Shown: positions 1 through 64,000 of the stretch, in pieces
Numbering within the stretch: position 1 is the first letter of the stretch
How the letters are laid out: each line of letters starts with the position of its first letter
Assembly: GCF_002214565.1 (NCBI RefSeq)
Contig: NZ_CP015106.1
Span: 992,001-1,056,000 of the forward strand
Source: Thermococcus radiotolerans
GTDB lineage: Archaea; Methanobacteriota_B; Thermococci; Thermococcales; Thermococcaceae
Length of the DNA stretch: 64,000 nt
Direction of reading: 5' to 3'
Translations under genes and position numbers: made by a program
The notes under the pieces: model-generated
What the model was told of the DNA's origin: nothing
Databases searched by the model: none
What the model saw: the letters and a program-made list of their open reading frames with translations, nothing else

Positions 1-258
1 CTTCCAGGGGAGCATTCCCCTGACGGTTCTCCTGACTATCTCGTCACTCCTCTTCGGATAGAACGGACCCTTCCTCGGGTTGGTCCTGGTTCTCAGCTCG
101 GTTCTCTGCTTGTACTTGGCGAAGATGTCCTCGCGGTTTCCGGTGATGATGGCCTTGTCAGCGTTGACTATGACGACTTCCTCGCCCTCGAGGAGCATCT
201 TGGCAACCTTCGAGGCGAGCCTTCCGAGTATGAGTCCTTCAGCGTTAATTATCCTCAT
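1..258 (-). CDS. rpl13: Large ribosomal subunit protein uL13 (L13), 3' part outside window
   Basis: Only the first 86 codons lie inside the window; the gene runs off the left edge. The N-terminus reads [20 protein letters not shown] and continues through a [10 protein letters not shown] block, both typical of archaeal uL13, a 50S subunit protein. The ATG at 258 follows the eL18 stop (265-267) by six bases, so the two genes are translationally close and belong to the same alpha-operon transcript. No in-frame stop is seen. uS9, RpoN and RpoK would be expected next beyond the edge in Thermococcales. Confidence 0.95.
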
Positions 259-264
259 GGCCCA

Positions 265-630
265 TCACTCCATTATGATTACTCCACTACCCTTCGGGTT
301 CCTCTCGATGAGCTCCTCAATAGTGAGGACCTCTCCACCGGCCTCGACTATCTTCTTCTTGGCCGTCTCGCTGAACTTCCAAGCGGCAACGGTGACCTTG
401 TGCTCAAGCTTTCCTGCACCGAGGACGCTTCCCGGGACGATGATGGTGTCGCCCTCCTTGGTGTAGCGGTTGATCCTGCTGATGTTTACTTCAGCCCTCT
501 GCCTCCTGGGCCTCTCAAGGCGCCAGGCTATGTCCTTCCATATCTTAACCCCTTCTTCGTTAGACTTCTTTCTGAGGTAGCGGATGAGCCTCCTCAGGTT
601 GATGTCAGTGGGTCCGGTTCTCTTGACCAT
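265..630 (-). CDS. rpl18e: Large ribosomal subunit protein eL18 (L18e)
   Basis: A 121-residue protein beginning [20 protein letters not shown], the standard archaeal eL18 start; it is a 50S protein shared with eukaryotes. The C-terminal half carries the [21 protein letters not shown] block of the uL15/eL18 fold. An upstream in-frame ATG at 636 sits inside the GGAGGT Shine-Dalgarno, whereas the ATG at 630 is spaced correctly from it, so 630 is taken. It lies between tRNA-Leu and uL13 in the alpha operon. Confidence 0.95.
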
Positions 631-698
631 GAACATACCTCCTTAACGCTCTCTCGCAGGTGGGAAACCGACAGGTCCAACGGGGTGAGCGTAAATAC

Positions 699-786
699 TG
701 GTGCGGGGGCGGGGATTTGAACCCCGGAACCCCTACGGGACGGGACCCTGAATCCCGCGCCTTTGACCAGGCTCGGCAACCCCCGC
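699..786 (-). tRNA. tRNA-Leu (anticodon CAG)
   Basis: Read on the minus strand, a 7-bp acceptor stem (GCGGGGG/CCCCCGC) encloses a D arm, an anticodon stem CGGGA/TCCCG with loop TTCAGGG (anticodon CAG), a class II long variable arm and a T arm with GGTTCAAATCC. Discriminator A and an encoded CCA end at 699. No intron is visible. Its 5' end lies one base after the rpoD stop codon, so it must be cut out of the ribosomal/RNA polymerase transcript. Confidence 0.96.
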
Positions 787-787
787 G

Positions 788-1573
788 TCAGTCGGACGCT
801 AATTTATGGAGTTCGCTTATAAATCTATCGCTCTTCCTCATGAGGATTTTGAGGGCTATGGCCACGATTTCCTCAACGGGGAGCTCTCCGTTGGTCTCCA
901 CGGTAAACACGAACGCCCCGGGAACTACCTCTTCCCGTATCTTATCACCTTGGTAGGCCTCGAACTTTCTCGGCAGGTAGAAGGCCTTGGTGGTCGTGAT
1001 GATGAACTCCTCCTCGGTCTCCTCGACCGGAAGGCCGCGCCTCTCGGCGAGCTTCTTAAGCTCCTCCCAGTCGGGAATCTCCTTGCTCACGTGAATCTTC
1101 GTCAGGTACTTGTAGTAGACGAAGCCGGGCTGCCACTTGGCGTGATCCCTGCCGCGGCCGAGCTTGGCGTAGGCGTTGAGCGTAAGCCTCTGCCCCTCCG
1201 CGAGCTTGACTATCGGTATGTCAGGGTTGGCGGGCTTGACGCCCTCATCGTCGCTCTTGAGGTCACCGGAGTAAACCATTCCCGGCCCTTCAGCCTCAAG
1301 GGAGAGCGTGACGGTGTAGTCGTCGAGCTCAAGGGCATCCAGCGAGAATCTCTCAACCGGGGTGGTGAGCGGAATCATCGCCAGCCTGTGGGCGATTATC
1401 TCGTCAAAAAGGGCTGAATCGTTCTCGAAGAACTCGACCTCGTCAACGGCGAAGGTGGGAACCTCGGCAAGGATGGTTCTCCTCAGGGCGTTGGCGAAGG
1501 GAACGTCAACTCCCTCGACGAGGAACTTAATCGAGTCCTCCCTTTTCTCAAGAATCTGAAACTTTGGCTCCAT
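788..1573 (-). CDS. rpoD: DNA-directed RNA polymerase subunit D (Rpo3)
   Basis: A 261-residue homologue of the bacterial alpha N-terminal domain; with subunit L it forms the assembly platform of archaeal RNA polymerase. The sequence begins [17 protein letters not shown] and has the conserved [21 protein letters not shown] dimerisation segment. There is no cysteine in the whole protein, so the Fe-S cluster found in Rpo3 of some archaea cannot form here. In-frame ATGs at 1579 and 1585 lie in or before the GGTGAT Shine-Dalgarno; the ATG at 1573 is properly spaced. It lies between uS11 and tRNA-Leu. Confidence 0.96.
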
Positions 1574-1603
1574 CGGCATCACCAAAAAAGAAGTTGTTGG
1601 GGG

Positions 1604-2026
1604 TCAGACGCGCCTGCCCCTTCTTCCGCCCTTCGGCCTGGTGCCGTCGTGCGGAATCGGAGTGACGTCCTCAACCCTTCCTATCCTCAGACCGGCCCTA
1701 GCGAGCGCACGTATGGCTGCCTGGGCACCCGGTCCGGGGCTCTTGCTCCTGCTTCCACCGGGGGCGCGAACCTTGATGTGAACGCCGACGAAGCCCTTCT
1801 CCATGGCCTCCTCGGCGGCCCTTCTGGCGGCAATCATGGCCGCGTACGGGGAGGGCTCGTCCCTGTCTGCCTTGACGACCATACCACCGCTCCACCTGCT
1901 GACGGTCTCGGCCCCGGTGAGGTCGGTGATGTGGATGATGGTGTTGTTGTAGGAGGAGTAGATGTGGGCAACTCCCCACTTCTCCTTCTTCTTAAGGTTA
2001 ACCTGCTGCTGAACTTCCTCACTCAT
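1604..2026 (-). CDS. rps11: Small ribosomal subunit protein uS11
   Basis: A 140-residue 30S platform protein. It shows the uS11 signature blocks [43 protein letters not shown] and the C-terminal [20 protein letters not shown]. The ATG at 2026 follows GGTGAGG and overlaps the uS4 stop by four bases (ATGA), indicating coupled translation in the alpha operon. Confidence 0.97.
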
Positions 2027-2565
2027 GAGGCCTCACCCTGCTTAGCCTGTTCAATAACCATCCTCTCGGGGTGGCTCTCCTTCGCGAAAGGAGAGGTCTT
2101 CGAGTAGGTTATGGCGTCTTCCTCCTCCCTGAGGACGAGGTATCCCGGGGAGCGGATGATCTGTCCGTTGACCTCGATGTGGCCGTGGACTATGAGCTGC
2201 CTGGCCTGCCTGATGGTCCTGGCGAGGCCCTTCTTGTAGACGAGGGTCTGAAGGCGCCTGTCGAGGACGTCCTCAACGGTGAGTGAGAGAACGTCATCCA
2301 GGACGGCATCGGCCGGAAGGAGGCCAAGCCTGTTGAGCCTCTGGAGGAGCTGAACCCTCTCGACCTCTGCCTGCTTGCCGCGGGCAGCTAGTAGGCGCCT
2401 GGCCCTACGCCTGAACTCCTTGAGCTGGGTCTCGTGGCGCCAGAGCTCCTTCTTGTTCTTGAGGGCGTACTTCCTCATGAGGACTCTCTCGCGGTCGAGC
2501 CTCTCCTTAATCCAGGGGTGAGAGGGAGTCTCGTACCTCTTCCTCTGCCTCTTAGGGTCTCCCAT
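2023..2565 (-). CDS. rps4: Small ribosomal subunit protein uS4
   Basis: A 180-residue archaeal uS4, a primary 16S rRNA binder. It starts [18 protein letters not shown] and contains an S4 RNA-binding domain at about residues 105-165 ([20 protein letters not shown] and [11 protein letters not shown]). The ATG at 2565 is preceded by GAGGTGG with 5-nt spacing. It is the second gene after uS13 and overlaps uS11 by four bases. Confidence 0.97.
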
Positions 2566-2575
2566 CTAAACCACC

Positions 2576-3025
2576 TCACTTCTTCTTCCTTCTCACGCCA
2601 ATGGTCGAGCCGTGCCTGAAGTTCGACCTGGTCCTCTGTCCGCGGAGCGGAAGGCCGAGCTCGTGCCTTATGCCGCGGTAAGCGCGTATTCTCCTGAGTC
2701 TGTTGACATCCTCACGCCAGGCCATGACGAGCTTGGCGGTGATGAGGTGCATGTCCTTGCCAGTCTCGTAGTCCTTCGGCCTGTTGACTGCCCATGCGGG
2801 TATACCGTGGGCGATCGGGTCTTCGAGCACCTTCTCAATCTTCTTGACCTGCTCGTCGGTGAGGTAACCGGTCTTCATGTACGGGTCGATTCCTGCAACC
2901 CTGAGCACCATCGTAGCGAAGTTTATGCCTATACCCCTAATGCCCGTAAGGGCCCATCTCAACTGCTTATTTCCGTCCAAATCAACTCCCGCTACACGGA
3001 CGATGTGTCTGAAGTTGTCCGTCAT
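2576..3025 (-). CDS. rps13: Small ribosomal subunit protein uS13
   Basis: A 149-residue 30S head protein with the uS13 N-terminus ([20 protein letters not shown]), a helix-two-turn-helix region ([12 protein letters not shown]) and the basic C-terminus [28 protein letters not shown] precedes the ATG at 3025 by eight bases. It is the first protein gene of the alpha operon downstream of tRNA-Ser. Confidence 0.97.
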
Positions 3026-3064
3026 TACGAATACACCTCCATCTCAATCCTTCATAGAGGATTT

Positions 3065-3151
3065 TGGCGCCGGGACGGGGATTTGAACCCCGGTGTCCAA
3101 GCGGACACGGGCTCTCAAGGCCCGCGCCATCCCAGGCTAGGCGATCCCGGC
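3065..3151 (-). tRNA. tRNA-Ser (anticodon TGA)
   Basis: On the minus strand the acceptor stem GCCGGGA/TCCCGGC, anticodon stem CGGGC/GCCCG with loop CTTGAGA (anticodon TGA), a long variable arm and a GGTTCAAATCC T loop identify a class II tRNA-Ser. Discriminator G and CCA are encoded (3065-3068). Its first 15 bases are also the last codons and TAG stop of the upstream methyltransferase, and uS13 begins about 40 nt beyond its 3' end, so it is embedded in a protein-coding transcript. Confidence 0.96.
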
Positions 3152-3724
3152 ATACACGCGGTAGCCGCTCCCCTTCGCCAGCTCTCTCACTTCGGTGAAG
3201 TGGTCATCCATTAGAGCCTTAATATACTTTGCCCCCTGCTTCGTCTTAATTACCAGTTGCAGGAGGCCTCCATCGTTGAGATGCCGGGGAGCGTTTATAA
3301 CTATTTCCCTCAGCACTTCCTTTCCCGCGTGCACCGGGGGGTTAGTGATGATTGCGTCGAACTTTTCGCCCCTAACGGGTTCGTAGAGGCTTCCCCATCT
3401 CACCTCGGCGTTTCTAACGCCGTTGATTTTTAAATTTTTCCTCGCCATCTTCACGGCCCTTCTGTTCACGTCGGTCATGACGACGTAGTCCACGAAGCGC
3501 GATGCAACGATTCCTACCGCCCCGTAGCCGCAGCCCAGATCGAGGATGCGCCAGCCCTTGTCAAGTATCATGCTCTCTATGAGCAGTTCGGTTCCCCTAT
3601 CAAGCTTCCCGAAGGAAAAGACCCCACTGGCGGTTATGAACTTGAAACACTGTCCCCTAAGGCAGACCTCTATGGTCCTCGTCTTCAGAGGGACGTTGGG
3701 CTCCTCGGAGTAGTAGTGGCTCAT
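3137..3724 (-). CDS. Class I SAM-dependent methyltransferase, RsmC/MJ0882-like
   Basis: A 195-residue Rossmann methyltransferase. Motif I is ILDLGCGYGAVGI, the acidic ribose-binding residue is in VMTDVNRRAV, and motif IV is IITNPPVHAGK, the NPPxH form found in RsmC-type guanine-N2 RNA methyltransferases; the substrate here is not known. The ATG at 3724 is 25 bp from the centre of a TATA box (3746-3753) and has no Shine-Dalgarno, so the message is probably leaderless. The stop codon (3137-3139) lies inside tRNA-Ser. The neighbours suggest a role in ribosome or tRNA modification. Confidence 0.85.
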   Translation of the reverse strand: MSHYYSEEPNVPLKTRTIEVCLRGQCFKFITASGVFSFGKLDRGTELLIESMILDKGWRILDLGCGYGAVGIVASRFVDYVVMTDVNRRAVKMARKNLKINGVRNAEVRWGSLYEPVRGEKFDAIITNPPVHAGKEVLREIVINAPRHLNDGGLLQLVIKTKQGAKYIKALMDDHFTEVRELAKGSGYRVYAGIA

Positions 3725-3745
3725 GTGCGGTGGTTCGTTGAGGGG

Positions 3746-3753
3746 TTTATAAA
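3746..3753 (-). promoter_or_regulatory. TATA box of the methyltransferase/alpha operon
   Basis: TTTATAAA on the minus strand, centred about 25 bp upstream of the methyltransferase ATG at 3724. It overlaps the TAA stop of the preceding membrane-protein gene. The spacing predicts transcription starting at or next to the ATG. This is inferred from sequence alone. Confidence 0.6.
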
Positions 3754-4442
3754 GATGAACCCCCGGCCAAACGCCAGAGGGTGTCCCCAACCACGGCCCC
3801 AGCGAGCATGAAGGTCGCTCCGAGTGCCATAACGATTAGGACCTTCCTAACCCCCAGCGGTGCCGGACTATCCGTCCCCGGAGTATAAGCCGACAGTATC
3901 ATGCCGTAGAGGCCCATCGCACCCCCGCCGAGCAGCACCAAACTGCTCCAGGCACCGTTCAGGACTATCTCAACGAAGAATCCAAAGAGCGCTCCAAAGA
4001 GGAAGAACTCACCGCGCGACATCGGCGCCATACGATGAGCCAGGTAAAGCCCCGTTCCAATCCCCATGAAGACCGGAACGGCTATCGTCAGGTCGTGCGC
4101 TAGGCTCGTCGCTTTTCCACCTAGGCCGCCGCCGTTCAGGGTCACTAGGGTTTCCTCAAACAGGGCCATCAGAAGAACGGCAAGGAGATACGTGAAACTT
4201 GGATGGTCCTCAAACCACTCCGATTTTCCAAAAACCTTAGGTAAAGCCACCGCCACGAGCCACATGAGGAGGAGTATCCCCGAGCTGAGAACGTTTCTTG
4301 GGGAGTGCTCAAGAAGGCCGAGGAGCAGAAAGAGCAGAACATCGAGCCAAAACCAGAGGAGGACAAACCTCACGGAAAGCCGTACCCCTCGAGTCTCAAC
4401 CGGGGAAGAAAAGACATCGAGAAAGTGAAAAAGCCGGGACAA
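3747..4442 (-). CDS. Unrecognised polytopic membrane protein
   Basis: A 231-residue protein I cannot assign to a family. It has about six hydrophobic segments, for example FVLLWFWLDVLLFLLLGLL near the N-terminus and VLIVMALGATFMLAGAVVGD near the C-terminus. No ATG is available: the best start is TTG at 4442, five bases after GGTGA, which overlaps the Cbf5 stop (4448-4450); GTG codons at 4454 and 4451 are alternatives. It is tightly coupled behind cbf5, and its stop overlaps the next promoter. Confidence 0.7.
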   Translation of the reverse strand: MSRLFHFLDVFSSPVETRGVRLSVRFVLLWFWLDVLLFLLLGLLEHSPRNVLSSGILLLMWLVAVALPKVFGKSEWFEDHPSFTYLLAVLLMALFEETLVTLNGGGLGGKATSLAHDLTIAVPVFMGIGTGLYLAHRMAPMSRGEFFLFGALFGFFVEIVLNGAWSSLVLLGGGAMGLYGMILSAYTPGTDSPAPLGVRKVLIVMALGATFMLAGAVVGDTLWRLAGGSSL

Positions 4443-4447
4443 GTGCC

Positions 4448-5452
4448 TCACCACAGCTTCGGATACCAGTCCCTCGGCATGAAGACCTTGTCCACGTCGA
4501 CCGCTATTCCCTTGCTCCGCTGGAGCATCTCGCCGCTCGTCATAGTGGCCTTTCCGAGGGCAACCAGCTCATCTTTAAGGGTCATGACGGCGACGAGGTC
4601 ACCCTTCTTGATGCCCTTGTTGAGCTTCACTATTCCCGGAACGGCCAGATCGGCGCCGTAGGTTACGGCGGCAACGGCAGAGTCCCTAATCCACACCTTG
4701 GGGAGATGCTCAACGGCTTTCTCCATCGGCTGGATGGCCTTCCTGAAGTACTCTTCGATGCCGTCGTCCTTCCAGAAGTGGTAGTAGTCTATGAGGTCGT
4801 GGAGCGTCACGAGGGTTTCGTCCTCCTTGAAGGGACCGCTCCTCGTCCTCCTCAGCTCGGCCATGTGCGCTCCAACGCCCAAGGCAAGGCCAATGTGGTG
4901 GATGAGTGACCTTATGTAGGTTCCGGCCTCGACCCCAACGCGGAAGAGAACGTCCTTTCCATCTATCTCCAGGATCTCGATATAGTAGACCTTTCTCGTC
5001 CTCAGCCTTCTCTTGACCGCGCTCCTAAGGGGCGGCCTCTGGATTATCTCACCCTCGAATTCCTTCATAACCGCGCGGATTTTGTTCTCCGGAACGTCAC
5101 CGTGGAGGTGCATCAACGCGACGTACTCCTTTCCAGCAGGCAGGAGGGCCTGGACGACCCTCGTTGCCCTCTCAAGCGCCACCGGCAAAACGCCGCTGAC
5201 CTTTGGGTCGAGGGTTCCGCCGTGGCCGGCCTTGTTCAGGTTGAACAGCCTCTTGATCCATGCAACTACCTCGTGGCTCGTCGGCCCTGGGGGCTTGTCG
5301 AGGTTTATTATCCCGAACTGCATGTGCATCTCCATAGGCCTCTTCTCCGGCGGAAAGCCCCACTTCGGATTAGTTTCGGCCTTCTCGTCCTTAACCAGAA
5401 CCTCTCGCTTTATGTCAGCGGGAAGGATCCTCCTCACTTCGTCCCTCGCCAT
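4448..5452 (-). CDS. cbf5: tRNA/rRNA pseudouridine synthase Cbf5 (TruB family)
   Basis: A 334-residue catalytic subunit of H/ACA ribonucleoprotein, which isomerises uridine in rRNA guided by H/ACA sRNA and also acts on tRNA U55. The catalytic aspartate is Asp82 in HGGTLDPKVSG; the GTYIRSLIHHIGLALG block and a C-terminal PUA domain (about residues 250-330) follow. The N-terminus MARDEVRRILPADIK matches Pyrococcus Cbf5, and the ATG at 5452 is spaced from GGGTGAT, so in-frame ATGs at 5458 and 5461 are rejected. A TATA box lies at 5498-5505. Confidence 0.96.
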   Translation of the reverse strand: MARDEVRRILPADIKREVLVKDEKAETNPKWGFPPEKRPMEMHMQFGIINLDKPPGPTSHEVVAWIKRLFNLNKAGHGGTLDPKVSGVLPVALERATRVVQALLPAGKEYVALMHLHGDVPENKIRAVMKEFEGEIIQRPPLRSAVKRRLRTRKVYYIEILEIDGKDVLFRVGVEAGTYIRSLIHHIGLALGVGAHMAELRRTRSGPFKEDETLVTLHDLIDYYHFWKDDGIEEYFRKAIQPMEKAVEHLPKVWIRDSAVAAVTYGADLAVPGIVKLNKGIKKGDLVAVMTLKDELVALGKATMTSGEMLQRSKGIAVDVDKVFMPRDWYPKLW

Positions 5453-5457
5453 GAACA

Positions 5458-5637
5458 TCACCCGATGAGCGTTATCGCCCTAAGTTTGGAATAGCGCCTT
5501 ATAAACCTGAGCTTAGTATTTGAACCGGTAGGTAAATACCGAGCAATCCCTATAACGTGGTATCCATTCCCTACAAATCCCTCGACGAGAAGCCTCCCAA
5601 TATTGCCAGTGGCACCGGTAACGAGTGCCGTTCTCAT
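5458..5637 (-). pseudogene. Truncated NAD(P)-dependent epimerase/SDR-like remnant
   Basis: A 59-codon reading frame starting MRTALVTGATGNIGRLLVEG. This is the beta1-loop-alpha1 dinucleotide-binding unit (TGATGNIG) of extended short-chain dehydrogenases or NmrA-like proteins, normally 200-300 residues long. It keeps a Shine-Dalgarno (CGGTGG) and an upstream TATA-like TTTTAAG near 5665. After about 38 residues the sequence becomes unrelated and terminates inside the cbf5 leader. I read it as the 5' end of a deleted gene; expression as a short peptide cannot be excluded. Confidence 0.6.
5498..5505 (-). promoter_or_regulatory. TATA box of cbf5
   Basis: TTTATAAG on the minus strand, predicting transcription near 5477 and a leader of about 25 nt with GGGTGAT before the cbf5 ATG. 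It lies inside the truncated SDR reading frame, so promoter and remnant share the same DNA. Confidence 0.6.
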
Positions 5638-5712
5638 GCAACCACCGGGAGAAATTCGAAAAGCGACTTAAAAGCGTTGAGAAGTAAGAAGAGGCCAGAA
5701 GGCCTCGACAAT

Positions 5713-5964
5713 TCACTCGAGGCTGATTCCAGCCTGCTCAAGGGCGGCCTTGACGGCCTCGTCGTCGGCACCGCGCTCGATGCTGACCTTCTCCGGAAGG
5801 GGCTCGAGGTGCTTGACGTTCATCCTCCTGCGCTTGACCTTGTTGAGGCCAGCGCCGGTAACGAGGACGAAGTTCCTGTCGATGACGTCAACGACGACGA
5901 CCTTCTCTCCGGCCCTCCTTCCGGCGATTATAACGGCAAGCCTTCCGACTTCCATAGCTGGCAT
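5713..5964 (-). CDS. rpl14e: Large ribosomal subunit protein eL14 (L14e)
   Basis: An 83-residue KOW-type 50S protein. It starts [19 protein letters not shown] and continues [19 protein letters not shown] and [12 protein letters not shown], matching archaeal eL14 over its whole normal length. The ATG at 5964 follows GGAGGTGG. It lies between cmk and the cbf5 promoter region. Confidence 0.95.
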
Positions 5965-5977
5965 TCATCCCACCTCC

Positions 5978-6559
5978 TCATCTTTTGTTGCCCGGGTTTG
6001 CACCCGACCCCGCGTCACCGTCGGGGTAAAGGTGGTCGATGGCGGCCTTCACGATCTCGAAGACCCCATCGGGACCCCATTTAGCGGTGTTTATTATCAA
6101 GTCGTAAATCGACTTGTCGTCGATGTCAATTCCATAGAGGTTTAAATACCTTTTCCTGTTGCCCTTCTCACGCTCGGCGATTCCCACGAAGGCCTCCTCG
6201 ACGGAGACCCCCTCACGACGGGCAACTCTCCTGGCGCGCTCCATTATCGGAGCGTCGAGCCATATCTTGAGATCGGCATCCTTGACCATCCAGCCGGCGA
6301 GGCGGCCCTCAATGACGACGTTGCACTCCTTGGCTGCCTCCACCTGCCTCCTGTCAACCTCGCGGTCGATTTCGGGGTGAAGCTCGGCGTACTCCTGGAA
6401 CTCCTCGAGCGACATGCCCATCTCCTTGGCCATCTGGCGGAAGATTAAGCCAGCGTAGATGTGCTTGAACCCGTAGTGCTTGGCCAGGTTCCTGCAGAGC
6501 GTCGTCGTTCCCGAACCTGCCAAACCGCTGACCGTTATGACGAGGCAGCCCTTCGGCAT
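5978..6559 (-). CDS. cmk: Cytidylate kinase (CMP/dCMP kinase)
   Basis: A 193-residue P-loop kinase that phosphorylates CMP and dCMP with ATP in the cytosol. The Walker A motif is SGLAGSGTTTLCRNLAK at about residues 11-27, in the archaeal GSGTTT form. The nucleotide-binding VVIEGRLAGWMV segment and the lid (EREKGNRKRYLNLYGIDIDD) follow. The ATG at 6559 is preceded by AAGGTGT. The placement between eL34 and eL14 is the usual one in Thermococcales. Confidence 0.94.
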   Translation of the reverse strand: MPKGCLVITVSGLAGSGTTTLCRNLAKHYGFKHIYAGLIFRQMAKEMGMSLEEFQEYAELHPEIDREVDRRQVEAAKECNVVIEGRLAGWMVKDADLKIWLDAPIMERARRVARREGVSVEEAFVGIAEREKGNRKRYLNLYGIDIDDKSIYDLIINTAKWGPDGVFEIVKAAIDHLYPDGDAGSGANPGNKR

Positions 6560-6569
6560 GATTACACCT

Positions 6570-6842
6570 TCAGAGGGCTATGCCGGCTCTTACCTGCGCC
6601 TTCATGACCTTCCTCATGCAGCTCGGGCAGAGGTTCGGGTATGGCCTCTCGGGCCTCTTTGCCGTCTTCGGGAGCTTCCTGAGCTCGCTGGGCCTGCCGC
6701 GCGGAACGCCGTTGAGCGGCCTGCCGCACATGGCACAGTGGGCGACCTTGGGCTTTCTGCGCTCGAAGTGTATGACGGTCCTTCCGCCCGGAGTCCTGAC
6801 GTACTTCCTTCTCCATGACCTTGACCTGTACATCGGCTTCAT
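6570..6842 (-). CDS. rpl34e: Large ribosomal subunit protein eL34 (L34e)
   Basis: A 90-residue 50S protein with a zinc ribbon made of CAMC (about residue 36) and CPSC (about residue 74). It begins [21 protein letters not shown] longer frame starting at GTG 6851 would place the start within the GAGGTGA Shine-Dalgarno; the ATG at 6842 is five bases beyond it and is used. Confidence 0.95.
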
Positions 6843-6884
6843 TTCTCTCACCTCGCAACCCCTATTTTCAGAGTGTTTTTAAAT

Positions 6885-7412
6885 TTAACCCATGTCGAGC
6901 AGCTTCCTGAGGATGTAACCGGTTATCATCGACGTCATTATGTACCAGCCGACGTAACCGAGCTCGTTTGCGGGCAGTCCGGAGTGATAGAGCCTGTGGA
7001 ACCAGTCGAAGATGAAGAAGTTGAAGGGCGATTTCACTATGCCAACCTCAACGTACCATCTCCTGAGCCAGCCGAAGAATATCCAGAATATCGGCAGCGT
7101 TAGCAGGGTGACCTTGAACATCTGATCCTTCATGACCTCGCTCTGGAGCTTCATAAGCTCCATCTGCTCCTGCTGGAGCTTTTTGAGCTTCTTTTCGTCC
7201 TTCGCAGCCTGGGCTTCCTTGTACTTCTTCTGGAACTCCTTGCTCTTCTTCTGCAGTCGCTTCATTTTCTCCTGGTCAACCATGATGTAGTTAAGCAGGG
7301 TGAAAAACCCACCTAGGATTATGCCTGCAACGGTAACCACCACTATCGGATGGTGGGCCTGTATCAGGGGCCCAAACAGATTGTCAAGGAAAGCGTATAT
7401 TCCCTCAATCAT
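6885..7412 (-). CDS. EMC3/TMCO1 (DUF106) family membrane insertase-like protein
   Basis: A 175-residue protein of the Oxa1 superfamily. A first hydrophobic segment ([20 protein letters not shown], about 24-43) is followed by a highly charged coiled coil (about 45-95, rich in [13 protein letters not shown]), then two or three C-terminal membrane segments. Family members help insert membrane proteins next to the Sec translocon. The ATG at 7412 overlaps the adkA stop by eight bases, and secY lies upstream, so cotranslation with the secretion genes is likely. Confidence 0.85.
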
Positions 7413-7995
7413 ACTCTCCCACCGCCAGGTTAAGTACTTCAACAAGCTCATGAACGGCCTCTTCGAGGCCCTTATCCTCATGGTTCTCGATTATCTTGAT
7501 GAGCGCGTTCGAGTGCATGGCGTAGCTCACGGCAGCGGCACGGTTTAAATCCTGGTGCCTCTGTATCTGCTCCTCCGTCTCAACGTCTCTATCGCGCTTC
7601 AGGTCGCGGAGGCGCCTTCCGAGTATCTCGCTCGGTGTGGCCTCGATTATGACTATGAAGTTGGGGTTTATGACCTCAATAACCTCCCTGGGGAAGCCTA
7701 GGAGGTATCCCACCGGCGTCCTTATGGTTGCGTGGGTGTCTATGAGTATCGGCTCGCTCTTGGACATCTCGACTATTCTCCTAGCAGCTTTCATCTGAAG
7801 CTCCTTCTGTATCTCGGGGTTTAATTTCCTCATCTCATCCCTGTGGCTCACAAGCCCAGCCGTAACTGCCTCCTCGAACATCAGGTCGCCGAAGTTGACG
7901 AGCCTGAACCTAACCTTCGTCTTCCTGAGGGCCAGCCGGGTTATGGTGCTCTTTCCCACCCCTGGAATCCCTGTTATCATGACCACAAACGGCAT
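7405..7995 (-). CDS. adkA: Archaeal-type adenylate kinase
   Basis: A 196-residue enzyme interconverting ATP + AMP and 2 ADP, of the trimeric archaeal class rather than the bacterial Adk fold. Walker A is [13 protein letters not shown] at about residues 7-19, and [15 protein letters not shown] is the archaeal AdkA signature. The ATG at 7995 is five bases after GGGTGA; GTG at 8004 lies within the Shine-Dalgarno region. A TATA box at 8040-8046 suggests that transcription restarts here behind secY. Confidence 0.94.
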
Positions 7996-8039
7996 CACGC
8001 TCACCCAAGGAGGTTTCTGGAAGAAGTAATCGAACCGGG

Positions 8040-8046
8040 TTTAAAA
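8040..8046 (-). promoter_or_regulatory. TATA box of adkA
   Basis: TTTAAA on the minus strand flanked by CTTT, about 48 bp upstream of the adkA ATG, in the 75-bp gap after the secY stop. The same gap has a pyrimidine-rich stretch directly after secY (TTTCTTTTCTTTC on the minus strand), which could act as a weak terminator. Confidence 0.45.
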
Positions 8047-8070
8047 GGTTTTGTGAAAGAAAAGAAAGGC

Positions 8071-9516
8071 TCACTTGGTGAAGAACTTCCTCAAAGCCGG
8101 GAACATCTCGGTGGCCTGTTCCCTCGCTATCTCCTCGTAGAACCTGTAGAGGATACCGACCGTAAGGAGGATTCCGGTTCCGGTACCCAGGGCTCCGAGG
8201 AAGTCCGCCAGCACTGCGACTACTGCCAGGGTGAACGAACCCCAGAAGGTAACGTATGGGATGTACCTGTTGAGCACCCTCTCCAGTATCCTCGGGTCGC
8301 GCCTGAATCCCGGAATCTGCAGGCCGGCGCCCTGGAGCTGTCTGGCGATGCTCCTGGCGTCGAGGCCGGTAAGCTCAACCCACAGGAATCCGAAGAGTAT
8401 CGCCCAGAATATCGTCATCAGCGCGTAGACCAGGGCCCTTCCCGGGTCGGCTATGACGTGATAGATGTCTCTTGGTGGGTAGAGGTATGTGACGAATCCG
8501 GTCAGCGGATAGCCGTTCTCGTCGAAGGTTCCAAGGAAGGTGTAGCCGAAGTTGTTGAGGAGCCTGGCCCAGAGCTGGATGTTGGAGTAGAGGGCAAACG
8601 TCAGGATGATCGGTATGTTGCTGACGTACATGAACCTTATCGGGTACCTTCCGCGAACGGTAACGCGGCCGTAGCTCAGCGGTATCTCAACGCGCATGCT
8701 CTCGAGGTAGACGACCACCAGGAAGACGACTATCGTCGCCATCAGGTCCATCATATCCGGCAGCGTTCCCCTGTAGAGGGCGCCGGTTAAGTCGCCGTAG
8801 AACAGGTGCTGTATGAACGCTGGAATGGCACCTATTATCGCGGGCCCTCCCGTGACTGGGTCGATGTAGTCTGGAGTCGTTGCCGGGTTCAGGGCCTTCG
8901 TGATGACGGTCTGGGAAACACCCGCGGCGATGAAGAGACTGATACCGCTTCCGATTCCCCACTTGCTGACCAGCTCATCGAGGAGGATGAGCATCACGGA
9001 GGCGAATCCGAGCTGGAGTATGATGAGTATCGCCAGGCCGAGTCCAATGTACGCCTCACCGGCGGGTGTCGTGACGGTCTGGAAGGCGCCGATGCTGGTG
9101 TCAACCCTACCGAAGGCACCAGCGAAGACGTAGATGGCTGCCTCAAAGAAACTCATGAATACTGCGAACAGCTTCTGGGCGGCCTGGTAAAACCTTCTAT
9201 CCTCATGATTGGAGAGATCGAGGTGAACTATCTCGGAACCGACGAGAAGCTGCATGATGATGCTCGCGGTGACGATTGGTCCGATACCGAGCGTCAGAAG
9301 AGAACCGCTCCTTCCGGCAAGGACAAACCTGAGCGTGGCGAAGTAGTCCTGGATCTGGGCGGGAATTCCGTAGAGAGGAATCTCCGCGAGGACGAAGTAC
9401 AGCAGTAGAACGATTCCCGTCCACATGAACTTCTCCTTGAGCGGCACGTGTCTCTTGGGCCGCTCAACCTCGGGGAAGTACCTTTCAATCGCGAACACTA
9501 CGTTTCTGAACCCCAT
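8071..9516 (-). CDS. secY: Protein translocase subunit SecY (Sec61-alpha)
   Basis: A 481-residue channel subunit with ten predicted membrane segments, the pore of the archaeal Sec translocon. [15 protein letters not shown] is the characteristic SecY signature; segment 1 is [19 protein letters not shown], and the C-terminal cytoplasmic tail is short. The ATG at 9516 is placed five bases after GGGTGT; a frame from GTG 9525 is rejected. It is the last gene of the spc operon, behind uL15. Confidence 0.96.
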
Positions 9517-9551
9517 GATTAACACCCGCCGAAAGTTAAATTAAAGGGAAA

Positions 9552-9998
9552 TCAGGCGAGGAGAACCTCGCCGCCAGCGGCCTTGATCTTCTCCTCGGCC
9601 TTCGGGGTAACGTAGTAGGCCTTGATGGTAAGGGGCCTGGTGAGCTTTCCGGTTCCGAGAACCTTGTCGACGCCGAGCTGGGTGGTGTCAACTACGACCT
9701 TTCCCTCCTCCTCGTAGGCGACGCCCATGTCAAGGAAGAGGGTGAGGTTCTCGTCTATGTCGCTGAGGTTTATGGTATTCGGGGTGTACTGGACGGCCTT
9801 GGGCCTGTGGAAGCCGCGCTTGCCGAGGTGGTCCGGGGCGTACTTGATGACCCAGGTCCACTTGGTGTTCTTCCTCTTTCCGGTTCCGGCCATTCCCTTA
9901 CCGCCCTTGCTACCGCCGCCGCGGTGCTTCTTCTTGCAGCCCCATCCGTGAGTGTGACTTCCGCGGAGCTTCCTAACCTTCTTCTTTCTCCTTATCAT
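9552..9998 (-). CDS. rpl15: Large ribosomal subunit protein uL15
   Basis: A 148-residue 50S protein. The N-terminal basic, glycine-rich arm ([20 protein letters not shown]) and the C-terminal [20 protein letters not shown] block define archaeal uL15. The ATG at 9998 follows GAGGTGGCGAGAG. It sits between uL30 and secY as in other archaeal spc operons. Confidence 0.96.
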
Positions 9999-10009
9999 CT
10001 CTCGCCACC

Positions 10010-10477
10010 TCAGAGCATTCTCTCAATGAGGTCGTTTATCCTCTCGCCGCGGTAGCCGAGGGCTCCGCCTTCCTTAAAGCTGCGCTTCTTGCTGCCCTTG
10101 AGGCCGCCCCTCGGCGGGTGAAGCCTGAAGACCGGCTTGATGTTCGGCAGGTCGGTGAGCTTCATCTCGCCGGCAACGACCTTCTCCGCGAACTCCTCGA
10201 TGGTCATTCCAAGCTTCTCCTTGACGTACTCGTCGGTTATCGGCCTGTTGCCGATGAGCCTGCCCCTCTTCCTGAGGAGCTCCGCGAGGGTCTCGGCGTC
10301 GATCTCTCCCCAGGTGATGTAGTCCTTGACCTTCTGAACCATTCCCTTGTAGCTCGGGTTGTCGTCAACGAGGACGAGGTGGTTGATCCTGTGGAGGCGG
10401 AGCATGGCGAGGGTGTCCCTCACGTCCCCCTTCGCCCTTATCCCGCTCCTAAGCCTGATGAGTGCGAGCTTTGCCAT
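10010..10477 (-). CDS. rpl30: Large ribosomal subunit protein uL30 (archaeal long form)
   Basis: A 155-residue uL30. The ferredoxin-like core begins [20 protein letters not shown] and includes [18 protein letters not shown]; the archaeal/eukaryotic C-terminal extension ends [19 protein letters not shown]. The ATG at 10477 follows GAGGTGAGAGAGG. It contacts 5S rRNA in the 50S subunit. Confidence 0.96.
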
Positions 10478-10488
10478 CCTCTCTCACC

Positions 10489-11196
10489 TCACTCCAGCTC
10501 AAAGTTCGCCGGCATCTCCCTTCCGACGATGATACCGTACTTCTCCTCCATGCCCGGCTGGATTGCGACGCGGTTGGTGTTGTAGAGCGCGTTGAAGACT
10601 GCCTTGGCGAAGTTGACGGTGGTCCTCGTCTCACCCAGGCTCTGTGACCAGACGTCCTGAACGCCGGCGAGGCTGAGTATCTTCTTGCCAACGTCACCGA
10701 TGACCAGTCCGAGGCCACGCGGTCCCGGCATGAGCTTAACGCGGACGCTTCCTTCCTTGCCCTCGACGGCGAACGGAATTGAGTGCGGCCTCCTGCACCT
10801 GCACTCCCAGCTTCCACAGCCGCGCTTGATCTCGATGATGTTCATCTTGGCGTAGTTGATGGCCTTCCTGATGGCTATTCCAACCTCCTTTCCGTGGCCG
10901 ATTCCGAGGCCGACGTAGCCGTCCCTGTTGCCCACAGCGGCGAGAACCCTGAAGCGGATCCTCCTGCCGCTGTCGGTCATCCTGACGGTGAGGGCTATGT
11001 CGAGAACCTCCTGGTTCTCCCTCATGTTGACCTCCGGAAGGAGGACGTCCACTATCTCCGGCTCCTTGATCTGGTATCCCTTACGGAATATCTCGTGAAT
11101 GTCAGTTATCTGGCCTTCTTTGACGAGCTGGCCGAGCTTGGTTCTCGGCTCCCACTCCTCCAAAACCCTCTGGGCGATCTCCCTCGGGTCGCTCAT
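10489..11196 (-). CDS. rps5: Small ribosomal subunit protein uS5
   Basis: A 235-residue 30S protein involved in decoding accuracy. The double-stranded RNA-binding-like domain ([20 protein letters not shown]) and the C-terminal domain ([21 protein letters not shown]) are intact. The N-terminal extension typical of archaea precedes them. The ATG at 11196 overlaps the uL18 stop by four bases. Confidence 0.97.
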
Positions 11197-11798
11197 TCTC
11201 TCGCCTCCTCAAACTTCTCGATTATCCTCGCCTTGACCTCCTCAAAGTGCTCGGGGAGCTTCTCGGGCTCGAGACCCTTGACGAGGTATCCCGAGAACTG
11301 CTTCCTATAGCGCTCCTCGTCCTCCTCCTTGAGAGCCTTGGCGTAGTTGGCTATGTGTTCGCCGTTTATCCTGTAGTCCTCTGGGTAGATCTCCTCGCTG
11401 TGCGGGACGTTGAGGCCGGCATCTACTGCGCCTTTGAGGACGGCGAAGATGCTCGAACCCCTGGTCGGCGGGTGGAGGCCTATGTCAAGGATGGCCTCTT
11501 CAACGCCGGCCTTCTTGGCCTTGTAGCCTATGAGGAGACCGAGCAGGTAGGCTGAAGGCGTGTTGCCGCCGTGTCCCTTCCAGCCGAAGTCCCTCATGAG
11601 CTCCCTGGTGTGGGCTGAAACCACGGTCTTGTCTCCCTTAGGGTCGTAGACGACGATCTGAGCCACGTGGTGGTTGAGGGTCTTCCTCACAACAAGCCTG
11701 GGCTTTCCAGACTTGAGGAGGGCGAGCCTCTTGTGATAGTTAGTCTTACCCTCTCTCCTTCTCCTGAACGGAACCCTATACCTCGGTCCGTGTGCCAT
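11193..11798 (-). CDS. rpl18: Large ribosomal subunit protein uL18
   Basis: A 201-residue 5S rRNA-binding protein with the archaeal start [20 protein letters not shown] and the conserved [20 protein letters not shown] segment. The frame continues upstream to 11807, but the ATG at 11798 is spaced from GAGGTGA and gives the family start. It overlaps uS5 by four bases. Confidence 0.96.
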
Positions 11799-11808
11799 CT
11801 CTCTCACC

Positions 11809-12255
11809 TCACTCCTTCAGTATGTCGTGCTCCTGCATGAACATGTAGAGCTGCCTCTTGTTCTTGAACTGGCCGCCCTTGGCGCGGATGTAAAGCCGCC
11901 TGTAGGTGTGCTCATCGAGCTTGCCCTCGGCCTTGAGCTTCCTGAGCTCCTTCCTGAGTGCCCTGATGGTCATCATCCAGCGCTCCTTCTTGCCCATCCT
12001 GGCGGTCTTCTTACCCTTCCTGCTTCCGGGGCCCCTGTGGCGTCCCTTCTTCCTGGCCTCCTGGTAGGCCCTGGCGCGAGCCCTGCTCTGGCCCTTAACG
12101 GGCTTCTTCTTGATGACGCCATCGTTGATGAGCCTCTTGATGTCCTCCCTGGTGATGGCAGCCGCGACGTCATCAATCCTCTCCGGGTCGATCCAGACCC
12201 TGTTCTCACCGCACTTCAACAAATCAGCGGCAATCCTTCTCTGCATCTTGAGCAT
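11809..12255 (-). CDS. rpl19e: Large ribosomal subunit protein eL19 (L19e)
   Basis: A 148-residue, highly basic helical 50S protein, starting [20 protein letters not shown] and containing the [21 protein letters not shown] arm typical of archaeal eL19. An in-frame GTG/ATG region up to 12264 lies in the Shine-Dalgarno, so 12255 is preferred. It has no bacterial counterpart. Confidence 0.95.
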
Positions 12256-12260
12256 GAGTC

Positions 12261-12644
12261 TCACCTCGCGTTAAGAACCTTCACACCGAGCTCCTTCGCC
12301 CTGGCAAGTATGGCCTCCCTCTTCCTGGCGCCAACGGTTCCGGCTATCCTGGCGGCCTGCCTGGTCGGGTCTATGGCCTCAAGCTCCTTGACGTTGTGGA
12401 CGAGGACTTCCTCGTAGCCGCTCGGGTGGAGTCCGCGGACGAGCCTCGGTGAGCTCCAGCCTATGCTCGGTGATCTGGCCTTGCCCTTCTTCTTGAGCCT
12501 CATCTTGCTGTCAATTCCCTTCGGCCTGCGCCACTTCGGGTCGTTCTTGAACTTGGGGAACCTCCACCACTCCTGGCGAAGGAAGCGGGGCTTCTTCCTC
12601 TTGATCTTGGCCCTTATCCTAAGGAGTCTCGCCTTCTCGTTCAT
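12261..12644 (-). CDS. rpl32e: Large ribosomal subunit protein eL32 (L32e)
   Basis: A 127-residue 50S protein. [20 protein letters not shown] and [18 protein letters not shown] are conserved eL32 blocks, and [18 protein letters not shown] is the C-terminal domain signature. The ATG at 12644 follows GAGGTGTGAGAA. It lies between uL6 and eL19. Confidence 0.96.
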
Positions 12645-12654
12645 TTCTCACACC

Positions 12655-13209
12655 TCAGAACTTTATCGGCTTACCAGCCTTCTCAACGATGTAGATTCCA
12701 TCCTGGAAGACACGCCTGTCCCACTTGGTTATCCTGGTCGCCTGCTCTATGTTCGCTGCGGTCTGGCCAACTTTTTCTTTGTCGATGCCCTCGACGATGA
12801 CATCGCTGCCCATGACCTTGACGGTGACTCCCGGAAGTATCTTGGCCCTCCTCGGGTTCTTCTCACCGAGGAAGTTCTCGATGACGACCTCGTCACCCTG
12901 AACCTTGACGGTCATGGGGAAGTGGCTGTAGACGACCTTGAGCTTGTAGGTGAAGCCCTCGGTTACTCCCTTGATCATGTTGGCTATGTGGGCCTTGAAG
13001 GTTCTGGCTATGGCTATGTCGCGCTTCCTCGGGAACTCCTTGAAGACGACGACCTTACCGTCCTCGGTGAAGATCCGAACGCCCGGGTACTTGAGCTCCC
13101 TCTCGAGCTCGCCCTTCGGGCCCTTGACCTTGACGACGTCCTTCTCAACGGTGACCTCGACTCCCTCTGGAATCTCAACCTCTTCCCTTACCCACGCGTC
13201 TATCGGCAT
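12655..13209 (-). CDS. rpl6: Large ribosomal subunit protein uL6
   Basis: A 184-residue 50S protein made of two copies of the L6 fold, near the sarcin-ricin loop. It starts [19 protein letters not shown] and has [18 protein letters not shown] in copy 1 and [20 protein letters not shown] in copy 2. The ATG at 13209 is five bases from GAGGTGA; the GTG at 13218 is part of the Shine-Dalgarno. Confidence 0.96.
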
Positions 13210-13219
13210 CTCTCTCACC

Positions 13220-13612
13220 TCAGTAGACGTAGGCTATCAGCCTTCCGCCGATTCCCTTCTCGATGGCCTCTTTGTGGGTCATGACGCCCTGGGAGGTCGA
13301 GACGATGAGGATACCGAACTCGAAGGCCGGAAGGAACCTCTTCTCCCAGGCCTCGTACTCCCTGGCCTTGACGGGGAACCTCGGCTTTATCGCTCCAGCC
13401 TTGTTGATCTTTCCTATGAGCTGCACCCTGTAGATGCCTGCCCTTCCGTCGTCTATGAACTCAAACTCACCGATGTAGCCGTTCTCCTGCATAACCCTGA
13501 GAACCTCTCCCATGAGCTTGGAGGCCGGCTTGAGGTAGACCTCCTTCTTTCCGACCCTCTCGCTGTTGGTTATGTGCGAAAGCGCGTTTGCCAGCGGGTC
13601 AAGCAAAGTCAT
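13220..13612 (-). CDS. rps8: Small ribosomal subunit protein uS8
   Basis: A 130-residue 30S protein that binds the central domain of 16S rRNA. It starts [20 protein letters not shown] and ends with the uS8 signature [19 protein letters not shown]. The ATG at 13612 follows GAGGTGAGAGGAG. uS14 lies immediately upstream. Confidence 0.96.
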
Positions 13613-13623
13613 CTCCTCTCACC

Positions 13624-13794
13624 TCACTCGTACTTCTTAAAGCCCAGCTTGGGGGCTATCTCTCTAAAGCAGTGTCTGCAGAGCATAAGGCCGTGTATCC
13701 TGATTATCGGGCCGTACTGGCCGCAGCGCATGCACCTTCTCGCACCCTTCCCAAACTTCCTGGGCTTCCTCTTGTTGTAGTCAGCCTTCGCCAT
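13624..13794 (-). CDS. rps14: Small ribosomal subunit protein uS14, zinc-binding type
   Basis: A 56-residue 30S head protein. The translation starts [20 protein letters not shown] and continues with CMRCG and LCRHC, giving the Cys4 zinc site of the archaeal and Gram-positive-type uS14, and ends [11 protein letters not shown]. It fits exactly between uL5 and uS8. The ATG at 13794 lies just after the uL5 stop codon region. The family's usual length is about 55 residues, so it is complete. Confidence 0.96.
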
Positions 13795-13795
13795 C

Positions 13796-14347
13796 TCACA
13801 ATCCCTCCACGGTAACCTTAAACTCCTCCATAGCGAAGACGATACCTTCCTCCTTGGTCAGCTTGTGCCTGTTCGGTATCTTCTTCCTCTGCCTCTTCCT
13901 CTTGGCGACCCTGAAGCCGGGCCTCTCGAGGGTGACGCAGACGTCCATACCGAAGATGCCTATCTCTGGGTCGTACTCGACGCCCGGTATGTTGATGTGC
14001 TCGTCTATTCCAAAGCAGAAGTTGCCGTGCTCGTCGAAGTTGCTCGCCTTGAGCTTGTTGTCAACCGCAGCGAGGAGTCTCTTGAGCATCTCCTCCGCCT
14101 TCTCGCCGCGGAGGGTGACCTTGACCGCTATCGGCTCTCCGCGCCTGATTCCGAAGTCCTTGTTGGTCTGCTTTGCCCGTCTCCTTATCGGCTTCTGGCC
14201 GACGAGTGCCTCGAGCATCTTCTCGGCCTTGGTGAGCCTCTCACCGCTCTCGCCAACTCCGATGTTTATTGTGACCTTGGCAATCCTGGGCTTTCTCATC
14301 GGGTGAGCTTCCCAGTCTGCAAGGATAGCCTCTCTGTTGATCTGCAT
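13796..14347 (-). CDS. rpl5: Large ribosomal subunit protein uL5
   Basis: A 183-residue 5S rRNA-binding protein of the 50S subunit. The blocks [40 protein letters not shown] and [20 protein letters not shown] are conserved in archaeal uL5. The ATG at 14347 follows GAGGTGAGATGAG. Confidence 0.96.
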
Positions 14348-14358
14348 CTCATCTCACC

Positions 14359-15090
14359 TCACGGAAGGGAAATCTCCGGCTTCTCCTTACCAACGACGAA
14401 GGCGTACTCCTTCAGGGTGTCGAAGAGCTCGCCGTTCTCGTCCTCGATGGTGACGACGTCCGGCCATCCCATCGGGAATCCCCTGACCTCGACGACCTTA
14501 CCCTTCCTCGCAACGTTCTTACCCTGGGTAACGAAGACGTAAGCGCCTACCTCGAACGGGATGACCTCGATGACCTCCCTGTCGGGAACCTTCATGAGGA
14601 CCGTGTAGGCCGTCCTGTACTTGTCCTTCTCGTCCATGGTGACAAGGTGGTTGCTTCCGTCGTGGAGGTTGAGCTGAACCTTCGCTCCCTTGACCATGCG
14701 CTTGTTGCTTATCCTGAGCGGCTTGATGTTGGCTTCCTTCTCGCTTATCGGGTGGAGTATGAGCTTGCCAATCCTGTTCGGAAGAACCCTGTAGTGCTCG
14801 CCGGTCTCGGGGATGGAAACGACGTCCATGATTCCGACCGGGAACTTGTAGTCCTTCCTAACGCGGCCGTCAACGAGGACCTTGCCCTCGTTGAGTATCT
14901 TCCTCGCCTCACGAGCGGTCTTGGCGTAGCCGAGGTAGTCCCTGACTATGTAGAGCAGCGGGATCGAGGTCCTCATGCTGTGCGGACCCGGTCTCGGCCT
15001 GACCGCCCACTTGTAGGTCTTCCTTGAGATGTACCACTGATTCGGAGCGGCAAGCCTCTTAAGGTGCCTCTTGGCTCCTTTCCTCGCCAT
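14359..15090 (-). CDS. rps4e: Small ribosomal subunit protein eS4 (S4e)
   Basis: A 243-residue archaeal/eukaryotic 30S protein with an S4-like RNA-binding region ([20 protein letters not shown]), a central RS4e domain and a C-terminal KOW motif ([20 protein letters not shown]). It starts [24 protein letters not shown] three bases upstream is not needed. The ATG shares its first base with the uL24 stop region (15090). Confidence 0.96.
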
Positions 15091-15455
15091 CAACCAGCCC
15101 TCCTATTAATTATCTTCTCCCTCTTCTCGTCCTCAAGGTTGAGGTCTATTATCATGACGTTCGACGGGTGAACCGGGTAGAAGACCTCGGTGCCGTCGAC
15201 CTTCTTCTGGGTGACTCCCTCGACGTGTATCCTGTACCTCTTGAGGTCAACCTCAAGGACCTTGCCTTCCTTGCCCTTGAAGTCGCCGCGCATAACGCGA
15301 ACCTTGTCGCCCTCCCTGATCGGAAGGCTCCTCACGCCGTACTTGTTCCTGAGCTCCGGGCTCAGGGTGGCAGCCATTATCTTGCTCCTAAGGTGAAGGG
15401 GAGCGTTGTAGAGGAACTTCCTCTGCTTCTTGGGCTGTCTCGTCTTCAACTTCAT
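15090..15455 (-). CDS. rpl24: Large ribosomal subunit protein uL24
   Basis: A 121-residue KOW protein that initiates 50S assembly. [18 protein letters not shown] is the archaeal N-terminal block, and [19 protein letters not shown] is the KOW motif. Two adjacent ATGs follow GAGGTGA; the second (15455) has the 5-nt spacing seen throughout this operon and is chosen, the other being 15458. Confidence 0.94.
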
Positions 15456-15465
15456 CATTCTCACC

Positions 15466-15891
15466 TCACAACACTATGCTCGCTATGCTTCCGAGCCTGA
15501 CCCAGCGCTCGGCGGCTTCCCTGGCTATGGCACCCCTGATCTCGGTTCCCCTCGGGACACCCTCGGGGGTGACTATCGCTGCCGCGTTGTCCTCGAACTT
15601 GACGCGCATGCCATCAAGGCGCCTGTACTCCTTCCTCTGCCTGACGACAACGGCCCTAACCACCTGGTGCCTAATGTCCGGCCTTCCCTTCTTGACGGCG
15701 GCGATGACCATGTCGCCGACACCGGCTGAGGCGAGCCTCCTCCTGGTGCCCTTGTAGCCAACGACGCCGATTATCTGGATGACCTTGGCGCCGCTGTTGT
15801 CGGCAACCTTGAGGTAAGCGCCTATCGGAAGAGCGCGAGTCGGCCTGACCGGGCTAATACCTCTCGTAGCACCTGCACCCTTCTTCGCCAT
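15466..15891 (-). CDS. rpl14: Large ribosomal subunit protein uL14
   Basis: A 141-residue 50S protein forming an intersubunit bridge. The archaeal N-terminus [20 protein letters not shown] is followed by the uL14 signature region [20 protein letters not shown] and [20 protein letters not shown]. The ATG at 15891 follows GAGGTGATCTAA. Confidence 0.97.
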
Positions 15892-15896
15892 TTAGA

Positions 15897-16232
15897 TCAC
15901 CTCTCGCCAGCCCTCTTGGTAACTGCAACGACAACCCAGCTCTTGGTCTTGCTTATCGGCCTGGTCTCGGCTATGAGAACCTTGTCGCCGACCTTGGCGT
16001 CTATGCACTCCGGGTTGTGAGCGTGAACCTTGCTCCTCCTGAGCTCATACCTCTCGTACTTTTTGAGGTAGTGGTAGTGCTGCCTCTCGACGACGACGGT
16101 CTTCTTGCCCTTGTCGCTGACGACTATTCCCTCGAAGTATCTGCCGTGTATCTTGAGGTGCCCGTGCCAGGGGCAGTGCGGGTCGTCGCACTTCTCAGCG
16201 GGAGGCTGAACCTTCAATCCGATCTCTCTCAT
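15897..16232 (-). CDS. rps17: Small ribosomal subunit protein uS17
   Basis: A 111-residue OB-fold 30S protein. [19 protein letters not shown] is the archaeal uS17 N-terminal insertion, and the conserved core is [24 protein letters not shown] at 16241 lies inside GAGGTGG, so the ATG at 16232 is the start. It overlaps the Rnp1 stop by four bases. Confidence 0.96.
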
Positions 16233-16606
16233 TTTCGCCACCTCTTCTTCAATCTCATCTCGGGTCTTCCAATCAGCTCTTTTCCGTTGATTCGGATCCT
16301 TTTATCGCCAACTTCAAACTCGAGCTCCACCACGTCCTTCGGGATAACCCAGACCCTCTCACCGCCGATGGTGAGGGTGTTCCTCGTCTCGTCAAGGACG
16401 TAGCCCTCGATGCCAACCAGCTCTGGATGAGATGCCCTTATAATTTTTGCTTTCAGCCCTATGAGCTCGCTCCAGATGATGTTCTTTGCCGTTACTCGAT
16501 TTCTATCAGGTCCTCTGAAAATCCAAGGTCTCCTAGCAACTTCTTGACCCTTTCTCTGTGGTCTCCCTGGAGCTCTATCCTTCCCTTCTTTACCGTTCCG
16601 CCGCAT
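16229..16606 (-). CDS. rnp1: Ribonuclease P protein component 1 (Rnp1/Rpp29/Pop4)
   Basis: A 125-residue subunit of archaeal RNase P, which helps the catalytic RNA remove tRNA 5' leaders. The Sm-like barrel includes ITAKNIIW-like [19 protein letters not shown] and [15 protein letters not shown]; it ends in the conserved [13 protein letters not shown]. The basic N-terminal tail beginning MRRNGKEGK resembles the Pyrococcus protein, as I recall it. The ATG at 16606 has only a weak Shine-Dalgarno, and the first 115 bases overlap the aIF1 gene in another frame; a shorter start without an ATG is the alternative. Confidence 0.9.
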
Positions 16607-16788
16607 GCCAGCTTCGCCTTCAGCTTCTTTGCTATATCTTCGAGGTCGAACTCCTTTTCGTCTATGCCCTCGATTATGGTTTTAAGCTTTCCGTAGCGGG
16701 CCTTCTCTATGTAGACTCTAATTCTCTGCTGCTCCTTCAGCACTTCTTTAAAGAGCATCTCATCCAGAGGGTTAACAATCCTAGGCAC
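16492..16788 (-). CDS. Translation initiation factor aIF1 (SUI1 family)
   Basis: A 98-residue SUI1-fold protein that binds the 30S P-site region and checks start-codon selection. The C-terminal half ([20 protein letters not shown] and [19 protein letters not shown]) is the SUI1/YciH signature. The start is GTG at 16788, five bases after AAGGTGAT; no in-frame ATG is placed better. Its last 115 bases encode the N-terminus of Rnp1 in a second frame. Confidence 0.93.
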
Positions 16789-16794
16789 TAACCA

Positions 16795-16995
16795 TCACCT
16801 TTTCTCCCTAAGCTTCTCCTTCTTTATGGTCAGCAGGCGCGCAATGTCGCGCCTGATGTTCCGGATGACCATGGGGTTCTCAAGCGAGGCCCCCATGGTG
16901 AGCACACCCCTCTCCTTGGCGAGCTCGAGGCGGAGCTCCCTGAGCTTCTTCTCGATCTCCTCGATGCTCATCTCCCTAATCTCACTCGGCTTCAT
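16795..16995 (-). CDS. rpl29: Large ribosomal subunit protein uL29
   Basis: A 66-residue two-helix 50S protein near the exit tunnel. [20 protein letters not shown] and [20 protein letters not shown] are diagnostic. The ATG at 16995 follows GAGGTGAGCACC and overlaps the 3' end of uS3 by 14 bases. Confidence 0.96.
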
Positions 16996-17614
16996 TGGTG
17001 CTCACCTCTTCCTCGACGGGCTTCTCTATAACCTCTATCTCGTCCGGGAGCTTGGCGTCGGGCGGCATGATGGAGACCTTAACTCCGATGACACCGAGCT
17101 TGAGCTTGGCCTGGGCGTAGCCCTTGCTGACGAGGGTCTCGGCGGGGTTTCCGACCTTGGCGAGGTAGCCCTGGTAGAACCTGACGCTCTTGGCCCTCTC
17201 ACCGGTGAGCTTTCCGCTCAGGCGAATCTCAACGCCCCTGGCGCCGTTCCTCATTATGGCCCTGATGGCTGAGTAGGCTGCCCTCCTGAAGTGGATGCCC
17301 CTCTCGAGGGCCTGGGCAAGCCTGACGGCCTGAACCTTGGCGTTGAGGTAGGGGTTCTTTATCTCCTCAACCTCGATCTGCGGGTTCTCAAGGTTGAACT
17401 TCCTCTCGAGGGTTCTGGTGAGCTCCCTGATGCGCCTTCCACCCCTTCCAATGACGTAGCCGGGGTTGGCGGCGAAAATGACGACCTTGGTTCCGAGGGG
17501 GGTCTTCTTGATGTCTATTCCACCGTAGCCCGCTCTGCGGAGCTCTTTCTCAAGGTACTCGTCGATGAGCATCTCCTTAACGCCTTCCTTGATGAAGTAT
17601 CTCTCGATCGCCAA
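16982..17614 (-). CDS. rps3: Small ribosomal subunit protein uS3
   Basis: A 210-residue 30S protein with an N-terminal KH domain ([20 protein letters not shown], the GxxG loop being GRGG) and the C-terminal S3 domain ([20 protein letters not shown]). The family start is MAIERYF; here that codon is TTG at 17614, four to five bases after GGAGGTGAG. A GTG at 17623 lies inside the Shine-Dalgarno and is rejected, so this essential gene uses a TTG start. Confidence 0.95.
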
Positions 17615-17619
17615 AAGTC

Positions 17620-18090
17620 TCACCTCCTAACTTCCTCAACGACTATCTCGATGTGGGTGGTCTGCTCGTTGAACGGTGTGGCCCTTCCGAAGGCCCTCGG
17701 TATGTATCCGCGAAGTACTGGTCCGCGCTGGGCAGCCGCGTGGATTATCTTGAGCCTGTCCGGGTCGAGGCCCTTCTGCTCGGCGTTGTTCTTGGCGTTG
17801 AGGAGGACTTTCTTGACGGCCTTGGCGACCTTGACCGGGTACCTTCCGGGGCCGAAGCCCTTGCCAGGCTTGTGACCCTGGCTGTCGTTGAAGCGCCTCA
17901 TCGGAACCGGCCTCTTGAGTGCTATAACGTCGTCGAGGTAGCGAAGCGCGTCGTTGAGCATCATGCCCTTTATCTCCCTGAGGAGCTCGATGCTGTGCTT
18001 GGGGGAAATTCTGAGGTCCCTTCCGCTGGCGCGAGCCATCCTGTCCGGGTCAAAATTTTGGAATGAGTAGGAAAACCTGCCCCTGCTCAT
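17620..18090 (-). CDS. rpl22: Large ribosomal subunit protein uL22
   Basis: A 156-residue 50S protein lining the peptide exit tunnel. It starts [20 protein letters not shown] and ends with the archaeal [19 protein letters not shown], after the RAFGRA tip region. The ATG at 18090 follows GAGGTGGTATAG. Confidence 0.97.
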
Positions 18091-18100
18091 CTATACCACC

Positions 18101-18502
18101 TCACTTGATGGCCACGAACATTGACGACCTGGTCGCACCGACACCAGGTGAGCCGTGCTGGACGATTCTCCTCGTGAGGGCGAACTCGCCGAGGTAGTGG
18201 CCTATCATTTCCTCCTTGATCTCTATCGGGACGAACTCCTTTCCGTTGTAGACATGGATGGTCATGCCGACCATCTCGGGGAGAATGACCATGTCCCTGC
18301 TGTGGGTCCTTATGGGCTTCTTGTACTTGCCCTTCTTGGCAAGCCTTATCTTCCTGAGGAGCTTTTTCTGCTCCGGGCTGAGGCCCCTCCTGAGGCTCCT
18401 CCTCTGCCTGCTCGGAAGGAGCTTGGCGAAGTCCTCGAGTGACATGTTGAGCAGTTCCTCGAAGCTGTAACCCCTGTACTTAAACTCCTTCTTTCTCGCC
18501 AT
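18101..18502 (-). CDS. rps19: Small ribosomal subunit protein uS19
   Basis: A 133-residue 30S head protein. [20 protein letters not shown] and [20 protein letters not shown] form the uS19 core, after an archaeal N-terminal extension. The ATG at 18502 is used; a GTG at 18508 lies in the purine-rich Shine-Dalgarno (GGAGGAAGTGAAG). Confidence 0.96.
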
Positions 18503-18504
18503 CT

Positions 18505-19224
18505 TCACTTCCTCCTACCAGTTCTTCTCGCGGCTATGTGACCGACCTTCCTTCCGGGCGGGGCGCGCCTCGAAACGGTGCTCGGCCTGCCGATGTGGTG
18601 CTCCTTACCACCGTGCGGGTGGTTGACGGCGTTCATCTTGACACCCCTCGGCTTCGGCCAGAACCTGTTCCTTGCCTTGGCGATGTAGTAGGCCTTACCA
18701 GCCTTGACTATGGGCTTCTCGAGCCTACCACCGCCGGCGACGACACCTATGGTGGCCCTGCAGGTCGGCTTGAACTGCTTGAGCTCACCGCTCGGAAGCT
18801 GGACTATGACCTTGTCCTTCTCCCTGCTGACGACGAGTGCGTAGGCACCGCCTGCTCTAACGTACTTTCCACCGTCGCCAGGAACGCCCTCGATGTCGTA
18901 GACGTAGCTTCCCTCGGGTATCATTGCCAGCGGGAGGGTGTTGCCGATCTTAATCGGGGCGTTCGGCCCGATGGCTATCTCCTCGCCGACGAGGATTCCC
19001 TCGGGGGCTATGATGAGCTTCTCCATGCCGTTCTCGAACTTGACGCGAGCCACTGGGGCAGTCCTTCCCGGGTCGTGGAGTATCTCGACGACCTTGCCGA
19101 CGAGGGTCTTCTCCTTGGTAAGGTTGAGCGGAACGTACCTAACGGCACCCCTGTACCTGTGGGAGGGGGCCCTAAAGGTCGTGGTTCCCTTACCTCTCCT
19201 CTGCTGAATCAAACTCTTTCCCAT
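18505..19224 (-). CDS. rpl2: Large ribosomal subunit protein uL2
   Basis: A 239-residue 50S protein required for peptidyl transferase function. The archaeal start [20 protein letters not shown] and the C-terminal [20 protein letters not shown] block, holding the conserved histidine, are intact. The ATG at 19224 follows GGTGAGTGAG; a GTG at 19233 is inside that motif. Confidence 0.97.
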
Positions 19225-19237
19225 CTCACTCACCCCG

Positions 19238-19498
19238 TCAGAACAATCCTATCCTGGCAGCAACCTCACTTGCGCTGTACTCAGGCTTGAGCTTCACGTA
19301 GGCCTTCTTCTCTCCCCTCATGGTTATGAGGGTGTTGACCTTCTCGACCTTGACCTCGAACATCGCTTCCACGGCCCTCTTGATGTCCTGCTTGGTGGCG
19401 CGCTTGTCAACTATGAAGGTGAGCTTGTTCTCGTTCTCTATCATCGCCACGGCCTTCTCCGTGACGACCGGCTTGATGATGACTTTGTACGGATCCAT
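19238..19498 (-). CDS. rpl23: Large ribosomal subunit protein uL23
   Basis: An 86-residue 50S protein at the tunnel exit that docks the signal recognition particle and the translocon. The core [20 protein letters not shown] and the [20 protein letters not shown] hairpin match archaeal uL23. The ATG at 19498 follows GGGTGATGAGAG. Confidence 0.96.
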
Positions 19499-19504
19499 CT
19501 CTCA

Positions 19505-20272
19505 TCACCCGTAAATCTCCCTAAGCCTCTCTATAGCTCCCTTCGTCCAGATGGTAAGCCTTCCGGGGTGGGTACCCGGAGCGAGCAGCTCGGCACTGAG
19601 GTTCTCGACGGTGACGACGTCAACACCCGGGTGGTTCCTGGCTCCCTGGACGATTCCCTCGTTCTTGGCGACGACGATGAGCGGTCCCTTGGCCTTCTTG
19701 TAGCGCCTTCCGCGCATCTTACCCTTACCTGCCCTTATCTTGGTGTTCTTCTTGGCCCTCTCGATGTCGTCCCAGACGCCGAGCTTCTTGAATATCTCCC
19801 TGGTCTGGGCGGTCTTGAAGACCTTCTCGAGGTCGTCGGTGACGACTATCGGAACCTGCGGAATGTTGTCAACGATGTGGCCCCTGGCCCTGACGAGGTC
19901 GTAGTTGGCGGTTGCAGCTATGGCGCTCATTATAGCCAGCCTGCGCTCCTTCTTGTTGATGTCCTCCCAGATGACCTTCTCAACCTTGGGCGGGTGGGTT
20001 CTCCTTCCGCCCCTCGCGAAGGGAACGAAGGCAGCAAACCTCGGGGAGGTCTTTATCCTCTCAACCCTCGCCATGCCGTGGCCCTTTCCGATGTTCTCGG
20101 TGACCCTTCTCTTACCGGCCATTGGGTCTCTGCCCTGCGGCTGTATCCTGTGGGTCCATGAAGCGATGACGGCACGCCTGATGAGGTCGGGCCTGAATGG
20201 AGTGGCAAAGACCTTCGGAAGCTCTATCTCCTCCACAGGCTCGCCTTCGAGATTGAAAACCTTAACCTTCAT
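19505..20272 (-). CDS. rpl4: Large ribosomal subunit protein uL4
   Basis: A 255-residue 50S protein with the long tunnel loop ([20 protein letters not shown] and [15 protein letters not shown]) of the archaeal/eukaryotic form. It starts [20 protein letters not shown]. The ATG at 20272 follows GAGGTGAGATAG. It lies between uL3 and uL23 in the S10 operon. Confidence 0.97.
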
Positions 20273-20282
20273 CTATCTCACC

Positions 20283-21326
20283 TCACTGCTTGGATTCCCT
20301 ACTGACGTAGGTTATCTGCGGCCTCTCAACCGGCGGCTTCTTCTTCGGCGGCCTAATAGCCGGCCTGACCCTGATGATCCTCTTGAAGGCTCCCGGAACG
20401 GTGCCCTGTATCATGAGGAAGTCGCTCCTTATGACTCCGTAGTGCGGGAAGCCACCCTTCGGGGTGACCTCTACCTCGTTCTTCTCGTCGAGCTTGAGCT
20501 TGCCGTTCTCGCCTATCGCTATGAGCCTCTTGTTGAACTCGGTCCTGTGGTGGAAGCCCATCTGACCCGCCTGCGGAACCGTCCACATGACCCTGGTCGG
20601 GTGCCACGGGCCGAGGTTACCGACGTGCCTGGCCTTTCCAGCGCGCTGGGCCTTGTGGAACTGTATCTTAATTCCCCAGCGCTTGACCGGGCCCTGGGTT
20701 CCCTTACCCTTGGTGACGGCTATGATGTCGAGGAGCTCGCCCTCGTGGAGAACCTCGCTCGCTCTAAGTTCTTTGCCTATCTTCTCCTTGGCGTACTCGA
20801 ACTTGGCCTTGACGTCGTCGCCACCGATGGCGTACTCCATGACTTCCGGCTTCTTCTTGAGTTTGATGAGCCACGGCTGGGTGTGAACGAGAAGGCGAAC
20901 GTCAACTATCTCGCCGTCGTTGACGAGGTCCTCAAGCTGGCCGAGCTTGGCCTTGAAGGCATCCTCGCCGTACTCCTTTGGCAGGGTCTTTATCCTTCTC
21001 TTAACGTAGTCGTTGAGCTCGTGGAACCAGACCTCTGTGGCGGTCTCGAGACCGAGGTAGCCCTGCCTGTAGGCCCTGATTCCGTAGACGAAGAGCGGCG
21101 GGACCTCGACTATCGTGACCGGCATGAAGATCTCCTTGCCCTTGGTGAGCCCTGGCCTGTCGTCTATCATGAGGATGTGGGTCATGCCAGCCTTATAGCC
21201 GGCGAAACCGAGCATCCTGACTTCGCTGTCCTGTGGCCACTTCCTGATTCTCGGGACTATGCTCTTGGCCCTCTTTCTAGGGGAGTAAGCCAGTGAACCT
21301 CTCCTTGGCCTGTGTATTTTTCCCAT
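20283..21326 (-). CDS. rpl3: Large ribosomal subunit protein uL3
   Basis: A 347-residue 50S protein of the archaeal/eukaryotic long form. It starts [20 protein letters not shown]. The conserved [20 protein letters not shown] and [13 protein letters not shown] regions that reach the peptidyl transferase centre are present. The ATG at 21326 follows AAGGAGGGATTGAG. It is the second gene of the transcript behind a SPOUT methyltransferase. Confidence 0.97.
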
Positions 21327-21327
21327 C

Positions 21328-22098
21328 TCAATCCCTCCTTATGAGATTAAACACCGCGAGTGTGGCCAACACGGCCTCCTCGGTGCGGACGGTTTTCGTC
21401 CGCTGATTCGGAACGGTGTTGAGGATTAGATCAAAGTCATATTCCTCCTCGCCGAGGAGCTCCATCACACCTTTCCTCGGTGAGCCAAACACGAATCCGA
21501 CCTCCCCCTCGAGCGGGGGAAGCTTCACCTCTCGAATGTCACGCCCCTTCCTGGAGGTGGCAATCGCCAAATCCAGCCTGGCCTTTTTAAGTGTTTTTGC
21601 CAGTGACTTCCCTGTTAGATGCACCCTGTACCCCCAGTATTCCTCTGGCTTCGCTGGTATCACTCTGAGCGGCCTTACCGAGACTATTCTGAACGTTGCA
21701 CGCCCCTCAATGTCCCCCTCCACCATCGCAAGATCGTCGAGGCCTATGTCCGCGTAGGTTCTCCTCCCTTTCCGGAAGGCGAAGCCCTCACGGATCTCCC
21801 CCACCTTTGGTTTCCCCTTGAGCTTGTGGTGAGGGGTTCTCAGCGGCGGGATGACGCCGACGTACTTGAGTTCCGGCATGAGGGGGAACAGCCTCTTTCT
21901 GAGGTACTGGGGCGTTTCCGCGTACTCCAGGATGGTCTTGATGAACCTTCCGTCCCTGCCGCCGGCCCTGTAGATCCACACGTGTTCAACGCCGAAGATT
22001 GCGCAGGCCCTGGCTATCTGGCCAACCTTGTACGTTCTGATTTTGGGGTCGTCGGTCTCTTCGAGGAGCGAATCCGGAATGAAGACGTGCCAGGCCAT
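21328..22098 (-). CDS. SPOUT-class RNA methyltransferase (SPOUT1/C9orf114 family)
   Basis: A 256-residue protein with the alpha/beta-knot fold of SPOUT methyltransferases. The N-terminal SAM-knot half includes [20 protein letters not shown], and the knot C-terminus shows [19 protein letters not shown]. An inserted barrel segment lies at about residues 95-155. Relatives are found upstream of rpl3 in many archaea and are thought to modify large-subunit rRNA; the site here is not known. The start at 22098 follows GGATGA by seven bases and is preceded by a TATA box. It is the first gene of the S10-spc transcript. Confidence 0.87.
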
Positions 22099-22154
22099 TT
22101 TTCCGTCATCCTTCGCTATGGTAACTTCAACGCTGAAGTGGGGTCTATGGAGAG

Positions 22155-22163
22155 TATTTAAAA
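22155..22163 (-). promoter_or_regulatory. TATA box of the S10-spc superoperon
   Basis: TTTTAAATA on the minus strand with a GAAAGCC factor-B-type element directly upstream. It predicts transcription near 22134 and a leader of about 36 nt before the SPOUT gene. A 9-bp inverted repeat abuts it on the upstream side. Confidence 0.55.
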
Positions 22164-22167
22164 GGCT

Positions 22168-22199
22168 TTCGAACCCTTCCACCCTTTTTTGGGTTCGAA
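22168..22199. repeat. 9-bp inverted repeat upstream of the S10 promoter
   Basis: TTCGAACCC (22168-22176) and GGGTTCGAA (22191-22199) are perfect inverted copies separated by 14 bp. The element abuts the TATA/BRE of the ribosomal superoperon, so it could be an operator, or alternatively the last part of the neighbouring structured DNA. No function is known. Confidence 0.6.
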
Positions 22200-22220
22200 G
22201 GTGTACAAATTTTTTGCAAT

Positions 22221-22291
22221 CAGCCCTTTGCTTCGCATGTTGAGACTTTCGTCTCAACACGTCGGGAAGCTTCGCTTCCCACGAAGCGCTG
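22221..22291. repeat. Two hairpins enclosed by an outer stem (three-way junction)
   Basis: Hairpin 1: TGTTGAGAC-TTTC-GTCTCAACA (22238-22259, 9 bp). Hairpin 2: GGGAAGC-TTC-GCTTCCC (22264-22280, 7 bp). Both are enclosed by GCTTCG (22230-22235) pairing with CGAAGC (22282-22287), and further by CAGC (22221-22224) with GCTG (22288-22291). This gives a compact three-way junction on either strand. No coding capacity is evident. It could be a structured RNA or a DNA element; I do not recognise it. Confidence 0.6.
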
Positions 22292-22301
22292 GCGGAATGT
22301 T

Positions 22302-22451
22302 TTTGAGCGTGAGATTTGGAATTTGGTATGTTGCATGCACTTTTAATGTATTTCCTAGGAAGGGGTTTATCTCCAACCTGCTGTTTTTAATCGTGTTTTC
22401 TTATTGTTAGCGCCCTTCGGGCGCTGAGTTGGAGTAAAACACACGCTCAAA
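22302..22451. repeat. Nested inverted repeats, possible structured RNA of about 150 nt
   Basis: Three nested complementary pairs: TTTGAGCGTG (22302-22311) with CACGCTCAAA (22442-22451), CTCCAAC (22371-22377) with GTTGGAG (22428-22434), and a terminal hairpin AGCGCCC-TTC-GGGCGCT (22409-22425). All stems are perfect. The intervening DNA is AT-rich and non-coding. The pattern suits a folded RNA or the remains of a mobile element. It is part of the 524-bp gap between the SPOUT gene and the ATPase. Confidence 0.55.
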
Positions 22452-22510
22452 TTGATGAAATTTGGTGCAAACCCATTAAAACGCACCTCATTAAAATGGC
22501 ATGCAAACAT
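22328..22510. repeat. Imperfect long inverted repeat spanning the noncoding island
   Basis: The 21-base segment 22328-22348 (ATGTTGCATGC then ACTTTTAATG) matches the reverse complement of 22489-22510 (ATGTTTGCATGC then CATTTTAATG) with one indel and a two-base swap. It cannot pair at the same time as the 22302/22451 stem except as a pseudoknot, so alternative folding or DNA-level symmetry is implied. Such arms resemble ends of a small non-autonomous element. Confidence 0.45.
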
Positions 22511-22543
22511 TTCCATGTCCTTCTAACGGTGAAGACTTTTTGA

Positions 22544-22569
22544 TCAACCTTTGCTTGCGCAAAGGTTGA
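22544..22569. repeat. 11-bp perfect hairpin upstream of the ATPase gene
   Basis: TCAACCTTTGC (22544-22554), loop TTGC, then GCAAAGGTTGA (22559-22569). It lies about 14 bp before the tandem 19-bp repeats and 54 bp before the ATPase start codon. It could terminate upstream transcription or bind a regulator. There is no oligo-T tail directly after it on the plus strand. Confidence 0.55.
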
Positions 22570-22577
22570 GGGAAAGC

Positions 22578-22585
22578 CTTTTAAC
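22578..22585 (+). promoter_or_regulatory. Candidate TATA box of the ATPase gene
   Basis: CTTTTAAC on the plus strand, about 42 bp before the ATG, predicting transcription near 22606, within the tandem repeats. The last bases of the box belong to the first repeat unit, so a protein bound to the repeats would cover the promoter. Confidence 0.4.
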
Positions 22586-22621
22586 TTGCAGGGGTGCAAG
22601 TAACTTGTGGGGGTGCAAGTT
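22583..22621. repeat. Tandem pair of 19-bp palindromic repeats, upstream copy
   Basis: Two head-to-tail 19-bp units: AACTTGCAGGGGTGCAAGT (22583-22601) and AACTTGTGGGGGTGCAAGT (22602-22620), differing at two positions. Each is itself a palindrome (ACTTGC/GCAAGT around a G-rich centre). The second unit supplies the only plausible Shine-Dalgarno (GGGGTG) of the ATPase gene, whose ATG starts two bases after it. A matching pair follows the stop codon at 23704. Confidence 0.85.
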
Positions 22622-22622
22622 A

Positions 22623-23705
22623 ATGCTGTTTTCACCTTACCCAAAGACTAAGAGGGAAGAACTCTTTGACCGGGAAAGGGAACTCAAAGAGCTTGAGGAG
22701 GCCGTGAAGAGGAGAGAAAGGCTAATCCTCCTTCTTGGCCTAAGAAGGCTTGGAAAAAGCTCACTTCTCAACGTCGCACTCAACGAGCTCACCTACCCCT
22801 CAATAAAAGTCGACGTGAGAAAAACCTACTCCGAGTTCTCATCCGTCAACAGGTACGTAATCGGGAAGATGCTCCTTTCAGGGATGAGCGGAAGAAAAAA
22901 ACTAGTTGAGGAGGCAAAACTTTTCCTTGAGAGGGTCAAGGGAGTAAGCGTTTCCGGGCTCAAGCTGGAGATAACCTCAAAAGACTTCTCAATAACCGAA
23001 CTCTTAGAAGCGCTCAACGAATACGGAGAAAAAGCCGGGAGGGTCATCATAGCCTTCGATGAAGCCCAATACCTTCGCTTTGGAGGGGCAACGAGGTATG
23101 ACGGGATTCTCGCATACGCCATCGACAACCTCGAAAACCTAACCTTTATCCTCACTGGCTCCGAAGTTGGCCTTCTCTTCGACTTCCTTAAGTTTGATAA
23201 CCCGGAAGCGCCACTCTTTGGCAGATACCACCACGATGTAATCTTAGATAGATTCAGCCCAGAGATAAGTGCTGAGTTTTTGAGAAAGGGATTTGAGGAA
23301 GCCCATTTCGAAGTGAGCGGACGGGAGATCGAAGGTGCTGTGGGAGAACTCGACGGGATTCCCGGTTGGTTGGCTCTCTACGGATATACACGGGTCACAA
23401 AAAACCTTAGACACGAAGAGGCCATAAACGAAGTTCTGGGAGAGGCCAAGAGTTTAATCCAAACTGAGCTGTCGAAGCTCTTCGCCTACAGCCCAAGGTA
23501 CAGGGTTATTCTCAAGGCGATAGCCCTTGGGTATTCACGGTGGAAGGACATCAAGGACTATTTAACGCTCAAGCTCGGCTACATCAATGATTCGAATTTC
23601 TCAGCACTCCTTGAAAACCTCGTGAAGTCGGGCTACGTGGAGAAGAAAGAGGGAAGGTACATCATCCCTGATCCTGTACTTGAGAAAGTGTTCCGAGAGC
23701 TCTAA
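22623..23705 (+). CDS. Archaeal P-loop ATPase (PF01637-type, STAND-related)
   Basis: A 360-residue ATPase of the expanded archaeal family. Walker A is GLRRLGKSS at residues 39-47, Walker B is RVIIAFDEAQYL with Asp146-Glu147, a sensor-like FILTGSEVGLLF follows, and the C-terminal 90 residues look like a winged helix (YSRWKDIKDYL, LLENLVKSGYVEKKEGRYII). The true role is unknown for nearly all members. The reading frame fits exactly between two pairs of 19-bp palindromic repeats: the ATG is two bases after one pair, and the TAA overlaps the other. Base composition is visibly more AT-rich than the neighbours, which suggests transfer. An upstream in-frame codon at 22551 would run through the repeats and is rejected. 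Confidence 0.88.
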   Translation: MLFSPYPKTKREELFDRERELKELEEAVKRRERLILLLGLRRLGKSSLLNVALNELTYPSIKVDVRKTYSEFSSVNRYVIGKMLLSGMSGRKKLVEEAKLFLERVKGVSVSGLKLEITSKDFSITELLEALNEYGEKAGRVIIAFDEAQYLRFGGATRYDGILAYAIDNLENLTFILTGSEVGLLFDFLKFDNPEAPLFGRYHHDVILDRFSPEISAEFLRKGFEEAHFEVSGREIEGAVGELDGIPGWLALYGYTRVTKNLRHEEAINEVLGEAKSLIQTELSKLFAYSPRYRVILKAIALGYSRWKDIKDYLTLKLGYINDSNFSALLENLVKSGYVEKKEGRYIIPDPVLEKVFREL

Positions 23706-23742
23706 CTTGCACCCCCGCAAGTAACTTGTAGGGGTGAAAGTT
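23704..23742. repeat. Tandem pair of 19-bp palindromic repeats, downstream copy
   Basis: Units AACTTGCACCCCCGCAAGT (23704-23722) and AACTTGTAGGGGTGAAAGT (23723-23741), in the same order and orientation as the upstream pair. The first starts inside the ATPase stop codon. The second is followed by TTAAGTG, mirroring the TTAATG start context upstream, but only a five-codon frame follows. This suggests a duplicated or target-duplicated boundary. Confidence 0.82.
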
Positions 23743-23840
23743 AAGTGACCAACCGCCATTAGCACTGAGCTGGATTAGTGTCTGGAACTTCATCCGCCAG
23801 AGCTCAAGATAGAAAAATCAGGGCACGGGCAAACTTTCGA

Positions 23841-23878
23841 CCTGTGAAGATTATCCTCCCCAAGATAATCCTCACAGG
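23841..23878. repeat. 15-bp hairpin between ATPase and RNA ligase genes
   Basis: CCTGTGAAGATTATC (23841-23855) and GATAATCCTCACAGG (23864-23878) are inverted with one mismatch around an 8-base loop. The hairpin begins 20 bp beyond the RNA ligase stop (minus strand) and about 100 bp beyond the downstream repeats. It may stabilise the 3' end of the ligase mRNA, terminate the converging transcripts or mark an element boundary. Confidence 0.6.
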
Positions 23879-23898
23879 CATAATTTTTGAAGCGTTGC

Positions 23899-25041
23899 TT
23901 AATCCACAAACGCCAGCCCGTTCCACAGCTCCCTCATCTCGCGTGTGGCGTCTGGATAGACCCTCTTGAAGGTTATCCGCCAGTAGCCGTTCCTGAGGTC
24001 CTCTATGTCCTCGATGTGGATTTTCACGCCGAGCCTCTCGAAGTGGGTCACCATCCTGTGGGCGGTGCTTATGTTCTTCACCCTCACCGTGAAGACCTCC
24101 TCAACCTCGCCGCCGTTGGCGACCTCGTGGATGCTCTCGACAAACGGCCGGAGGATGGCCTTTCCAAGGGCTTTAGCATATTCGTCGAACTCCTCACCCT
24201 TGACGTGCTTTTCGGCCAGGTAGAACGCGAGGCGTTTAATCCTCCCCATGAAGTAGCCGTGCGGCAGGTCAAAGAATATGTGGGAACCTATCCGGATGTC
24301 GTTAATGTTGGCGTATGGCGTTACGTATTTCGCGATTCTCTTCATGTCGGGCGTTTTCATGACGATACCCTCTCTCCTCTCCCGGCTGAACCTTTCGATC
24401 AGCTCATGCAGCTCTTCAATTTTTGAACGGTCGTAGAGGCCGAAAGTTTCAACGTGACGAATGCCGTACTCCTCGGCAAGCTTGAGCCTCTCCTCCACCG
24501 GAAGGCTCCTCCCCGTTCCCTTCTCCTGGATGTCAAAGAGGAAGAACTCAATGTCCTCCTTCACGTAGGGTGGCCCCTCCACGATGTACGGGCTTTCGGG
24601 CCCGGCCATCTCGCCGGCCAGGACTAGGTTGGGGTAGTCCCTGAAGAACTCCTCGTTCACGAAGTCAAGTATCCTCTCAGTCGTGAAGGGGCAGACAAAA
24701 CCTCCCCTGGTGAGGGCGAGAACCCTGTCTCGAACCTTGACGACACGGACGTTGTAGCCGTCCACTTTCTCCTCGACGTAGAAGGGTTTGTTCTTGAAGA
24801 CCCTCTTTATCCCCCTCTCCAGCTGGACAACGCGCTTTATGTGAGGAAACCCCAGGACAACGTCACCGTTCTCAAAGACAACGGTTCCACGCCGGAAGCC
24901 CTTGGCAGAATCGCGAAAGCGAACGTATCTGATGCCTTCGAATTCACCCTCCACCACTCCACCCTTACCCTCGAGAACGGCCAGCCTGTCCTCAGGAACG
25001 CCAAGCTTGAGAAGCATTGCCCTAAAGCTTGAGCTTACCAT
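23899..25041 (-). CDS. ATP-dependent RNA ligase, archaeal Rnl3 family
   Basis: A 380-residue homologue of the Pyrococcus Pab1020-type homodimeric RNA ligase, which can circularise single-stranded RNA. The adenylated lysine is Lys92 in EEKVDGYNVR (motif I). Other nucleotidyltransferase motifs are VLAGEMAG (III region), EGIVMKTPD (IV) and IAKYVTP (V). A family-specific C-terminal dimerisation domain fills the last 130 residues. ATG codons at 25044 and 25041 both lie after GTGGTGG; the second is chosen by spacing. The gene stands alone, converging with the ATPase. Confidence 0.92.
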   Translation of the reverse strand: MVSSSFRAMLLKLGVPEDRLAVLEGKGGVVEGEFEGIRYVRFRDSAKGFRRGTVVFENGDVVLGFPHIKRVVQLERGIKRVFKNKPFYVEEKVDGYNVRVVKVRDRVLALTRGGFVCPFTTERILDFVNEEFFRDYPNLVLAGEMAGPESPYIVEGPPYVKEDIEFFLFDIQEKGTGRSLPVEERLKLAEEYGIRHVETFGLYDRSKIEELHELIERFSRERREGIVMKTPDMKRIAKYVTPYANINDIRIGSHIFFDLPHGYFMGRIKRLAFYLAEKHVKGEEFDEYAKALGKAILRPFVESIHEVANGGEVEEVFTVRVKNISTAHRMVTHFERLGVKIHIEDIEDLRNGYWRITFKRVYPDATREMRELWNGLAFVD

Positions 25042-25159
25042 CATCCCACCACTCTAAGTTGGACTGCATCGTTAATAATCATTATGAATATATGGCAAAA
25101 ACCACTGGGTCGAGGTACAAACGCAACAGGTTATGAAAATGTAGAAGAGGACAAGCGCT

Positions 25160-25708
25160 TCAGCGCTTCATGGTCGAGAGAACCTTGCTGGTGATGTCGT
25201 TGCCTTCCTTGTCGTATATTCTGTAGTAGGCGCTGTAGGGCAGCTTCATCTTGGCCCTGTGCATGGCGCCGAGGGCGAACTTGAGGTGGTTCTCGTTCAC
25301 CCAGACGGTGAGTATCTTCTGGTCCTTCTTGACGCGGGCGGCGAGGCCTATCGGCTTTCCGAAGGGCCTGCGCATACCGTTTCCGTAACGGTCGGCCTTC
25401 CTTCCGGTGGCCATCGGGTTCTCACGGAGAACCTGGAACGGGTAGACCCTTATCTTGAAGTGGAAGTTGCTCCTTCCAACGTTCTTCTGGAGGTACCTGT
25501 TCACCTGGATACGGATGGCCTCGAGGGCGTTCTGCCTTATCTGCATGGCCTGCTCGGCGTGAAGGCTGACCTCGTACTGGAATTCAGCCGAAAGGTTGCC
25601 CATGTCGAAGATCGTTATCTTCGGACCGGGCGCACCGCGTATGTATTCCCTCCTCGTGTAAGCGGGCTTGTCAACGTCCCTATCAATCTTGGCTGGTCTC
25701 AGTCCCAT
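25160..25708 (-). CDS. rpl10e: Large ribosomal subunit protein uL16 (archaeal L10e)
   Basis: A 182-residue 50S protein at the A-site/central protuberance. It begins [20 protein letters not shown] and has the conserved NKP-like [18 protein letters not shown] and [16 protein letters not shown]. The ATG at 25708 follows GGAGGTGAGAGT. It is monocistronic, with its own strong TATA box at 25762-25771 and a palindrome near the expected transcription start. The stop codon lies within AAGCGC-TGA-AGCGCTT, a small palindrome. Confidence 0.96.
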
Positions 25709-25737
25709 ACTCTCACCTCCAAATGAGCGTAAGCTAA

Positions 25738-25751
25738 GCCTAAACTTAGGC
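25738..25751. promoter_or_regulatory. Palindrome at the uL16 transcription start region
   Basis: GCCTAA-AC-TTAGGC, a perfect 6-bp inverted repeat with a 2-bp centre, lies 11 bp inside the TATA box and 30 bp before the ATG. Its position at the predicted start site suits a repressor operator or a leader hairpin; no binding protein is known to me. Confidence 0.4.
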
Positions 25752-25761
25752 GAGTGCTCTC

Positions 25762-25771
25762 TTTTATAAAA
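25762..25771 (-). promoter_or_regulatory. TATA box of uL16
   Basis: TTTTATAAAA, a symmetrical TATA sequence, about 25 bp upstream of an inferred start near 25742. The following leader carries GGAGGTGA before the ATG at 25708. Confidence 0.6.
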
Positions 25772-25799
25772 GTTTTGGAGTGCTCGCCTGCATCAAAGG

Positions 25800-26966
25800 T
25801 TATTCACCACGACCTTTAAGCTTAACGCTCTGCCAGAGCAGGGCTATCGAAACGGGTGTGAAGGCCAGCAGGGCGAGATTGAGCGTTACAATCCCGTGAA
25901 GCTCCCCCAGAGAGTAGGCAAAGCCGAACAGCATTCCGCCCAGGAAAGTGGAGAGGTTCTGGACGCCGTTGACGCCCCCGATGGCAAGGGAAGAGCGGTG
26001 GTAGCTCGCCAGAACTTTTCTGGAAATTGGCCTGAAGCTCTGGAAGGCGAAGAGGGCAAGGAATATCCCCAGAAAAACCGTCGGGGCGGTCTTCACCGCC
26101 GCAAGGAGCGGCGAAAGTGCTGCCATCAGAGAGGTGAGCAGAACCATCCGCCTCTCGCTCCTCACATCGGCGAGCCAGGAGACGCCATAGCTGAGCATCG
26201 CGGCGAGAAAACCCGCCCAGCCGATGAGCGTTGCGGTCGTTGCCTTCTCCATACCCAGGGCCTCGGAGACGTAGACGTAGGTTATCTCGCCGGACGTGAA
26301 AGCCACTATCACCGCCATCAGCGAGGCGATGATTAGAACCCTCTTGGGTTCGAGGCTCGGCTTTTCACCGTCGGGGGTTTTCTTCCTCTTGGGCGTTATT
26401 CTCTCATAGAGGAGAACGTAGCTGGCCACCATTATCAGGCCGGTCAGGATAAAGAACGCGGAGGAAATCCACATCTGCCCGCCCAGCCCGAGGTCTATCG
26501 TGTAGGCGTAGACGTAGTTTCCGAGGAGGGAAGCGATGCTGCCAAAGAAGAAGTAGACAGCGGTAACCCTCGCCCTTATCTTCTTCGGGGTCGCCACGGC
26601 TATGACGAACTGTGCCATCGGCCAGCTCAGACCGTTGAGAAAACCGTTGAGGAGCTTTATCCCGGCAACCTGGAACCACGTCGAGGTCAGGGGATAGAGC
26701 TGAACCGCCAGGGCGTTTCCCATCATGGCCACTGCACCGATGTAGACCAGTCTCTTCCCGCGCTCGAGCATCAGCCCGCCGAAAACTGAGGAAAACGCCC
26801 TCGCGAGCACGAACGACATCGAGACGATTGAAACCGACAGCATCGAAGCCTTGAGTATGTCGCGCGTGTAGAACGCTATGGCGGGGGTGGCGAGGCGGAA
26901 GGCTATCGTCCCGGTGAACGCCGAGACTATGAGAAGGATTATTCCAGCGAGGCGTCTTCGTTCCAT
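25800..26966 (-). CDS. Major facilitator superfamily transporter
   Basis: A 388-residue integral membrane protein with about twelve hydrophobic segments and a central charged cytoplasmic loop (YERITPKRKKTPDGEKPSLEPK, around residues 188-210), the MFS layout. The loop between segments 2 and 3 carries GGLMLERGKR in place of the usual GxLaDrxGrr. The substrate is unknown; the fold suggests a drug or metabolite exporter. The ATG at 26966 follows GAAGGTGGTCTG. It is divergent from the downstream aminotransferase gene, with separate TATA-like boxes in the 165-bp gap. Confidence 0.85.
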   Translation of the reverse strand: MERRRLAGIILLIVSAFTGTIAFRLATPAIAFYTRDILKASMLSVSIVSMSFVLARAFSSVFGGLMLERGKRLVYIGAVAMMGNALAVQLYPLTSTWFQVAGIKLLNGFLNGLSWPMAQFVIAVATPKKIRARVTAVYFFFGSIASLLGNYVYAYTIDLGLGGQMWISSAFFILTGLIMVASYVLLYERITPKRKKTPDGEKPSLEPKRVLIIASLMAVIVAFTSGEITYVYVSEALGMEKATTATLIGWAGFLAAMLSYGVSWLADVRSERRMVLLTSLMAALSPLLAAVKTAPTVFLGIFLALFAFQSFRPISRKVLASYHRSSLAIGGVNGVQNLSTFLGGMLFGFAYSLGELHGIVTLNLALLAFTPVSIALLWQSVKLKGRGE

Positions 26967-27131
26967 CAGACCACCTTCTAAGCGTTAGGGCGAAGCTTTT
27001 AAAAGTGTTGACTATGCCGAAGATTTTTCAGTTATCGGTGGAATAAATGAGTGGGACTTCAACTAATCGGTACACACTCCCAGCGAACCCTTTTTATATT
27101 TCCCCTCCGAACTCCCGCCGAGGTGATGCTG

Positions 27132-28286
27132 ATGGAACTCAGGTTCGAAATGGAGTATGAAGAAGCCTACAGGGAGGTTTACGAGCTCGTCAAGCCGAAG
27201 TACAAGCTCTTTACCGCCGGTCCAGTTGCATGCTTCCCAGAGGTTCTCGCGATAATGAGCGTCCAGATGTTCAGCCACCGCTCGGCCGAGGCCAAGGAGG
27301 TTCACGTTGACACCCTCAACAGACTCAAGGCTTTTCTTGAAGCTGAGAAAGGCGAGATAATAATGTTCCCCAGCTCCGGAACCGGCTTCATGGAAGCCGC
27401 TGTGAGAAACACCGTGCCGAGGGGAGGAAAGGTTCTCGTCACGACCGTGGGAGCCTTTGGAGACAGATTCGCCGAGGTCGTCAACTCCAACGGCAGGAAA
27501 GCGGTTATACTGAGGAAGGAGCCCGGCTACGCCGTCAAGCCGGAGGAGCTCGACGAAGCCCTCAGAAAGAACCCCGACGTCGTTGCGGTGACCATAACCT
27601 ACAACGAGACCTCGACCGGCGTGCTGAACCCGCTCCCCGAGCTGGCAAAGGTCGTTCACGAGCACGACAAGCTGCTCTTCGTTGACGCCGTTTCCGCCAT
27701 GGGCGGCGCGGACATAAAGTTCGACGAATGGGGCCTCGACATGATATTCGCCAGCTCCCAGAAAGCCTTCGGCGTCCCGCCCGGCTTGGCCATCGCCGCG
27801 GTCAGCGATCGCGTTTTCGAGATAGCCGAGAAGATGCCCGAGCGCGGCTGGTACTTCGACCTACCGCTCTACAGGAAGTTCAACGAAAAGAAGAAGGGAA
27901 CCCCATCAACTCCACCGCTTCCGCAGATATTCGGCCTCAACGTCGTGCTCAGGATAGTTGAGAAGATGGGCGGCAAGGATGCCTGGCTTGGAATGTACAA
28001 GAAGAGAAGCGAGACCATCCGCGAGGGCGTCAAGGAGATGGGTCTCGGAATTCTCGCCGAGCCCGGCTACGAGAGCCCGACGATAACCGCTGTCGTCGTC
28101 CCCGAGGGGATGAAGGGCGTCGACGTCTACAACGCTATGCGCGAGCGCGGCTTCGAGCTGGCCAAGGGATACGGAAGTGTTGCCGAGAAGACCTTCAGGA
28201 TTGGAAACATGGGGTACATGACCTTCGAGGACATCGAGGAGATGCTCGCCAACCTCCGCGAGGTCATAGAAAAGCTTAAGGGCTGA
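27132..28286 (+). CDS. Alanine-glyoxylate aminotransferase family protein (class V)
   Basis: A 384-residue PLP enzyme close to the Pyrococcus alanine:glyoxylate aminotransferase, expected to make glycine from glyoxylate with alanine or serine as donor. PLP contacts are SSGTGFMEA (phosphate), Asp185 in LLFVDAVSAMGG and the Schiff-base lysine Lys211 in FASSQKAFGVPPG. The frame is open further upstream, but the ATG at 27132 follows GAGGTGAT and a TATA box (27091-27100). A second possible start, MEYEEAYREVY, lies six codons later. Confidence 0.9.
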   Translation: MELRFEMEYEEAYREVYELVKPKYKLFTAGPVACFPEVLAIMSVQMFSHRSAEAKEVHVDTLNRLKAFLEAEKGEIIMFPSSGTGFMEAAVRNTVPRGGKVLVTTVGAFGDRFAEVVNSNGRKAVILRKEPGYAVKPEELDEALRKNPDVVAVTITYNETSTGVLNPLPELAKVVHEHDKLLFVDAVSAMGGADIKFDEWGLDMIFASSQKAFGVPPGLAIAAVSDRVFEIAEKMPERGWYFDLPLYRKFNEKKKGTPSTPPLPQIFGLNVVLRIVEKMGGKDAWLGMYKKRSETIREGVKEMGLGILAEPGYESPTITAVVVPEGMKGVDVYNAMRERGFELAKGYGSVAEKTFRIGNMGYMTFEDIEEMLANLREVIEKLKG

Positions 28287-28315
28287 GCCCTTTCCTTTTT
28301 ATTCTAGTGAAGGTC

Positions 28316-29101
28316 ATGGTCTCGAAGAAGTGGATAGCTGCATGGCTCGTCCTGAACTTCCTCATCTTCTGGTTCGTTGGACTGGCCTCAAGCGGTTATT
28401 CCATGGAAGGATACATGCCGGGCCAGAGTGAGAAGATAGACCTCTACACACCGATCGTTTATACCGCTCCCGAGGATAGACCGGTGGGAATCCTCTACAT
28501 GGTGGACTACGACGGCGTTCTCTACTACTACATCGTCTGGGAGGACGAGTACTTCAGCAACTCGCTGATAGACAAGCTCTACCGCTTCTTCCGGGGCCTC
28601 GTATACGGCGGGGCGACGCAGGACATAGAGGTCGTGAAAGTAAGCCCGGACAACGGCACCTTCTACTTCCAGACCTACGAGCACACCAACGTCCACGGAA
28701 AGCTCCTGGAGAACGGGAGCTGCCTGTGGGTGGATGAGAAGGAGGTCATTCCGAACTGTACCGTTAACGGAACCCACATCAACGTCTACGTTGTAACCTG
28801 GAACCACATGCTGTCCCTAATCCCCGCCGAAGATACCGAGAGGGCGGTTCTACCCATGAAGCACATGACCCCCAACGACTACGTTGCCCTCGGAATGTTC
28901 AGGAGGACGCAGAAAACGATAGCCGGCGTTGCCGTCAACTCCCTGCTTCTGGCGGTTGTGACCACGCTCGCGTTCAACGGCTTCATGTACGTCGCGTGGA
29001 GAAAGGGCTACCTCACGAGGGAAGGGCAGAGAAAGGTCAGAAACGAGATAAGAGAGGGTTGGAGAAAGTTAAAGGAGTGGCTGAAAAAGCGCTCTAAATA
29101 A
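28316..29101 (+). CDS. Unrecognised bitopic membrane protein with external domain
   Basis: About 261 residues. A single N-terminal hydrophobic segment (WIAAWLVLNFLIFWFVGLA) is followed by roughly 160 residues with several N-glycosylation-like NGT/NGS sites, then a second membrane segment (VNSLLLAVVTTLAFNGFMYV) and a short basic cytoplasmic tail (RKVRNEIREGWRKLKEWLKK). This predicts a pseudoperiplasmic domain anchored at both ends. No family is recognised. The ATG at 28316 is preferred; GTG at 28307 is an alternative. Its 3' end overlaps the next gene (opposite strand) by eight bases. Confidence 0.7.
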   Translation: MVSKKWIAAWLVLNFLIFWFVGLASSGYSMEGYMPGQSEKIDLYTPIVYTAPEDRPVGILYMVDYDGVLYYYIVWEDEYFSNSLIDKLYRFFRGLVYGGATQDIEVVKVSPDNGTFYFQTYEHTNVHGKLLENGSCLWVDEKEVIPNCTVNGTHINVYVVTWNHMLSLIPAEDTERAVLPMKHMTPNDYVALGMFRRTQKTIAGVAVNSLLLAVVTTLAFNGFMYVAWRKGYLTREGQRKVRNEIREGWRKLKEWLKKRSK

Positions 29102-29675
29102 GGGGCCTGAGCTCCCCGTTCTTTACCTCGTATATGCGGTTTATGCTCTTCCTGCCCGTTCTGAAGTCCCTCTTGAGCTCTACGACTATGTCGAACTTGT
29201 CGAAGGTTTCGCCGCTTATCCTGAGCCAGTGTCTGACCTCATCCTTTATATCGTCGGTGAGGGCGAGGGAGGTCACTATAAAGGCGTAATCATCTATAAG
29301 CTCGCGGAATATCCTCGCGGCGTCAACGGTGTGAATGGTGTCGATGACGACGTAGTCGGGATTCAAAGCTTTGATTTTTGAGATAACGTCCGATGTGCGC
29401 CTCTCAAGTGGCTGGCTGTCGAACTGAGTATCTATGACGACGATGTTCGGCTTGAAGGGCTTGAACTCGCCGTAGGCGGTTATAACGGCCACCTTCCAGT
29501 CGTCGGGTATGAAGTGCATCAGCGCCTCAACGAGCTTGGTCTTTCCGGAGCGGCTGGAACCAACCACTAGGATGTCCTTCTTGGAGAGAATCGCGTTCTT
29601 CAGAACTCCCAACTGCTCCTCGGTTGCGGCGCCGTAGCGTATCAGGTCCTCAGGCGTGAATATGTACACTCCCAT
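29094..29675 (-). CDS. Short VirB11/PilT-like P-loop ATPase domain protein
   Basis: A 193-residue protein with a Walker A motif GSSRSGKT at residues 39-46 and a Walker B-like PDYVVIDTIHTVD at about 107-119, followed by a segment like the type II/IV secretion ATPase core (ARIFRELIDDYAFIVTSLAL). It lacks the N-terminal domain and the usual 300-500-residue length of archaellar or pilus motors, so it is a minimal stand-alone version. No pilin or platform gene is adjacent. The ATG at 29675 follows GGTGGTAAAGC. Confidence 0.7.
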   Translation of the reverse strand: MGVYIFTPEDLIRYGAATEEQLGVLKNAILSKKDILVVGSSRSGKTKLVEALMHFIPDDWKVAVITAYGEFKPFKPNIVVIDTQFDSQPLERRTSDVISKIKALNPDYVVIDTIHTVDAARIFRELIDDYAFIVTSLALTDDIKDEVRHWLRISGETFDKFDIVVELKRDFRTGRKSINRIYEVKNGELRPLI

Positions 29676-29874
29676 GCTTTACCACCATACAAGGTTCTCG
29701 ACTGGCGTTATAACGCTATCGCCGGAGGGCTTTGATAAACGTCAAATAAAGCACAATATATCGTCGTATGTCCAAAAATTATCGCATTTAAATGTCATAT
29801 CTTGCCCAAAATCCAAAAGTTTTTGCACAAAGGCCATAAAGGGGAAAGTCAGTGACAAAAACTAGGTGATAGAT

Positions 29875-30777
29875 ATGAACGCTCTCCAAATTGTGACCAG
29901 AAAAATTGAACCGGTTATGGAAGTACAGACGAGAGTGATTGACTATATGACAAGATACATGGTGGGCGAGGGCTTCAAGTGGATGCTCCCAGTGATGCTC
30001 AGCTCCATAACGGACCCCCTCTGGCCCGACCCAGCGGCGGAAGAGGCGCTCAGACCGCCAGAGGTCGAGGTCTACGGCTCGAGGCTGAGACTGACCCACA
30101 GCATGATACTCCACAAGCAGATGGCGGTAGCGATGGGGATAGATAAGCTCTTCATCCTCTCGCCGAACGTGAGACTTGAGGGACGCTCAGCTGACGACGG
30201 AAGGCACGCCTACGAGTTCACCCAGCTCGACTTCGAGATAGCTCATGCCAGCATGGACGACGTGATGAGCCTCATCGAGGGACTCATCAGTGGGCTCTTC
30301 AAGGAGGCGAGAAGCTGGGGGCTCGAGAGGGAGGTGCCCAGAGTCAAGCCGCCCTTCAAGCGCTTCACTCTGGAGGAGATAAAGGAGGAGTTCGGAGACG
30401 AGGACGAGGCCAGCAAAGTCATGAAGGAACCCTTCTGGGTGACCGACATCAAGAGGGAGTTCTACGACAGGGAGGACCCCGAAAGGCCGGGGCACTTCAG
30501 GAACTACGACCTCTACCTGCCGGAGGGCTACGGCGAGGTCTCGAGCGGCGGCGAGAGGGAGTGGGAGTACGAGGTCATCGTCCGGAAGATGAGGAGCGCA
30601 GGAATAAGCCTCGAGGCATTCAGACCGTACCTTGAAGTGGCCAAGGCAGGTCTCCTGAAGCCCAGCGCCGGGGCCGGAATTGGCGTCGAGAGACTGATCC
30701 GCTACATGGTGGGGGCAAAGCACATAGCCGAGGTACAGCCGTTCCCGAGGATTCCAGGTGTCCCCGCGGTCATCTGA
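29875..30777 (+). CDS. asnA: Archaeal asparagine synthetase A-type enzyme (AspRS/AsnRS paralogue)
   Basis: A 300-residue protein consisting of a class II aminoacyl-tRNA synthetase catalytic core without an anticodon-binding domain. Motif 2 is in FILSPNVRLEGR then YEFTQLDFEIAHA, and motif 3 is GAGIGVERLIRYMVG. In Pyrococcus abyssi the equivalent protein is known to make asparagine from aspartate with ATP and ammonia. The ATG at 29875 follows AGGTGAT; the GTG at 29866 overlaps that motif. It is monocistronic, with about 200 bp of AT-rich promoter DNA upstream. Confidence 0.88.
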   Translation: MNALQIVTRKIEPVMEVQTRVIDYMTRYMVGEGFKWMLPVMLSSITDPLWPDPAAEEALRPPEVEVYGSRLRLTHSMILHKQMAVAMGIDKLFILSPNVRLEGRSADDGRHAYEFTQLDFEIAHASMDDVMSLIEGLISGLFKEARSWGLEREVPRVKPPFKRFTLEEIKEEFGDEDEASKVMKEPFWVTDIKREFYDREDPERPGHFRNYDLYLPEGYGEVSSGGEREWEYEVIVRKMRSAGISLEAFRPYLEVAKAGLLKPSAGAGIGVERLIRYMVGAKHIAEVQPFPRIPGVPAVI

Positions 30778-30846
30778 GGCCTTTTTACATCTTCCCCTCT
30801 CAAAACCCATTTAAACGATTCCTTCCCTATTTCTTCGGGGATTTCT

Positions 30847-32031
30847 ATGAGGAGGACTCTGTTTCCGGCACTGGAGAAGTTTGGGGCATACCTCAACACC
30901 GCGAGCCTCGGTCTGATGCCTTCAACCGTGGTTCTCGAGGCAACAAAGCTTCTCAACGACGTTATCGAGTTCAAAGGGGAGGTCAACTCGGTTGACTACA
31001 TGGACGAGGTCGTTCTGAAGCCGCTGTTGAACGAGGCGGCGAAACTTATGAGGGTTAGTCCTGAAAACGTCGGCCTCTCAATACAGACCACAGAGGGCCT
31101 CAGGAGGATTCTGCTGGCACTCGAACCCGAGAGGGGGCAGAACATCGTCTCGCTGGACACGGAGTTTCCAACCGTGCCCGCGCTTCTCAAGAGCTACGCA
31201 AGGCGTTTTAACCTCGAGCTGCGCGTTGTGAAGAACAGGAACGGGGTTCACAGCCTTGAGGAGGTCGAGAAGGCCATAGACGACGACACCTTTGCGGTGG
31301 TTCTCAGCTCGGTGAACTGGGTCACTGGACAAAGGCTCAACCTGAGAGAGCTCTCGAGGATGGCCCACGAACACGACGCCTGGCTGATAGTTGACGCCGT
31401 CCAGCACCTTGGAGCCCTGAGGCTGTTCCCTGAGAAGGAGGGCGTTGATGCGCTCTCGGCTGGCGGTGAGAAGTGGCTCCTAAGCCCGGACACGGGGGCC
31501 GGCCTGATATACGTCTCGGACGAGCTCCTGGAGGAGGCCAAGCCGATAAGGGGACTCCTCAACAACGAACCGCCGACAGGTGAATGGGGCAGCTGGTGGG
31601 GCCTACCGGAGAAGGACCCCTGGGGGGAGCTGAAGCCTGCCAGGGGCGTCAAAAAGCTCGACTTCGGCGGCGGGCCGCCCTACCTCGTTGCGGCTGCCTT
31701 CACCGCCTCGCTGAAGCTCATAAATGAGATAGGCATCGAGGAGATAGAGCGCCACAACCTCAGGCTGGCGGGCAGGATAAGGGACGAGGTTCTAAGTGCG
31801 GGCCTTGAGGTTTTCGCGGAGGGCTCACCGATAGTCACTATAAAGACGGGATTGAGCTACGAGGAAGAGGAGAGATTGCATGGGAAGCTCGCCGCGAAGG
31901 GAATCTCGGTCAGCCACCGCGGCGTTCTCGGCCACTACGGGATACGGGCCTCACCGCACCTGTACAACACGCCCGAGGACATCGAGACCTTCCTCGAATC
32001 GCTGTTCGGGGCTATGGGGGCTGGGGTATAA
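30847..32031 (+). CDS. Class V aminotransferase, cysteine desulfurase-like
   Basis: A 394-residue PLP enzyme of the SufS/IscS-like branch. PLP-binding residues are Asp183 in WLIVDAVQHLGA and Lys209 in ALSAGGEKWLLSPDTGAG. The desulfurase active-site cysteine loop is not evident: there is no cysteine in the C-terminal third and none near the usual position. Sulfur transfer is therefore doubtful, and another lyase or aminotransferase reaction is as likely. The ATG at 30847 follows GGGGATTTCT. It converges with a small ORF. Confidence 0.8.
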   Translation: MRRTLFPALEKFGAYLNTASLGLMPSTVVLEATKLLNDVIEFKGEVNSVDYMDEVVLKPLLNEAAKLMRVSPENVGLSIQTTEGLRRILLALEPERGQNIVSLDTEFPTVPALLKSYARRFNLELRVVKNRNGVHSLEEVEKAIDDDTFAVVLSSVNWVTGQRLNLRELSRMAHEHDAWLIVDAVQHLGALRLFPEKEGVDALSAGGEKWLLSPDTGAGLIYVSDELLEEAKPIRGLLNNEPPTGEWGSWWGLPEKDPWGELKPARGVKKLDFGGGPPYLVAAAFTASLKLINEIGIEEIERHNLRLAGRIRDEVLSAGLEVFAEGSPIVTIKTGLSYEEEERLHGKLAAKGISVSHRGVLGHYGIRASPHLYNTPEDIETFLESLFGAMGAGV

Positions 32032-32179
32032 CTGTAAATTCCTCAGCCTTCTCGATCTTTCCCTTCTTGGCGAGCTTCAGGACGGTGATATAGAGGCCTA
32101 TGAGTTCGAGGTTTTCTCCGGGGTTCTCGATCAGCCTGTCAATGAGTCCTTCTCTTTCCCCAAGTTTTCGAATCCCCAT
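32012..32179 (-). CDS. Small charged protein of unknown function
   Basis: A 55-residue frame beginning MGIRKLGEREGLIDRLIENP and continuing ENLELIGLYITVLKLAKKGK, ending EEFTVIPQPP. The regular charged/hydrophobic spacing looks like a real helical protein. The start at 32179 is preceded by a weak GGCGAT. The 3' end overlaps the preceding convergent gene by 20 bases. An upstream extension to 32239 is unlikely because its composition is not protein-like. Confidence 0.45.
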   Translation of the reverse strand: MGIRKLGEREGLIDRLIENPGENLELIGLYITVLKLAKKGKIEKAEEFTVIPQPP

Positions 32180-32251
32180 AATATAATCGCCGGTAGAAAA
32201 ACAGAATAGGAGGCTGTTTGATTCCCCACTGGCCAACATCTAAAAAGAAAA

Positions 32252-35110
32252 TCACGAGAAAAGCTCCAGCGGCGAGTAGCCTTCCCTCGCCCTCTCCATT
32301 TTCAGCTCCATTCCGAAGGCGTTGGTGACGGTTCCGCTCTTTTCGGCCCACACCCCCGCTGGAACCACGAGGACGTCGCCCCTCAGGTTGTCCACCGGCC
32401 TTCCGATCACGACGTAGGCCTCGCTCTCCGGGATTTCCCTTATTCCGGCCTTCAGCAGTCCAGCGGCGTTGACCCCCTCATGGAGGATCAGCGTTGGGAC
32501 GTCGAGCGGTTCAGCTGGTCCCTCAAGTATCGCAACGTCGTAGCCCTCCTCGACGATTTCCTTGCCCTTCAGGAGTATCTTGAGCAACGGGAACTTCTCC
32601 GGGTCCGCCTTTAGGAGAACCCTCTTGGCGTTCCTTACCTCGTCCAGCGTGGCCGTGGAGATACCTCCGCTCACGGTGGAGCCCACTTGAATACCCCTCT
32701 CCTCAGCGAAGGCCTTGAGCCGGGCGATTTCTTCATTCGTCAGCTCCGGCGTTAAAATCAGGGCGTAGCTCCTCTCAGCTATAAAGTGCTTGGCCTCCTC
32801 CCAGCTCACGGGCTTTCCGTTGAGGAGCGGCCCGGTAAGGTCTTCGGCCCATGGTCTGGAAAACCTGCAGTAGTCGCAGAGGTGGCTGTTCCAAGAACCT
32901 TCCACCCTCGAAGCCCTCACGAGCATGTCGTCGTAGACCTCCACGTTCATCTCGCAGGCGAAGGAACAGCCGTTGCAAACGGTTTTGACGGGCTTCGTCT
33001 TCCAGGGCCCGGGCTTGACGAAGGGAAGCTTCTCGGTTATTGCCCCAACCGGACAGAGGTCTATCATCTCCCCGATGAACCTGCCCTCCACCTCTCCGAG
33101 GCTCTCCCCGAGCGGCGGCGAGATTCTCGTCTTAAATCCGCGGAAGAGGTAGTCCAGCACTCCCTCTCCGGCTATCTCGTGGGTGAAGTTGACGCACTGG
33201 CCGCAGAGGACGCACTTGTTGTTGTCGAGGGTAACGAACGGGTGGCTCTCGTCTATCTCGAACTTGTTCCCCTCACCCTCGAAGGCGTCCTGCCTGGAGT
33301 TGTAGAGCGTGGCGTACTCCCTCAGCTTGCAGCGGAAGACCTCCATACAGCCGCAGCTCATACAGCGCTGGGCCTCTTCAAGAACCTGCTCCTCGGTTAG
33401 GACCGGTTCGACCTCATCAAAGGTTCTCTTCCTCTTTTCCGGATCGAGGAGCTTCACCTTCGCCCTCGGCTTTCTTTCAACATGCTCATAGTCCTTCTCG
33501 GTTACTTTCTTCCAGTGGTTGTAGGGCCTGAGGTCGAAGAGAACTCTATACAGGTCGTCGTCGCTTAATACTTCCTCGATGTGCTTCTCAGGCTCGGTGA
33601 GAACGGCTTTGGCCTTCTCCAGCTTGCCCTTGAGGTAGAGGTCTATCATTATCGCGGCCCTTCTTCCGGTGGCTATGCTCTCGATAACCGTTGACGGCCC
33701 GAGGACGAGGTCGCCGCCGGCGAAGACACCGGGAACGCTCGTCTGGAGCGTCACCTCATCAACGAGGGCCTTTCCGCGCCTCGCCTCGATGCCGAGGCTC
33801 TTCAGGAACTCCTCGTCGCAGTACTGGCCTATGGCGAGGATAACGTTGTCCGCTTTGACTGTAAACTCCGAGCCCTCAATCGGTATCGGCCTCCTCCTTC
33901 CGCTGGCGTCCGGCTCGCCGAGGCGCATCTTGATGAGCTCTACCTCCTCGACCTTCCCGTCTCCGATAATCATCACCGGGTTCGTGAGGAACATGAACTC
34001 GACGCCTTCCTCCATGGCCTCTTCGACTTCGCGTTCGTTGGCGGGCATCTCTGCCTTTGAACGGCGGTAAACGACGGTAACCTTTGCACCGAGCCTCAGA
34101 GCCGTCCTTGCAACGTCCATGGCGGTGTTTCCGCCGCCGACGACTATGACGCGCTCCCCAAGCTCGACCTTTTCGCCCATGTTAACCTTCCTGAGGAACT
34201 CTATGCCGTGCATAACGCCTTCAAGCTCCTCGCCCGGAATCCCCATTTTCCTGCTTCTCCAGGCCCCGACGCCGAGGAAGACGGCATCGTACTTCTCGCG
34301 GAGCTCCTCAAGGGTCACGTTCCTTCCGAGGGCGGTATTTGTTTTCACTTCGATGCCCGTGTTTATCACTGTCGCGATGTCCTTGTCGAGCACATCCCTC
34401 GGGAGCCTGTAGGGCGGAATGCCGTAGCGCATCATCCCGCCGAGCTCCGGCATCGCCTCGATTATGGTAACCTCGTGTCCCATCGTCCTGAGGTAGTAGG
34501 CGCAGGCAAGGCCGGCCGGCCCGCCGCCGACGACGGCAATCCTCTTTCCGGTTGAGGGCGGAATCTCTGGCATCCACGGGCCGTGCTCAAGGTCGTAGTC
34601 CGCGGCAAAGCGCTTGAGCTGCCTTATCGCAAGGGGTTCATCAACGAGGTTTCTCCGGCAGGCCTCTTCGCAGAAGGCCGGGCAGACCCTTCCGAGGACA
34701 GCCGGCAGGATGTACTTCTCCTTCATCAGCTTGACCGCTTCGTGGTACTTGCCCATCGCTATGAGTGCGAGGTATCCCTGAACGTCGCTGTGGGCCGGAC
34801 AGGCATTCTGACAGGGACCTATGCAATCGCCGTAGTGGTCCGAGAGTATGAGCTCAAGTGCCGTCTTCCTCATCGAAACGACTTCGTCGCTGAGGGTCTC
34901 TAACTCAAGCCCCTCCACCGACTTGAGGGTGCACGAGGTGGTGACTCCCCTCTTTGTGGAGACGAGACAGAGCCTGCAGGAGCCGTAGGGATCGAGCTCG
35001 TTCGTGTAGCAAAAGCCGGGAACGTGCTCACCAATTTCACGGAGGAAGTCTATGAGCGGCTTTCCTTCAGGAGCGTCGAGTTCCTTTCCGTTGACTATGA
35101 TTTTGACCAT
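32252..35110 (-). CDS. NuoG-like/GltD-like iron-sulfur flavoprotein fusion
   Basis: A 952-residue electron-transfer protein. In order: a [2Fe-2S] ferredoxin-like domain (residues 1-75, FCY...SCRLC); a GltD-type Fe-S linker (GDCIGPCQNACPAHSD and VCPAFCEEACRR, about 100-170); FAD and NAD(P)H Rossmann units (RIAVVGGGPAGLACAYYL and RVIVVGGGNTAMDVA); CMSCGCMEVFRC; a [4Fe-4S] pair (CVLCGQC, DLCPVGA); and the N-terminal cluster domain of molybdopterin oxidoreductases (VCNGCSFACEMN...CDYC) followed by a shortened remainder with no Mo-binding core. It follows nuoF/E-like genes and probably forms an NAD(P)H-handling complex with them and the divergent hydrogenase. The ATG at 35110 follows GGGGTGAGTGAG. 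Confidence 0.9.
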   Translation of the reverse strand: MVKIIVNGKELDAPEGKPLIDFLREIGEHVPGFCYTNELDPYGSCRLCLVSTKRGVTTSCTLKSVEGLELETLSDEVVSMRKTALELILSDHYGDCIGPCQNACPAHSDVQGYLALIAMGKYHEAVKLMKEKYILPAVLGRVCPAFCEEACRRNLVDEPLAIRQLKRFAADYDLEHGPWMPEIPPSTGKRIAVVGGGPAGLACAYYLRTMGHEVTIIEAMPELGGMMRYGIPPYRLPRDVLDKDIATVINTGIEVKTNTALGRNVTLEELREKYDAVFLGVGAWRSRKMGIPGEELEGVMHGIEFLRKVNMGEKVELGERVIVVGGGNTAMDVARTALRLGAKVTVVYRRSKAEMPANEREVEEAMEEGVEFMFLTNPVMIIGDGKVEEVELIKMRLGEPDASGRRRPIPIEGSEFTVKADNVILAIGQYCDEEFLKSLGIEARRGKALVDEVTLQTSVPGVFAGGDLVLGPSTVIESIATGRRAAIMIDLYLKGKLEKAKAVLTEPEKHIEEVLSDDDLYRVLFDLRPYNHWKKVTEKDYEHVERKPRAKVKLLDPEKRKRTFDEVEPVLTEEQVLEEAQRCMSCGCMEVFRCKLREYATLYNSRQDAFEGEGNKFEIDESHPFVTLDNNKCVLCGQCVNFTHEIAGEGVLDYLFRGFKTRISPPLGESLGEVEGRFIGEMIDLCPVGAITEKLPFVKPGPWKTKPVKTVCNGCSFACEMNVEVYDDMLVRASRVEGSWNSHLCDYCRFSRPWAEDLTGPLLNGKPVSWEEAKHFIAERSYALILTPELTNEEIARLKAFAEERGIQVGSTVSGGISTATLDEVRNAKRVLLKADPEKFPLLKILLKGKEIVEEGYDVAILEGPAEPLDVPTLILHEGVNAAGLLKAGIREIPESEAYVVIGRPVDNLRGDVLVVPAGVWAEKSGTVTNAFGMELKMERAREGYSPLELFS

Positions 35111-35111
35111 C

Positions 35112-36914
35112 TCACTCACCCCCCGCATCAACTATCTCTATGGCGTTGAACCGGCACACCTCGTAGCAGGTCCCGCACTTGATGCAGGCAGACTGGTCAA
35201 TGACGTGGGGCTTGAGCTTCTCGCCTTCGATAGCTTTCACCGGGCAGAATATGGCACATGCCGTACAGCCGGTGCACCTGTCTGCGATGATGACGTACTT
35301 GATGAGCGGCTTGCAGACCTTGGCGGGGCATTTTCCTTGGATATGGGCAAGGTATTCGTCCCTGAAGTAGCGGATGGTCGTTAGAACGGGATTAGGTGCC
35401 GTCTGCCCGAGGCCGCAGAGAGAGCCAGCTTTGACCTGATAGGCGAGCCGTTCGAGCTTTTCGAGGTCTTCCTCCGTTGCCTCGCCCTTGGTGAACTTGT
35501 CGAGTATTTCCCACATCCTTTTCGTTCCGAGGCGGCAGAAGGTGCACTTTCCGCAGGATTCCTTCACGGTGAAGTCGAGGAAGAACTTGGCAACGTCCAC
35601 CATACAGGTGTCCTCGTCCATGACGACCATTCCACCGCTCCCCATTATCGCACCGGTCGCGTCCACGCTCTCGTAGTCAACGGGCGTGTCGAAGAGGTAC
35701 TCAGGAATGCAGCCTCCGGAGGGACCGCCAAGCTGGACGGCCTTAATCTTCTTACCCGTCTTCGTCCCACCGCCTATCTCGTAGAGTATCTCCCTCAGCG
35801 TCATTCCCATCGGGACTTCGACGTTTCCGCCGTGCTTTATCTTGCCCGAGAGGGCAAAGACCTTCGTTCCCTTGCTCTTCTCGGTTCCTATCGAGGCGTA
35901 GGCTTCCCAGCCGTGTTTGATTATCCACGGCACGTTCGCCCACGTTTCCACGTTGTTGATGTTGGTGGGCTTGCCCCAGAGACCCTTCTGAGCCGGATAG
36001 GGCGGCCTCGGCCTCGGCATTCCGCGCTTGCCCTCTATAGAGGCTATCAAAGCGGTTTCCTCACCGCAGACGAACGCTCCGGCTCCTTCCTTGATGACGA
36101 TGTCGAATGAAAAGCCGCTTCCAAGGATGTTCTCGCCGAGGAAGCCCCTCTCCCGCGCCTGCTTCAGCGCTATCTTCAGCCTCCTTATGGCGAGCGGGTA
36201 CTCTGCTCTCACGTAGATAAAGCCCTTCGTCGCTCCAATCGCGTATGCACCGATTATCATGCCCTCTATTACCCTGTGCGGGTCGCCCTCCAGGACGTTC
36301 CTGTCCATGAAGGCTCCGGGGTCACCCTCGTCAGCGTTGCAGACGATGTACTTGACGTCCCCCTTCGCCTCACGGGCGAACTTCCACTTCAATCCCGTCG
36401 GGAACCCTGCACCGCCCCTTCCGCGAAGCCCGGACTTCATGATGACATCTATTATCTCCTCCGGCTTCATTTTGAGGGCCTTTTTGAGGGCTTCGTAGCC
36501 CCCAGCGGCGATGTACTCGTTGATGTTCTCGGGATCTATGTAGCCAGAGTTTTCGAGCACTATCTTCCTCTGCTTGGCGAAGTAGCCGTCAACGTCCCAG
36601 GTCTTCCTCTCGCCGTTCTCCCACCAGTCGCGCTTGACTATCCACTCCTCTATGGGCTTTCCGTTGATAACGTGCTCCTCTATGATCCTGGGAACCTTCT
36701 TGGGGTCAACGTGACCGTAGGTGATTATCTCCTCATCGGTGATGATGTCCACGAGGGGCTCGCGGTAGCACATACCGACGCAGCCAACTATCTTGAGCTT
36801 GACATCAAGGCCCCGCTTCTTGATCTCGGCCTTTATGGCCTCGTAGGTTTCCCTCGCGCCCGCTGCTATCCCACAGGAGTTCATGCCGACCGCTATCGCT
36901 TTAATCTCAGACAT
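35112..36914 (-). CDS. nuoF: NADH dehydrogenase (quinone) NuoF-like subunit
   Basis: A 600-residue flavoprotein. A thioredoxin-like [2Fe-2S] N-terminal domain (NSCGIAAGA and VGCVGMC) precedes the NADH/FMN-binding NuoF core (GRGGAGFPTGLKW, CNADEGDPGAFMDR, GAGAFVCGEETALI), the N3-type cluster CGKCTFC...LCGLGQ, and a C-terminal two-[4Fe-4S] ferredoxin domain (CTGCTACAIFC, CIKCGTCYEVC). This is the layout of HndC/HydB-type NAD(P)-reducing hydrogenase subunits. It overlaps nuoE by eight bases and precedes the NuoG-like gene by one. Confidence 0.94.
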   Translation of the reverse strand: MSEIKAIAVGMNSCGIAAGARETYEAIKAEIKKRGLDVKLKIVGCVGMCYREPLVDIITDEEIITYGHVDPKKVPRIIEEHVINGKPIEEWIVKRDWWENGERKTWDVDGYFAKQRKIVLENSGYIDPENINEYIAAGGYEALKKALKMKPEEIIDVIMKSGLRGRGGAGFPTGLKWKFAREAKGDVKYIVCNADEGDPGAFMDRNVLEGDPHRVIEGMIIGAYAIGATKGFIYVRAEYPLAIRRLKIALKQARERGFLGENILGSGFSFDIVIKEGAGAFVCGEETALIASIEGKRGMPRPRPPYPAQKGLWGKPTNINNVETWANVPWIIKHGWEAYASIGTEKSKGTKVFALSGKIKHGGNVEVPMGMTLREILYEIGGGTKTGKKIKAVQLGGPSGGCIPEYLFDTPVDYESVDATGAIMGSGGMVVMDEDTCMVDVAKFFLDFTVKESCGKCTFCRLGTKRMWEILDKFTKGEATEEDLEKLERLAYQVKAGSLCGLGQTAPNPVLTTIRYFRDEYLAHIQGKCPAKVCKPLIKYVIIADRCTGCTACAIFCPVKAIEGEKLKPHVIDQSACIKCGTCYEVCRFNAIEIVDAGGE

Positions 36915-37371
36915 CGAGCTTCCCCTCCCTTAGCTTTCTCATAAGTTTCCTGACTTTATCCGGCGTGAGCTTGCCGAAGACCTTCTCGTTTATCATTATG
37001 ACCGGTGCCAGGCTACAGCATCCGAGACAGGCGACGCGCTCCAGCGTTACGAGACCGTCCTCCGTCGTTTGCCCTTCCTCAATCCCAAGCTCCTCCGTTA
37101 TGGCCTGGGATATATTCACCGCACCGTTGACGTGGCAGGCCGTCCCGTGACAGATTTTGACGACGTATTTTCCGAGGGGCTCGAAGCGGAACTGGGCGTA
37201 GAAGGTGGCCACACCGTAGACCCTGCTGAGGGGAATTCCAAGGTAGTTCGCAATCTCCTCAAGGGCCTCCCTGGGAAGGTAGCCGAACTTTTCCTGAGTT
37301 CTCTGAAGAAGAGGGATTAGAGAACTCGGTTCCGGCGGATAAGAGTGCATGTAATCGAACGAGGCTTCCAT
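36907..37371 (-). CDS. nuoE: NADH dehydrogenase NuoE-like (24 kDa) subunit
   Basis: A 154-residue thioredoxin-like [2Fe-2S] protein. The cluster ligands are in ICHGTACHV and CLGCCSLAP, and the helical N-terminal domain has QEKFGYLPREALEEIANYLG. It passes electrons with NuoF. It is the first gene of the minus-strand operon; its SD sequence GGTGAT sits in the loop of a small palindrome (37372-37387). A TATA box (37417-37424) and a SurR box lie upstream. Confidence 0.94.
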   Translation of the reverse strand: MEASFDYMHSYPPEPSSLIPLLQRTQEKFGYLPREALEEIANYLGIPLSRVYGVATFYAQFRFEPLGKYVVKICHGTACHVNGAVNISQAITEELGIEEGQTTEDGLVTLERVACLGCCSLAPVIMINEKVFGKLTPDKVRKLMRKLREGKLDV

Positions 37372-37387
37372 CTTGCATCACCGCAAG
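37372..37387 (-). promoter_or_regulatory. Palindrome enclosing the nuoE Shine-Dalgarno
   Basis: On the minus strand CTTGC-GGTGAT-GCAAG directly precedes the nuoE ATG. The 5-bp arms could pair and hold GGTGAT in a loop. The arms match those of the 19-bp repeats around the ATPase gene (ACTTGC/GCAAGT), which also enclose a G-rich SD-like centre. Chance resemblance is possible because the arms are short. Confidence 0.4.
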
Positions 37388-37416
37388 TATTTTTCGGAAA
37401 AGTTTCGACGTTAATG

Positions 37417-37424
37417 TTTATAAG
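37417..37424 (-). promoter_or_regulatory. TATA box of the nuoEFG-like operon
   Basis: CTTATAAA on the minus strand, predicting transcription near 37395 and a leader of about 24 nt. The SurR motif begins 17 bp upstream of it. Confidence 0.6.
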
Positions 37425-37441
37425 AGTGCACTAAAGTACAA

Positions 37442-37464
37442 GTTTGTAACATCTGGTTGGCAAC
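37442..37464. promoter_or_regulatory. SurR-type operator, GTTn3AAC-n5-GTTn3AAC
   Basis: GTTTGTAAC, five bases (ATCTG), then GTTGGCAAC: a perfect match to the extended binding motif of SurR, the redox-sensing regulator that in Pyrococcus/Thermococcus switches hydrogen metabolism on when elemental sulfur is absent. Its midpoint (37453) lies about 33 bp from the centre of each divergent TATA box, so one site can serve both the nuoEFG-like and the hydrogenase operon. Confidence 0.85.
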
Positions 37465-37481
37465 CATTCGTTTGAAAAATT

Positions 37482-37488
37482 CTTAAAT
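37482..37488 (+). promoter_or_regulatory. TATA box of the hydrogenase operon
   Basis: CTTAAAT preceded by GAAAAATT, predicting transcription near 37510 and a leader of about 29 nt that contains the full GGCGGTGAT Shine-Dalgarno. A second AT-rich box at 37503-37510 would give a leader too short to include it. Confidence 0.5.
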
Positions 37489-37538
37489 CAATCCTTTACA
37501 AACTTAAAATTGCAAGCCCATTCAAGGCGGTGATGCCC

Positions 37539-38543
37539 TTGAGATACATAAAACTACCTTCCGAAAACTTTGAGAGGTTCTTCAAGTCACTTGAGGCCTG
37601 GGGTACCCTGTATGCCCCGGTAAAAAAGGGTGGCATCTATTCTTTCCAGGAAGTCCACGACCCGGCGGAGATAGCGCTGGACTACACCAGGACCATGCTT
37701 CCGCCGAAGAAGTTCTTCTTCAGGCCCAGAGAGGCTATTCTCAGGCTGAAGAACGGCCGCTGGGAGGAAGAAGTCGAAGCGGAACCGATGGTTCTCTTTG
37801 GACTCCATTCCTGCGATATTCACGGTCTGAAGATACTCGACAAGGTGTACCTCAACGAGCCGGCCGACCCGTACTACAAGAGCAGGCGCGAGAAGACCCT
37901 GATAATAGGGATAAGCTGCATGCCCGACGAGTACTGCTTCTGCAAGAGCCTCGGAACGCACTTCGCAATGGACGGCTTCGACCTGTTTCTCCACGAGCTT
38001 CCCGACGGCTGGCTGGTCAGAATCGGGAGCGTCCGCGGCCACGAGATAGCCTGGGAGAACGGCGAGCTGTTCGAAGAGGTGACCGACGAGGACCTCGCCA
38101 ACTTCAAGGAGTTTGAGGAGAAGCGCGCGAAAGCCTTCCAGAAGGAGCTCCCGCAGGAAGGCCTCGCCGACATGCTCGATTTAGCGTACAACAGCCCCGT
38201 GTGGAAGAAGTACGCCGAGATATGCCTCGCCTGCGGCAACTGCAACATGGTCTGTCCGACGTGCCGCTGCTACGAGGTCTGCGACAGCTGGATGGACGCA
38301 TACAGCTCGGTGCGCGAGAGGCGCTACGACTCGTGCTTCATGGAGAACCATGGACTCGTCGCTGGAGGCCATAACTTCAGGCCCACCCGTCTGGACCGCT
38401 TCAGGCACCGCTATTACTGCAAGAGCTACTTTGACCCCACTGCCGGCTATAACTGCGTCGGCTGTGGAAGATGCGACGAGTTCTGCCCGGCGAAGATAGA
38501 GCACGTTAAGGTTCTTGAGGAGGTAAGGGGGTCCCTGCAATGA
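37539..38543 (+). CDS. hydB: Cytosolic NiFe hydrogenase, beta (Fe-S) subunit
   Basis: A 334-residue Fe-S subunit of the sulfhydrogenase type, carrying electrons between the NAD(P)H-reactive gamma subunit and the hydrogenase dimer. Cluster motifs: CACGNC-type CLACGNCNMVCPTCRCYEVC at about residues 228-247 and CVGCGRCDEFCPA near the C-terminus; GISCMPDEYCFC is also typical. The start is TTG at 37539 (MRYIKLPSE, as in Pyrococcus HydB), four bases after GGCGGTGAT; the GTG and ATG at 37530/37533 lie within the Shine-Dalgarno. Confidence 0.92.
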   Translation: MRYIKLPSENFERFFKSLEAWGTLYAPVKKGGIYSFQEVHDPAEIALDYTRTMLPPKKFFFRPREAILRLKNGRWEEEVEAEPMVLFGLHSCDIHGLKILDKVYLNEPADPYYKSRREKTLIIGISCMPDEYCFCKSLGTHFAMDGFDLFLHELPDGWLVRIGSVRGHEIAWENGELFEEVTDEDLANFKEFEEKRAKAFQKELPQEGLADMLDLAYNSPVWKKYAEICLACGNCNMVCPTCRCYEVCDSWMDAYSSVRERRYDSCFMENHGLVAGGHNFRPTRLDRFRHRYYCKSYFDPTAGYNCVGCGRCDEFCPAKIEHVKVLEEVRGSLQ

Positions 38544-39415
38544 GCGAGAACCCGTACCAGACGTATGACGCAAGGATTCTCGAAGTGAAGGACTTAACGT
38601 CGAGGGAGAAGCTCTTCACACTGCGCTTCCTCGACCCCGAGGTTGAGGCCAAGTTCGACTTCAAGCCGGGACAGTTCATCATCGTCGACATCCGCGGCTT
38701 CGGAGAGTTCCCGATAAGCATCTGCTCCTCACCCACGAGGAAGGGCTACTTCCAGCTCTGCATCAGAAAGGTCGGCAGGATGACCAAGTTCGTCCACAAG
38801 ATGAAGGAAGGGGACGTCGTGGGGATCCGCGGGCCCTACGGAAACGGATTCCCCATGGAGAAGATGGAGGGCTCAAACCTAATCCTTGTCGCGGGCGGTC
38901 TCGGAATGGCACCCCTACGCTCGGTGCTCTGGTACGCCATCGACACCGGCAAGTACGAAAACGTCTGGCTGCTCTACGGAACCAAGGCCTACGAGGACAT
39001 ACTCTTCCGGGACGAGATAATACACCTCTTGAAGCATGGCGAGGCCATGAACTGCTCGGTAAAGCTTGCCTATGAAGTTGAGAGCCCCTCGTGCATCTAC
39101 CTCGAACAGGGCTTCTCGGACAGGGTGTGCAAGGGTGTCGTCACAGACCTCTTCCGGGGCGAGGAGTTCGACGTCGAGAACACCTACGCCCTCATCTGCG
39201 GCCCGCCGGTCATGTACAAGTTTGTAATAAGGGAGCTCCTGGATAGAAAGCTCTCACCGGGCAGGATTTACATGACCCTGGAGAGGCGCATGCGCTGCGG
39301 TGTCGGCAAGTGCGGCCACTGCGTCGTCGGAACCAGCGTCTCCATGAAGTACATCTGCCAGGACGGCCCGGTCTTCACCTACTGGGACGCTCTCTCCACG
39401 AGGGGGTTGATATGA
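38540..39415 (+). CDS. hydG: Cytosolic NiFe hydrogenase, gamma (FAD/NAD(P)H) subunit
   Basis: A 291-residue ferredoxin-NADP reductase-like subunit. FAD binding: FGEFPISICSSP and VVGIRGPYGNGFP. NAD(P)H binding: LVAGGLGMAPLRSVLWYA and ALICGPPVMYKFV. A C-terminal [2Fe-2S] cluster is formed by MRCGVGKCGHCVVG...YICQDGP. It accepts or donates hydride for H2 evolution or sulfur reduction. The ATG overlaps the beta stop by four bases. Confidence 0.94.
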   Translation: MSENPYQTYDARILEVKDLTSREKLFTLRFLDPEVEAKFDFKPGQFIIVDIRGFGEFPISICSSPTRKGYFQLCIRKVGRMTKFVHKMKEGDVVGIRGPYGNGFPMEKMEGSNLILVAGGLGMAPLRSVLWYAIDTGKYENVWLLYGTKAYEDILFRDEIIHLLKHGEAMNCSVKLAYEVESPSCIYLEQGFSDRVCKGVVTDLFRGEEFDVENTYALICGPPVMYKFVIRELLDRKLSPGRIYMTLERRMRCGVGKCGHCVVGTSVSMKYICQDGPVFTYWDALSTRGLI

Positions 39416-40152
39416 TGGACAAGCTTAAGCTGGGGGTTTTCGAGCTTACCGACTGCGGCGGCTGTGCCCTCAACATACTCTTCCTCTACGAGAAGCTCTT
39501 CGACCTCCTCGAATTCTACGAGATAACCGAGTTTCACATGGCGACGAGCCTCAGCGAGGAGAACCACTACGACGTCGCCCTCGTAACCGGAACCGTCTCG
39601 ACCCAGCGCGACCTGAACCTGCTAAAAGAGGCAAGAAATCACTCCGAATACCTCATAGCCCTCGGAACCTGCGCAACCCACGGCTCGGTTCAGGGGAGCG
39701 TTGAACTCCCCATCAGGGAGAAGCTGAAGGCTGTCTACGGGGACGATGGCAACCCAATGCGCGCCCTCGACTCCAAGCCGGTCGTCGAATACGTCGCCGT
39801 TGATTTCGCCCTGCCCGGCTGCCCGTACGACAAAAACGAGGTCTACCAGGTGCTCATGGACATAGCCAAGGGCATTGAGCCGGTTAGAAAGGACTACCCG
39901 GTCTGTCTCGAGTGCAAGCTCAACGAGTACGAGTGCGTCCTCGTCAAGAAAGGCCTTCCCTGCCTCGGCCCAATAACCTACGGCGGCTGCAACGCGGCCT
40001 GCATCCGCTCCGGCCTCGGCTGTATAGGCTGCCGCGGACCGCTACCCGGGGAAGTGAATCCAGCCAGTGAGTACGAGATACTCAAGGACCTCGGCTACGA
40101 TGACGAGTACATCATAAGAAAGTTCAAGACCTTCGCGAGGTGGGAGCCATGA
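39412..40152 (+). CDS. hydD: Cytosolic NiFe hydrogenase, delta (small) subunit
   Basis: A 246-residue small subunit with the proximal cluster ligands in ELTDCGGCALNILFL and the GTCATHGSVQG segment, then CLECKLNEYECVLVKKGLPC, GGCNAAC and CIGCRGP further on for the medial and distal clusters. Two adjacent ATGs (39412, 39415) follow AGGGGGTTGAT; the first overlaps the gamma stop. It transfers electrons from the NiFe site of alpha to beta. Confidence 0.94.
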   Translation: MMDKLKLGVFELTDCGGCALNILFLYEKLFDLLEFYEITEFHMATSLSEENHYDVALVTGTVSTQRDLNLLKEARNHSEYLIALGTCATHGSVQGSVELPIREKLKAVYGDDGNPMRALDSKPVVEYVAVDFALPGCPYDKNEVYQVLMDIAKGIEPVRKDYPVCLECKLNEYECVLVKKGLPCLGPITYGGCNAACIRSGLGCIGCRGPLPGEVNPASEYEILKDLGYDDEYIIRKFKTFARWEP

Positions 40153-41396
40153 TAATCGAGCTCCGCGAGTTCACGCGCGTTGAGGGCAACGGAAAGGCCG
40201 AGATAGTCATCGAGGACGGCGAGGTAAAGGACGTCAGACTTAAGATCATCGAGGGGCCTAGATTCTTCGAGCTCCTGACCCTTGGAAGGCACTACTACGA
40301 CGTTCCTGACCTCGAGGCCAGGATATGCGCCATCTGCTACCTCTCCCACAGCGTCGCTTCCGTCCTAGGAATCGAAAGGGCCTTCGGCGTTGAGGTTCCG
40401 GAGGAGATAGCACTGATCAGAGAGCTCGGGCTCATAGGTGAACTGCTCGAGAGCCACGCGCTGCACCTGTACCTCCTCGTTGCGCCGGACGTGTTCGGCT
40501 ACCCAGACGCCATAAGGATGGCCACGAAGCACGGGGAGCTGGTAAAGGAGGGCCTCGCCCTGAAGGCCTTCGGCAACAGGATAAGGGTGATGGTAGGCGG
40601 CAGGGAGATACACGGAATAAACGTCAAGCCCGGCGGCTTCGGCAGGTATCCAACGGTGGAGGAGCTCGAGAGGGTGGAGAAGGAAAGCGAAGCCCTCCTC
40701 AGGCTGGCGAGGAGAGCTGTAAGACTCTTCGCCCAACTGGATCCATATGGCGCCCAGGCAAAGCACTTCGTCGCCACCGACGGCTACCTCTGGGGTGAAA
40801 AGCTGGTCTCCGACGAGGAAGGTGCCTTCCACTACACCGAGAGGATAGAGGAGCGCTCCCTCGTTTACAGCTTCGCCAAGCAGAGCCTCTACAAGGGCGA
40901 AATCTTCTTTGTCGGAGCGCTGCCGAGGTTGCTCCTCAAGTCGGAGATGCTCACACCTGCCGCCAAGAGGCTCTTCGAGGAGCACAGGGAGAAACTGGAG
41001 ACCGGCTACGTCAGCTACAACAACCTGGCCCAGGCGATAGAGCTCGTCTATTCCCTCGAGAGGGCAAACGAGATAGCGAAGACGCTCCTCGATAGGGGCA
41101 TTGAAGGGGAGAACGTCCCGGTTGAGCCCAGGGAGGGCGAGGGGATAGGCTACGTCGAGGCCCCGAGGGGTGTTCTGATACACCATTACAGGATAGACGC
41201 CAACGGTAATGTCGCCTACTCCAACATAATAACCCCAACAGCGCTGAACCACGCGATGATGGAGGCCAGCCTGCTGGAAGAGGCAAGGAAACTGTACGGC
41301 GAGGCCGAGGAAAGGGCGATGATAGGAAGGCTTGAGGAGACCGTCAGGGCATTCGACCCATGCATCTCCTGCTCCGTCCATCTGGTGAAGCTCTAA
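40149..41396 (+). CDS. hydA: Cytosolic NiFe hydrogenase, alpha (large, catalytic) subunit
   Basis: A 415-residue large subunit. The NiFe ligands are the N-terminal RICAICYLSH and the C-terminal DPCISCSVH; the protein ends three residues later (LVKL after His), leaving only a very short tail beyond the usual protease cleavage point. REFTRVEGNGK and PRGVLIHHYRID are conserved. The ATG at 40149 follows GAGGTGG and overlaps delta by four bases. The sequence resembles the type II sulfhydrogenase rather than HydA I, as far as I can judge without alignment. Confidence 0.94.
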   Translation: MIIELREFTRVEGNGKAEIVIEDGEVKDVRLKIIEGPRFFELLTLGRHYYDVPDLEARICAICYLSHSVASVLGIERAFGVEVPEEIALIRELGLIGELLESHALHLYLLVAPDVFGYPDAIRMATKHGELVKEGLALKAFGNRIRVMVGGREIHGINVKPGGFGRYPTVEELERVEKESEALLRLARRAVRLFAQLDPYGAQAKHFVATDGYLWGEKLVSDEEGAFHYTERIEERSLVYSFAKQSLYKGEIFFVGALPRLLLKSEMLTPAAKRLFEEHREKLETGYVSYNNLAQAIELVYSLERANEIAKTLLDRGIEGENVPVEPREGEGIGYVEAPRGVLIHHYRIDANGNVAYSNIITPTALNHAMMEASLLEEARKLYGEAEERAMIGRLEETVRAFDPCISCSVHLVKL

Positions 41397-41514
41397 GCAG
41401 GCACAAAAAGTTTTCCATTTTTATTTTCCGTACGTCCCCAATAAAGGGTGCTGGACCGAGGATTCTTCCAAAATGTTTATATCCCTCCCAAATAACCTTT
41501 AAAAGGTGAGAGCC

Positions 41515-42180
41515 ATGGAACAGGGAAAGGTCGCCGAAATCATCGACTCTGTTCTGCCCGGCGAAACGGTTCTGGTAACATACACCACATCCTACATCCC
41601 CGAATTCGCCCTGAAGTTCTTCATTGAGTACTCAAGGGAAAAGGGCATTCCCCTCGTTATTGATGATAATTTCGACACCCTTCACGCCATTATAATCCAC
41701 GCCAAGACCATGGGGCTTTCCCTGGACTTAGACAACGTCTACGTTCTGAAGACCGGGGGCAAATTCGAGACGGGAAACGTCCTGACGAGGGTTCCGTTTC
41801 ACCCGGATCCGAGGGTTTACATCAAAAACTACGAAGAGAGCAGCGTTAAAGTCTTCAGGGAAATTCCATCCCCGATGATAAACCTCGTCCTCGGCCTGGA
41901 GAACCTCTTCCTCGTCACGAGAACTCCCCTTGACACGTATCGCATCATACTGGCCATGCAGAGGTTCACAGGAAACGAAAGGAGAAAGGCGTTCTACCTA
42001 ATCAACGAGGGAATAATGAAGAGCCTCCCCCTTAAGAGCCTTTACGAGCTGGAAAGGATCTCCACGACGGTCATCAGGCTGAGACCGTACCACACGGGAG
42101 CGGAGGTTAAAGTCCTGAAGAGCATCAACCCGAACTTGGTTGGCCTGGAGACAACGATAGACGCAGGGGAGTGGAGCTGA
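41515..42180 (+). CDS. DUF257 protein, copy 1 (degenerate RecA/KaiC-like)
   Basis: A 221-residue member of the Thermococcales-specific DUF257 family. The start (VAEIIDSVLPGETVLVTYTT) resembles the beta1/P-loop region of KaiC-like ATPases, but the Walker A Gly-Lys-Thr is replaced by TTSYIPE, so ATP hydrolysis is not expected. GIPLVIDDNFDTLHAIIIHA and MINLVLGLENLFLVT are shared with copy 2. The ATG at 41515 follows AAAGGTGAGAG; a TATA box TTTATAT is near 41479. The stop overlaps copy 2. Confidence 0.82.
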   Translation: MEQGKVAEIIDSVLPGETVLVTYTTSYIPEFALKFFIEYSREKGIPLVIDDNFDTLHAIIIHAKTMGLSLDLDNVYVLKTGGKFETGNVLTRVPFHPDPRVYIKNYEESSVKVFREIPSPMINLVLGLENLFLVTRTPLDTYRIILAMQRFTGNERRKAFYLINEGIMKSLPLKSLYELERISTTVIRLRPYHTGAEVKVLKSINPNLVGLETTIDAGEWS

Positions 42181-42881
42181 TGGAGGCCCTCAAAAAACCC
42201 GTTCTGATTACAGAGAAGGACCTCGACGAACTGCTGGAGCAGATCTGGCCAGGGGGTACCACCATAGTCGAGAACAGGGCATCGCTGGGAATAGAGTTCA
42301 CACTCCATGCATTCATCCAGTACTCAAAGAAGAAGGGAATCCCCCTGATAGTCGAGGACATATTCGACACACTGCCGGTCTACATGACGCACCTGAGACT
42401 GATGGGGGTTCAGGTGAATGATTCCGACGTGAAGGTCATCAAAGTCGGCGGAACCCAGGAAACAGGGGACGTAATAGCCAAGATAAAGTTCGGAAACGAC
42501 CCCTACGTCTACCAGGAAAAGATCGATAGAGAGCTCCGGAAGATAACGGGCGACTCCATGTACGTACACCTCGTCCTCGGCCTGGAGAGACTGCTGGTCC
42601 TTCAGGGCGACGTCCGCAGTATCTACACCCTCATGGGGCTGATAAAGCAGAAACTGGGGGACGAGAGGAGAATCAACCTGTACCTGGTGGAAACGCCAAT
42701 TATAGAAACCCTCGACTTCAACCCCCTCCCGATGCTTGAGGACCTTGCGACGTCGGTGATAGAACTCCAAGATGAGGACGAACTCATAGATATAAAGTTG
42801 AAAAAGTCGGTGTTCACACTGCTCATGCACAGGGATCACCTGCTCGTCTCCCCGAGGGAGATACTGCGGTGGTGGATGTGA
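42180..42881 (+). CDS. DUF257 protein, copy 2
   Basis: A 233-residue paralogue of the preceding gene with the same blocks (IWPGGTTIVENRASLGIEF, GIPLIVEDIFDTLPVYMTHL, YVHLVLGLERLLVLQG) and likewise no P-loop. The ATG shares its A with the TGA of copy 1, so translation is coupled. The two copies probably arose by tandem duplication and may form a heterodimer. Function is unknown. Confidence 0.82.
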   Translation: MEALKKPVLITEKDLDELLEQIWPGGTTIVENRASLGIEFTLHAFIQYSKKKGIPLIVEDIFDTLPVYMTHLRLMGVQVNDSDVKVIKVGGTQETGDVIAKIKFGNDPYVYQEKIDRELRKITGDSMYVHLVLGLERLLVLQGDVRSIYTLMGLIKQKLGDERRINLYLVETPIIETLDFNPLPMLEDLATSVIELQDEDELIDIKLKKSVFTLLMHRDHLLVSPREILRWWM

Positions 42882-43198
42882 GCTTCCTCAGCAGGCTGCT
42901 TGGAGGAGACGAAAGGAAGGAAGAGCCAAGCACTCAAGGGGTTTCTGGAAAGCCCATAGGAAAATTCAGAGTGGACAGCGTGCTCAGGGTATTCACCAGA
43001 CCTGTTCTCATCGGAGAAGTCCTCGAAGGTACAGTCTATCCAGGCTGCAAACTCAAGGGGAGGGGAACCGGAAAGATCGTTAGAATGGAGCAGGAGAGAC
43101 GGGAGGTAGAATTCGCCGCGAGCGGCGATAGAGTGGCCCTCATGCTGGAGAACGGGATGTCCGTCGAAGAGGGGGATGTGCTGGAGATATACCCGTGA
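42878..43198 (+). CDS. Small EF-Tu domain-2-like barrel protein, copy 1
   Basis: A 106-residue protein, most of which reads as the beta-barrel domain 2 of translational GTPases (PIGKFRVDSVLRVFTRPVLI, GEVLEGTVYPGCKLKGRG, VEEGDVLEIYP), with no GTPase domain. No ATG exists; GTG at 42878 lies six bases after GGTG and aligns with the start of copy 2. It overlaps the DUF257 stop by four bases, so all three genes are translationally linked. A role with RNA or ribosomes is only a guess. Confidence 0.7.
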   Translation: MSFLSRLLGGDERKEEPSTQGVSGKPIGKFRVDSVLRVFTRPVLIGEVLEGTVYPGCKLKGRGTGKIVRMEQERREVEFAASGDRVALMLENGMSVEEGDVLEIYP

Positions 43199-43265
43199 TG
43201 ATACCGCAGAAGCAACATGGGGCAAGTTTTAATTCCCCTTCACCAATTTCTTCCGGGGGAAGAAG

Positions 43266-43574
43266 ATGGGAATTTTCAAACGGTTCAGAAAGAAAAAGGA
43301 CGAGCCGGAGATAGTCTCGAGGCACCCCGTTGGAAAGTTCAAAGTCATCGGGACGACCTACGTCCTCGGAAAGCAGGTTTTGGGTGGAGTCGTGCTTGAG
43401 GGGGTCATATACCCAGGCTACAAGCTCAAGGGCGGGGGGATAGCGCTCGTTAGGGAGATACACATCCGGAACAGGAAGGTGGATTTCGTCGTGGAGCACG
43501 ACGAAGCGGCCCTGGTTCTCGAGGGAAAGATGAAGGTCAAAGATGGCGAAATCATAGAAGTTTACCGATCGTGA
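43266..43574 (+). CDS. Small EF-Tu domain-2-like barrel protein, copy 2
   Basis: A 102-residue paralogue of the previous gene: MGIFKRFRKKKDEPE, then HPVGKFKVIGTTYVLGKQVL and GVVLEGVIYPGYKLKGGG, ending VKDGEIIEVYRS. A basic N-terminal tail precedes the barrel. The ATG at 43266 follows GGGGGAAG. The 67-bp gap upstream holds a TATA-like TTTTAAT near 43226, so it may also be transcribed on its own. Confidence 0.75.
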   Translation: MGIFKRFRKKKDEPEIVSRHPVGKFKVIGTTYVLGKQVLGGVVLEGVIYPGYKLKGGGIALVREIHIRNRKVDFVVEHDEAALVLEGKMKVKDGEIIEVYRS

Positions 43575-43583
43575 GGTGATGGT

Positions 43584-44429
43584 ATGATAATCTGGGACGA
43601 CCACTTCCACGTTGACCCATACAAGGGGCTCTTCCTTGAAGCAGTCAAGCAGTTCCACCGCGCTGGAGGGACTCATCTCGTCGTGGTCTATAAGACGGCC
43701 CACGACTACGGCTTCCCTGGGCTGAAGGCGGAGGACTTCATGAAGGCGATGGACTTCCACATCGAGCTCGTCGAGAAGATCAACAGGGAAACGCCCGTCA
43801 AGGCATATGCCGTCGTCGGTGTGCACCCCGCGGAGTTCGTTTATCTCGCAGAGCAGAAAGGCCTCGAATACGCCAAGGATGAGGTCATGAAGGCCCTCAA
43901 ATACGCCCAGAGGCTCTGCCTTGAGGGAAAGGCCATAGCCATAGGCGAGATAGGCAGGCCGCACTACGAGGTGAGCGAGGAAATCTGGGAGGCGAGCATA
44001 GAGCTTATGAAGTACGGGATGGGCTTAGCGAAGGAAGCCGACTGCGCGGTTCAGCTTCATACCGAGAGCTTCGACGAGGAGAGGTTCAGGGAGCTTGGGG
44101 AATACGTGAGGGAGGTTGGAATAAAGCCGTACAAGGTCGTCAAACACTTCTCGCCGCCGCTCGTTAAGGTGGCAGAGGAGGTCGGGGTCTTCCCGAGCAT
44201 AATAGCCAGCAAGAAGAACATCAAGGCGGCGATAGAGCAGGGCAACCGCTTCATGATGGAGACCGACTACATAGACGACAAGCGCCGTCCGGGAGCAGTG
44301 CTCGGGCCGAAGACCGTGCCGAAGAGGACGAAGGCGTTCCTACAGAACGGCCTCTTCACCGAGGAGGACGTTTACAAGATTCACGTCGAGAACCCGAGGA
44401 AGGTCTATGAGGTAGAGGTTGAGGAGTAG
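43584..44429 (+). CDS. TatD-family metal-dependent hydrolase
   Basis: A 281-residue TIM-barrel amidohydrolase. Metal ligands: DDHFHVD near the N-terminus, the glutamate in AIGEIGRPHYEV, His in VQLHTES, His in VKHFSPP, and Asp in MMETDYIDD. TatD relatives are metal-dependent hydrolases, some acting on DNA; the substrate of this archaeal subgroup is unknown. The ATG at 43584 follows GAGGTGAT, nine bases after the barrel protein stop, so the gene is likely in that operon. Its 3' end overlaps the MNT gene by 25 bases. Confidence 0.85.
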   Translation: MIIWDDHFHVDPYKGLFLEAVKQFHRAGGTHLVVVYKTAHDYGFPGLKAEDFMKAMDFHIELVEKINRETPVKAYAVVGVHPAEFVYLAEQKGLEYAKDEVMKALKYAQRLCLEGKAIAIGEIGRPHYEVSEEIWEASIELMKYGMGLAKEADCAVQLHTESFDEERFRELGEYVREVGIKPYKVVKHFSPPLVKVAEEVGVFPSIIASKKNIKAAIEQGNRFMMETDYIDDKRRPGAVLGPKTVPKRTKAFLQNGLFTEEDVYKIHVENPRKVYEVEVEE

Positions 44430-44725
44430 AGTACCTTTCCCTCCCTTAAAACCGTCTTTATGAAGCTGTCCTCCCTTCTTTTAAACTCCCCTGGCTTTAT
44501 GACTACCGGGCTTATCAGCTCCCCGTATTCGAGGAGAATATCAGTAACAATATTCATCAGCTCATCGAAATCAACGTCACCCACGATAAGGACGTCTATA
44601 TCGCTCTCCTCGTCGTAGTCTCCTCTCGCGTAGGAGCCGAAGAGCACGATATTTTCGATGGAATGGCCAAATTGATCCTCCACTCTCCTGAGGAATTCAT
44701 CAAGGGCTGAGGCTTTCTTTCCCAT
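44405..44725 (-). CDS. MNT-type nucleotidyltransferase (HEPN/MNT antitoxin-like)
   Basis: A 106-residue minimal nucleotidyltransferase. The catalytic signature is VLFGSYARGDYDEESDIDVLIV, with the GSxxRG and DxD residues present. In HEPN/MNT pairs this protein can neutralise the HEPN toxin by adding AMP to it. The ATG at 44725 follows GGAGGGGAG and overlaps the HEPN gene by 26 bases, the usual two-gene order. Confidence 0.88.
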   Translation of the reverse strand: MGKKASALDEFLRRVEDQFGHSIENIVLFGSYARGDYDEESDIDVLIVGDVDFDELMNIVTDILLEYGELISPVVIKPGEFKRREDSFIKTVLREGKVLYSSTSTS

Positions 44726-45113
44726 GGGTACTCCCCTCCAATGCTCGCTTTATCCTCTCAAGGAAACGCTCGGCGTTTTCGACTACGCTCTCGGCTTCCT
44801 CTGTGGAGGGAGTGTAATAAACGTCGTAATCTGCTCGCGACCTTAAAGAAAAGGCGGAGGTCAAGTATTTAGCATAGACCTTCTCAATAAAGCCCTCATC
44901 TACAAAGTGAAGGCCAAACATCCTCACAACACCGGAATGCTTTTTAGGATTTACCCCCTTCATTAGAAGCAGGGCTCTTGCCGCATGAAACATGGAGTAG
45001 TAGGCGCGGCTTATAGCGTCCCTGAGTCTTCCATTCTGGAGAAGTAGCTGGGCGGAGGATAGCTCCTCCTCTGCAAGTTCAATATGCTTAGCGACCTCTT
45101 CCGGAACGGCCAT
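44700..45113 (-). CDS. HEPN-domain protein of the HEPN/MNT pair
   Basis: A 137-residue four-helix HEPN protein (ISRAYYSMFHAARALLLMKG is the helix typical of PF05168). The RX4-6H ribonuclease motif expected in HepT toxins is not seen; the corresponding region reads LRSRADYDVYYTP, as in the HEPN branch that lacks it. The cluster of tyrosines there could be an AMPylation target. The ATG at 45113 follows GTGGTGG. It is either a toxin of a different mechanism or a non-toxic partner. Confidence 0.85.
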   Translation of the reverse strand: MAVPEEVAKHIELAEEELSSAQLLLQNGRLRDAISRAYYSMFHAARALLLMKGVNPKKHSGVVRMFGLHFVDEGFIEKVYAKYLTSAFSLRSRADYDVYYTPSTEEAESVVENAERFLERIKRALEGSTHGKESLSP

Positions 45114-45159
45114 CTTCCCACCACGGTAAATTTGGTCTACAATGTATTTAACCCCTTCG

Positions 45160-46848
<1,689 letters not shown>

Positions 46849-46868
<20 letters not shown>

Positions 46869-47697
46869 GCCTCACAGCGAGGGAAAGGGCCTCCTCAGGA
46901 GAAAGCCGCTTCCGTGCCATGAGGGCCCTGACCAGCCTGGCCAGGGCATCAACGTTTCTCAGATTCAGCCTCTCAGGAGGATAGTCAAGGAAACGCTCCG
47001 GCTCAACCCTGAAGCCCAGTCTCTCCGATAGCTCTGCCGCGAACTCCTCGACGGTGAGGGGCGGAAGGCGGACGATGGCGGGAAAATCCAAGGAGGAATA
47101 CTTCCCTGCGTCCTTCGTTTCCACAACAATTGGAAAATCCCTCTCCTTTTCAAGCAGTTCGTAGACTTCCTTAAGCGGCGGCTCCCTTAGAAGAACCGTG
47201 TCTGGAGGGAGGACTTCTCCCAGCTCGGTTCCCCTCAGATTCTCGACGAGAACGTCAACGCCGAGCGAGAACACATCCAGTGGCTCGAACTCGGGAACGG
47301 GCTCTTCCTTCACATCCTCCCCCTTTTCGAAGGTTATGCGCTGATAGAGAGCCTCACTGACGAGCGTGAACTGGTAGATCCTCTCAACGCCCTCCAGGTA
47401 GAGAACCCCGTTGGAGAGTAGCCTGAGGCCGAGCCGGGCGAGGGAGGCGCTGAGCGAGGCCTCACTCTTCGTTGTTATCGCCTTCCTCTCCCCGACTTCC
47501 TCGCTCCCCCTGCTGACGAGACGGTAGTCGCCGGGGAAGAGGCCCTTGGCACTGAAGAACTCCTCAAGGGTCTGCTTTGCCTTCTCCTCGCTGACCGCGT
47601 AGACCTTGATGAATTCCACGTTTTCACCGCGGTCAACCCCTATCAGCACGACCGCGTCGTGCCTTTCCTTCGGAATCAGTATGTCCTCCATACCCAT
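46849..47697 (-). CDS. Unrecognised archaeal protein with AAA-lid-like C-terminus
   Basis: A 282-residue soluble protein. The first half is beta-rich and charged (DAVVLIGVDRGENVEFIKVY); the second half (VVETKDAGKYSSLDFPAIVR then LTVEEFAAELSERLGFRVEP) and the helical end (LRNVDALARLVRALMARKRL) look like the sensor-lid region of an AAA+ protein without a P-loop. This is a weak impression only. ATGs at 47697 and 47691 are both possible. It converges with the preceding gene. Confidence 0.65.
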
Positions 47698-47761
47698 CGC
47701 CGGTTCGTTTCTGCTGATTTGATGACCAAAAATCGAGAGCGCGGGAAGTTGGGAGGCCTTC

Positions 47762-47806
47762 AGAGACCCTCTTTAGAGACGCTCGTTAGAGACACTCTTT
47801 AGAGAC
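47762..47806. repeat. 13-bp tandem repeat, about 3.5 units
   Basis: AGAGAC recurs exactly every 13 bp at 47762, 47775, 47788 and 47801. The units are AGAGACCCTCTTT, AGAGACGCTCGTT and AGAGACACTCTTT, followed by a partial copy that includes the phosphodiesterase stop codon. It lies in the 101-bp gap beyond that gene's 3' end. Its period is not a multiple of three, so it is not a protein repeat. Confidence 0.75.
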
Positions 47807-48311
47807 TCATTGCCCCCAGGAGCTCTCCGGTGTCGAGGTTGACTATCTGCACCTCCCTCTTCCTGGTGTCGAGCAGGGCGACGCTCTTCACTCCTGTAAC
47901 GTAACCGCAGACCTCGCCGGGGTTGACGAGTATGGTCCTGCCCTCCTCGCGTATCTCGTAGCGGTGGGTGTGGCCGACTATGACAACGTCGTATAGCTTG
48001 CTCCTGGCAAGCGCACGGACGATGCGCTCGTCGGTGCCGTGGGTTACGGCTATCTTCATGCCGTCGGCCTCGATTTCCAGTATCTCGTCGTAGATGCCCA
48101 GCGCCTCGTAGAGGCCTTTCCTTTCGCCGTCGTTGTTGCCGAAAACACCCTTAAGGGGCGCCTTGAGCTTCTTGAGTTCCCTAGCAACGAATGGGGCAAC
48201 GTAATCACCCGCATGAATGACCAGCTCAACGTTCCTCTCGTTGAACAGCTCGACCGCCTTTGCAATGGCGGGCAGGTTATCGTGGGTATCGCTCATTATC
48301 CCTATCAGCAT
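47799..48311 (-). CDS. Metallophosphoesterase, YfcE/MJ0936 type
   Basis: A 170-residue calcineurin-like phosphodiesterase with all metal-binding motifs: SDTHDN at residue 7, AGDYVAPF, GNNDGE, THGTDE and GHTHRYE. Relatives hydrolyse phosphodiester substrates such as bis-p-nitrophenyl phosphate; the physiological substrate is unknown. The ATG at 48311 (MLIGIMSDTHDN) follows GGTGAGGGC; an ATG at 48323 is an alternative. A 155-bp AT-rich gap separates it from the divergent gins23. Confidence 0.88.
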   Translation of the reverse strand: MLIGIMSDTHDNLPAIAKAVELFNERNVELVIHAGDYVAPFVARELKKLKAPLKGVFGNNDGERKGLYEALGIYDEILEIEADGMKIAVTHGTDERIVRALARSKLYDVVIVGHTHRYEIREEGRTILVNPGEVCGYVTGVKSVALLDTRKREVQIVNLDTGELLGAMSL

Positions 48312-48466
48312 GCCCTCACCCATGAGGATTACACCCTCAAGGCTTATAGGATTAACCGTGAAAATATGTGAAAACTCCCAGATTTTTTCATAGAAAATCC
48401 GGGCAAAAAACAATAGCAAAATTAATAGGTCTTTGGGAGGATGGGTATATTCGAGAGGGTGATGTC

Positions 48467-48961
48467 ATGTTCACCGGTAGAGCCGTCATAGCGGTTAAAA
48501 TCCTCCGTCCTCTGGGAGACTGGAGCGCCGGCGACGTCGTTCTCCTTGAGGACTGGAAGGCGAAGGAACTCTGGGAGGCCAAGATAGTCGAGGTTATCGA
48601 TGAGACCGACAAGGTCATAGGAGAGATAGACCGCGCGATAGCGGAGGAGCGTGAGAACGAGCCCCTGATGCCCCTGCCTGCCGGACTGTACGAGAGGGCC
48701 GAGTTCTACATGTATTACCTGGAGAACTACGTGAGGATGAACGCCGGAGAGGGGATAGAGACAATAAACGTCAAACTGACCAAGCTCGCAAACCTGAAGA
48801 AGAAGCTGGAGCACCTGAAGACGATACGCTTCAACAAAATCCTGAAGGCGGTTATGCTGAGGCCCAACAGCCTGGAACTCCTCTCACGGCTCTCGCCGGA
48901 GGAGAGGAGGATATACCTCCAGCTTTCCAGAATCAGAAACGAGTGGCTGGGTGAGGAGTGA
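48467..48961 (+). CDS. gins23: DNA replication protein Gins23
   Basis: A 164-residue GINS subunit. It begins MFTGRAVIAVKILRPLGDWS and has LLEDWKAKELWEAKIVEVID, matching Pyrococcus Gins23. Together with Gins51 it joins MCM and the Cdc45-like nuclease GAN at the fork. The frame is open upstream, but the ATG at 48467 follows GAGAGGGTGAT. It overlaps the mcm start by one base (TGATG), so the helicase and its cofactor are translationally coupled. Confidence 0.92.
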   Translation: MFTGRAVIAVKILRPLGDWSAGDVVLLEDWKAKELWEAKIVEVIDETDKVIGEIDRAIAEERENEPLMPLPAGLYERAEFYMYYLENYVRMNAGEGIETINVKLTKLANLKKKLEHLKTIRFNKILKAVMLRPNSLELLSRLSPEERRIYLQLSRIRNEWLGEE

Positions 48962-51012
48962 TGGACAGGGAGGACATGATAGAAAGGTACGCACGCTTTC
49001 TGAGGGAGTACGTGGACGACAGCGGAAACGAGGTCTACCTGAACAAGCTCAAGGATTTGCTCACGGTTACCCCAAAGCGCTCACTGGCGATAGACTGGAC
49101 GCATCTCAACTCCTTCGATCCGGAGCTTGCTGGAGAGCTCCTTGAAAACCCCGAGGAGAGCATACTCGCCGCGGAGGATGCCATTCAAATAGTTCTCCGC
49201 GAGCCGCCCCTTCTCAAGGAGGAGGAGTTCAAGGTTCACGCGAGGTTCTACAACCTTCCAAGGACTCTCCTCGTCAAGGAACTCGGGAGCGAGCACATAA
49301 ACAGGCTCATTCAGGTGGAGGGTATAATCACGCGCGTGAGCGAGGTGAAGCCCTTCGTCGAGAAAGCCGTCTTCGTCTGCAAGGACTGCGGCAACGAAAT
49401 GGTTCGCCTCCAGAGGCCCTACGAGAACATAGTCAAGCCGAGCAAGTGCGATGCCTGCGGTTCCAGAAACGTCGATCTCGACGTCGAGAAGAGCCGCTTC
49501 ATAAACTTCCAGAGCTTCCGCCTCCAGGACAGGCCCGAGAGCCTCAAAGGCGGCCAGATGCCGCGCTTCGTTGATGCGATACTCCTCGACGACCTGGTGG
49601 ATACCGCCCTGCCGGGCGATAGAATCCTCGCCACCGGAATCCTCAGGGTCATTCTGGAGCAGAAGGACAAGAGGCCGATATTCAAGAAGGTTCTGGAGGT
49701 AAACCACATAGAGCAGCTCAGTAAGGAGATTGAGGAGCTGGAGATTTCACCGGAGGACGAGCAGAAGATACGCGAGCTGGCCAAGAGGAAGGACATCGTC
49801 GATGCCATCGTTGACTCCATAGCTCCCGCCATATGGGGCCACAAGACGGTTAAGAAGGGCATAGCCCTGGCACTCTTCGGCGGTGTACAGAGAACTCTCC
49901 CGGACGGAACGAAGCTTCGCGGTGAGAGCCACGTTCTGCTCGTTGGAGATCCTGGAGTGGCCAAATCCCAAATTCTCCGCTACGTTGCCAACCTGGCGCC
50001 GAGAGCGATTTACACGAGCGGTAAGAGCTCAAGTGCAGCCGGTTTGACGGCCGCAGCGGTTCGCGACGAGTTCACCGGTTCGTGGGTTCTTGAGGCCGGT
50101 GTTCTTGTCTTAGCGGACGGTGGATTCGCGTTAATCGACGAGTTCGACAAGATGAGCGACAGGGACAGGAGCGCGATACACGAGGCACTCGAGCAGCAGA
50201 CCATCAGCATCTCCAAGGCGGGCATAACCGCAACCCTGAACGCGAGGACGACGGTTATAGCGGCAGCTAATCCGAAATACGGCCGTTTCAACCGCCACAA
50301 GTCCCTCCCGGAGCAGCTCGACCTTCCACCGACCCTGCTCAGCCGTTTCGACCTCATCTTCCTGCTCCTCGACGAACCGGACGAGAAGGTCGACTCATCG
50401 ATAGCCGAGCACATCCTCAAGGTGCGCCGCGGCGAGGCGGAAGCCGTTACGCCCAAGATACCCTACGAGCTGCTCAAGAAGTACATAGCCTACGCGAGAA
50501 AGAACGTCCATCCCGTTCTGAGCAGGGAGGCGATGGAGGAGATAAAGCGCTACTACGTCAGGATGAGGAAGGGCTTTAAGAGACCGGGCGAGGACGACGG
50601 CGTGCAGCCGATTCCCATAACCGCGAGGCAGCTCGAGGCCCTGATAAGGCTCAGCGAGGCCCACGCCAGGATGCGCCTCAGTGAAACCGTCACCAGGGAG
50701 GACGCGAGGGCGGCGATAGCGATAATCGAGGACATGATAAGGAAGATAGCAGTTGACGAGGAGGGGACGCTGGACGTCTCGATACTGGAAGTCGGCAAGA
50801 GCTCCAAGAAGATAAACAAGATCGACAGGATGGTTGACATCATAAAGAGCCTAGAGAGCGAGGGAGAGTTCGGAGCCCCGGAGGACAGGATACTCGAGGC
50901 GGCAAAGCAGGCCGGTCTCGGCTCGGAGAACGAGATAAAGAAGCTCATCAACGACCTCAAGCGCGACGCCAGGATATACGAGCCACGCGCGGGCTTCTAC
51001 CGCGTGCTCTGA
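48961..51012 (+). CDS. mcm: Replicative DNA helicase MCM
   Basis: A 683-residue hexameric 3'-5' helicase. It has an N-terminal zinc site of Cys140, Cys143, Cys163 and Cys166; Walker A GDPGVAKS at 329-336; Walker B ([10 protein letters not shown]); and arginine finger (LLSRFDLIF); the C-terminal winged helix follows. No intein interrupts the ATPase domain. The ATG at 48961 follows GGTGAGGAGTG and overlaps gins23. Confidence 0.97.
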
Positions 51013-51040
51013 TTCCCACCCTTTTCCCCACGCCAAAAGG

Positions 51041-51047
51041 TTATAAA
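51041..51047 (+). promoter_or_regulatory. TATA box of aIF2-beta
   Basis: TTATAAA preceded by CAAAAGG, predicting transcription near 51069. This leaves the ATG at 51066 outside the message and supports the GTG at 51081 as start. Confidence 0.55.
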
Positions 51048-51080
51048 CGTCTCCCGGTAGTTAAGATGGAGGTGAGGAAA

Positions 51081-51512
51081 GTGAGCGAGAAGAAGGTTGA
51101 CTTTTACGATTTCGAGGGTCTGCTCGATAAGGCTTACGAGGAGCTTCCCGAGAACGTCAAGCATCACACTTCCCGTTTCGAGGTTCCGGCCGCGGTCGTC
51201 ACGATAGCTGGAAACAGAACTATAATCGAGAACTTCGTGGACATAGCCGAGGCTATGAACCGCGACCCGAACCACCTGCTCAAGTTCATTCTGCGCGAGG
51301 TGGCAACGGCTGGAACGCTTGAGGGAAGGCGCGTCGTCCTGCAGGGACGCTTCACACCGTACCTGATAGGCAACAAGATGAAGAAGTACCTCAAGGACTA
51401 CGTCATCTGTCCGGTCTGTGGAAGTCCGGATACGAAGATTATCAAGCGCGGACGCTTCCACTTCCTCAAGTGTGAGGCCTGCGGTGCCGAAACGCCTATT
51501 CAGCACCTTTGA
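51081..51512 (+). CDS. Translation initiation factor aIF2, beta subunit
   Basis: A 143-residue subunit of the heterotrimer that brings Met-tRNAi to the ribosome. [20 protein letters not shown] is followed by [20 protein letters not shown], and the C-terminal zinc ribbon is CPVCGSPDT...[13 protein letters not shown]. Start choice: GTG at 51081 is five bases after GGAGGTGA; the ATG at 51066 is upstream of that motif and probably untranscribed. Confidence 0.94.
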
Positions 51513-51553
51513 ATTCCCTTTTCTTTTCAGGGTTTGACGGTCGATAAAAACTC

Positions 51554-51560
51554 TTTTAAA
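51554..51560 (+). promoter_or_regulatory. TATA box of the mmd operon
   Basis: TTTTAAA about 57 bp before the mmdA ATG, predicting transcription near 51582 and a leader of about 29 nt carrying AGGGGGAG. Confidence 0.5.
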
Positions 51561-51610
51561 CTTTACAAACTACAAGTAGGCGACACTCTCAGCAGTCAGG
51601 GGGAGTTCTC

Positions 51611-53179
51611 ATGAGCATGGAAGAGAAGGTTAACGACCTGTATGAGAGAAAAAGGAAGATTCTTGAGATGGGCGGCGAAAAGGCCGTCGAAAAACAGCAC
51701 GCTAAGGGGAAGCTAACCGCACGCGAGAGGATTGAGAAGCTCCTCGACCCCGGAAGCTTCGTTGAAATAGGCGCGTTCGTCAGGCACCGCGGAACCGAGT
51801 TCGGCATGGACAAGAAGGAACTGCCCGCGGACGGTGTCATCACCGGCTACGGTACCATCGATGGAAGGCTCGTCTTCGTTTTTGCCCAGGATTTCACCGT
51901 CATGGGCGGTTCCCTCGGTGAGATGCACGCGGCCAAGATAAAGCGCGTAATGGAGCTGGCACTCGAGGCTGGAGCGCCTGTGATAGGCCTCAACGACTCC
52001 GGCGGTGCCAGAATCCAGGAGGGTGTTGACTCGCTCAAGGGCTACGGCGAGATTTTCAAGATGAACACCATTCTCAGCGGTGTCGTTCCGCAGATAACCG
52101 CGATAATGGGGCCCTGCGCTGGCGGAGCCGTCTACAGCCCGGCGATAGGAGACTTCATCCTCATGGTGGACAACCCGGCGAGCTTCATGTTCATCACCGG
52201 CCCGCAGGTCGTCAAGGCCGTGACTGGTGTGGAGGTCACGCCGACCCAGCTCGGTGGAGCCATGGTCCACGCCCAGCGCGCCGGACAGGCCCACCTGGTC
52301 GGTAAGAGCGATGAGGAGGTTCTGGCGCTCATAAGGCGCCTCGTGAGCTACCTGCCCTCCAACAACATGGAGAAGCCGCCGCGCGTCAAGACGAGCGATT
52401 TGCCCTTCAGGAAGACCGAGAGCCTCTACTCCATAGTCCCGGACGACCCGAACAAGGGCTACGACGTGAGGGGGGTCATCTACGAGATAGTTGACAGGGA
52501 CGAGAACGGCAACCCGGACTTCCTTGAAATCCTTCCCTACTTCGCCCCGAACGCGGTCGTTGGATTCGGAAGGATGAACGGCCAGACCGTCGGTATAGTC
52601 GCCAACAACCCGATACACTTCGCCGGCGTTCTCGACATAGACAGCTCCGACAAGATTGCCAGGTTTGTTAGAACCTGCGACGCCTTCAACATCCCGATAG
52701 TCACCCTCGTTGACGTTCCGGGCTACCTCCCGGGAACCCAGCAGGAGTACGGTGGAATCATAAGGCACGGTGCAAAGGTCCTCTACGCCTACTCCGAGGC
52801 AACCGTTCCGCTGGTCACGATAATCCTCAGGAAGGCCTACGGCGGTGCCTACCTCGCCATGGGAAGCAAGCACCTTGGAGCTGACTTCGTCTTCGCCTGG
52901 CCCACCGCAGAGATAGCGGTCATGGGCCCGGAGGGAGCCGCCAACATCATCTTCAGAAAGGAGATAGCTCAAGCCGAGAACCCGGAGGAGGTTCGCCAGC
53001 AGAAGATACAGGAGTACAGGGAGCGCTTCGCCAACCCGTACGTTGCAGCGGCGAGGGGCTACATAGACGACGTCATCGACCCGGCCGAGACGAGGGCAAA
53101 GATAGTCTTAGCCCTCGAGGCCATGGAGAGCAAGCGCGTTAAGCTGCCGCCGAAGAAGCACGGCAACATACCGCTGTGA
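51611..53179 (+). CDS. mmdA: Methylmalonyl-CoA decarboxylase alpha (carboxyltransferase) subunit
   Basis: A 522-residue acyl-CoA carboxyltransferase with two crotonase folds: oxyanion-hole regions GLNDSGGARIQEGVDSLKGY with GPCAGGAVYSPA, and LVDVPGYLPGTQQEYGGIIR with LRKAYGGAYLAMGSK. Propionyl-CoA carboxylase beta subunits are similar; the following mmdD/C/B genes argue for the decarboxylase, which moves CO2 from methylmalonyl-CoA to biotin. The ATG at 51611 follows AGGGGGAGTTCTC. Confidence 0.92.
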   Translation: MSMEEKVNDLYERKRKILEMGGEKAVEKQHAKGKLTARERIEKLLDPGSFVEIGAFVRHRGTEFGMDKKELPADGVITGYGTIDGRLVFVFAQDFTVMGGSLGEMHAAKIKRVMELALEAGAPVIGLNDSGGARIQEGVDSLKGYGEIFKMNTILSGVVPQITAIMGPCAGGAVYSPAIGDFILMVDNPASFMFITGPQVVKAVTGVEVTPTQLGGAMVHAQRAGQAHLVGKSDEEVLALIRRLVSYLPSNNMEKPPRVKTSDLPFRKTESLYSIVPDDPNKGYDVRGVIYEIVDRDENGNPDFLEILPYFAPNAVVGFGRMNGQTVGIVANNPIHFAGVLDIDSSDKIARFVRTCDAFNIPIVTLVDVPGYLPGTQQEYGGIIRHGAKVLYAYSEATVPLVTIILRKAYGGAYLAMGSKHLGADFVFAWPTAEIAVMGPEGAANIIFRKEIAQAENPEEVRQQKIQEYRERFANPYVAAARGYIDDVIDPAETRAKIVLALEAMESKRVKLPPKKHGNIPL

Positions 53180-53188
53180 GGTGTTAGC

Positions 53189-53566
53189 ATGGTCGTGATG
53201 AGCGAGTTCATGGAGGGCCTGAACCTGACGGTGCTGGGTGTCACAATAGTCTTCATGGTGCTCAGCATCCTGGCGGTCGTTCTCTACGCGGTTGGCTGGA
53301 CCGAGAGAAGGCTGGTGGAGCGGGAAAAGCCAGCCCCCGCTCCGGTTCCACCCTCAGAGGTCGAGGCCAAGGAGGAAAAGCCGGCCATACCCCCGAGGGA
53401 CCTCGCGGTCATAACGGCCGCGGTTCTCGCGTACACCGCCGAGAAGGCTTCACAGCTCAGGCCGCTGCCGTTCAAGAGGAAAGTTTCAGACGCCTGGCGC
53501 CTCTACGGCGTCCAGTCGAGCATGGAGGAAGTTGAGGACTTCAACTACGAACTTGGGAAGTGGTGA
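53189..53566 (+). CDS. mmdD: Methylmalonyl-CoA decarboxylase delta (OadG-like) subunit
   Basis: A 125-residue single-span membrane protein: an N-terminal hydrophobic segment (LTVLGVTIVFMVLSILAVVL), a Pro/Ala/Glu-rich linker, and a C-terminal conserved region (AVLAYTAEKASQLRPLPFKR). This is the OadG/MmdD layout, which tethers the soluble carboxyltransferase to the membrane subunit. The ATG at 53189 follows GAGGTG. Confidence 0.85.
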   Translation: MVVMSEFMEGLNLTVLGVTIVFMVLSILAVVLYAVGWTERRLVEREKPAPAPVPPSEVEAKEEKPAIPPRDLAVITAAVLAYTAEKASQLRPLPFKRKVSDAWRLYGVQSSMEEVEDFNYELGKW

Positions 53567-53568
53567 AG

Positions 53569-54030
53569 ATGGCGAAGGTCAAGGTCATCGTGGATGGTGT
53601 TGAGTACGAGGTTGAGGTTGAGGAGCTTGGAATGGGCCGCTTTAAGGTTGCCTTTGAGGACAAGGAGTACACCGTTGAGGCGAAGGGTCTGGGAATAGAT
53701 ATGAGCGCCCTGAGCGCCAGTGCTGCCCCTGCAGCTGCTGTTCCTTCGCCTGCGCCCGTTGCTGCTCCGGCTCCAGCCCCGGTTGCTCCGGCGGCGCCAA
53801 CTCCCGCCCCGGCCGGGGAGGGTGCAGTCACCGCCCCAATGCCGGGAAAGATTCTGAGAATCCTCGTCAAAGAAGGCGATGAAGTCAAAACCGGCCAAGG
53901 ACTCCTAATCCTCGAAGCAATGAAAATGGAGAATGAGATTCCAGCACCAAAGGATGGAGTAGTGAAGAAAATCCTCGTAAAAGAAGGCGACACCGTCGAC
54001 ACCGGACAAACACTAATAGAACTAGGGTGA
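53569..54030 (+). CDS. mmdC: Biotin carboxyl carrier subunit of methylmalonyl-CoA decarboxylase
   Basis: A 153-residue protein with an N-terminal domain (KVKVIVDGVEYEVEVEELGM), an Ala/Pro linker of about 35 residues and a C-terminal biotinyl domain whose acceptor lysine is in LEAMKMEN. The biotinyl domain uses markedly more A-ending codons (AAA, GAA, CTA) than the rest of the operon, hinting at a different history for that segment. The ATG at 53569 follows GGTGA. Confidence 0.93.
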   Translation: MAKVKVIVDGVEYEVEVEELGMGRFKVAFEDKEYTVEAKGLGIDMSALSASAAPAAAVPSPAPVAAPAPAPVAPAAPTPAPAGEGAVTAPMPGKILRILVKEGDEVKTGQGLLILEAMKMENEIPAPKDGVVKKILVKEGDTVDTGQTLIELG

Positions 54031-54036
54031 AGGGCC

Positions 54037-55242
54037 ATGGTTGGACTCGTGGAATCGATAATAACGTTCTTCCAGGGCATGGGACTGATGAACCTCACGG
54101 CGGGCAACGTGATAATGATAATAGTCGGCCTCACGCTGGTGTACCTGGCCATAAGATACGAGATGGAGCCGCTCCTGCTGCTCCCGATAGGTATCAGCGC
54201 GGTGCTGGTGAACATACCCCTCGGCCACCTGGCCAACTGGCCCATAGCCCCGAACCTTCCGGAGCATATAGCGGACAACATATTCGCAACTCTCAGCTAC
54301 CTCAACCAGCAGTACGGCCCGCCCGGAATCTTTGATATCATCTATTACACCCTTATAAGGACGGAAATCGTCCCGCTCCTGATATTCTTCGGTCTGGGAG
54401 CGATGACGGACTTCGGTCCGATGATAGCCGACCCGAAGACGGCACTCATGGGTGCGGCGGCGCAGATAGGTGTGTTCATAGCGATGCTCACCGCCCTGGC
54501 GCTCGGCTTCAACCTCCACCAGGCGGCAAGCATAGGCATCATAGGCGGCGCCGACGGGCCGACGACGATATACCTTACCACGAAGCTTGCACCGGAGATA
54601 CTCGGAGCTACGGCGGTAGCTGCCTACAGCTACATGAGTCTGGTCCCGCTGATTCAGCCACCGATCATAAGGGCCCTCACGAGCAAGGAGGAGAGGCGCA
54701 TAAGGATGGAGCAGCTCAGGCCCGTGTCCAAGAGGGAGAAGATAATCTTCCCGATAATCAGCATGATCGTCATCGGCCTTCTCGTTCCCAGTGCCGCTCC
54801 GCTCGTTGGAATGCTCATGATAGGCAACCTGTTCAGGGAGAGCGGCGTCGTCGAGAGGCTCAGCAAAGCTGCCCAGGAGGAGCTGATGAACATCGTCACC
54901 ATATTCCTCGGCCTGGGCGTCGGTTCGACTATGAGGGCCGACAGCTTCCTCACAGCCCAGACACTGATGATCCTTGGCCTCGGAGTGGTCGCCTTCGCCA
55001 GCGCCACCGCCGGCGGCGTGCTCTTCGGAAAGCTCATGATGAAGCTCTCCGGAGGAAGAATAAACCCGATGATAGGCGCCGCGGGAGTTTCGGCGGTCCC
55101 GATGTCGGCGCGCGTCGTTCAGAGGATGGCCAGCGAAGAGGACCCAGGAAACTTCATCCTCATGCACGCGATGGGTCCGAACGTTGCCGGAGTCATAGGG
55201 ACTGCTGTGGCCGCTGGAGTTTTCCTGGCGGTTCTCGGGTGA
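54037..55242 (+). CDS. mmdB: Na+-pumping decarboxylase beta subunit
   Basis: A 401-residue membrane protein with about ten hydrophobic segments, the carboxybiotin decarboxylase that couples CO2 release to Na+ export. The family motif GIIGGADGPTTIYLTTKLAP, containing the essential aspartate, and GVGSTMRADSFL and GAAGVSAVPMSARVV in the second half are intact. The ATG at 54037 follows GGTGAAGGGCC. It is the last gene of the operon. Confidence 0.93.
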   Translation: MVGLVESIITFFQGMGLMNLTAGNVIMIIVGLTLVYLAIRYEMEPLLLLPIGISAVLVNIPLGHLANWPIAPNLPEHIADNIFATLSYLNQQYGPPGIFDIIYYTLIRTEIVPLLIFFGLGAMTDFGPMIADPKTALMGAAAQIGVFIAMLTALALGFNLHQAASIGIIGGADGPTTIYLTTKLAPEILGATAVAAYSYMSLVPLIQPPIIRALTSKEERRIRMEQLRPVSKREKIIFPIISMIVIGLLVPSAAPLVGMLMIGNLFRESGVVERLSKAAQEELMNIVTIFLGLGVGSTMRADSFLTAQTLMILGLGVVAFASATAGGVLFGKLMMKLSGGRINPMIGAAGVSAVPMSARVVQRMASEEDPGNFILMHAMGPNVAGVIGTAVAAGVFLAVLG

Positions 55243-55323
55243 CTTCCCACCTTTTTGTCAATTTTTGAATGAAAAGCTTAAAATAGGAGAAGAGCGCTTT
55301 AGGTTAAAGCGGTGGTGAAGGAA

Positions 55324-56169
55324 ATGCGTGTGAAGACTTTAATGACTCCAGACCCAGTGGTGATAGAGCTTCCGGCAACGAGGGAGTACGCCCTCAGCCT
55401 CTTCAGGAAGCACAAAGTAAGGTCATTCCCCGTCATCAACAAGAACACGAAGGCCCTCGTCGGAATAATAAGCATAAAGCGTGTTCTGCTCCACCCCGAT
55501 GAGGAGCAGCTCGCGATGCTCGTTAAGAGGGACGTTCCCACCGTCAAACCAAACGATGACCTGAAGAAGGCCGTTAGGGCCATGCTCGAGATGGATTACA
55601 GGCGCGTGGTTGTGGTTGACGATGAGAACAAGGTTCTGGGAATTCTCACGGTTGGGGATATCGTGAGGCGCTACCTGGCGAAGAACGAGAAGCTGAAGAA
55701 CGTTAGCATCGAGAGGTACTACCAGAAAAACGTCGGCGTCGTCTGGCACGGGACGCCTCTCAAAGCCGCCCTCAAGGCGCTCCTCCTATGCAACGCGATG
55801 GCAATCCCAGTCATCGACGACGAGGGCAACCTCGTGGGCATGGTTGACGAGACAGACCTCCTGAAGGACAGCGAGGTCATAAGGGTCATGAAGCAGACGG
55901 CACTGGCCGCCTCCAGCGAGGAGGACTGGATACTCGAAAGCAACCCGACGCTCCTCTTCGAGAAGGCCGAGCTCCAGCTCCCCAAGAAGCCCGTCTCAGA
56001 GATAATGAACCGCGAGCTCGTCGTTGCAACGCCCCACATGAGCATCTACGACGTCGCCCAGAAGATGGTTCAGTACCACATCGAGCAGCTGCCCGTCATC
56101 AAGGGAGAGGGAGAGCTCGTCGGCATCGTCAGGGACATGGACATCATAAAGGTCATCCTCAACAAATGA
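55324..56169 (+). CDS. Protein with four CBS domains
   Basis: A 281-residue cytosolic protein consisting of two Bateman pairs: TLMTPDPVVIELPATREYAL, DVPTVKPNDDLKKAVRAMLE, a third from about residue 130 (HGTPLKAALKALLLCNAMAI) and a fourth (REL VVATPHMSIYDVAQKM, then IEQLPVIKGEGELVGIVRDM). Such proteins bind adenine nucleotides and regulate partners; none is evident here. The ATG at 55324 follows GGTGAAGGAA; the frame is open to 55312. It has its own AT-rich promoter region. Confidence 0.88.
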   Translation: MRVKTLMTPDPVVIELPATREYALSLFRKHKVRSFPVINKNTKALVGIISIKRVLLHPDEEQLAMLVKRDVPTVKPNDDLKKAVRAMLEMDYRRVVVVDDENKVLGILTVGDIVRRYLAKNEKLKNVSIERYYQKNVGVVWHGTPLKAALKALLLCNAMAIPVIDDEGNLVGMVDETDLLKDSEVIRVMKQTALAASSEEDWILESNPTLLFEKAELQLPKKPVSEIMNRELVVATPHMSIYDVAQKMVQYHIEQLPVIKGEGELVGIVRDMDIIKVILNK

Positions 56170-56215
56170 GCCCGCAAGGGCTTAAGGTATTCCCCTTTTC
56201 TTACGGGTGATGTTC

Positions 56216-57217
56216 GTGAGGGAGGTAAGGCTGTCTCTCTTCGGTTTTGGAAACGTCGGCAGGGCCCTCGCGCGGGTTCTGGTTGGGAAGGGTTCCATCT
56301 TCCGCGAGAGGTACGGTCTGGAGTTCAAGGTCGTGAGCATAGCTGACACCAGCGCCGTCGTCTGGCTTCCCGAGGGGATAGACCTCAGGGAGGCGCTCAT
56401 GGTAAAGGAGAACTTTGGAATGCTTTCCTCATGGACGAACGAGTACGAGGTTTACAGTTTCACACCCGAGGAAGCGGTCAGGGAAATCGACGCGGATGTC
56501 GTTATAGATGTCACCAACGACAAAAACGCCCACACCTGGCACCTGGCGGCGCTGAGGGACGGGAAAGCCGTCGCCACGAGCAACAAACCGCCCCTGGCGT
56601 TCCACTACGCCGAGCTGATGAGGGAGGCGGAAAGGAGGGACCTCCCATACCTCTTCGAGGCCACCGTGATGGCGGGAACACCGATAATAACCCTCCTCCG
56701 CGAGGGGCTGAAGGGCGACACGGTGGAGATGATCGAGGCGGTTCTAAACGCCACCACGACCTTCATCCTGAGCCGGATGGAGTCCGGGCTGGATTTTGAG
56801 GGGGCACTCAAGGAAGCCCAGGCTCTCGGGATAGCCGAGCGCGACCCTAGCGGGGATGTACTGGGTATAGACGCCGGATACAAGGCAACGATACTCCACT
56901 GCCTGGCCTTCCACCCAGTGACATTCAACGACGCTCATGTTAAGGGCATAGTGGAGGTAACCCCAGAGGACGTGAAGAGGGCCAGGGAGCGCGGAAGGAC
57001 CCTGAGGCTGGTAGCGATGGTGGAGGATGGAAATGTCAGGGTGGAGCCCAGGGAGGTGCCCCTCGACGGTCCCCTCGCCGTTGAAAGCCACGAGAACGCC
57101 GCGGTTATAAAGACAGACCTGCTCGGTGAGCTGGTCATCAAAGGGGCAGGGGCGGGGCTGAAGGAGACGGCGAGCGGCGTGGTGAGCGACATCATAAAGG
57201 CGGCACTGAAGGTTTAG
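56216..57217 (+). CDS. hom: Homoserine dehydrogenase
   Basis: A 333-residue enzyme reducing aspartate semialdehyde to homoserine on the threonine/methionine route. NAD(P) binding: LFGFGNVGRALARVL at residues 6-20. Catalytic domain: FEATVMAGTPIITLLREGL, NATTTFILSRMESG and GIDAGYKATILHCLAF. The start is probably GTG at 56216, four bases after GGGTGAT; the ATG at 56210 lies at the end of that motif. No C-terminal ACT domain is present. Confidence 0.9.
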   Translation: MREVRLSLFGFGNVGRALARVLVGKGSIFRERYGLEFKVVSIADTSAVVWLPEGIDLREALMVKENFGMLSSWTNEYEVYSFTPEEAVREIDADVVIDVTNDKNAHTWHLAALRDGKAVATSNKPPLAFHYAELMREAERRDLPYLFEATVMAGTPIITLLREGLKGDTVEMIEAVLNATTTFILSRMESGLDFEGALKEAQALGIAERDPSGDVLGIDAGYKATILHCLAFHPVTFNDAHVKGIVEVTPEDVKRARERGRTLRLVAMVEDGNVRVEPREVPLDGPLAVESHENAAVIKTDLLGELVIKGAGAGLKETASGVVSDIIKAALKV

Positions 57218-57579
57218 GGGAGCTTCCCTACCTCTCTCCCTCTGAGGATCACTGCCACCCCGTCGATTCTCCTATCCAGTGCCAGCTCACCAACCTTGAC
57301 GTAATCAGAGACTTTCCCACTCCACAGGGGCGAACCATCCTTCAGAACCCTCACCTCATAGACGGAGCCCTTCTTTTTAGCAGAGAGCCTGTATTCACCG
57401 TTATCTAATATAACGAGGTATCTCTCCACCGAAAGGGAGAGTAGTCCAAAGCCCAACGTTAACAAGAAGGTTCCAAGAAAGTCTATTCTCATTAAATACG
57501 CCACGATTGAGGAGCAGAACAGAACGACAAGAAGGAATGCGTAGCCCTTCCGAATGCCAGTCAGTCTCCTGACCTCCAC
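57214..57579 (-). CDS. Small two-span membrane protein, unknown
   Basis: About 121 residues. Two adjacent hydrophobic segments (AFLLVVLFCSSIVAYLM and FLGTFLLTLGFGLLSLSV) are followed by about 70 residues of beta-type sequence (RYLVILDNGEYRLSAKKKGS, VYEVRVLKDGSPLWSGKVSD), reminiscent of bacterial PH-like membrane proteins. The start is uncertain: GTG at 57579 is five bases after GGTGG; GTG 57588 and TTG 57591 are alternatives. It overlaps hom by four bases and shares a bidirectional promoter with the ASCH gene. Confidence 0.65.
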   Translation of the reverse strand: MEVRRLTGIRKGYAFLLVVLFCSSIVAYLMRIDFLGTFLLTLGFGLLSLSVERYLVILDNGEYRLSAKKKGSVYEVRVLKDGSPLWSGKVSDYVKVGELALDRRIDGVAVILRGREVGKLP

Positions 57580-57648
57580 TAACTCCACCAAGGAGTAAAT
57601 CCTGCTCAAACCTTTTAAGCTTTCCTCCCAAGAACCTGTGGTGAAACC

Positions 57649-58173
57649 ATGGAGCACGTGATAGCGCTCCACCAGGTCTACGCGGAGCTGATATTCCGCG
57701 GACTGAAAACGGTAGAGCTTAGAAAGGCCAGGGCGTTCAGCGAGGGAGACACCGTTTTCCTCTACGTGGCGAGGGGGAACCCCTACGAGCTGAGGGACAC
57801 GCTGAGAAGGCTCGGCCTCCACGAGGAGCAGACGCTGACGCAGAGGGGAACGATAGCCGGCGGCTTCGAGGTGGGTGAGGTAATAAAGGCCGACCCCGAT
57901 ACGCTCTGGGAGATGACAAAGGAAACCAGCGGTTTGGCCCTGGTTCACGGGGAGAACGGGAAGCGCTGGCTGGGCGAGTATATCAGGGAGTACGGTTACG
58001 CATTCACGATAGAGAGGCCGTTCCTCTTCAAGGAGCCCATGAGCAGGGAGGAGATGAGGGAGCGCTACGGAGTTCACGTCGAGGGCATAATCCATCTCTC
58101 GAGAAAAACTAGAAAGCCCTGGGTGAGGGCTCTAATAGAGGACCTCCTGGCGCGGGAGGCCGTGTATCTCTAA
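57649..58173 (+). CDS. ASCH-domain protein
   Basis: A 174-residue protein whose N-terminal 110 residues form an ASCH (PUA-like) domain: VYAELIFRGLKTVELRKARA holds the conserved GxKxxELR motif and DTVFLYVARGNPYELR follows. ASCH proteins are thought to bind RNA or modified nucleosides, and some hydrolyse acylcytidines. The C-terminal extension is helical. The ATG at 57649 follows GGTGAAACC, with TATA CCTTTTAAGC near 57615. It overlaps ZPR1 by four bases, convergent. Confidence 0.82.
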   Translation: MEHVIALHQVYAELIFRGLKTVELRKARAFSEGDTVFLYVARGNPYELRDTLRRLGLHEEQTLTQRGTIAGGFEVGEVIKADPDTLWEMTKETSGLALVHGENGKRWLGEYIREYGYAFTIERPFLFKEPMSREEMRERYGVHVEGIIHLSRKTRKPWVRALIEDLLAREAVYL

Positions 58174-58796
58174 TCATCTTTTTCCTCGCCTTCTTCCGGC
58201 TCAACGATTACGTAGGGGCCGAGACTGAGGCTCTCGATTTCCTCCTGCGTCAAAAGCCGGCTCTTCACTTTCTCGCCGATGAGGGCGCTGTTGCCGAGGG
58301 GGTCCATAATCCTCACGGTGAGCGGTTTTTTGCCCTCCTTGACCTCCTCGATGTACTGGAGTATTTCGTCGGCCTTTTTGGCGGCCTCCTCGTCGCCCTC
58401 GCCCTGCCGGAAGTGCTTGGCCATTACCAGCGTTTCTCTAACGCGTTCAAGGATTCCCTCGACGTTGGTGACGAAGCCCTCCGCAGCTGGCCCAGGCTCT
58501 ATCTTGACGCCGATTTCCTCCAGCTCTATCGTTCCACTCTTACTCCTCACGACGCGGGTGAAGAGGTCCTTTTCCTCCTCAACCTTTACGCTGTAGAGCT
58601 TCGGAGGCCTGTCCTCCAGTATCATGACGTCGGCGTTTCTGTAGCCGCACTTCTCGCAGATTATCGTGCTCTCCATGACCTTCCCGAAGTAAGGAATGTC
58701 GTGAACGTACTGAAGGGCCTTGAGCGTGCCCTTACCGCCGCATATTGGACAGTCTCCCAGCCGGATTTCCTGAATCTCTCCTTCCCTCTCGGTCAT
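58170..58796 (-). CDS. ZPR1-type zinc finger protein
   Basis: A 208-residue archaeal ZPR1 homologue: one zinc finger (DCPICGGKG...ICEKCGYRN, residues 15-53) followed by the ZPR1 beta domain (RVVRSKSGTIELEEIGVKIE, GFVTNVEGILERVRETLVMA). Eukaryotic ZPR1 has two such modules and assists folding of elongation factor 1-alpha; the archaeal single-module form may do something similar. The tail is acidic (EPEEGEEKDD). The ATG at 58796 follows GGTGAGAG. Confidence 0.9.
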   Translation of the reverse strand: MTEREGEIQEIRLGDCPICGGKGTLKALQYVHDIPYFGKVMESTIICEKCGYRNADVMILEDRPPKLYSVKVEEEKDLFTRVVRSKSGTIELEEIGVKIEPGPAAEGFVTNVEGILERVRETLVMAKHFRQGEGDEEAAKKADEILQYIEEVKEGKKPLTVRIMDPLGNSALIGEKVKSRLLTQEEIESLSLGPYVIVEPEEGEEKDD

Positions 58797-58862
58797 CTCT
58801 CACCACCGAAGAATAGACTCAATTAACCCTTTATAAAATCGTAGGATAGAAAAAGAAAGCCG

Positions 58863-59258
58863 TCACTTGGTTATCCTGATGTCCGCCGGAACGAGAATCA
58901 GCTTTATCTCGTGCTTGCAGATTTTAGCGGCCTGTCCGCCAAGGGCGCTGACCATTCCCTTTATCTGCTCGGCAACCTTCTCAAGAACCTCCGGCTTGAC
59001 CTCAAGCGGGGTGAGGTCGACCAGGATTATGTTGCCGTTCTGGAGCTCCTCAGAGATTCTCTCGAGGTCGGCATAGCTGGTAACGACGATCTTCTTGAGG
59101 TACCTGACCTGGGGCTTGACTATCTCCTTAGCAAGAACATCCTCCTCGAGAGGAATGACATCGATGTCACGCCTAGGAGCAACCTCCTTTTTAATCGCCG
59201 CGGGCGGCTTCCTCTTGGCCTTTTCGTCCTTCTTTTTGAGGCTGTCAAACAATCCCAT
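58863..59258 (-). CDS. sepF: Cell division protein SepF
   Basis: A 131-residue SepF. The amphipathic N-terminus MGLFDSLKKKDEKAKRKPP is a likely membrane-targeting helix, followed by a linker and the SepF core (RYLKKIVVTSYADLERISEE, LQNGNIILVDLTPLEVKPEV). In archaea SepF anchors FtsZ to the membrane. The ATG at 59258 follows GGGGGGAACAGTT. It is transcribed away from the small membrane protein gene upstream on the same strand. Confidence 0.9.
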   Translation of the reverse strand: MGLFDSLKKKDEKAKRKPPAAIKKEVAPRRDIDVIPLEEDVLAKEIVKPQVRYLKKIVVTSYADLERISEELQNGNIILVDLTPLEVKPEVLEKVAEQIKGMVSALGGQAAKICKHEIKLILVPADIRITK

Positions 59259-59309
59259 AACTGTTCCCCCCAGTTAATCGTAAGGCTGGATTAATTTGGG
59301 CATTGGTGT

Positions 59310-59606
59310 TTATATCTCTTTCTGAAAACCCCCCAACCCCTCCTCTTCCCGCAACCGGAACAGCCCGAAGACGCTGAGGAGGAAGGTGGCAACCGCGAAA
59401 GCCAGGGGTACGTAGGTGTAGAAGTCCCACCCCCAGGTGAAGGAGGCGTTGTAGATGAGCCAGACGCCGAGGGTAATCGAAAATAGTGCAAGCGTCAGGT
59501 AGAGCTCCTTCTTGGAGCCGCCGGTAACGGCCAGCCTGAGGAACTGGAGCAGGAAAAGCACCAGCACCGCGATGGCTATGACGTCAACGAAAAGGGAAGC
59601 CCCCAT
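59310..59606 (-). CDS. Small three-span membrane protein, unknown
   Basis: A 98-residue protein with hydrophobic segments VIAIAVLVLFLLQFLRLAV, LTLALFSITLGVWLIYN and VPLAFAVATFLLSVFGLF, and a charged C-terminus (RLREEEGLGGFQKE). No family is recognised. The start at 59606 follows AGGTGG by five bases; the upstream in-frame part to 59660 is not protein-like. It lies behind rrp42 on the same strand. Confidence 0.7.
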   Translation of the reverse strand: MGASLFVDVIAIAVLVLFLLQFLRLAVTGGSKKELYLTLALFSITLGVWLIYNASFTWGWDFYTYVPLAFAVATFLLSVFGLFRLREEEGLGGFQKEI

Positions 59607-59637
59607 GGCAACCACCTGGAAGGTGAAAAGAAAAGGT

Positions 59638-60447
59638 TCACTCGGCCTTGACGGCCTCAAGAACCTTCTCCCTGATCTCGGCGGCCTTCTTCAGAGCGAG
59701 GTCAACCGCGTACATTACCTCCTCCAGCTTGAAGCTGCCGCCCTCGCTCTTCTGGACCGAGGAGATCATGCCGTTCTCGTCGGTGGTTATCGTTATCCTG
59801 CCGTCCATGACGCGCTCCTCGTCGAGGTTCGGGTCGGCTAGAAGGTTGCCGCCTATCTTGGCTATGGTCACCGGAATCGGCACCCTGGTTACTGGAAGCG
59901 GCTCGTACTCGTCGAGGACCTGAACCTCGTCTTTCTCCTCGTCGTAGACGACCTTCGGAATCTTCGTGCTCAGCAGGGCCGCTATGGCACCTATTCCACT
60001 GGCATCGAGGAGGTTTCCGTCGTAGTCGAGGACGTGGACGTCTATGAAAACGACGCGGACGAGCTTGCCTGGGACTATGACGAGCTTCTCAAGCTCAACG
60101 GCCCCGCTCTCCCTTATACCCCTGTCCACGACACGCGCCAGCTCGATGGCGTTCTCGTCCGGAGGCCCCGGCTCAAAGCTCGGGGAAGCGAGCGGCACGA
60201 GCTCGACGTTGGTCGTTATGACTCCCTTCTCCGGGAGGTCGGGGAAGGGCTCGCCCATGTCCACCTTTATGCCGACGAGAACCTGGGTGTTGCCGAGCCT
60301 CACCCAGGCTGAACCCTCTGCCTTCTCGATGACGTTGACCCTGACCTCAAGGTCGCGATAATCCTCAAGACCGCGGCCGTCTATGCGCCTGCCCTCCTTG
60401 AGGAGGCTCAGGATGTGGTCGCGCATTATGCTGGCCATCACTTCCAT
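59638..60447 (-). CDS. rrp42: Exosome complex component Rrp42
   Basis: A 269-residue RNase PH-fold subunit, catalytically inactive itself but pairing with Rrp41 in the hexameric ring of the archaeal exosome. KAEGSAWVRLGNTQVLVGIK, DLPEKGVITTNVELVPLASP and SFEPGPPDENAIELARVVDR match the Pyrococcus protein. The ATG at 60447 follows GGAGGTGACTGAG; a start at 60462 would precede the Shine-Dalgarno. Confidence 0.95.
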   Translation of the reverse strand: MEVMASIMRDHILSLLKEGRRIDGRGLEDYRDLEVRVNVIEKAEGSAWVRLGNTQVLVGIKVDMGEPFPDLPEKGVITTNVELVPLASPSFEPGPPDENAIELARVVDRGIRESGAVELEKLVIVPGKLVRVVFIDVHVLDYDGNLLDASGIGAIAALLSTKIPKVVYDEEKDEVQVLDEYEPLPVTRVPIPVTIAKIGGNLLADPNLDEERVMDGRITITTDENGMISSVQKSEGGSFKLEEVMYAVDLALKKAAEIREKVLEAVKAE

Positions 60448-60448
60448 C

Positions 60449-61195
60449 TCAGTCACCTCCACCGACCTCCTCAGCTATCTTGAGATACTTCACCTTCAGC
60501 GCCTCGCGCTGCTTCTGGTAGACTGCCTTGGCGCCCTTGATGGCGAGCTTTACCGCCTCGACGAACTCATCCTTGGTGAGGTAGCCGTCCATCTGAAGCA
60601 GTGTTATGTCGTTCTTGAGGGGCATTATCGCGACCGGAACGTCGGCCTCGCCGTAGTTGTCCTCGTCCTTGTTGAGGTCGAGGACTATCTCGCCCTCTAT
60701 CTTGCCGGCGGCGCAGGCAGCGACCAGGTCCCTCATGGGGACGCCCGCATCCGCCAAGGCGAGTGACGCTGCCGTTATTCCGGCGACCCTCGTTCCCGCG
60801 TCGGCCTGAAGGACCTCGATGAATACGTCTATGGACGTTCTTGGAAACATCTCGAGTATGAGCGCCGGCTCAAGCGCGCCCCTTATGACCTTGCTTATCT
60901 CGACGCTCCTCCTGTCCGGACCAGGCTTCTTGCGCTCCTCCACGCTAAAGGGCGCCATGTTGTACCTCACGCGGAGTATGGCCCTGTCCGGCCTCTGGAG
61001 GTGCTTGGGGTGAATCTCCCTCGGCCCGTAAACTGCCGCCAGAACCTTGTTCTTGCCCCACTCAACGTAGGCAGAACCGTCGGCGTTCTTCAGCACGCCG
61101 ACTTCCATCTTTATAGGCCTGAGTTCGTACTTCTTTCTCCCGTCTATTCTCTTTCCGTTCTCATCTATGAGCTTTAAACCCTCTGGCTTGCCCAT
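60449..61195 (-). CDS. rrp41: Exosome complex component Rrp41 (catalytic)
   Basis: A 248-residue phosphorolytic 3'-5' exoribonuclease subunit. The RNase PH signature includes [40 protein letters not shown], and the phosphate/active-site region [20 protein letters not shown] with the catalytic aspartate segment [20 protein letters not shown]. ATGs at 61198 and 61195 are adjacent; the second matches the Shine-Dalgarno spacing and overlaps the rrp4 stop. Confidence 0.96.
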
Positions 61196-61965
61196 CATTC
61201 TCCTTCACCCTCTCCAGCATTTGGCTCTTCAATCTGGGGTATCTCCTCAACGACTCCCCGCTCCTTGAGCTCCTGGAGTCTCGTTATGAGAAGTTCCTTG
61301 ACCCTGTCGGTCAGCCCCTGGGTGTGGCTCTCCCTGTTCACTTTGAGTATCGCCTCGATCGCGAGCTTCTCCATCTCTTCCTTCTTGCCGCTGACCCAGA
61401 CCCAGCCGTTCTGGCCGACTATTATCCTCGTCCCGGTCAGCTTCTTGATGAGGTTTATCATTGAACCGCCCTTACCGATGAGCCTCGGCACCTTGGAGGG
61501 CGTTATCTTCACTATCTGCCCTCCCCTGAGCGGGCCGCCCTTGAAGGGCATGCCCCTCGTGGTCAGGTCTATCTGGTTTATCTCGTTGTACGCCTTTATC
61601 CTGGCGTAGATTATGTCGCCAATGTCGAATATCTTCCTCAGGTCGGTCTTCAGTATGTCTATGCGCTCCTCCGTGGCGTCCTGAACGCGCAGGTTGGCCT
61701 CGTAGGGTGCCCCTATGTCAACGCTCCAGTTGGAGAACCTGACGTCGGTTATCTTGCCGAGAACGTTATCGCCCACCTCTGGGATGTACGGTCCCTCTAG
61801 TGGTATCACCCTTATGGAGTCTCCCCTGATCTCAACCAGTCCAACGACCGTCGAGTATATCCTGTTGCCTTCTCTGAACGTTCCTCTTCCGCTCTTAAAC
61901 GGTCCCTGGGCAAGCAGAGTCCCAGGAACCACCAGTTCCCTATTCTTTACAAAAATCCGTCTCAT
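61195..61965 (-). CDS. rrp4: Exosome complex component Rrp4 (RNA-binding cap)
   Basis: A 256-residue cap protein with an N-terminal domain, an S1 domain ([20 protein letters not shown]) and a KH domain ([20 protein letters not shown], GxxG = GKGG). It feeds RNA into the Rrp41/42 ring. The acidic tail [11 protein letters not shown] overlaps rrp41. The ATG at 61965 follows GAGAGGAAGGGACT and overlaps the SBDS stop by four bases. Confidence 0.96.
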
Positions 61966-62672
61966 AGTCCCTTCCTCTCTATAAGTTTAGTTACCGCATT
62001 GCCCTTCGTGAGGGCGTTAAGCTTCTCATAAAACTCGTCCTCAATTCCCCCGGGAATCTCGATGAGGAACAGCCACGAACCGTCGCTGGCCCACTCCTCG
62101 CGCTTTATCGTTCCGAACTTCCTTACCTCCCCGTAGGCCTTGCCAACGTAGTCACCGGGTATCTTGACGGCTATGACCTTCAGCTCCATCTTTATCGGGA
62201 GAAGCGGCCTTATCGCCTTGATGACTCCGGGAACCTGCGCCTCTGCGTCCTTGAAGAGGTCAATGTGGACCCCAGCTTCCTCCATCGCCCTGAGGATTCT
62301 ATCAACTGGGTGCGGATAGCCGGTCCTCGGGTCGACGGCGTGCCTGTGAATCACGGTCGCTATGTAGCGCCTCTTGTCCTCGAGCATCTGCCTCCTCTGC
62401 TCCGCCGTCAGCTGAACCTCTCCCTTGCGGAGGATTATCTTCGCCACCTCGTAGGGGTCGCTGGTGCCGAATATCTTCTCCATCTCGTGCTCGCTGGCCT
62501 TGTCGCCCTTGTGGGCGTCCTTGAAAACGTAGGGAGTGGCGAGGATCTCCTCAACGGGGACGTCCTTGCCCTCCTTGAAGTCCCTGGCCAGGTACGGGTC
62601 AACGAGTATCTCGAAGGTCTCGCCGTGCGTCTTCAGACGGGCGATGACGGCTTTATCAACACTTATGGGCAT
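61962..62672 (-). CDS. Ribosome maturation protein SBDS (Sdo1)
   Basis: A 236-residue three-domain protein required in eukaryotes for release of the anti-association factor eIF6 from the large subunit; archaeal SBDS is thought to have a related role. The FYSH domain has [20 protein letters not shown], the middle domain is helical ([20 protein letters not shown]) and the C-terminal domain is ferredoxin-like. It is expected in this cluster next to the exosome genes. The ATG at 62672 follows GAGGTGACGGGCG. Confidence 0.95.
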
Positions 62673-62683
62673 CGCCCGTCACC

Positions 62684-63466
62684 TCAGTAGTTGCTGTCCA
62701 GCTCGGAGTAGTCCTCTTCCTTCTCCTCAACTTCCTCTTCCTTGACCTCTTCGAGGATTTCATCGAGGTACTTGGCAACATCTTCCTTGCCGAGCTTCTT
62801 CCAGCGCTTGTCCTCCATGGTGATGTAAGCGACCTCTATGCTGTCCGGACCCGGCTCCTCAAGGGTCTTCGCGAGGGCCATTATGGCGAGCTTTACCGCT
62901 CCCTCCATGTCTATGTCGTCGGTGTAGTGCTCCTCGAAGATGGCCATCGCAGTGTTCCTGCCGCTGCCTATCGCGACGGCCTTCCACTCGAAGTAGGCCC
63001 CGCTCGGATCGGTCTCGTAGAGCTCGGGCTTGTCGTTGACCCCTGCCATTAGAAGGGCCGCACCAAAGGGCCTCACACCGCCGTACTGGGTGTGGGCCTG
63101 CTTGAGGTCGCATATCTTCTTCACCAGAACGGTGAGCGGAACGGGTTCGCCGTAGGTCAGCCGGTAAACCTGGGCCTCAAGCCTGGCCCTATCAACGAGG
63201 ACTCTCGCATCCGCGATTATACCGCTCGGAGCGGCGGCTATATGGTCGTCGATCTGGAAAATCTTCTCGTAGCTGCTTGGCTCGATGAGCTTGCTGGTTA
63301 TCCTTTTCTCAACGGCGAGAACGACGCCTTCCTTCCACTTAACACCGACGGCGGTTGCTCCCCTCTTAACGGCCTCCCGTGCGTAGTTTACCTGGAAGAG
63401 CCTTCCGTCAGGGCTAAAAACAGTAATGGCCCTGTCGTAACCTGCCTGTGGTGGTACAAACGCCAT
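62684..63466 (-). CDS. psmA: 20S proteasome alpha subunit
   Basis: A 260-residue outer-ring subunit. The N-terminal gate region [20 protein letters not shown] is the alpha-subunit signature, and a conserved C-terminal core ([11 protein letters not shown]) precedes a very acidic, charged tail ([19 protein letters not shown]) about 20 residues long. The ATG at 63466 follows GAGGTGATGTAAA. It is the promoter-proximal gene of the psmA-SBDS-exosome operon. Confidence 0.96.
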
Positions 63467-63544
63467 TTTACATCACCTCTAACGTATTATCGTCATATCT
63501 CCTACTCTCTGGCCATAATTCTCGGACGGCCTAATTAAGCTTTT

Positions 63545-63766
63545 CTATTCACCCCGCAAGGCGAGCATCGCCATCTTTCTGGCTATTCTTCTGGCGAACT
63601 CCAGGGGGATGAATGCTATCACGAATAGTATCGCGGCCAGAATCAGCGACGGCTCCCGGCCGAGGGGCTGAACTATCATCATGCCGAAGGCCACTATGAG
63701 AAACCCCATGCCCAGCGCGAGGAACCTCCGGTACGTTCTGTTCATTACTTCAAGGGTCTCCTCCAT
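63545..63766 (-). CDS. Small two-span membrane protein, unknown
   Basis: A 73-residue protein with two hydrophobic segments (FLALGMGFLIVAFGMMIV and SLILAAILFVIAFIPLEFA) and a basic C-terminus (RRIARKMAMLALRGE). The start at 63766 follows GGTGAGAGGA; MNRTYRRF, seven codons on, is an alternative. It is divergent from the HIT gene with TATA-like boxes in the 55-bp gap. No function is assigned. Confidence 0.7.
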   Translation of the reverse strand: MEETLEVMNRTYRRFLALGMGFLIVAFGMMIVQPLGREPSLILAAILFVIAFIPLEFARRIARKMAMLALRGE

Positions 63767-63821
63767 TCCTCTCACCGAGGCCTTTTTATTTGAAACCCGT
63801 TTTAAGTCTTTGGTGTTGCCG

Positions 63822-64000
63822 ATGGAGTGTCCGTTCTGCAACGCGAAGCGGGAGGCAATTCTTTACGATGACGGAATCATCAGGATACTCGTTGACTCCT
63901 ATCCAGCGAACAGGGGACACCTGCTGGTCGTCCCGAGGCGGCACGTTGAGAGTCCGAACGAGCTGAGCCCGGAGGAGAAGGAGGCGCTACTGAGGGGGAT
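63822..64000 (+). CDS. HIT-family nucleotide-binding protein, 3' end outside window
   Basis: The first 59 codons of a HIT-superfamily hydrolase/transferase: MECPFCNAKREAILYDDGII, then VDSYPANRGHLLVVPRRHVE, the typical HIT N-terminal half with a CxxC zinc knuckle. The catalytic HxHxH motif would lie beyond the right edge. The ATG at 63822 follows GGTG; a TATA-like TTTTTATT is near 63786. Confidence 0.88.
   Translation, partial: MECPFCNAKREAILYDDGIIRILVDSYPANRGHLLVVPRRHVESPNELSPEEKEALLRG

Follow-up and report, generated by a model that had tools for sequence, protein, structure and literature searches.

ATPases of the PF01637 (ATPase_2) family are frequent in archaea, often with several members per genome, and are uncharacterised. 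Two solved relatives of the ATPase analyzed here were found using phmmer, namely, PAB2304 of Pyrococcus abyssi (2QEN, E 1.5e-76) and SSO1545 of Sulfolobus (2FNA, E 1.9e-50). The gene encoding the ATPase (360 residues) occupies positions 22623..23705 of the forward strand, including the stop codon, in the window (the whole analyzed DNA stretch of 64,000 nucleotides) and was assigned using Pfam, phmmer, the predicted structure and fold matches. The PF01637 score of the protein is 75.7 bits versus the Pfam gathering cut-off of 33.2, which makes it a member of the family. Its predicted structure (pLDDT 92.5) shows TM scores of 0.90 and 0.87 with 2qen and 2fna, respectively, and the three proteins are alike in sequence, fold, length and the presence of a C-terminal winged helix. 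According to Pfam (MCM_C, residues 290-345) and the predicted structure, the MCM_C-like winged helix is located at the C-terminus and is encoded by positions 23493..23672 of the forward strand (residues 291-350). Lower-scoring fold matches included Cdc6/Orc1, ORC, CED-4, MalT, RuvB and TnsC; the PDB matches with the STAND members CED-4 and MalT reached TM scores of 0.44-0.57 only. In addition, a comparison with the anti-phage defence families of PADLOC gave a partial, weak match with PDC-S27 (E 2e-10). The DUF234 domain, present in a neighbour type of 468 aa, is absent from the window ATPase. The dN/dS values of the gene (0.04-0.11) indicate purifying selection.

The gene is flanked by two tandem pairs of a palindromic unit, which were delimited by motif counts and comparison with related loci; the units have no assigned strand. 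The upstream pair (22584-22620) consists of unit 1, ACTTGCAGGGGTGCAAGT (22584..22601), and unit 2, ACTTGTGGGGGTGCAAGT (22603..22620), and ends two bases 5' of the ATG at 22623. The downstream pair (23705-23741) consists of ACTTGCACCCCCGCAAGT (23705..23722) and ACTTGTAGGGGTGAAAGT (23724..23741), and its first base is the last base of the TAA stop codon (23703-23705). A BRE/TATA-like element, GGAAAGCCTTTTAA (22571..22584, forward strand), recognized in the sequence and in the consensus of 37 homologues aligned on unit 1, is the putative promoter, and the GGGGGTG motif within unit 2 (22609..22615, forward strand) is a Shine-Dalgarno-like sequence of presumed function. When up to two mismatches were allowed, 11 matches of the unit were found in the window versus 2.5 expected, a count reached by none of 100 shuffles. 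In the 1.87-Mb genome, the best matches apart from the four units have two mismatches, and two of these matches form the pair of a different ATPase subfamily. The neighbouring genes, both on the reverse strand, encode a putative RNA methyltransferase (PF02598; 21328..22155) on the left and a Pab1020-type RNA ligase (PF09414, PF18330; 23899..25044) on the right; they were identified using Pfam and synteny and served as synteny markers. The GC content of the ATPase gene is 0.486 versus 0.566 and 0.554 in the neighbours, and its GC3 is 0.58 versus 0.71 and 0.75. The preliminary description of this site, in which the gene of a 360-residue archaeal ATPase, more AT-rich than its neighbours, lies between four copies of a 19-bp unit in two pairs, the first ending two bases before the ATG and the second beginning in the stop codon, agrees with these data except for the unit length, which is 18 bp with a period of 19 bp. 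Species-variable, REP-like short palindromes, CAACCTTTGC..GCAAAGGTTG and GCGCCCTTCGGGCGC, were also observed in the window at 22545-22568 and in the interval 22160-22570.

Taken together, the data presented below make it reasonably probable, in our estimation, that this is a self-regulated ATPase gene whose flanking direct repeats allow its excision and exchange. The upstream tandem palindrome, located between the TATA box and the start codon, would be the operator of the ATPase gene and would supply its ribosome-binding site, and the winged helix of the ATPase itself probably binds this operator and represses transcription.

The upstream palindrome was analyzed in 125 non-redundant homologues from Thermococci, other archaea and Thermotogae, thinned at 90% identity. 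A strict test for a tandem palindrome directly 5' of the start codon was passed by 44% of them, compared with none of 620 other 50-mers taken from these loci and with 1.7% of the shuffled sequences; the value of 44% is an underestimate of palindrome-bearing starts, since many homologues that fail the test belong to subfamilies with one long palindrome instead. The commonest geometry is an 18-bp unit with a 19-bp period, in which unit 2 usually ends 0-2 bp 5' of the start codon. In the consensus of the 37 aligned homologues, unit 1 directly follows the BRE/TATA-like element and the Shine-Dalgarno-like core lies within unit 2; the arms vary by subfamily and the position relative to the TATA box is constant. 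The pair of the window type (type A) is present in 28 of the 61 genomes of the genus, mostly in the methyltransferase/RNA ligase interval. Paralogues at other loci, with 39-55% identity, carry other palindromes at the same position (ACTTACCCCGGGGTAAGT, CCCCCCACCAGTAACTGGTGGGGGG, AGTATCGGTACCGATACT, GGTAACGGTACCGTTACC, ACTTATGCCCCCGTAAGT, TTGGACGTCCCCCATAATGGGGGTGTCCA and others), and at least nine distinct palindromes are distributed by subfamily, all in the same position 5' of the start codon. When named genomes were searched, the arrangement was also found in Desulfurococcales, Thermoprotei, Hadarchaea, Thermoplasmata, Metallosphaera (for example, AGTTACAGGGGTGTAACTAAGTTACAGGGGTGTAAC-TTG), Caldarchaeum and Thermotogae. 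As for the latter, the Thermotogae-binned genomes L378, L382, L383, L385 and L390 carry the same ATPase, in L390 with a tandem palindrome (ACTATCACCGGTGATAGTTACTATCAGGGGTGATAGT-ATG), which points to either transfer between archaea and bacteria or mis-binned contigs.

A-type genes found at another locus (L062, L064 and L073; 75-77% identity) retain the A palindrome. Since the palindrome stays with its protein subfamily also where the gene occupies another locus, it is most likely an operator bound by the gene's own ATPase, and since the genome contains no other good copy, no wider regulon is visible. The position of this putative operator and the family-wide co-diversification of the palindrome with the ATPase subfamily are established at the level of sequence. 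A conserved palindrome at the gene's own promoter is what an autorepressor is expected to have; binding and repression are predictions. When protein columns were analyzed for covariation with the arm bases, the top-ranking column (322) lay at the edge of the recognition helix, but the winged helix as a whole showed no enrichment; relatedness dominated the signal, and some palindrome registers were mis-called. ATPases of the DUF234 type (L016, L074) have a palindrome, GTGATAATCACC..GGTGATTATCAC, ending at the start codon, and the trait may thus reach beyond the subfamily of the window ATPase. No description of start-codon palindromes of PF01637 genes, or of a bracketing second copy, was found in the literature searched, which consisted of open-licence papers. 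One literature lead, a "DUF234" in a transformation screen, proved to be the unrelated DUF2341.

Of 124 homologues, 24 have a copy of the palindrome directly 3' of the stop codon; the shuffles gave none. Such copies occur in types A, B, C and G and in some members of type F, and types D and E are without them. If the upstream pair is the operator, the downstream pair would be a second site of the same kind, likewise bound by the ATPase. In a different reading, it is a relic of a past tandem duplication of the gene with its operator, or of passive recombination, now functionless and accompanied by an ordinary upstream operator. This reading agrees with the lack of a downstream copy in most subfamilies and with the missing, single or degraded copies at many type A loci: among 17 occupied A-type loci, seven are without the downstream pair and two have a single unit, which means that the ATPase gene persists without the second copy. 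However, comparison of the downstream pairs of filled type A loci with the upstream consensus revealed only 7 changes per 180 positions in the arms and as many as 41 per 144 in the centre (P 3e-10), i.e., the arms are approximately seven times better conserved. Retention of the arms with drift of the Shine-Dalgarno-like centre fits a second protein-binding site, and type C has the downstream copy in all ten occupied loci examined. A functionless relic is regarded as an unlikely explanation. The type C palindrome is also often located directly 3' of the stop codon of a convergent ATPase gene from another subfamily (L203, L207/L226, L229, L236, L384), as if single type C sites had attracted other ATPase genes.

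With the same sequence on both sides, the gene plus one pair would constitute a direct-repeat cassette, and recombination between the pairs would remove the gene exactly and leave one pair. For such a cassette, some relatives should carry one repeat and no gene between joined flanks, and this state was found in types A, B and C, where the same site contains either palindrome, gene and palindrome or one palindrome without the gene. At the gene-less type A sites G002 (L057) and G059 (L082), the promoter is followed by one pair and then by the downstream flank. The left flank of L057 is identical to that of the filled locus L069 at 232 of 249 positions, and the right flank to that of the filled L076 at 138 of 160; in L082, the right flank matches L069 (232/249), and the left flank matches the filled L081 only near the pair (144/243 over 250 bp). 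In type B, sites with one pair, no gene and both flanks are present in G004, G011 and G039. The empty site of G011 has a left flank identical to that of the filled G032 at 246 of 250 positions without gaps and a right flank identical to that of the filled G030 at 218 of 249. Its single pair consists of upstream unit 1, the downstream linker and downstream unit 2; the single pairs of type B are such hybrids of upstream and downstream pairs. As for type C, two palindrome copies surround the gene and one is found where the gene is absent, the window's own genome included; the right flanks of the compared loci align less well (135/205 and 114/208), and decayed single copies are under-counted because the sites were found by a pattern search. 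The direction of single events is not readable, since the products are the same whether the gene entered a one-pair site or was excised from a two-pair site. At four other type A one-pair sites (L058, L063, L067, L078), the pair is of the downstream type and the promoter is missing; simple excision does not yield such sites. Decayed 3' ends of the ATPase gene are present in L070 and L074, which were rejected as empty sites; together with the promoterless pairs, these two loci indicate more than one route of gene loss.

Several further features of these sites were observed. In the window genome, a single type C palindrome (L401, 224950) has an M20 peptidase gene on one side and an Lhr-like gene on the other, and a type F pair (L400, 1724336) lies between two unrelated genes, both with no adjoining cognate ATPase. 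The methyltransferase-RNA ligase interval of relatives (L056, L060, L066, L074, L082) is a hotspot containing PF01637+DUF234 ATPases and a convergent gene whose product varies in its N-terminal part and is constant in its C-terminal tail (..LEVLSIL.GLEFA..); in L067 and L068, only the tail of this gene is left. Pfam gave no match for the tail protein.

More evidence came from the comparison of the ATPase genes with their flanks. The ATPases of L071 and L056 are 98.0% identical versus 86.8-89.9% for the flanking genes; the corresponding values are 91.7% versus 81-84% for L069 and L076, and 91.8% versus 78% for the window and G009. The window and L081 differ in the opposite direction (ATPase 78%, flanks 92%). 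Such values demonstrate that the gene, as judged from the aligned loci, has been exchanged between species independently of its flanks, and homologous exchange of this kind may restore or replace the gene. Transfer of an exact cassette between the window and G009 was rejected: the block of high identity (~22290-23400) extends past the upstream pair on the left and ends inside the gene, whose 3' end falls to ~82%. These boundaries lie off the palindromes, as expected from homologous recombination. Four other pairs of loci can be aligned approximately from the promoter to the downstream pair, which alone is no proof of a cassette boundary, since the intergenic DNA there turns over fast. On the tree of the flanking genes, the filled state of the window's site required 13 Fitch changes for 14 filled tips, and shuffled labels required as many (mean 11.8); this count is a measure of scatter rather than a dated history, because the flanking genes of the region also recombine.

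The comparisons establish the present and absent states of the gene and its exchange between species, and the direct-repeat cassette reading holds likewise for at least two other ATPase subfamilies at other sites. Autoregulation and a mobile or duplicating cassette had been proposed as alternatives in the preliminary description, and the favoured reading takes parts of both. From the first, it keeps a predicted binding site, as every subfamily examined, in archaea and in Thermotogae, carries a palindrome of its own in the same position 5' of the start codon. From the second, it keeps the single pair with both flanks in some gene-less relatives and the exchange independent of the flanks, and it drops the term "mobile element", no mobilising enzyme or replicon having been found. 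Precise bracketing is true of the window gene and is not universal, as the downstream pair is absent from several occupied loci. The unit is not scattered away from ATPase genes, and gene-less syntenic strains keep one pair rather than all four units.

A stronger version of the cassette reading supposes a transposase-free mobile cassette, in which the ORC/STAND-like ATPase recognizes its own subfamily-specific palindromes on both sides of the gene and itself takes part in precise excision and re-insertion at one-palindrome sites; the palindrome would double as an operator, this role being secondary. It would account for the precise gene-less states in three subfamilies, the hybrid single pairs, as expected from recombination inside the repeat, the scattered presence among species, the two different loci of A-type genes and the weak fold similarity of the ATPase to TnsC and RuvB. 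Nevertheless, only ATPase and winged-helix families were found in the window protein, with no nuclease, transposase, integrase or recombinase domain; the site is mostly one fixed syntenic place; a search for relatives of the ATPase in plasmids, phages and viral contigs gave no match; subfamilies D and E have the upstream palindrome and no downstream copy; and the exchange between the window and G009 ends outside the repeats. The ATPase may take an active part in movement, although neither an enzyme domain nor a mobile replicon supports this, and the active cassette as a whole is considered quite improbable. If it were true, each subfamily would represent a distinct specificity type of a single element widespread in archaea.

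Control at the RNA level was also considered, in which an mRNA hairpin with the Shine-Dalgarno sequence in its loop tunes translation and the copy after the stop codon forms a 3'-end hairpin. In nearly all subfamilies, unit 2 encloses the GGGGG core just 5' of the start codon, and the downstream copy immediately follows the stop codon, as such control would require. However, unit 1 adjoins the TATA box, and with the usual archaeal spacing it would lie upstream of the transcription start, leaving half of the pair untranscribed; the fixed 19-bp period better suits a DNA-bound protein; and downstream copies retain the arms and lose the GGGG centre. These features make RNA-level control very doubtful. 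Finally, a chance arrangement or a general genomic repeat family lying merely beside the gene, suggested by the richness of thermococcal intergenic DNA in REP-like short palindromes, is rejected as having practically no likelihood, given the window shuffles, the lack of other good copies in the genome and the recurrence of this arrangement at homologues throughout many archaeal lineages.

The family-wide rule of an own palindromic site 5' of each PF01637 gene offers a first testable handle on the function of these ATPases, which probably act as DNA-binding, self-limiting switches. The precise presence or absence of the gene beside a retained palindrome provides a natural experiment on how archaeal chromosomes gain and lose single genes when no mobile-element enzyme is evident. 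The favoured reading, a self-regulated gene in a direct-repeat cassette, with its recombination machinery and direction of events being presumptive, can be compared with several known systems. The tests run place the cassette outside both the insertion sequences and the integron cassettes. It resembles both in that a gene plus one repeat is gained or lost, with the promoter and one repeat staying behind at the empty site. It differs in having no integrase or transposase, in palindromes specific to each gene subfamily and in a mostly fixed site; no integrase gene was present in the occupied loci read, and subfamily-specific palindromes stand in the place of attI/attC sites. With the Cdc6/Orc1 origin-binding initiators, the best fold match outside the family (2qby, E 3e-9), the ATPase shares a P-loop ATPase followed by a winged helix, whereas the TM score is only 0.48 and the identity 14%. 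Like autoregulated prokaryotic regulators with an operator between the TATA box and the start codon, the window gene has a palindrome just 3' of a TATA-like element, a winged helix and no visible wider regulon; unlike them, it encodes an ORC/STAND-like ATPase, has a putative operator whose sequence differs by subfamily and carries a second copy of it after the stop codon.
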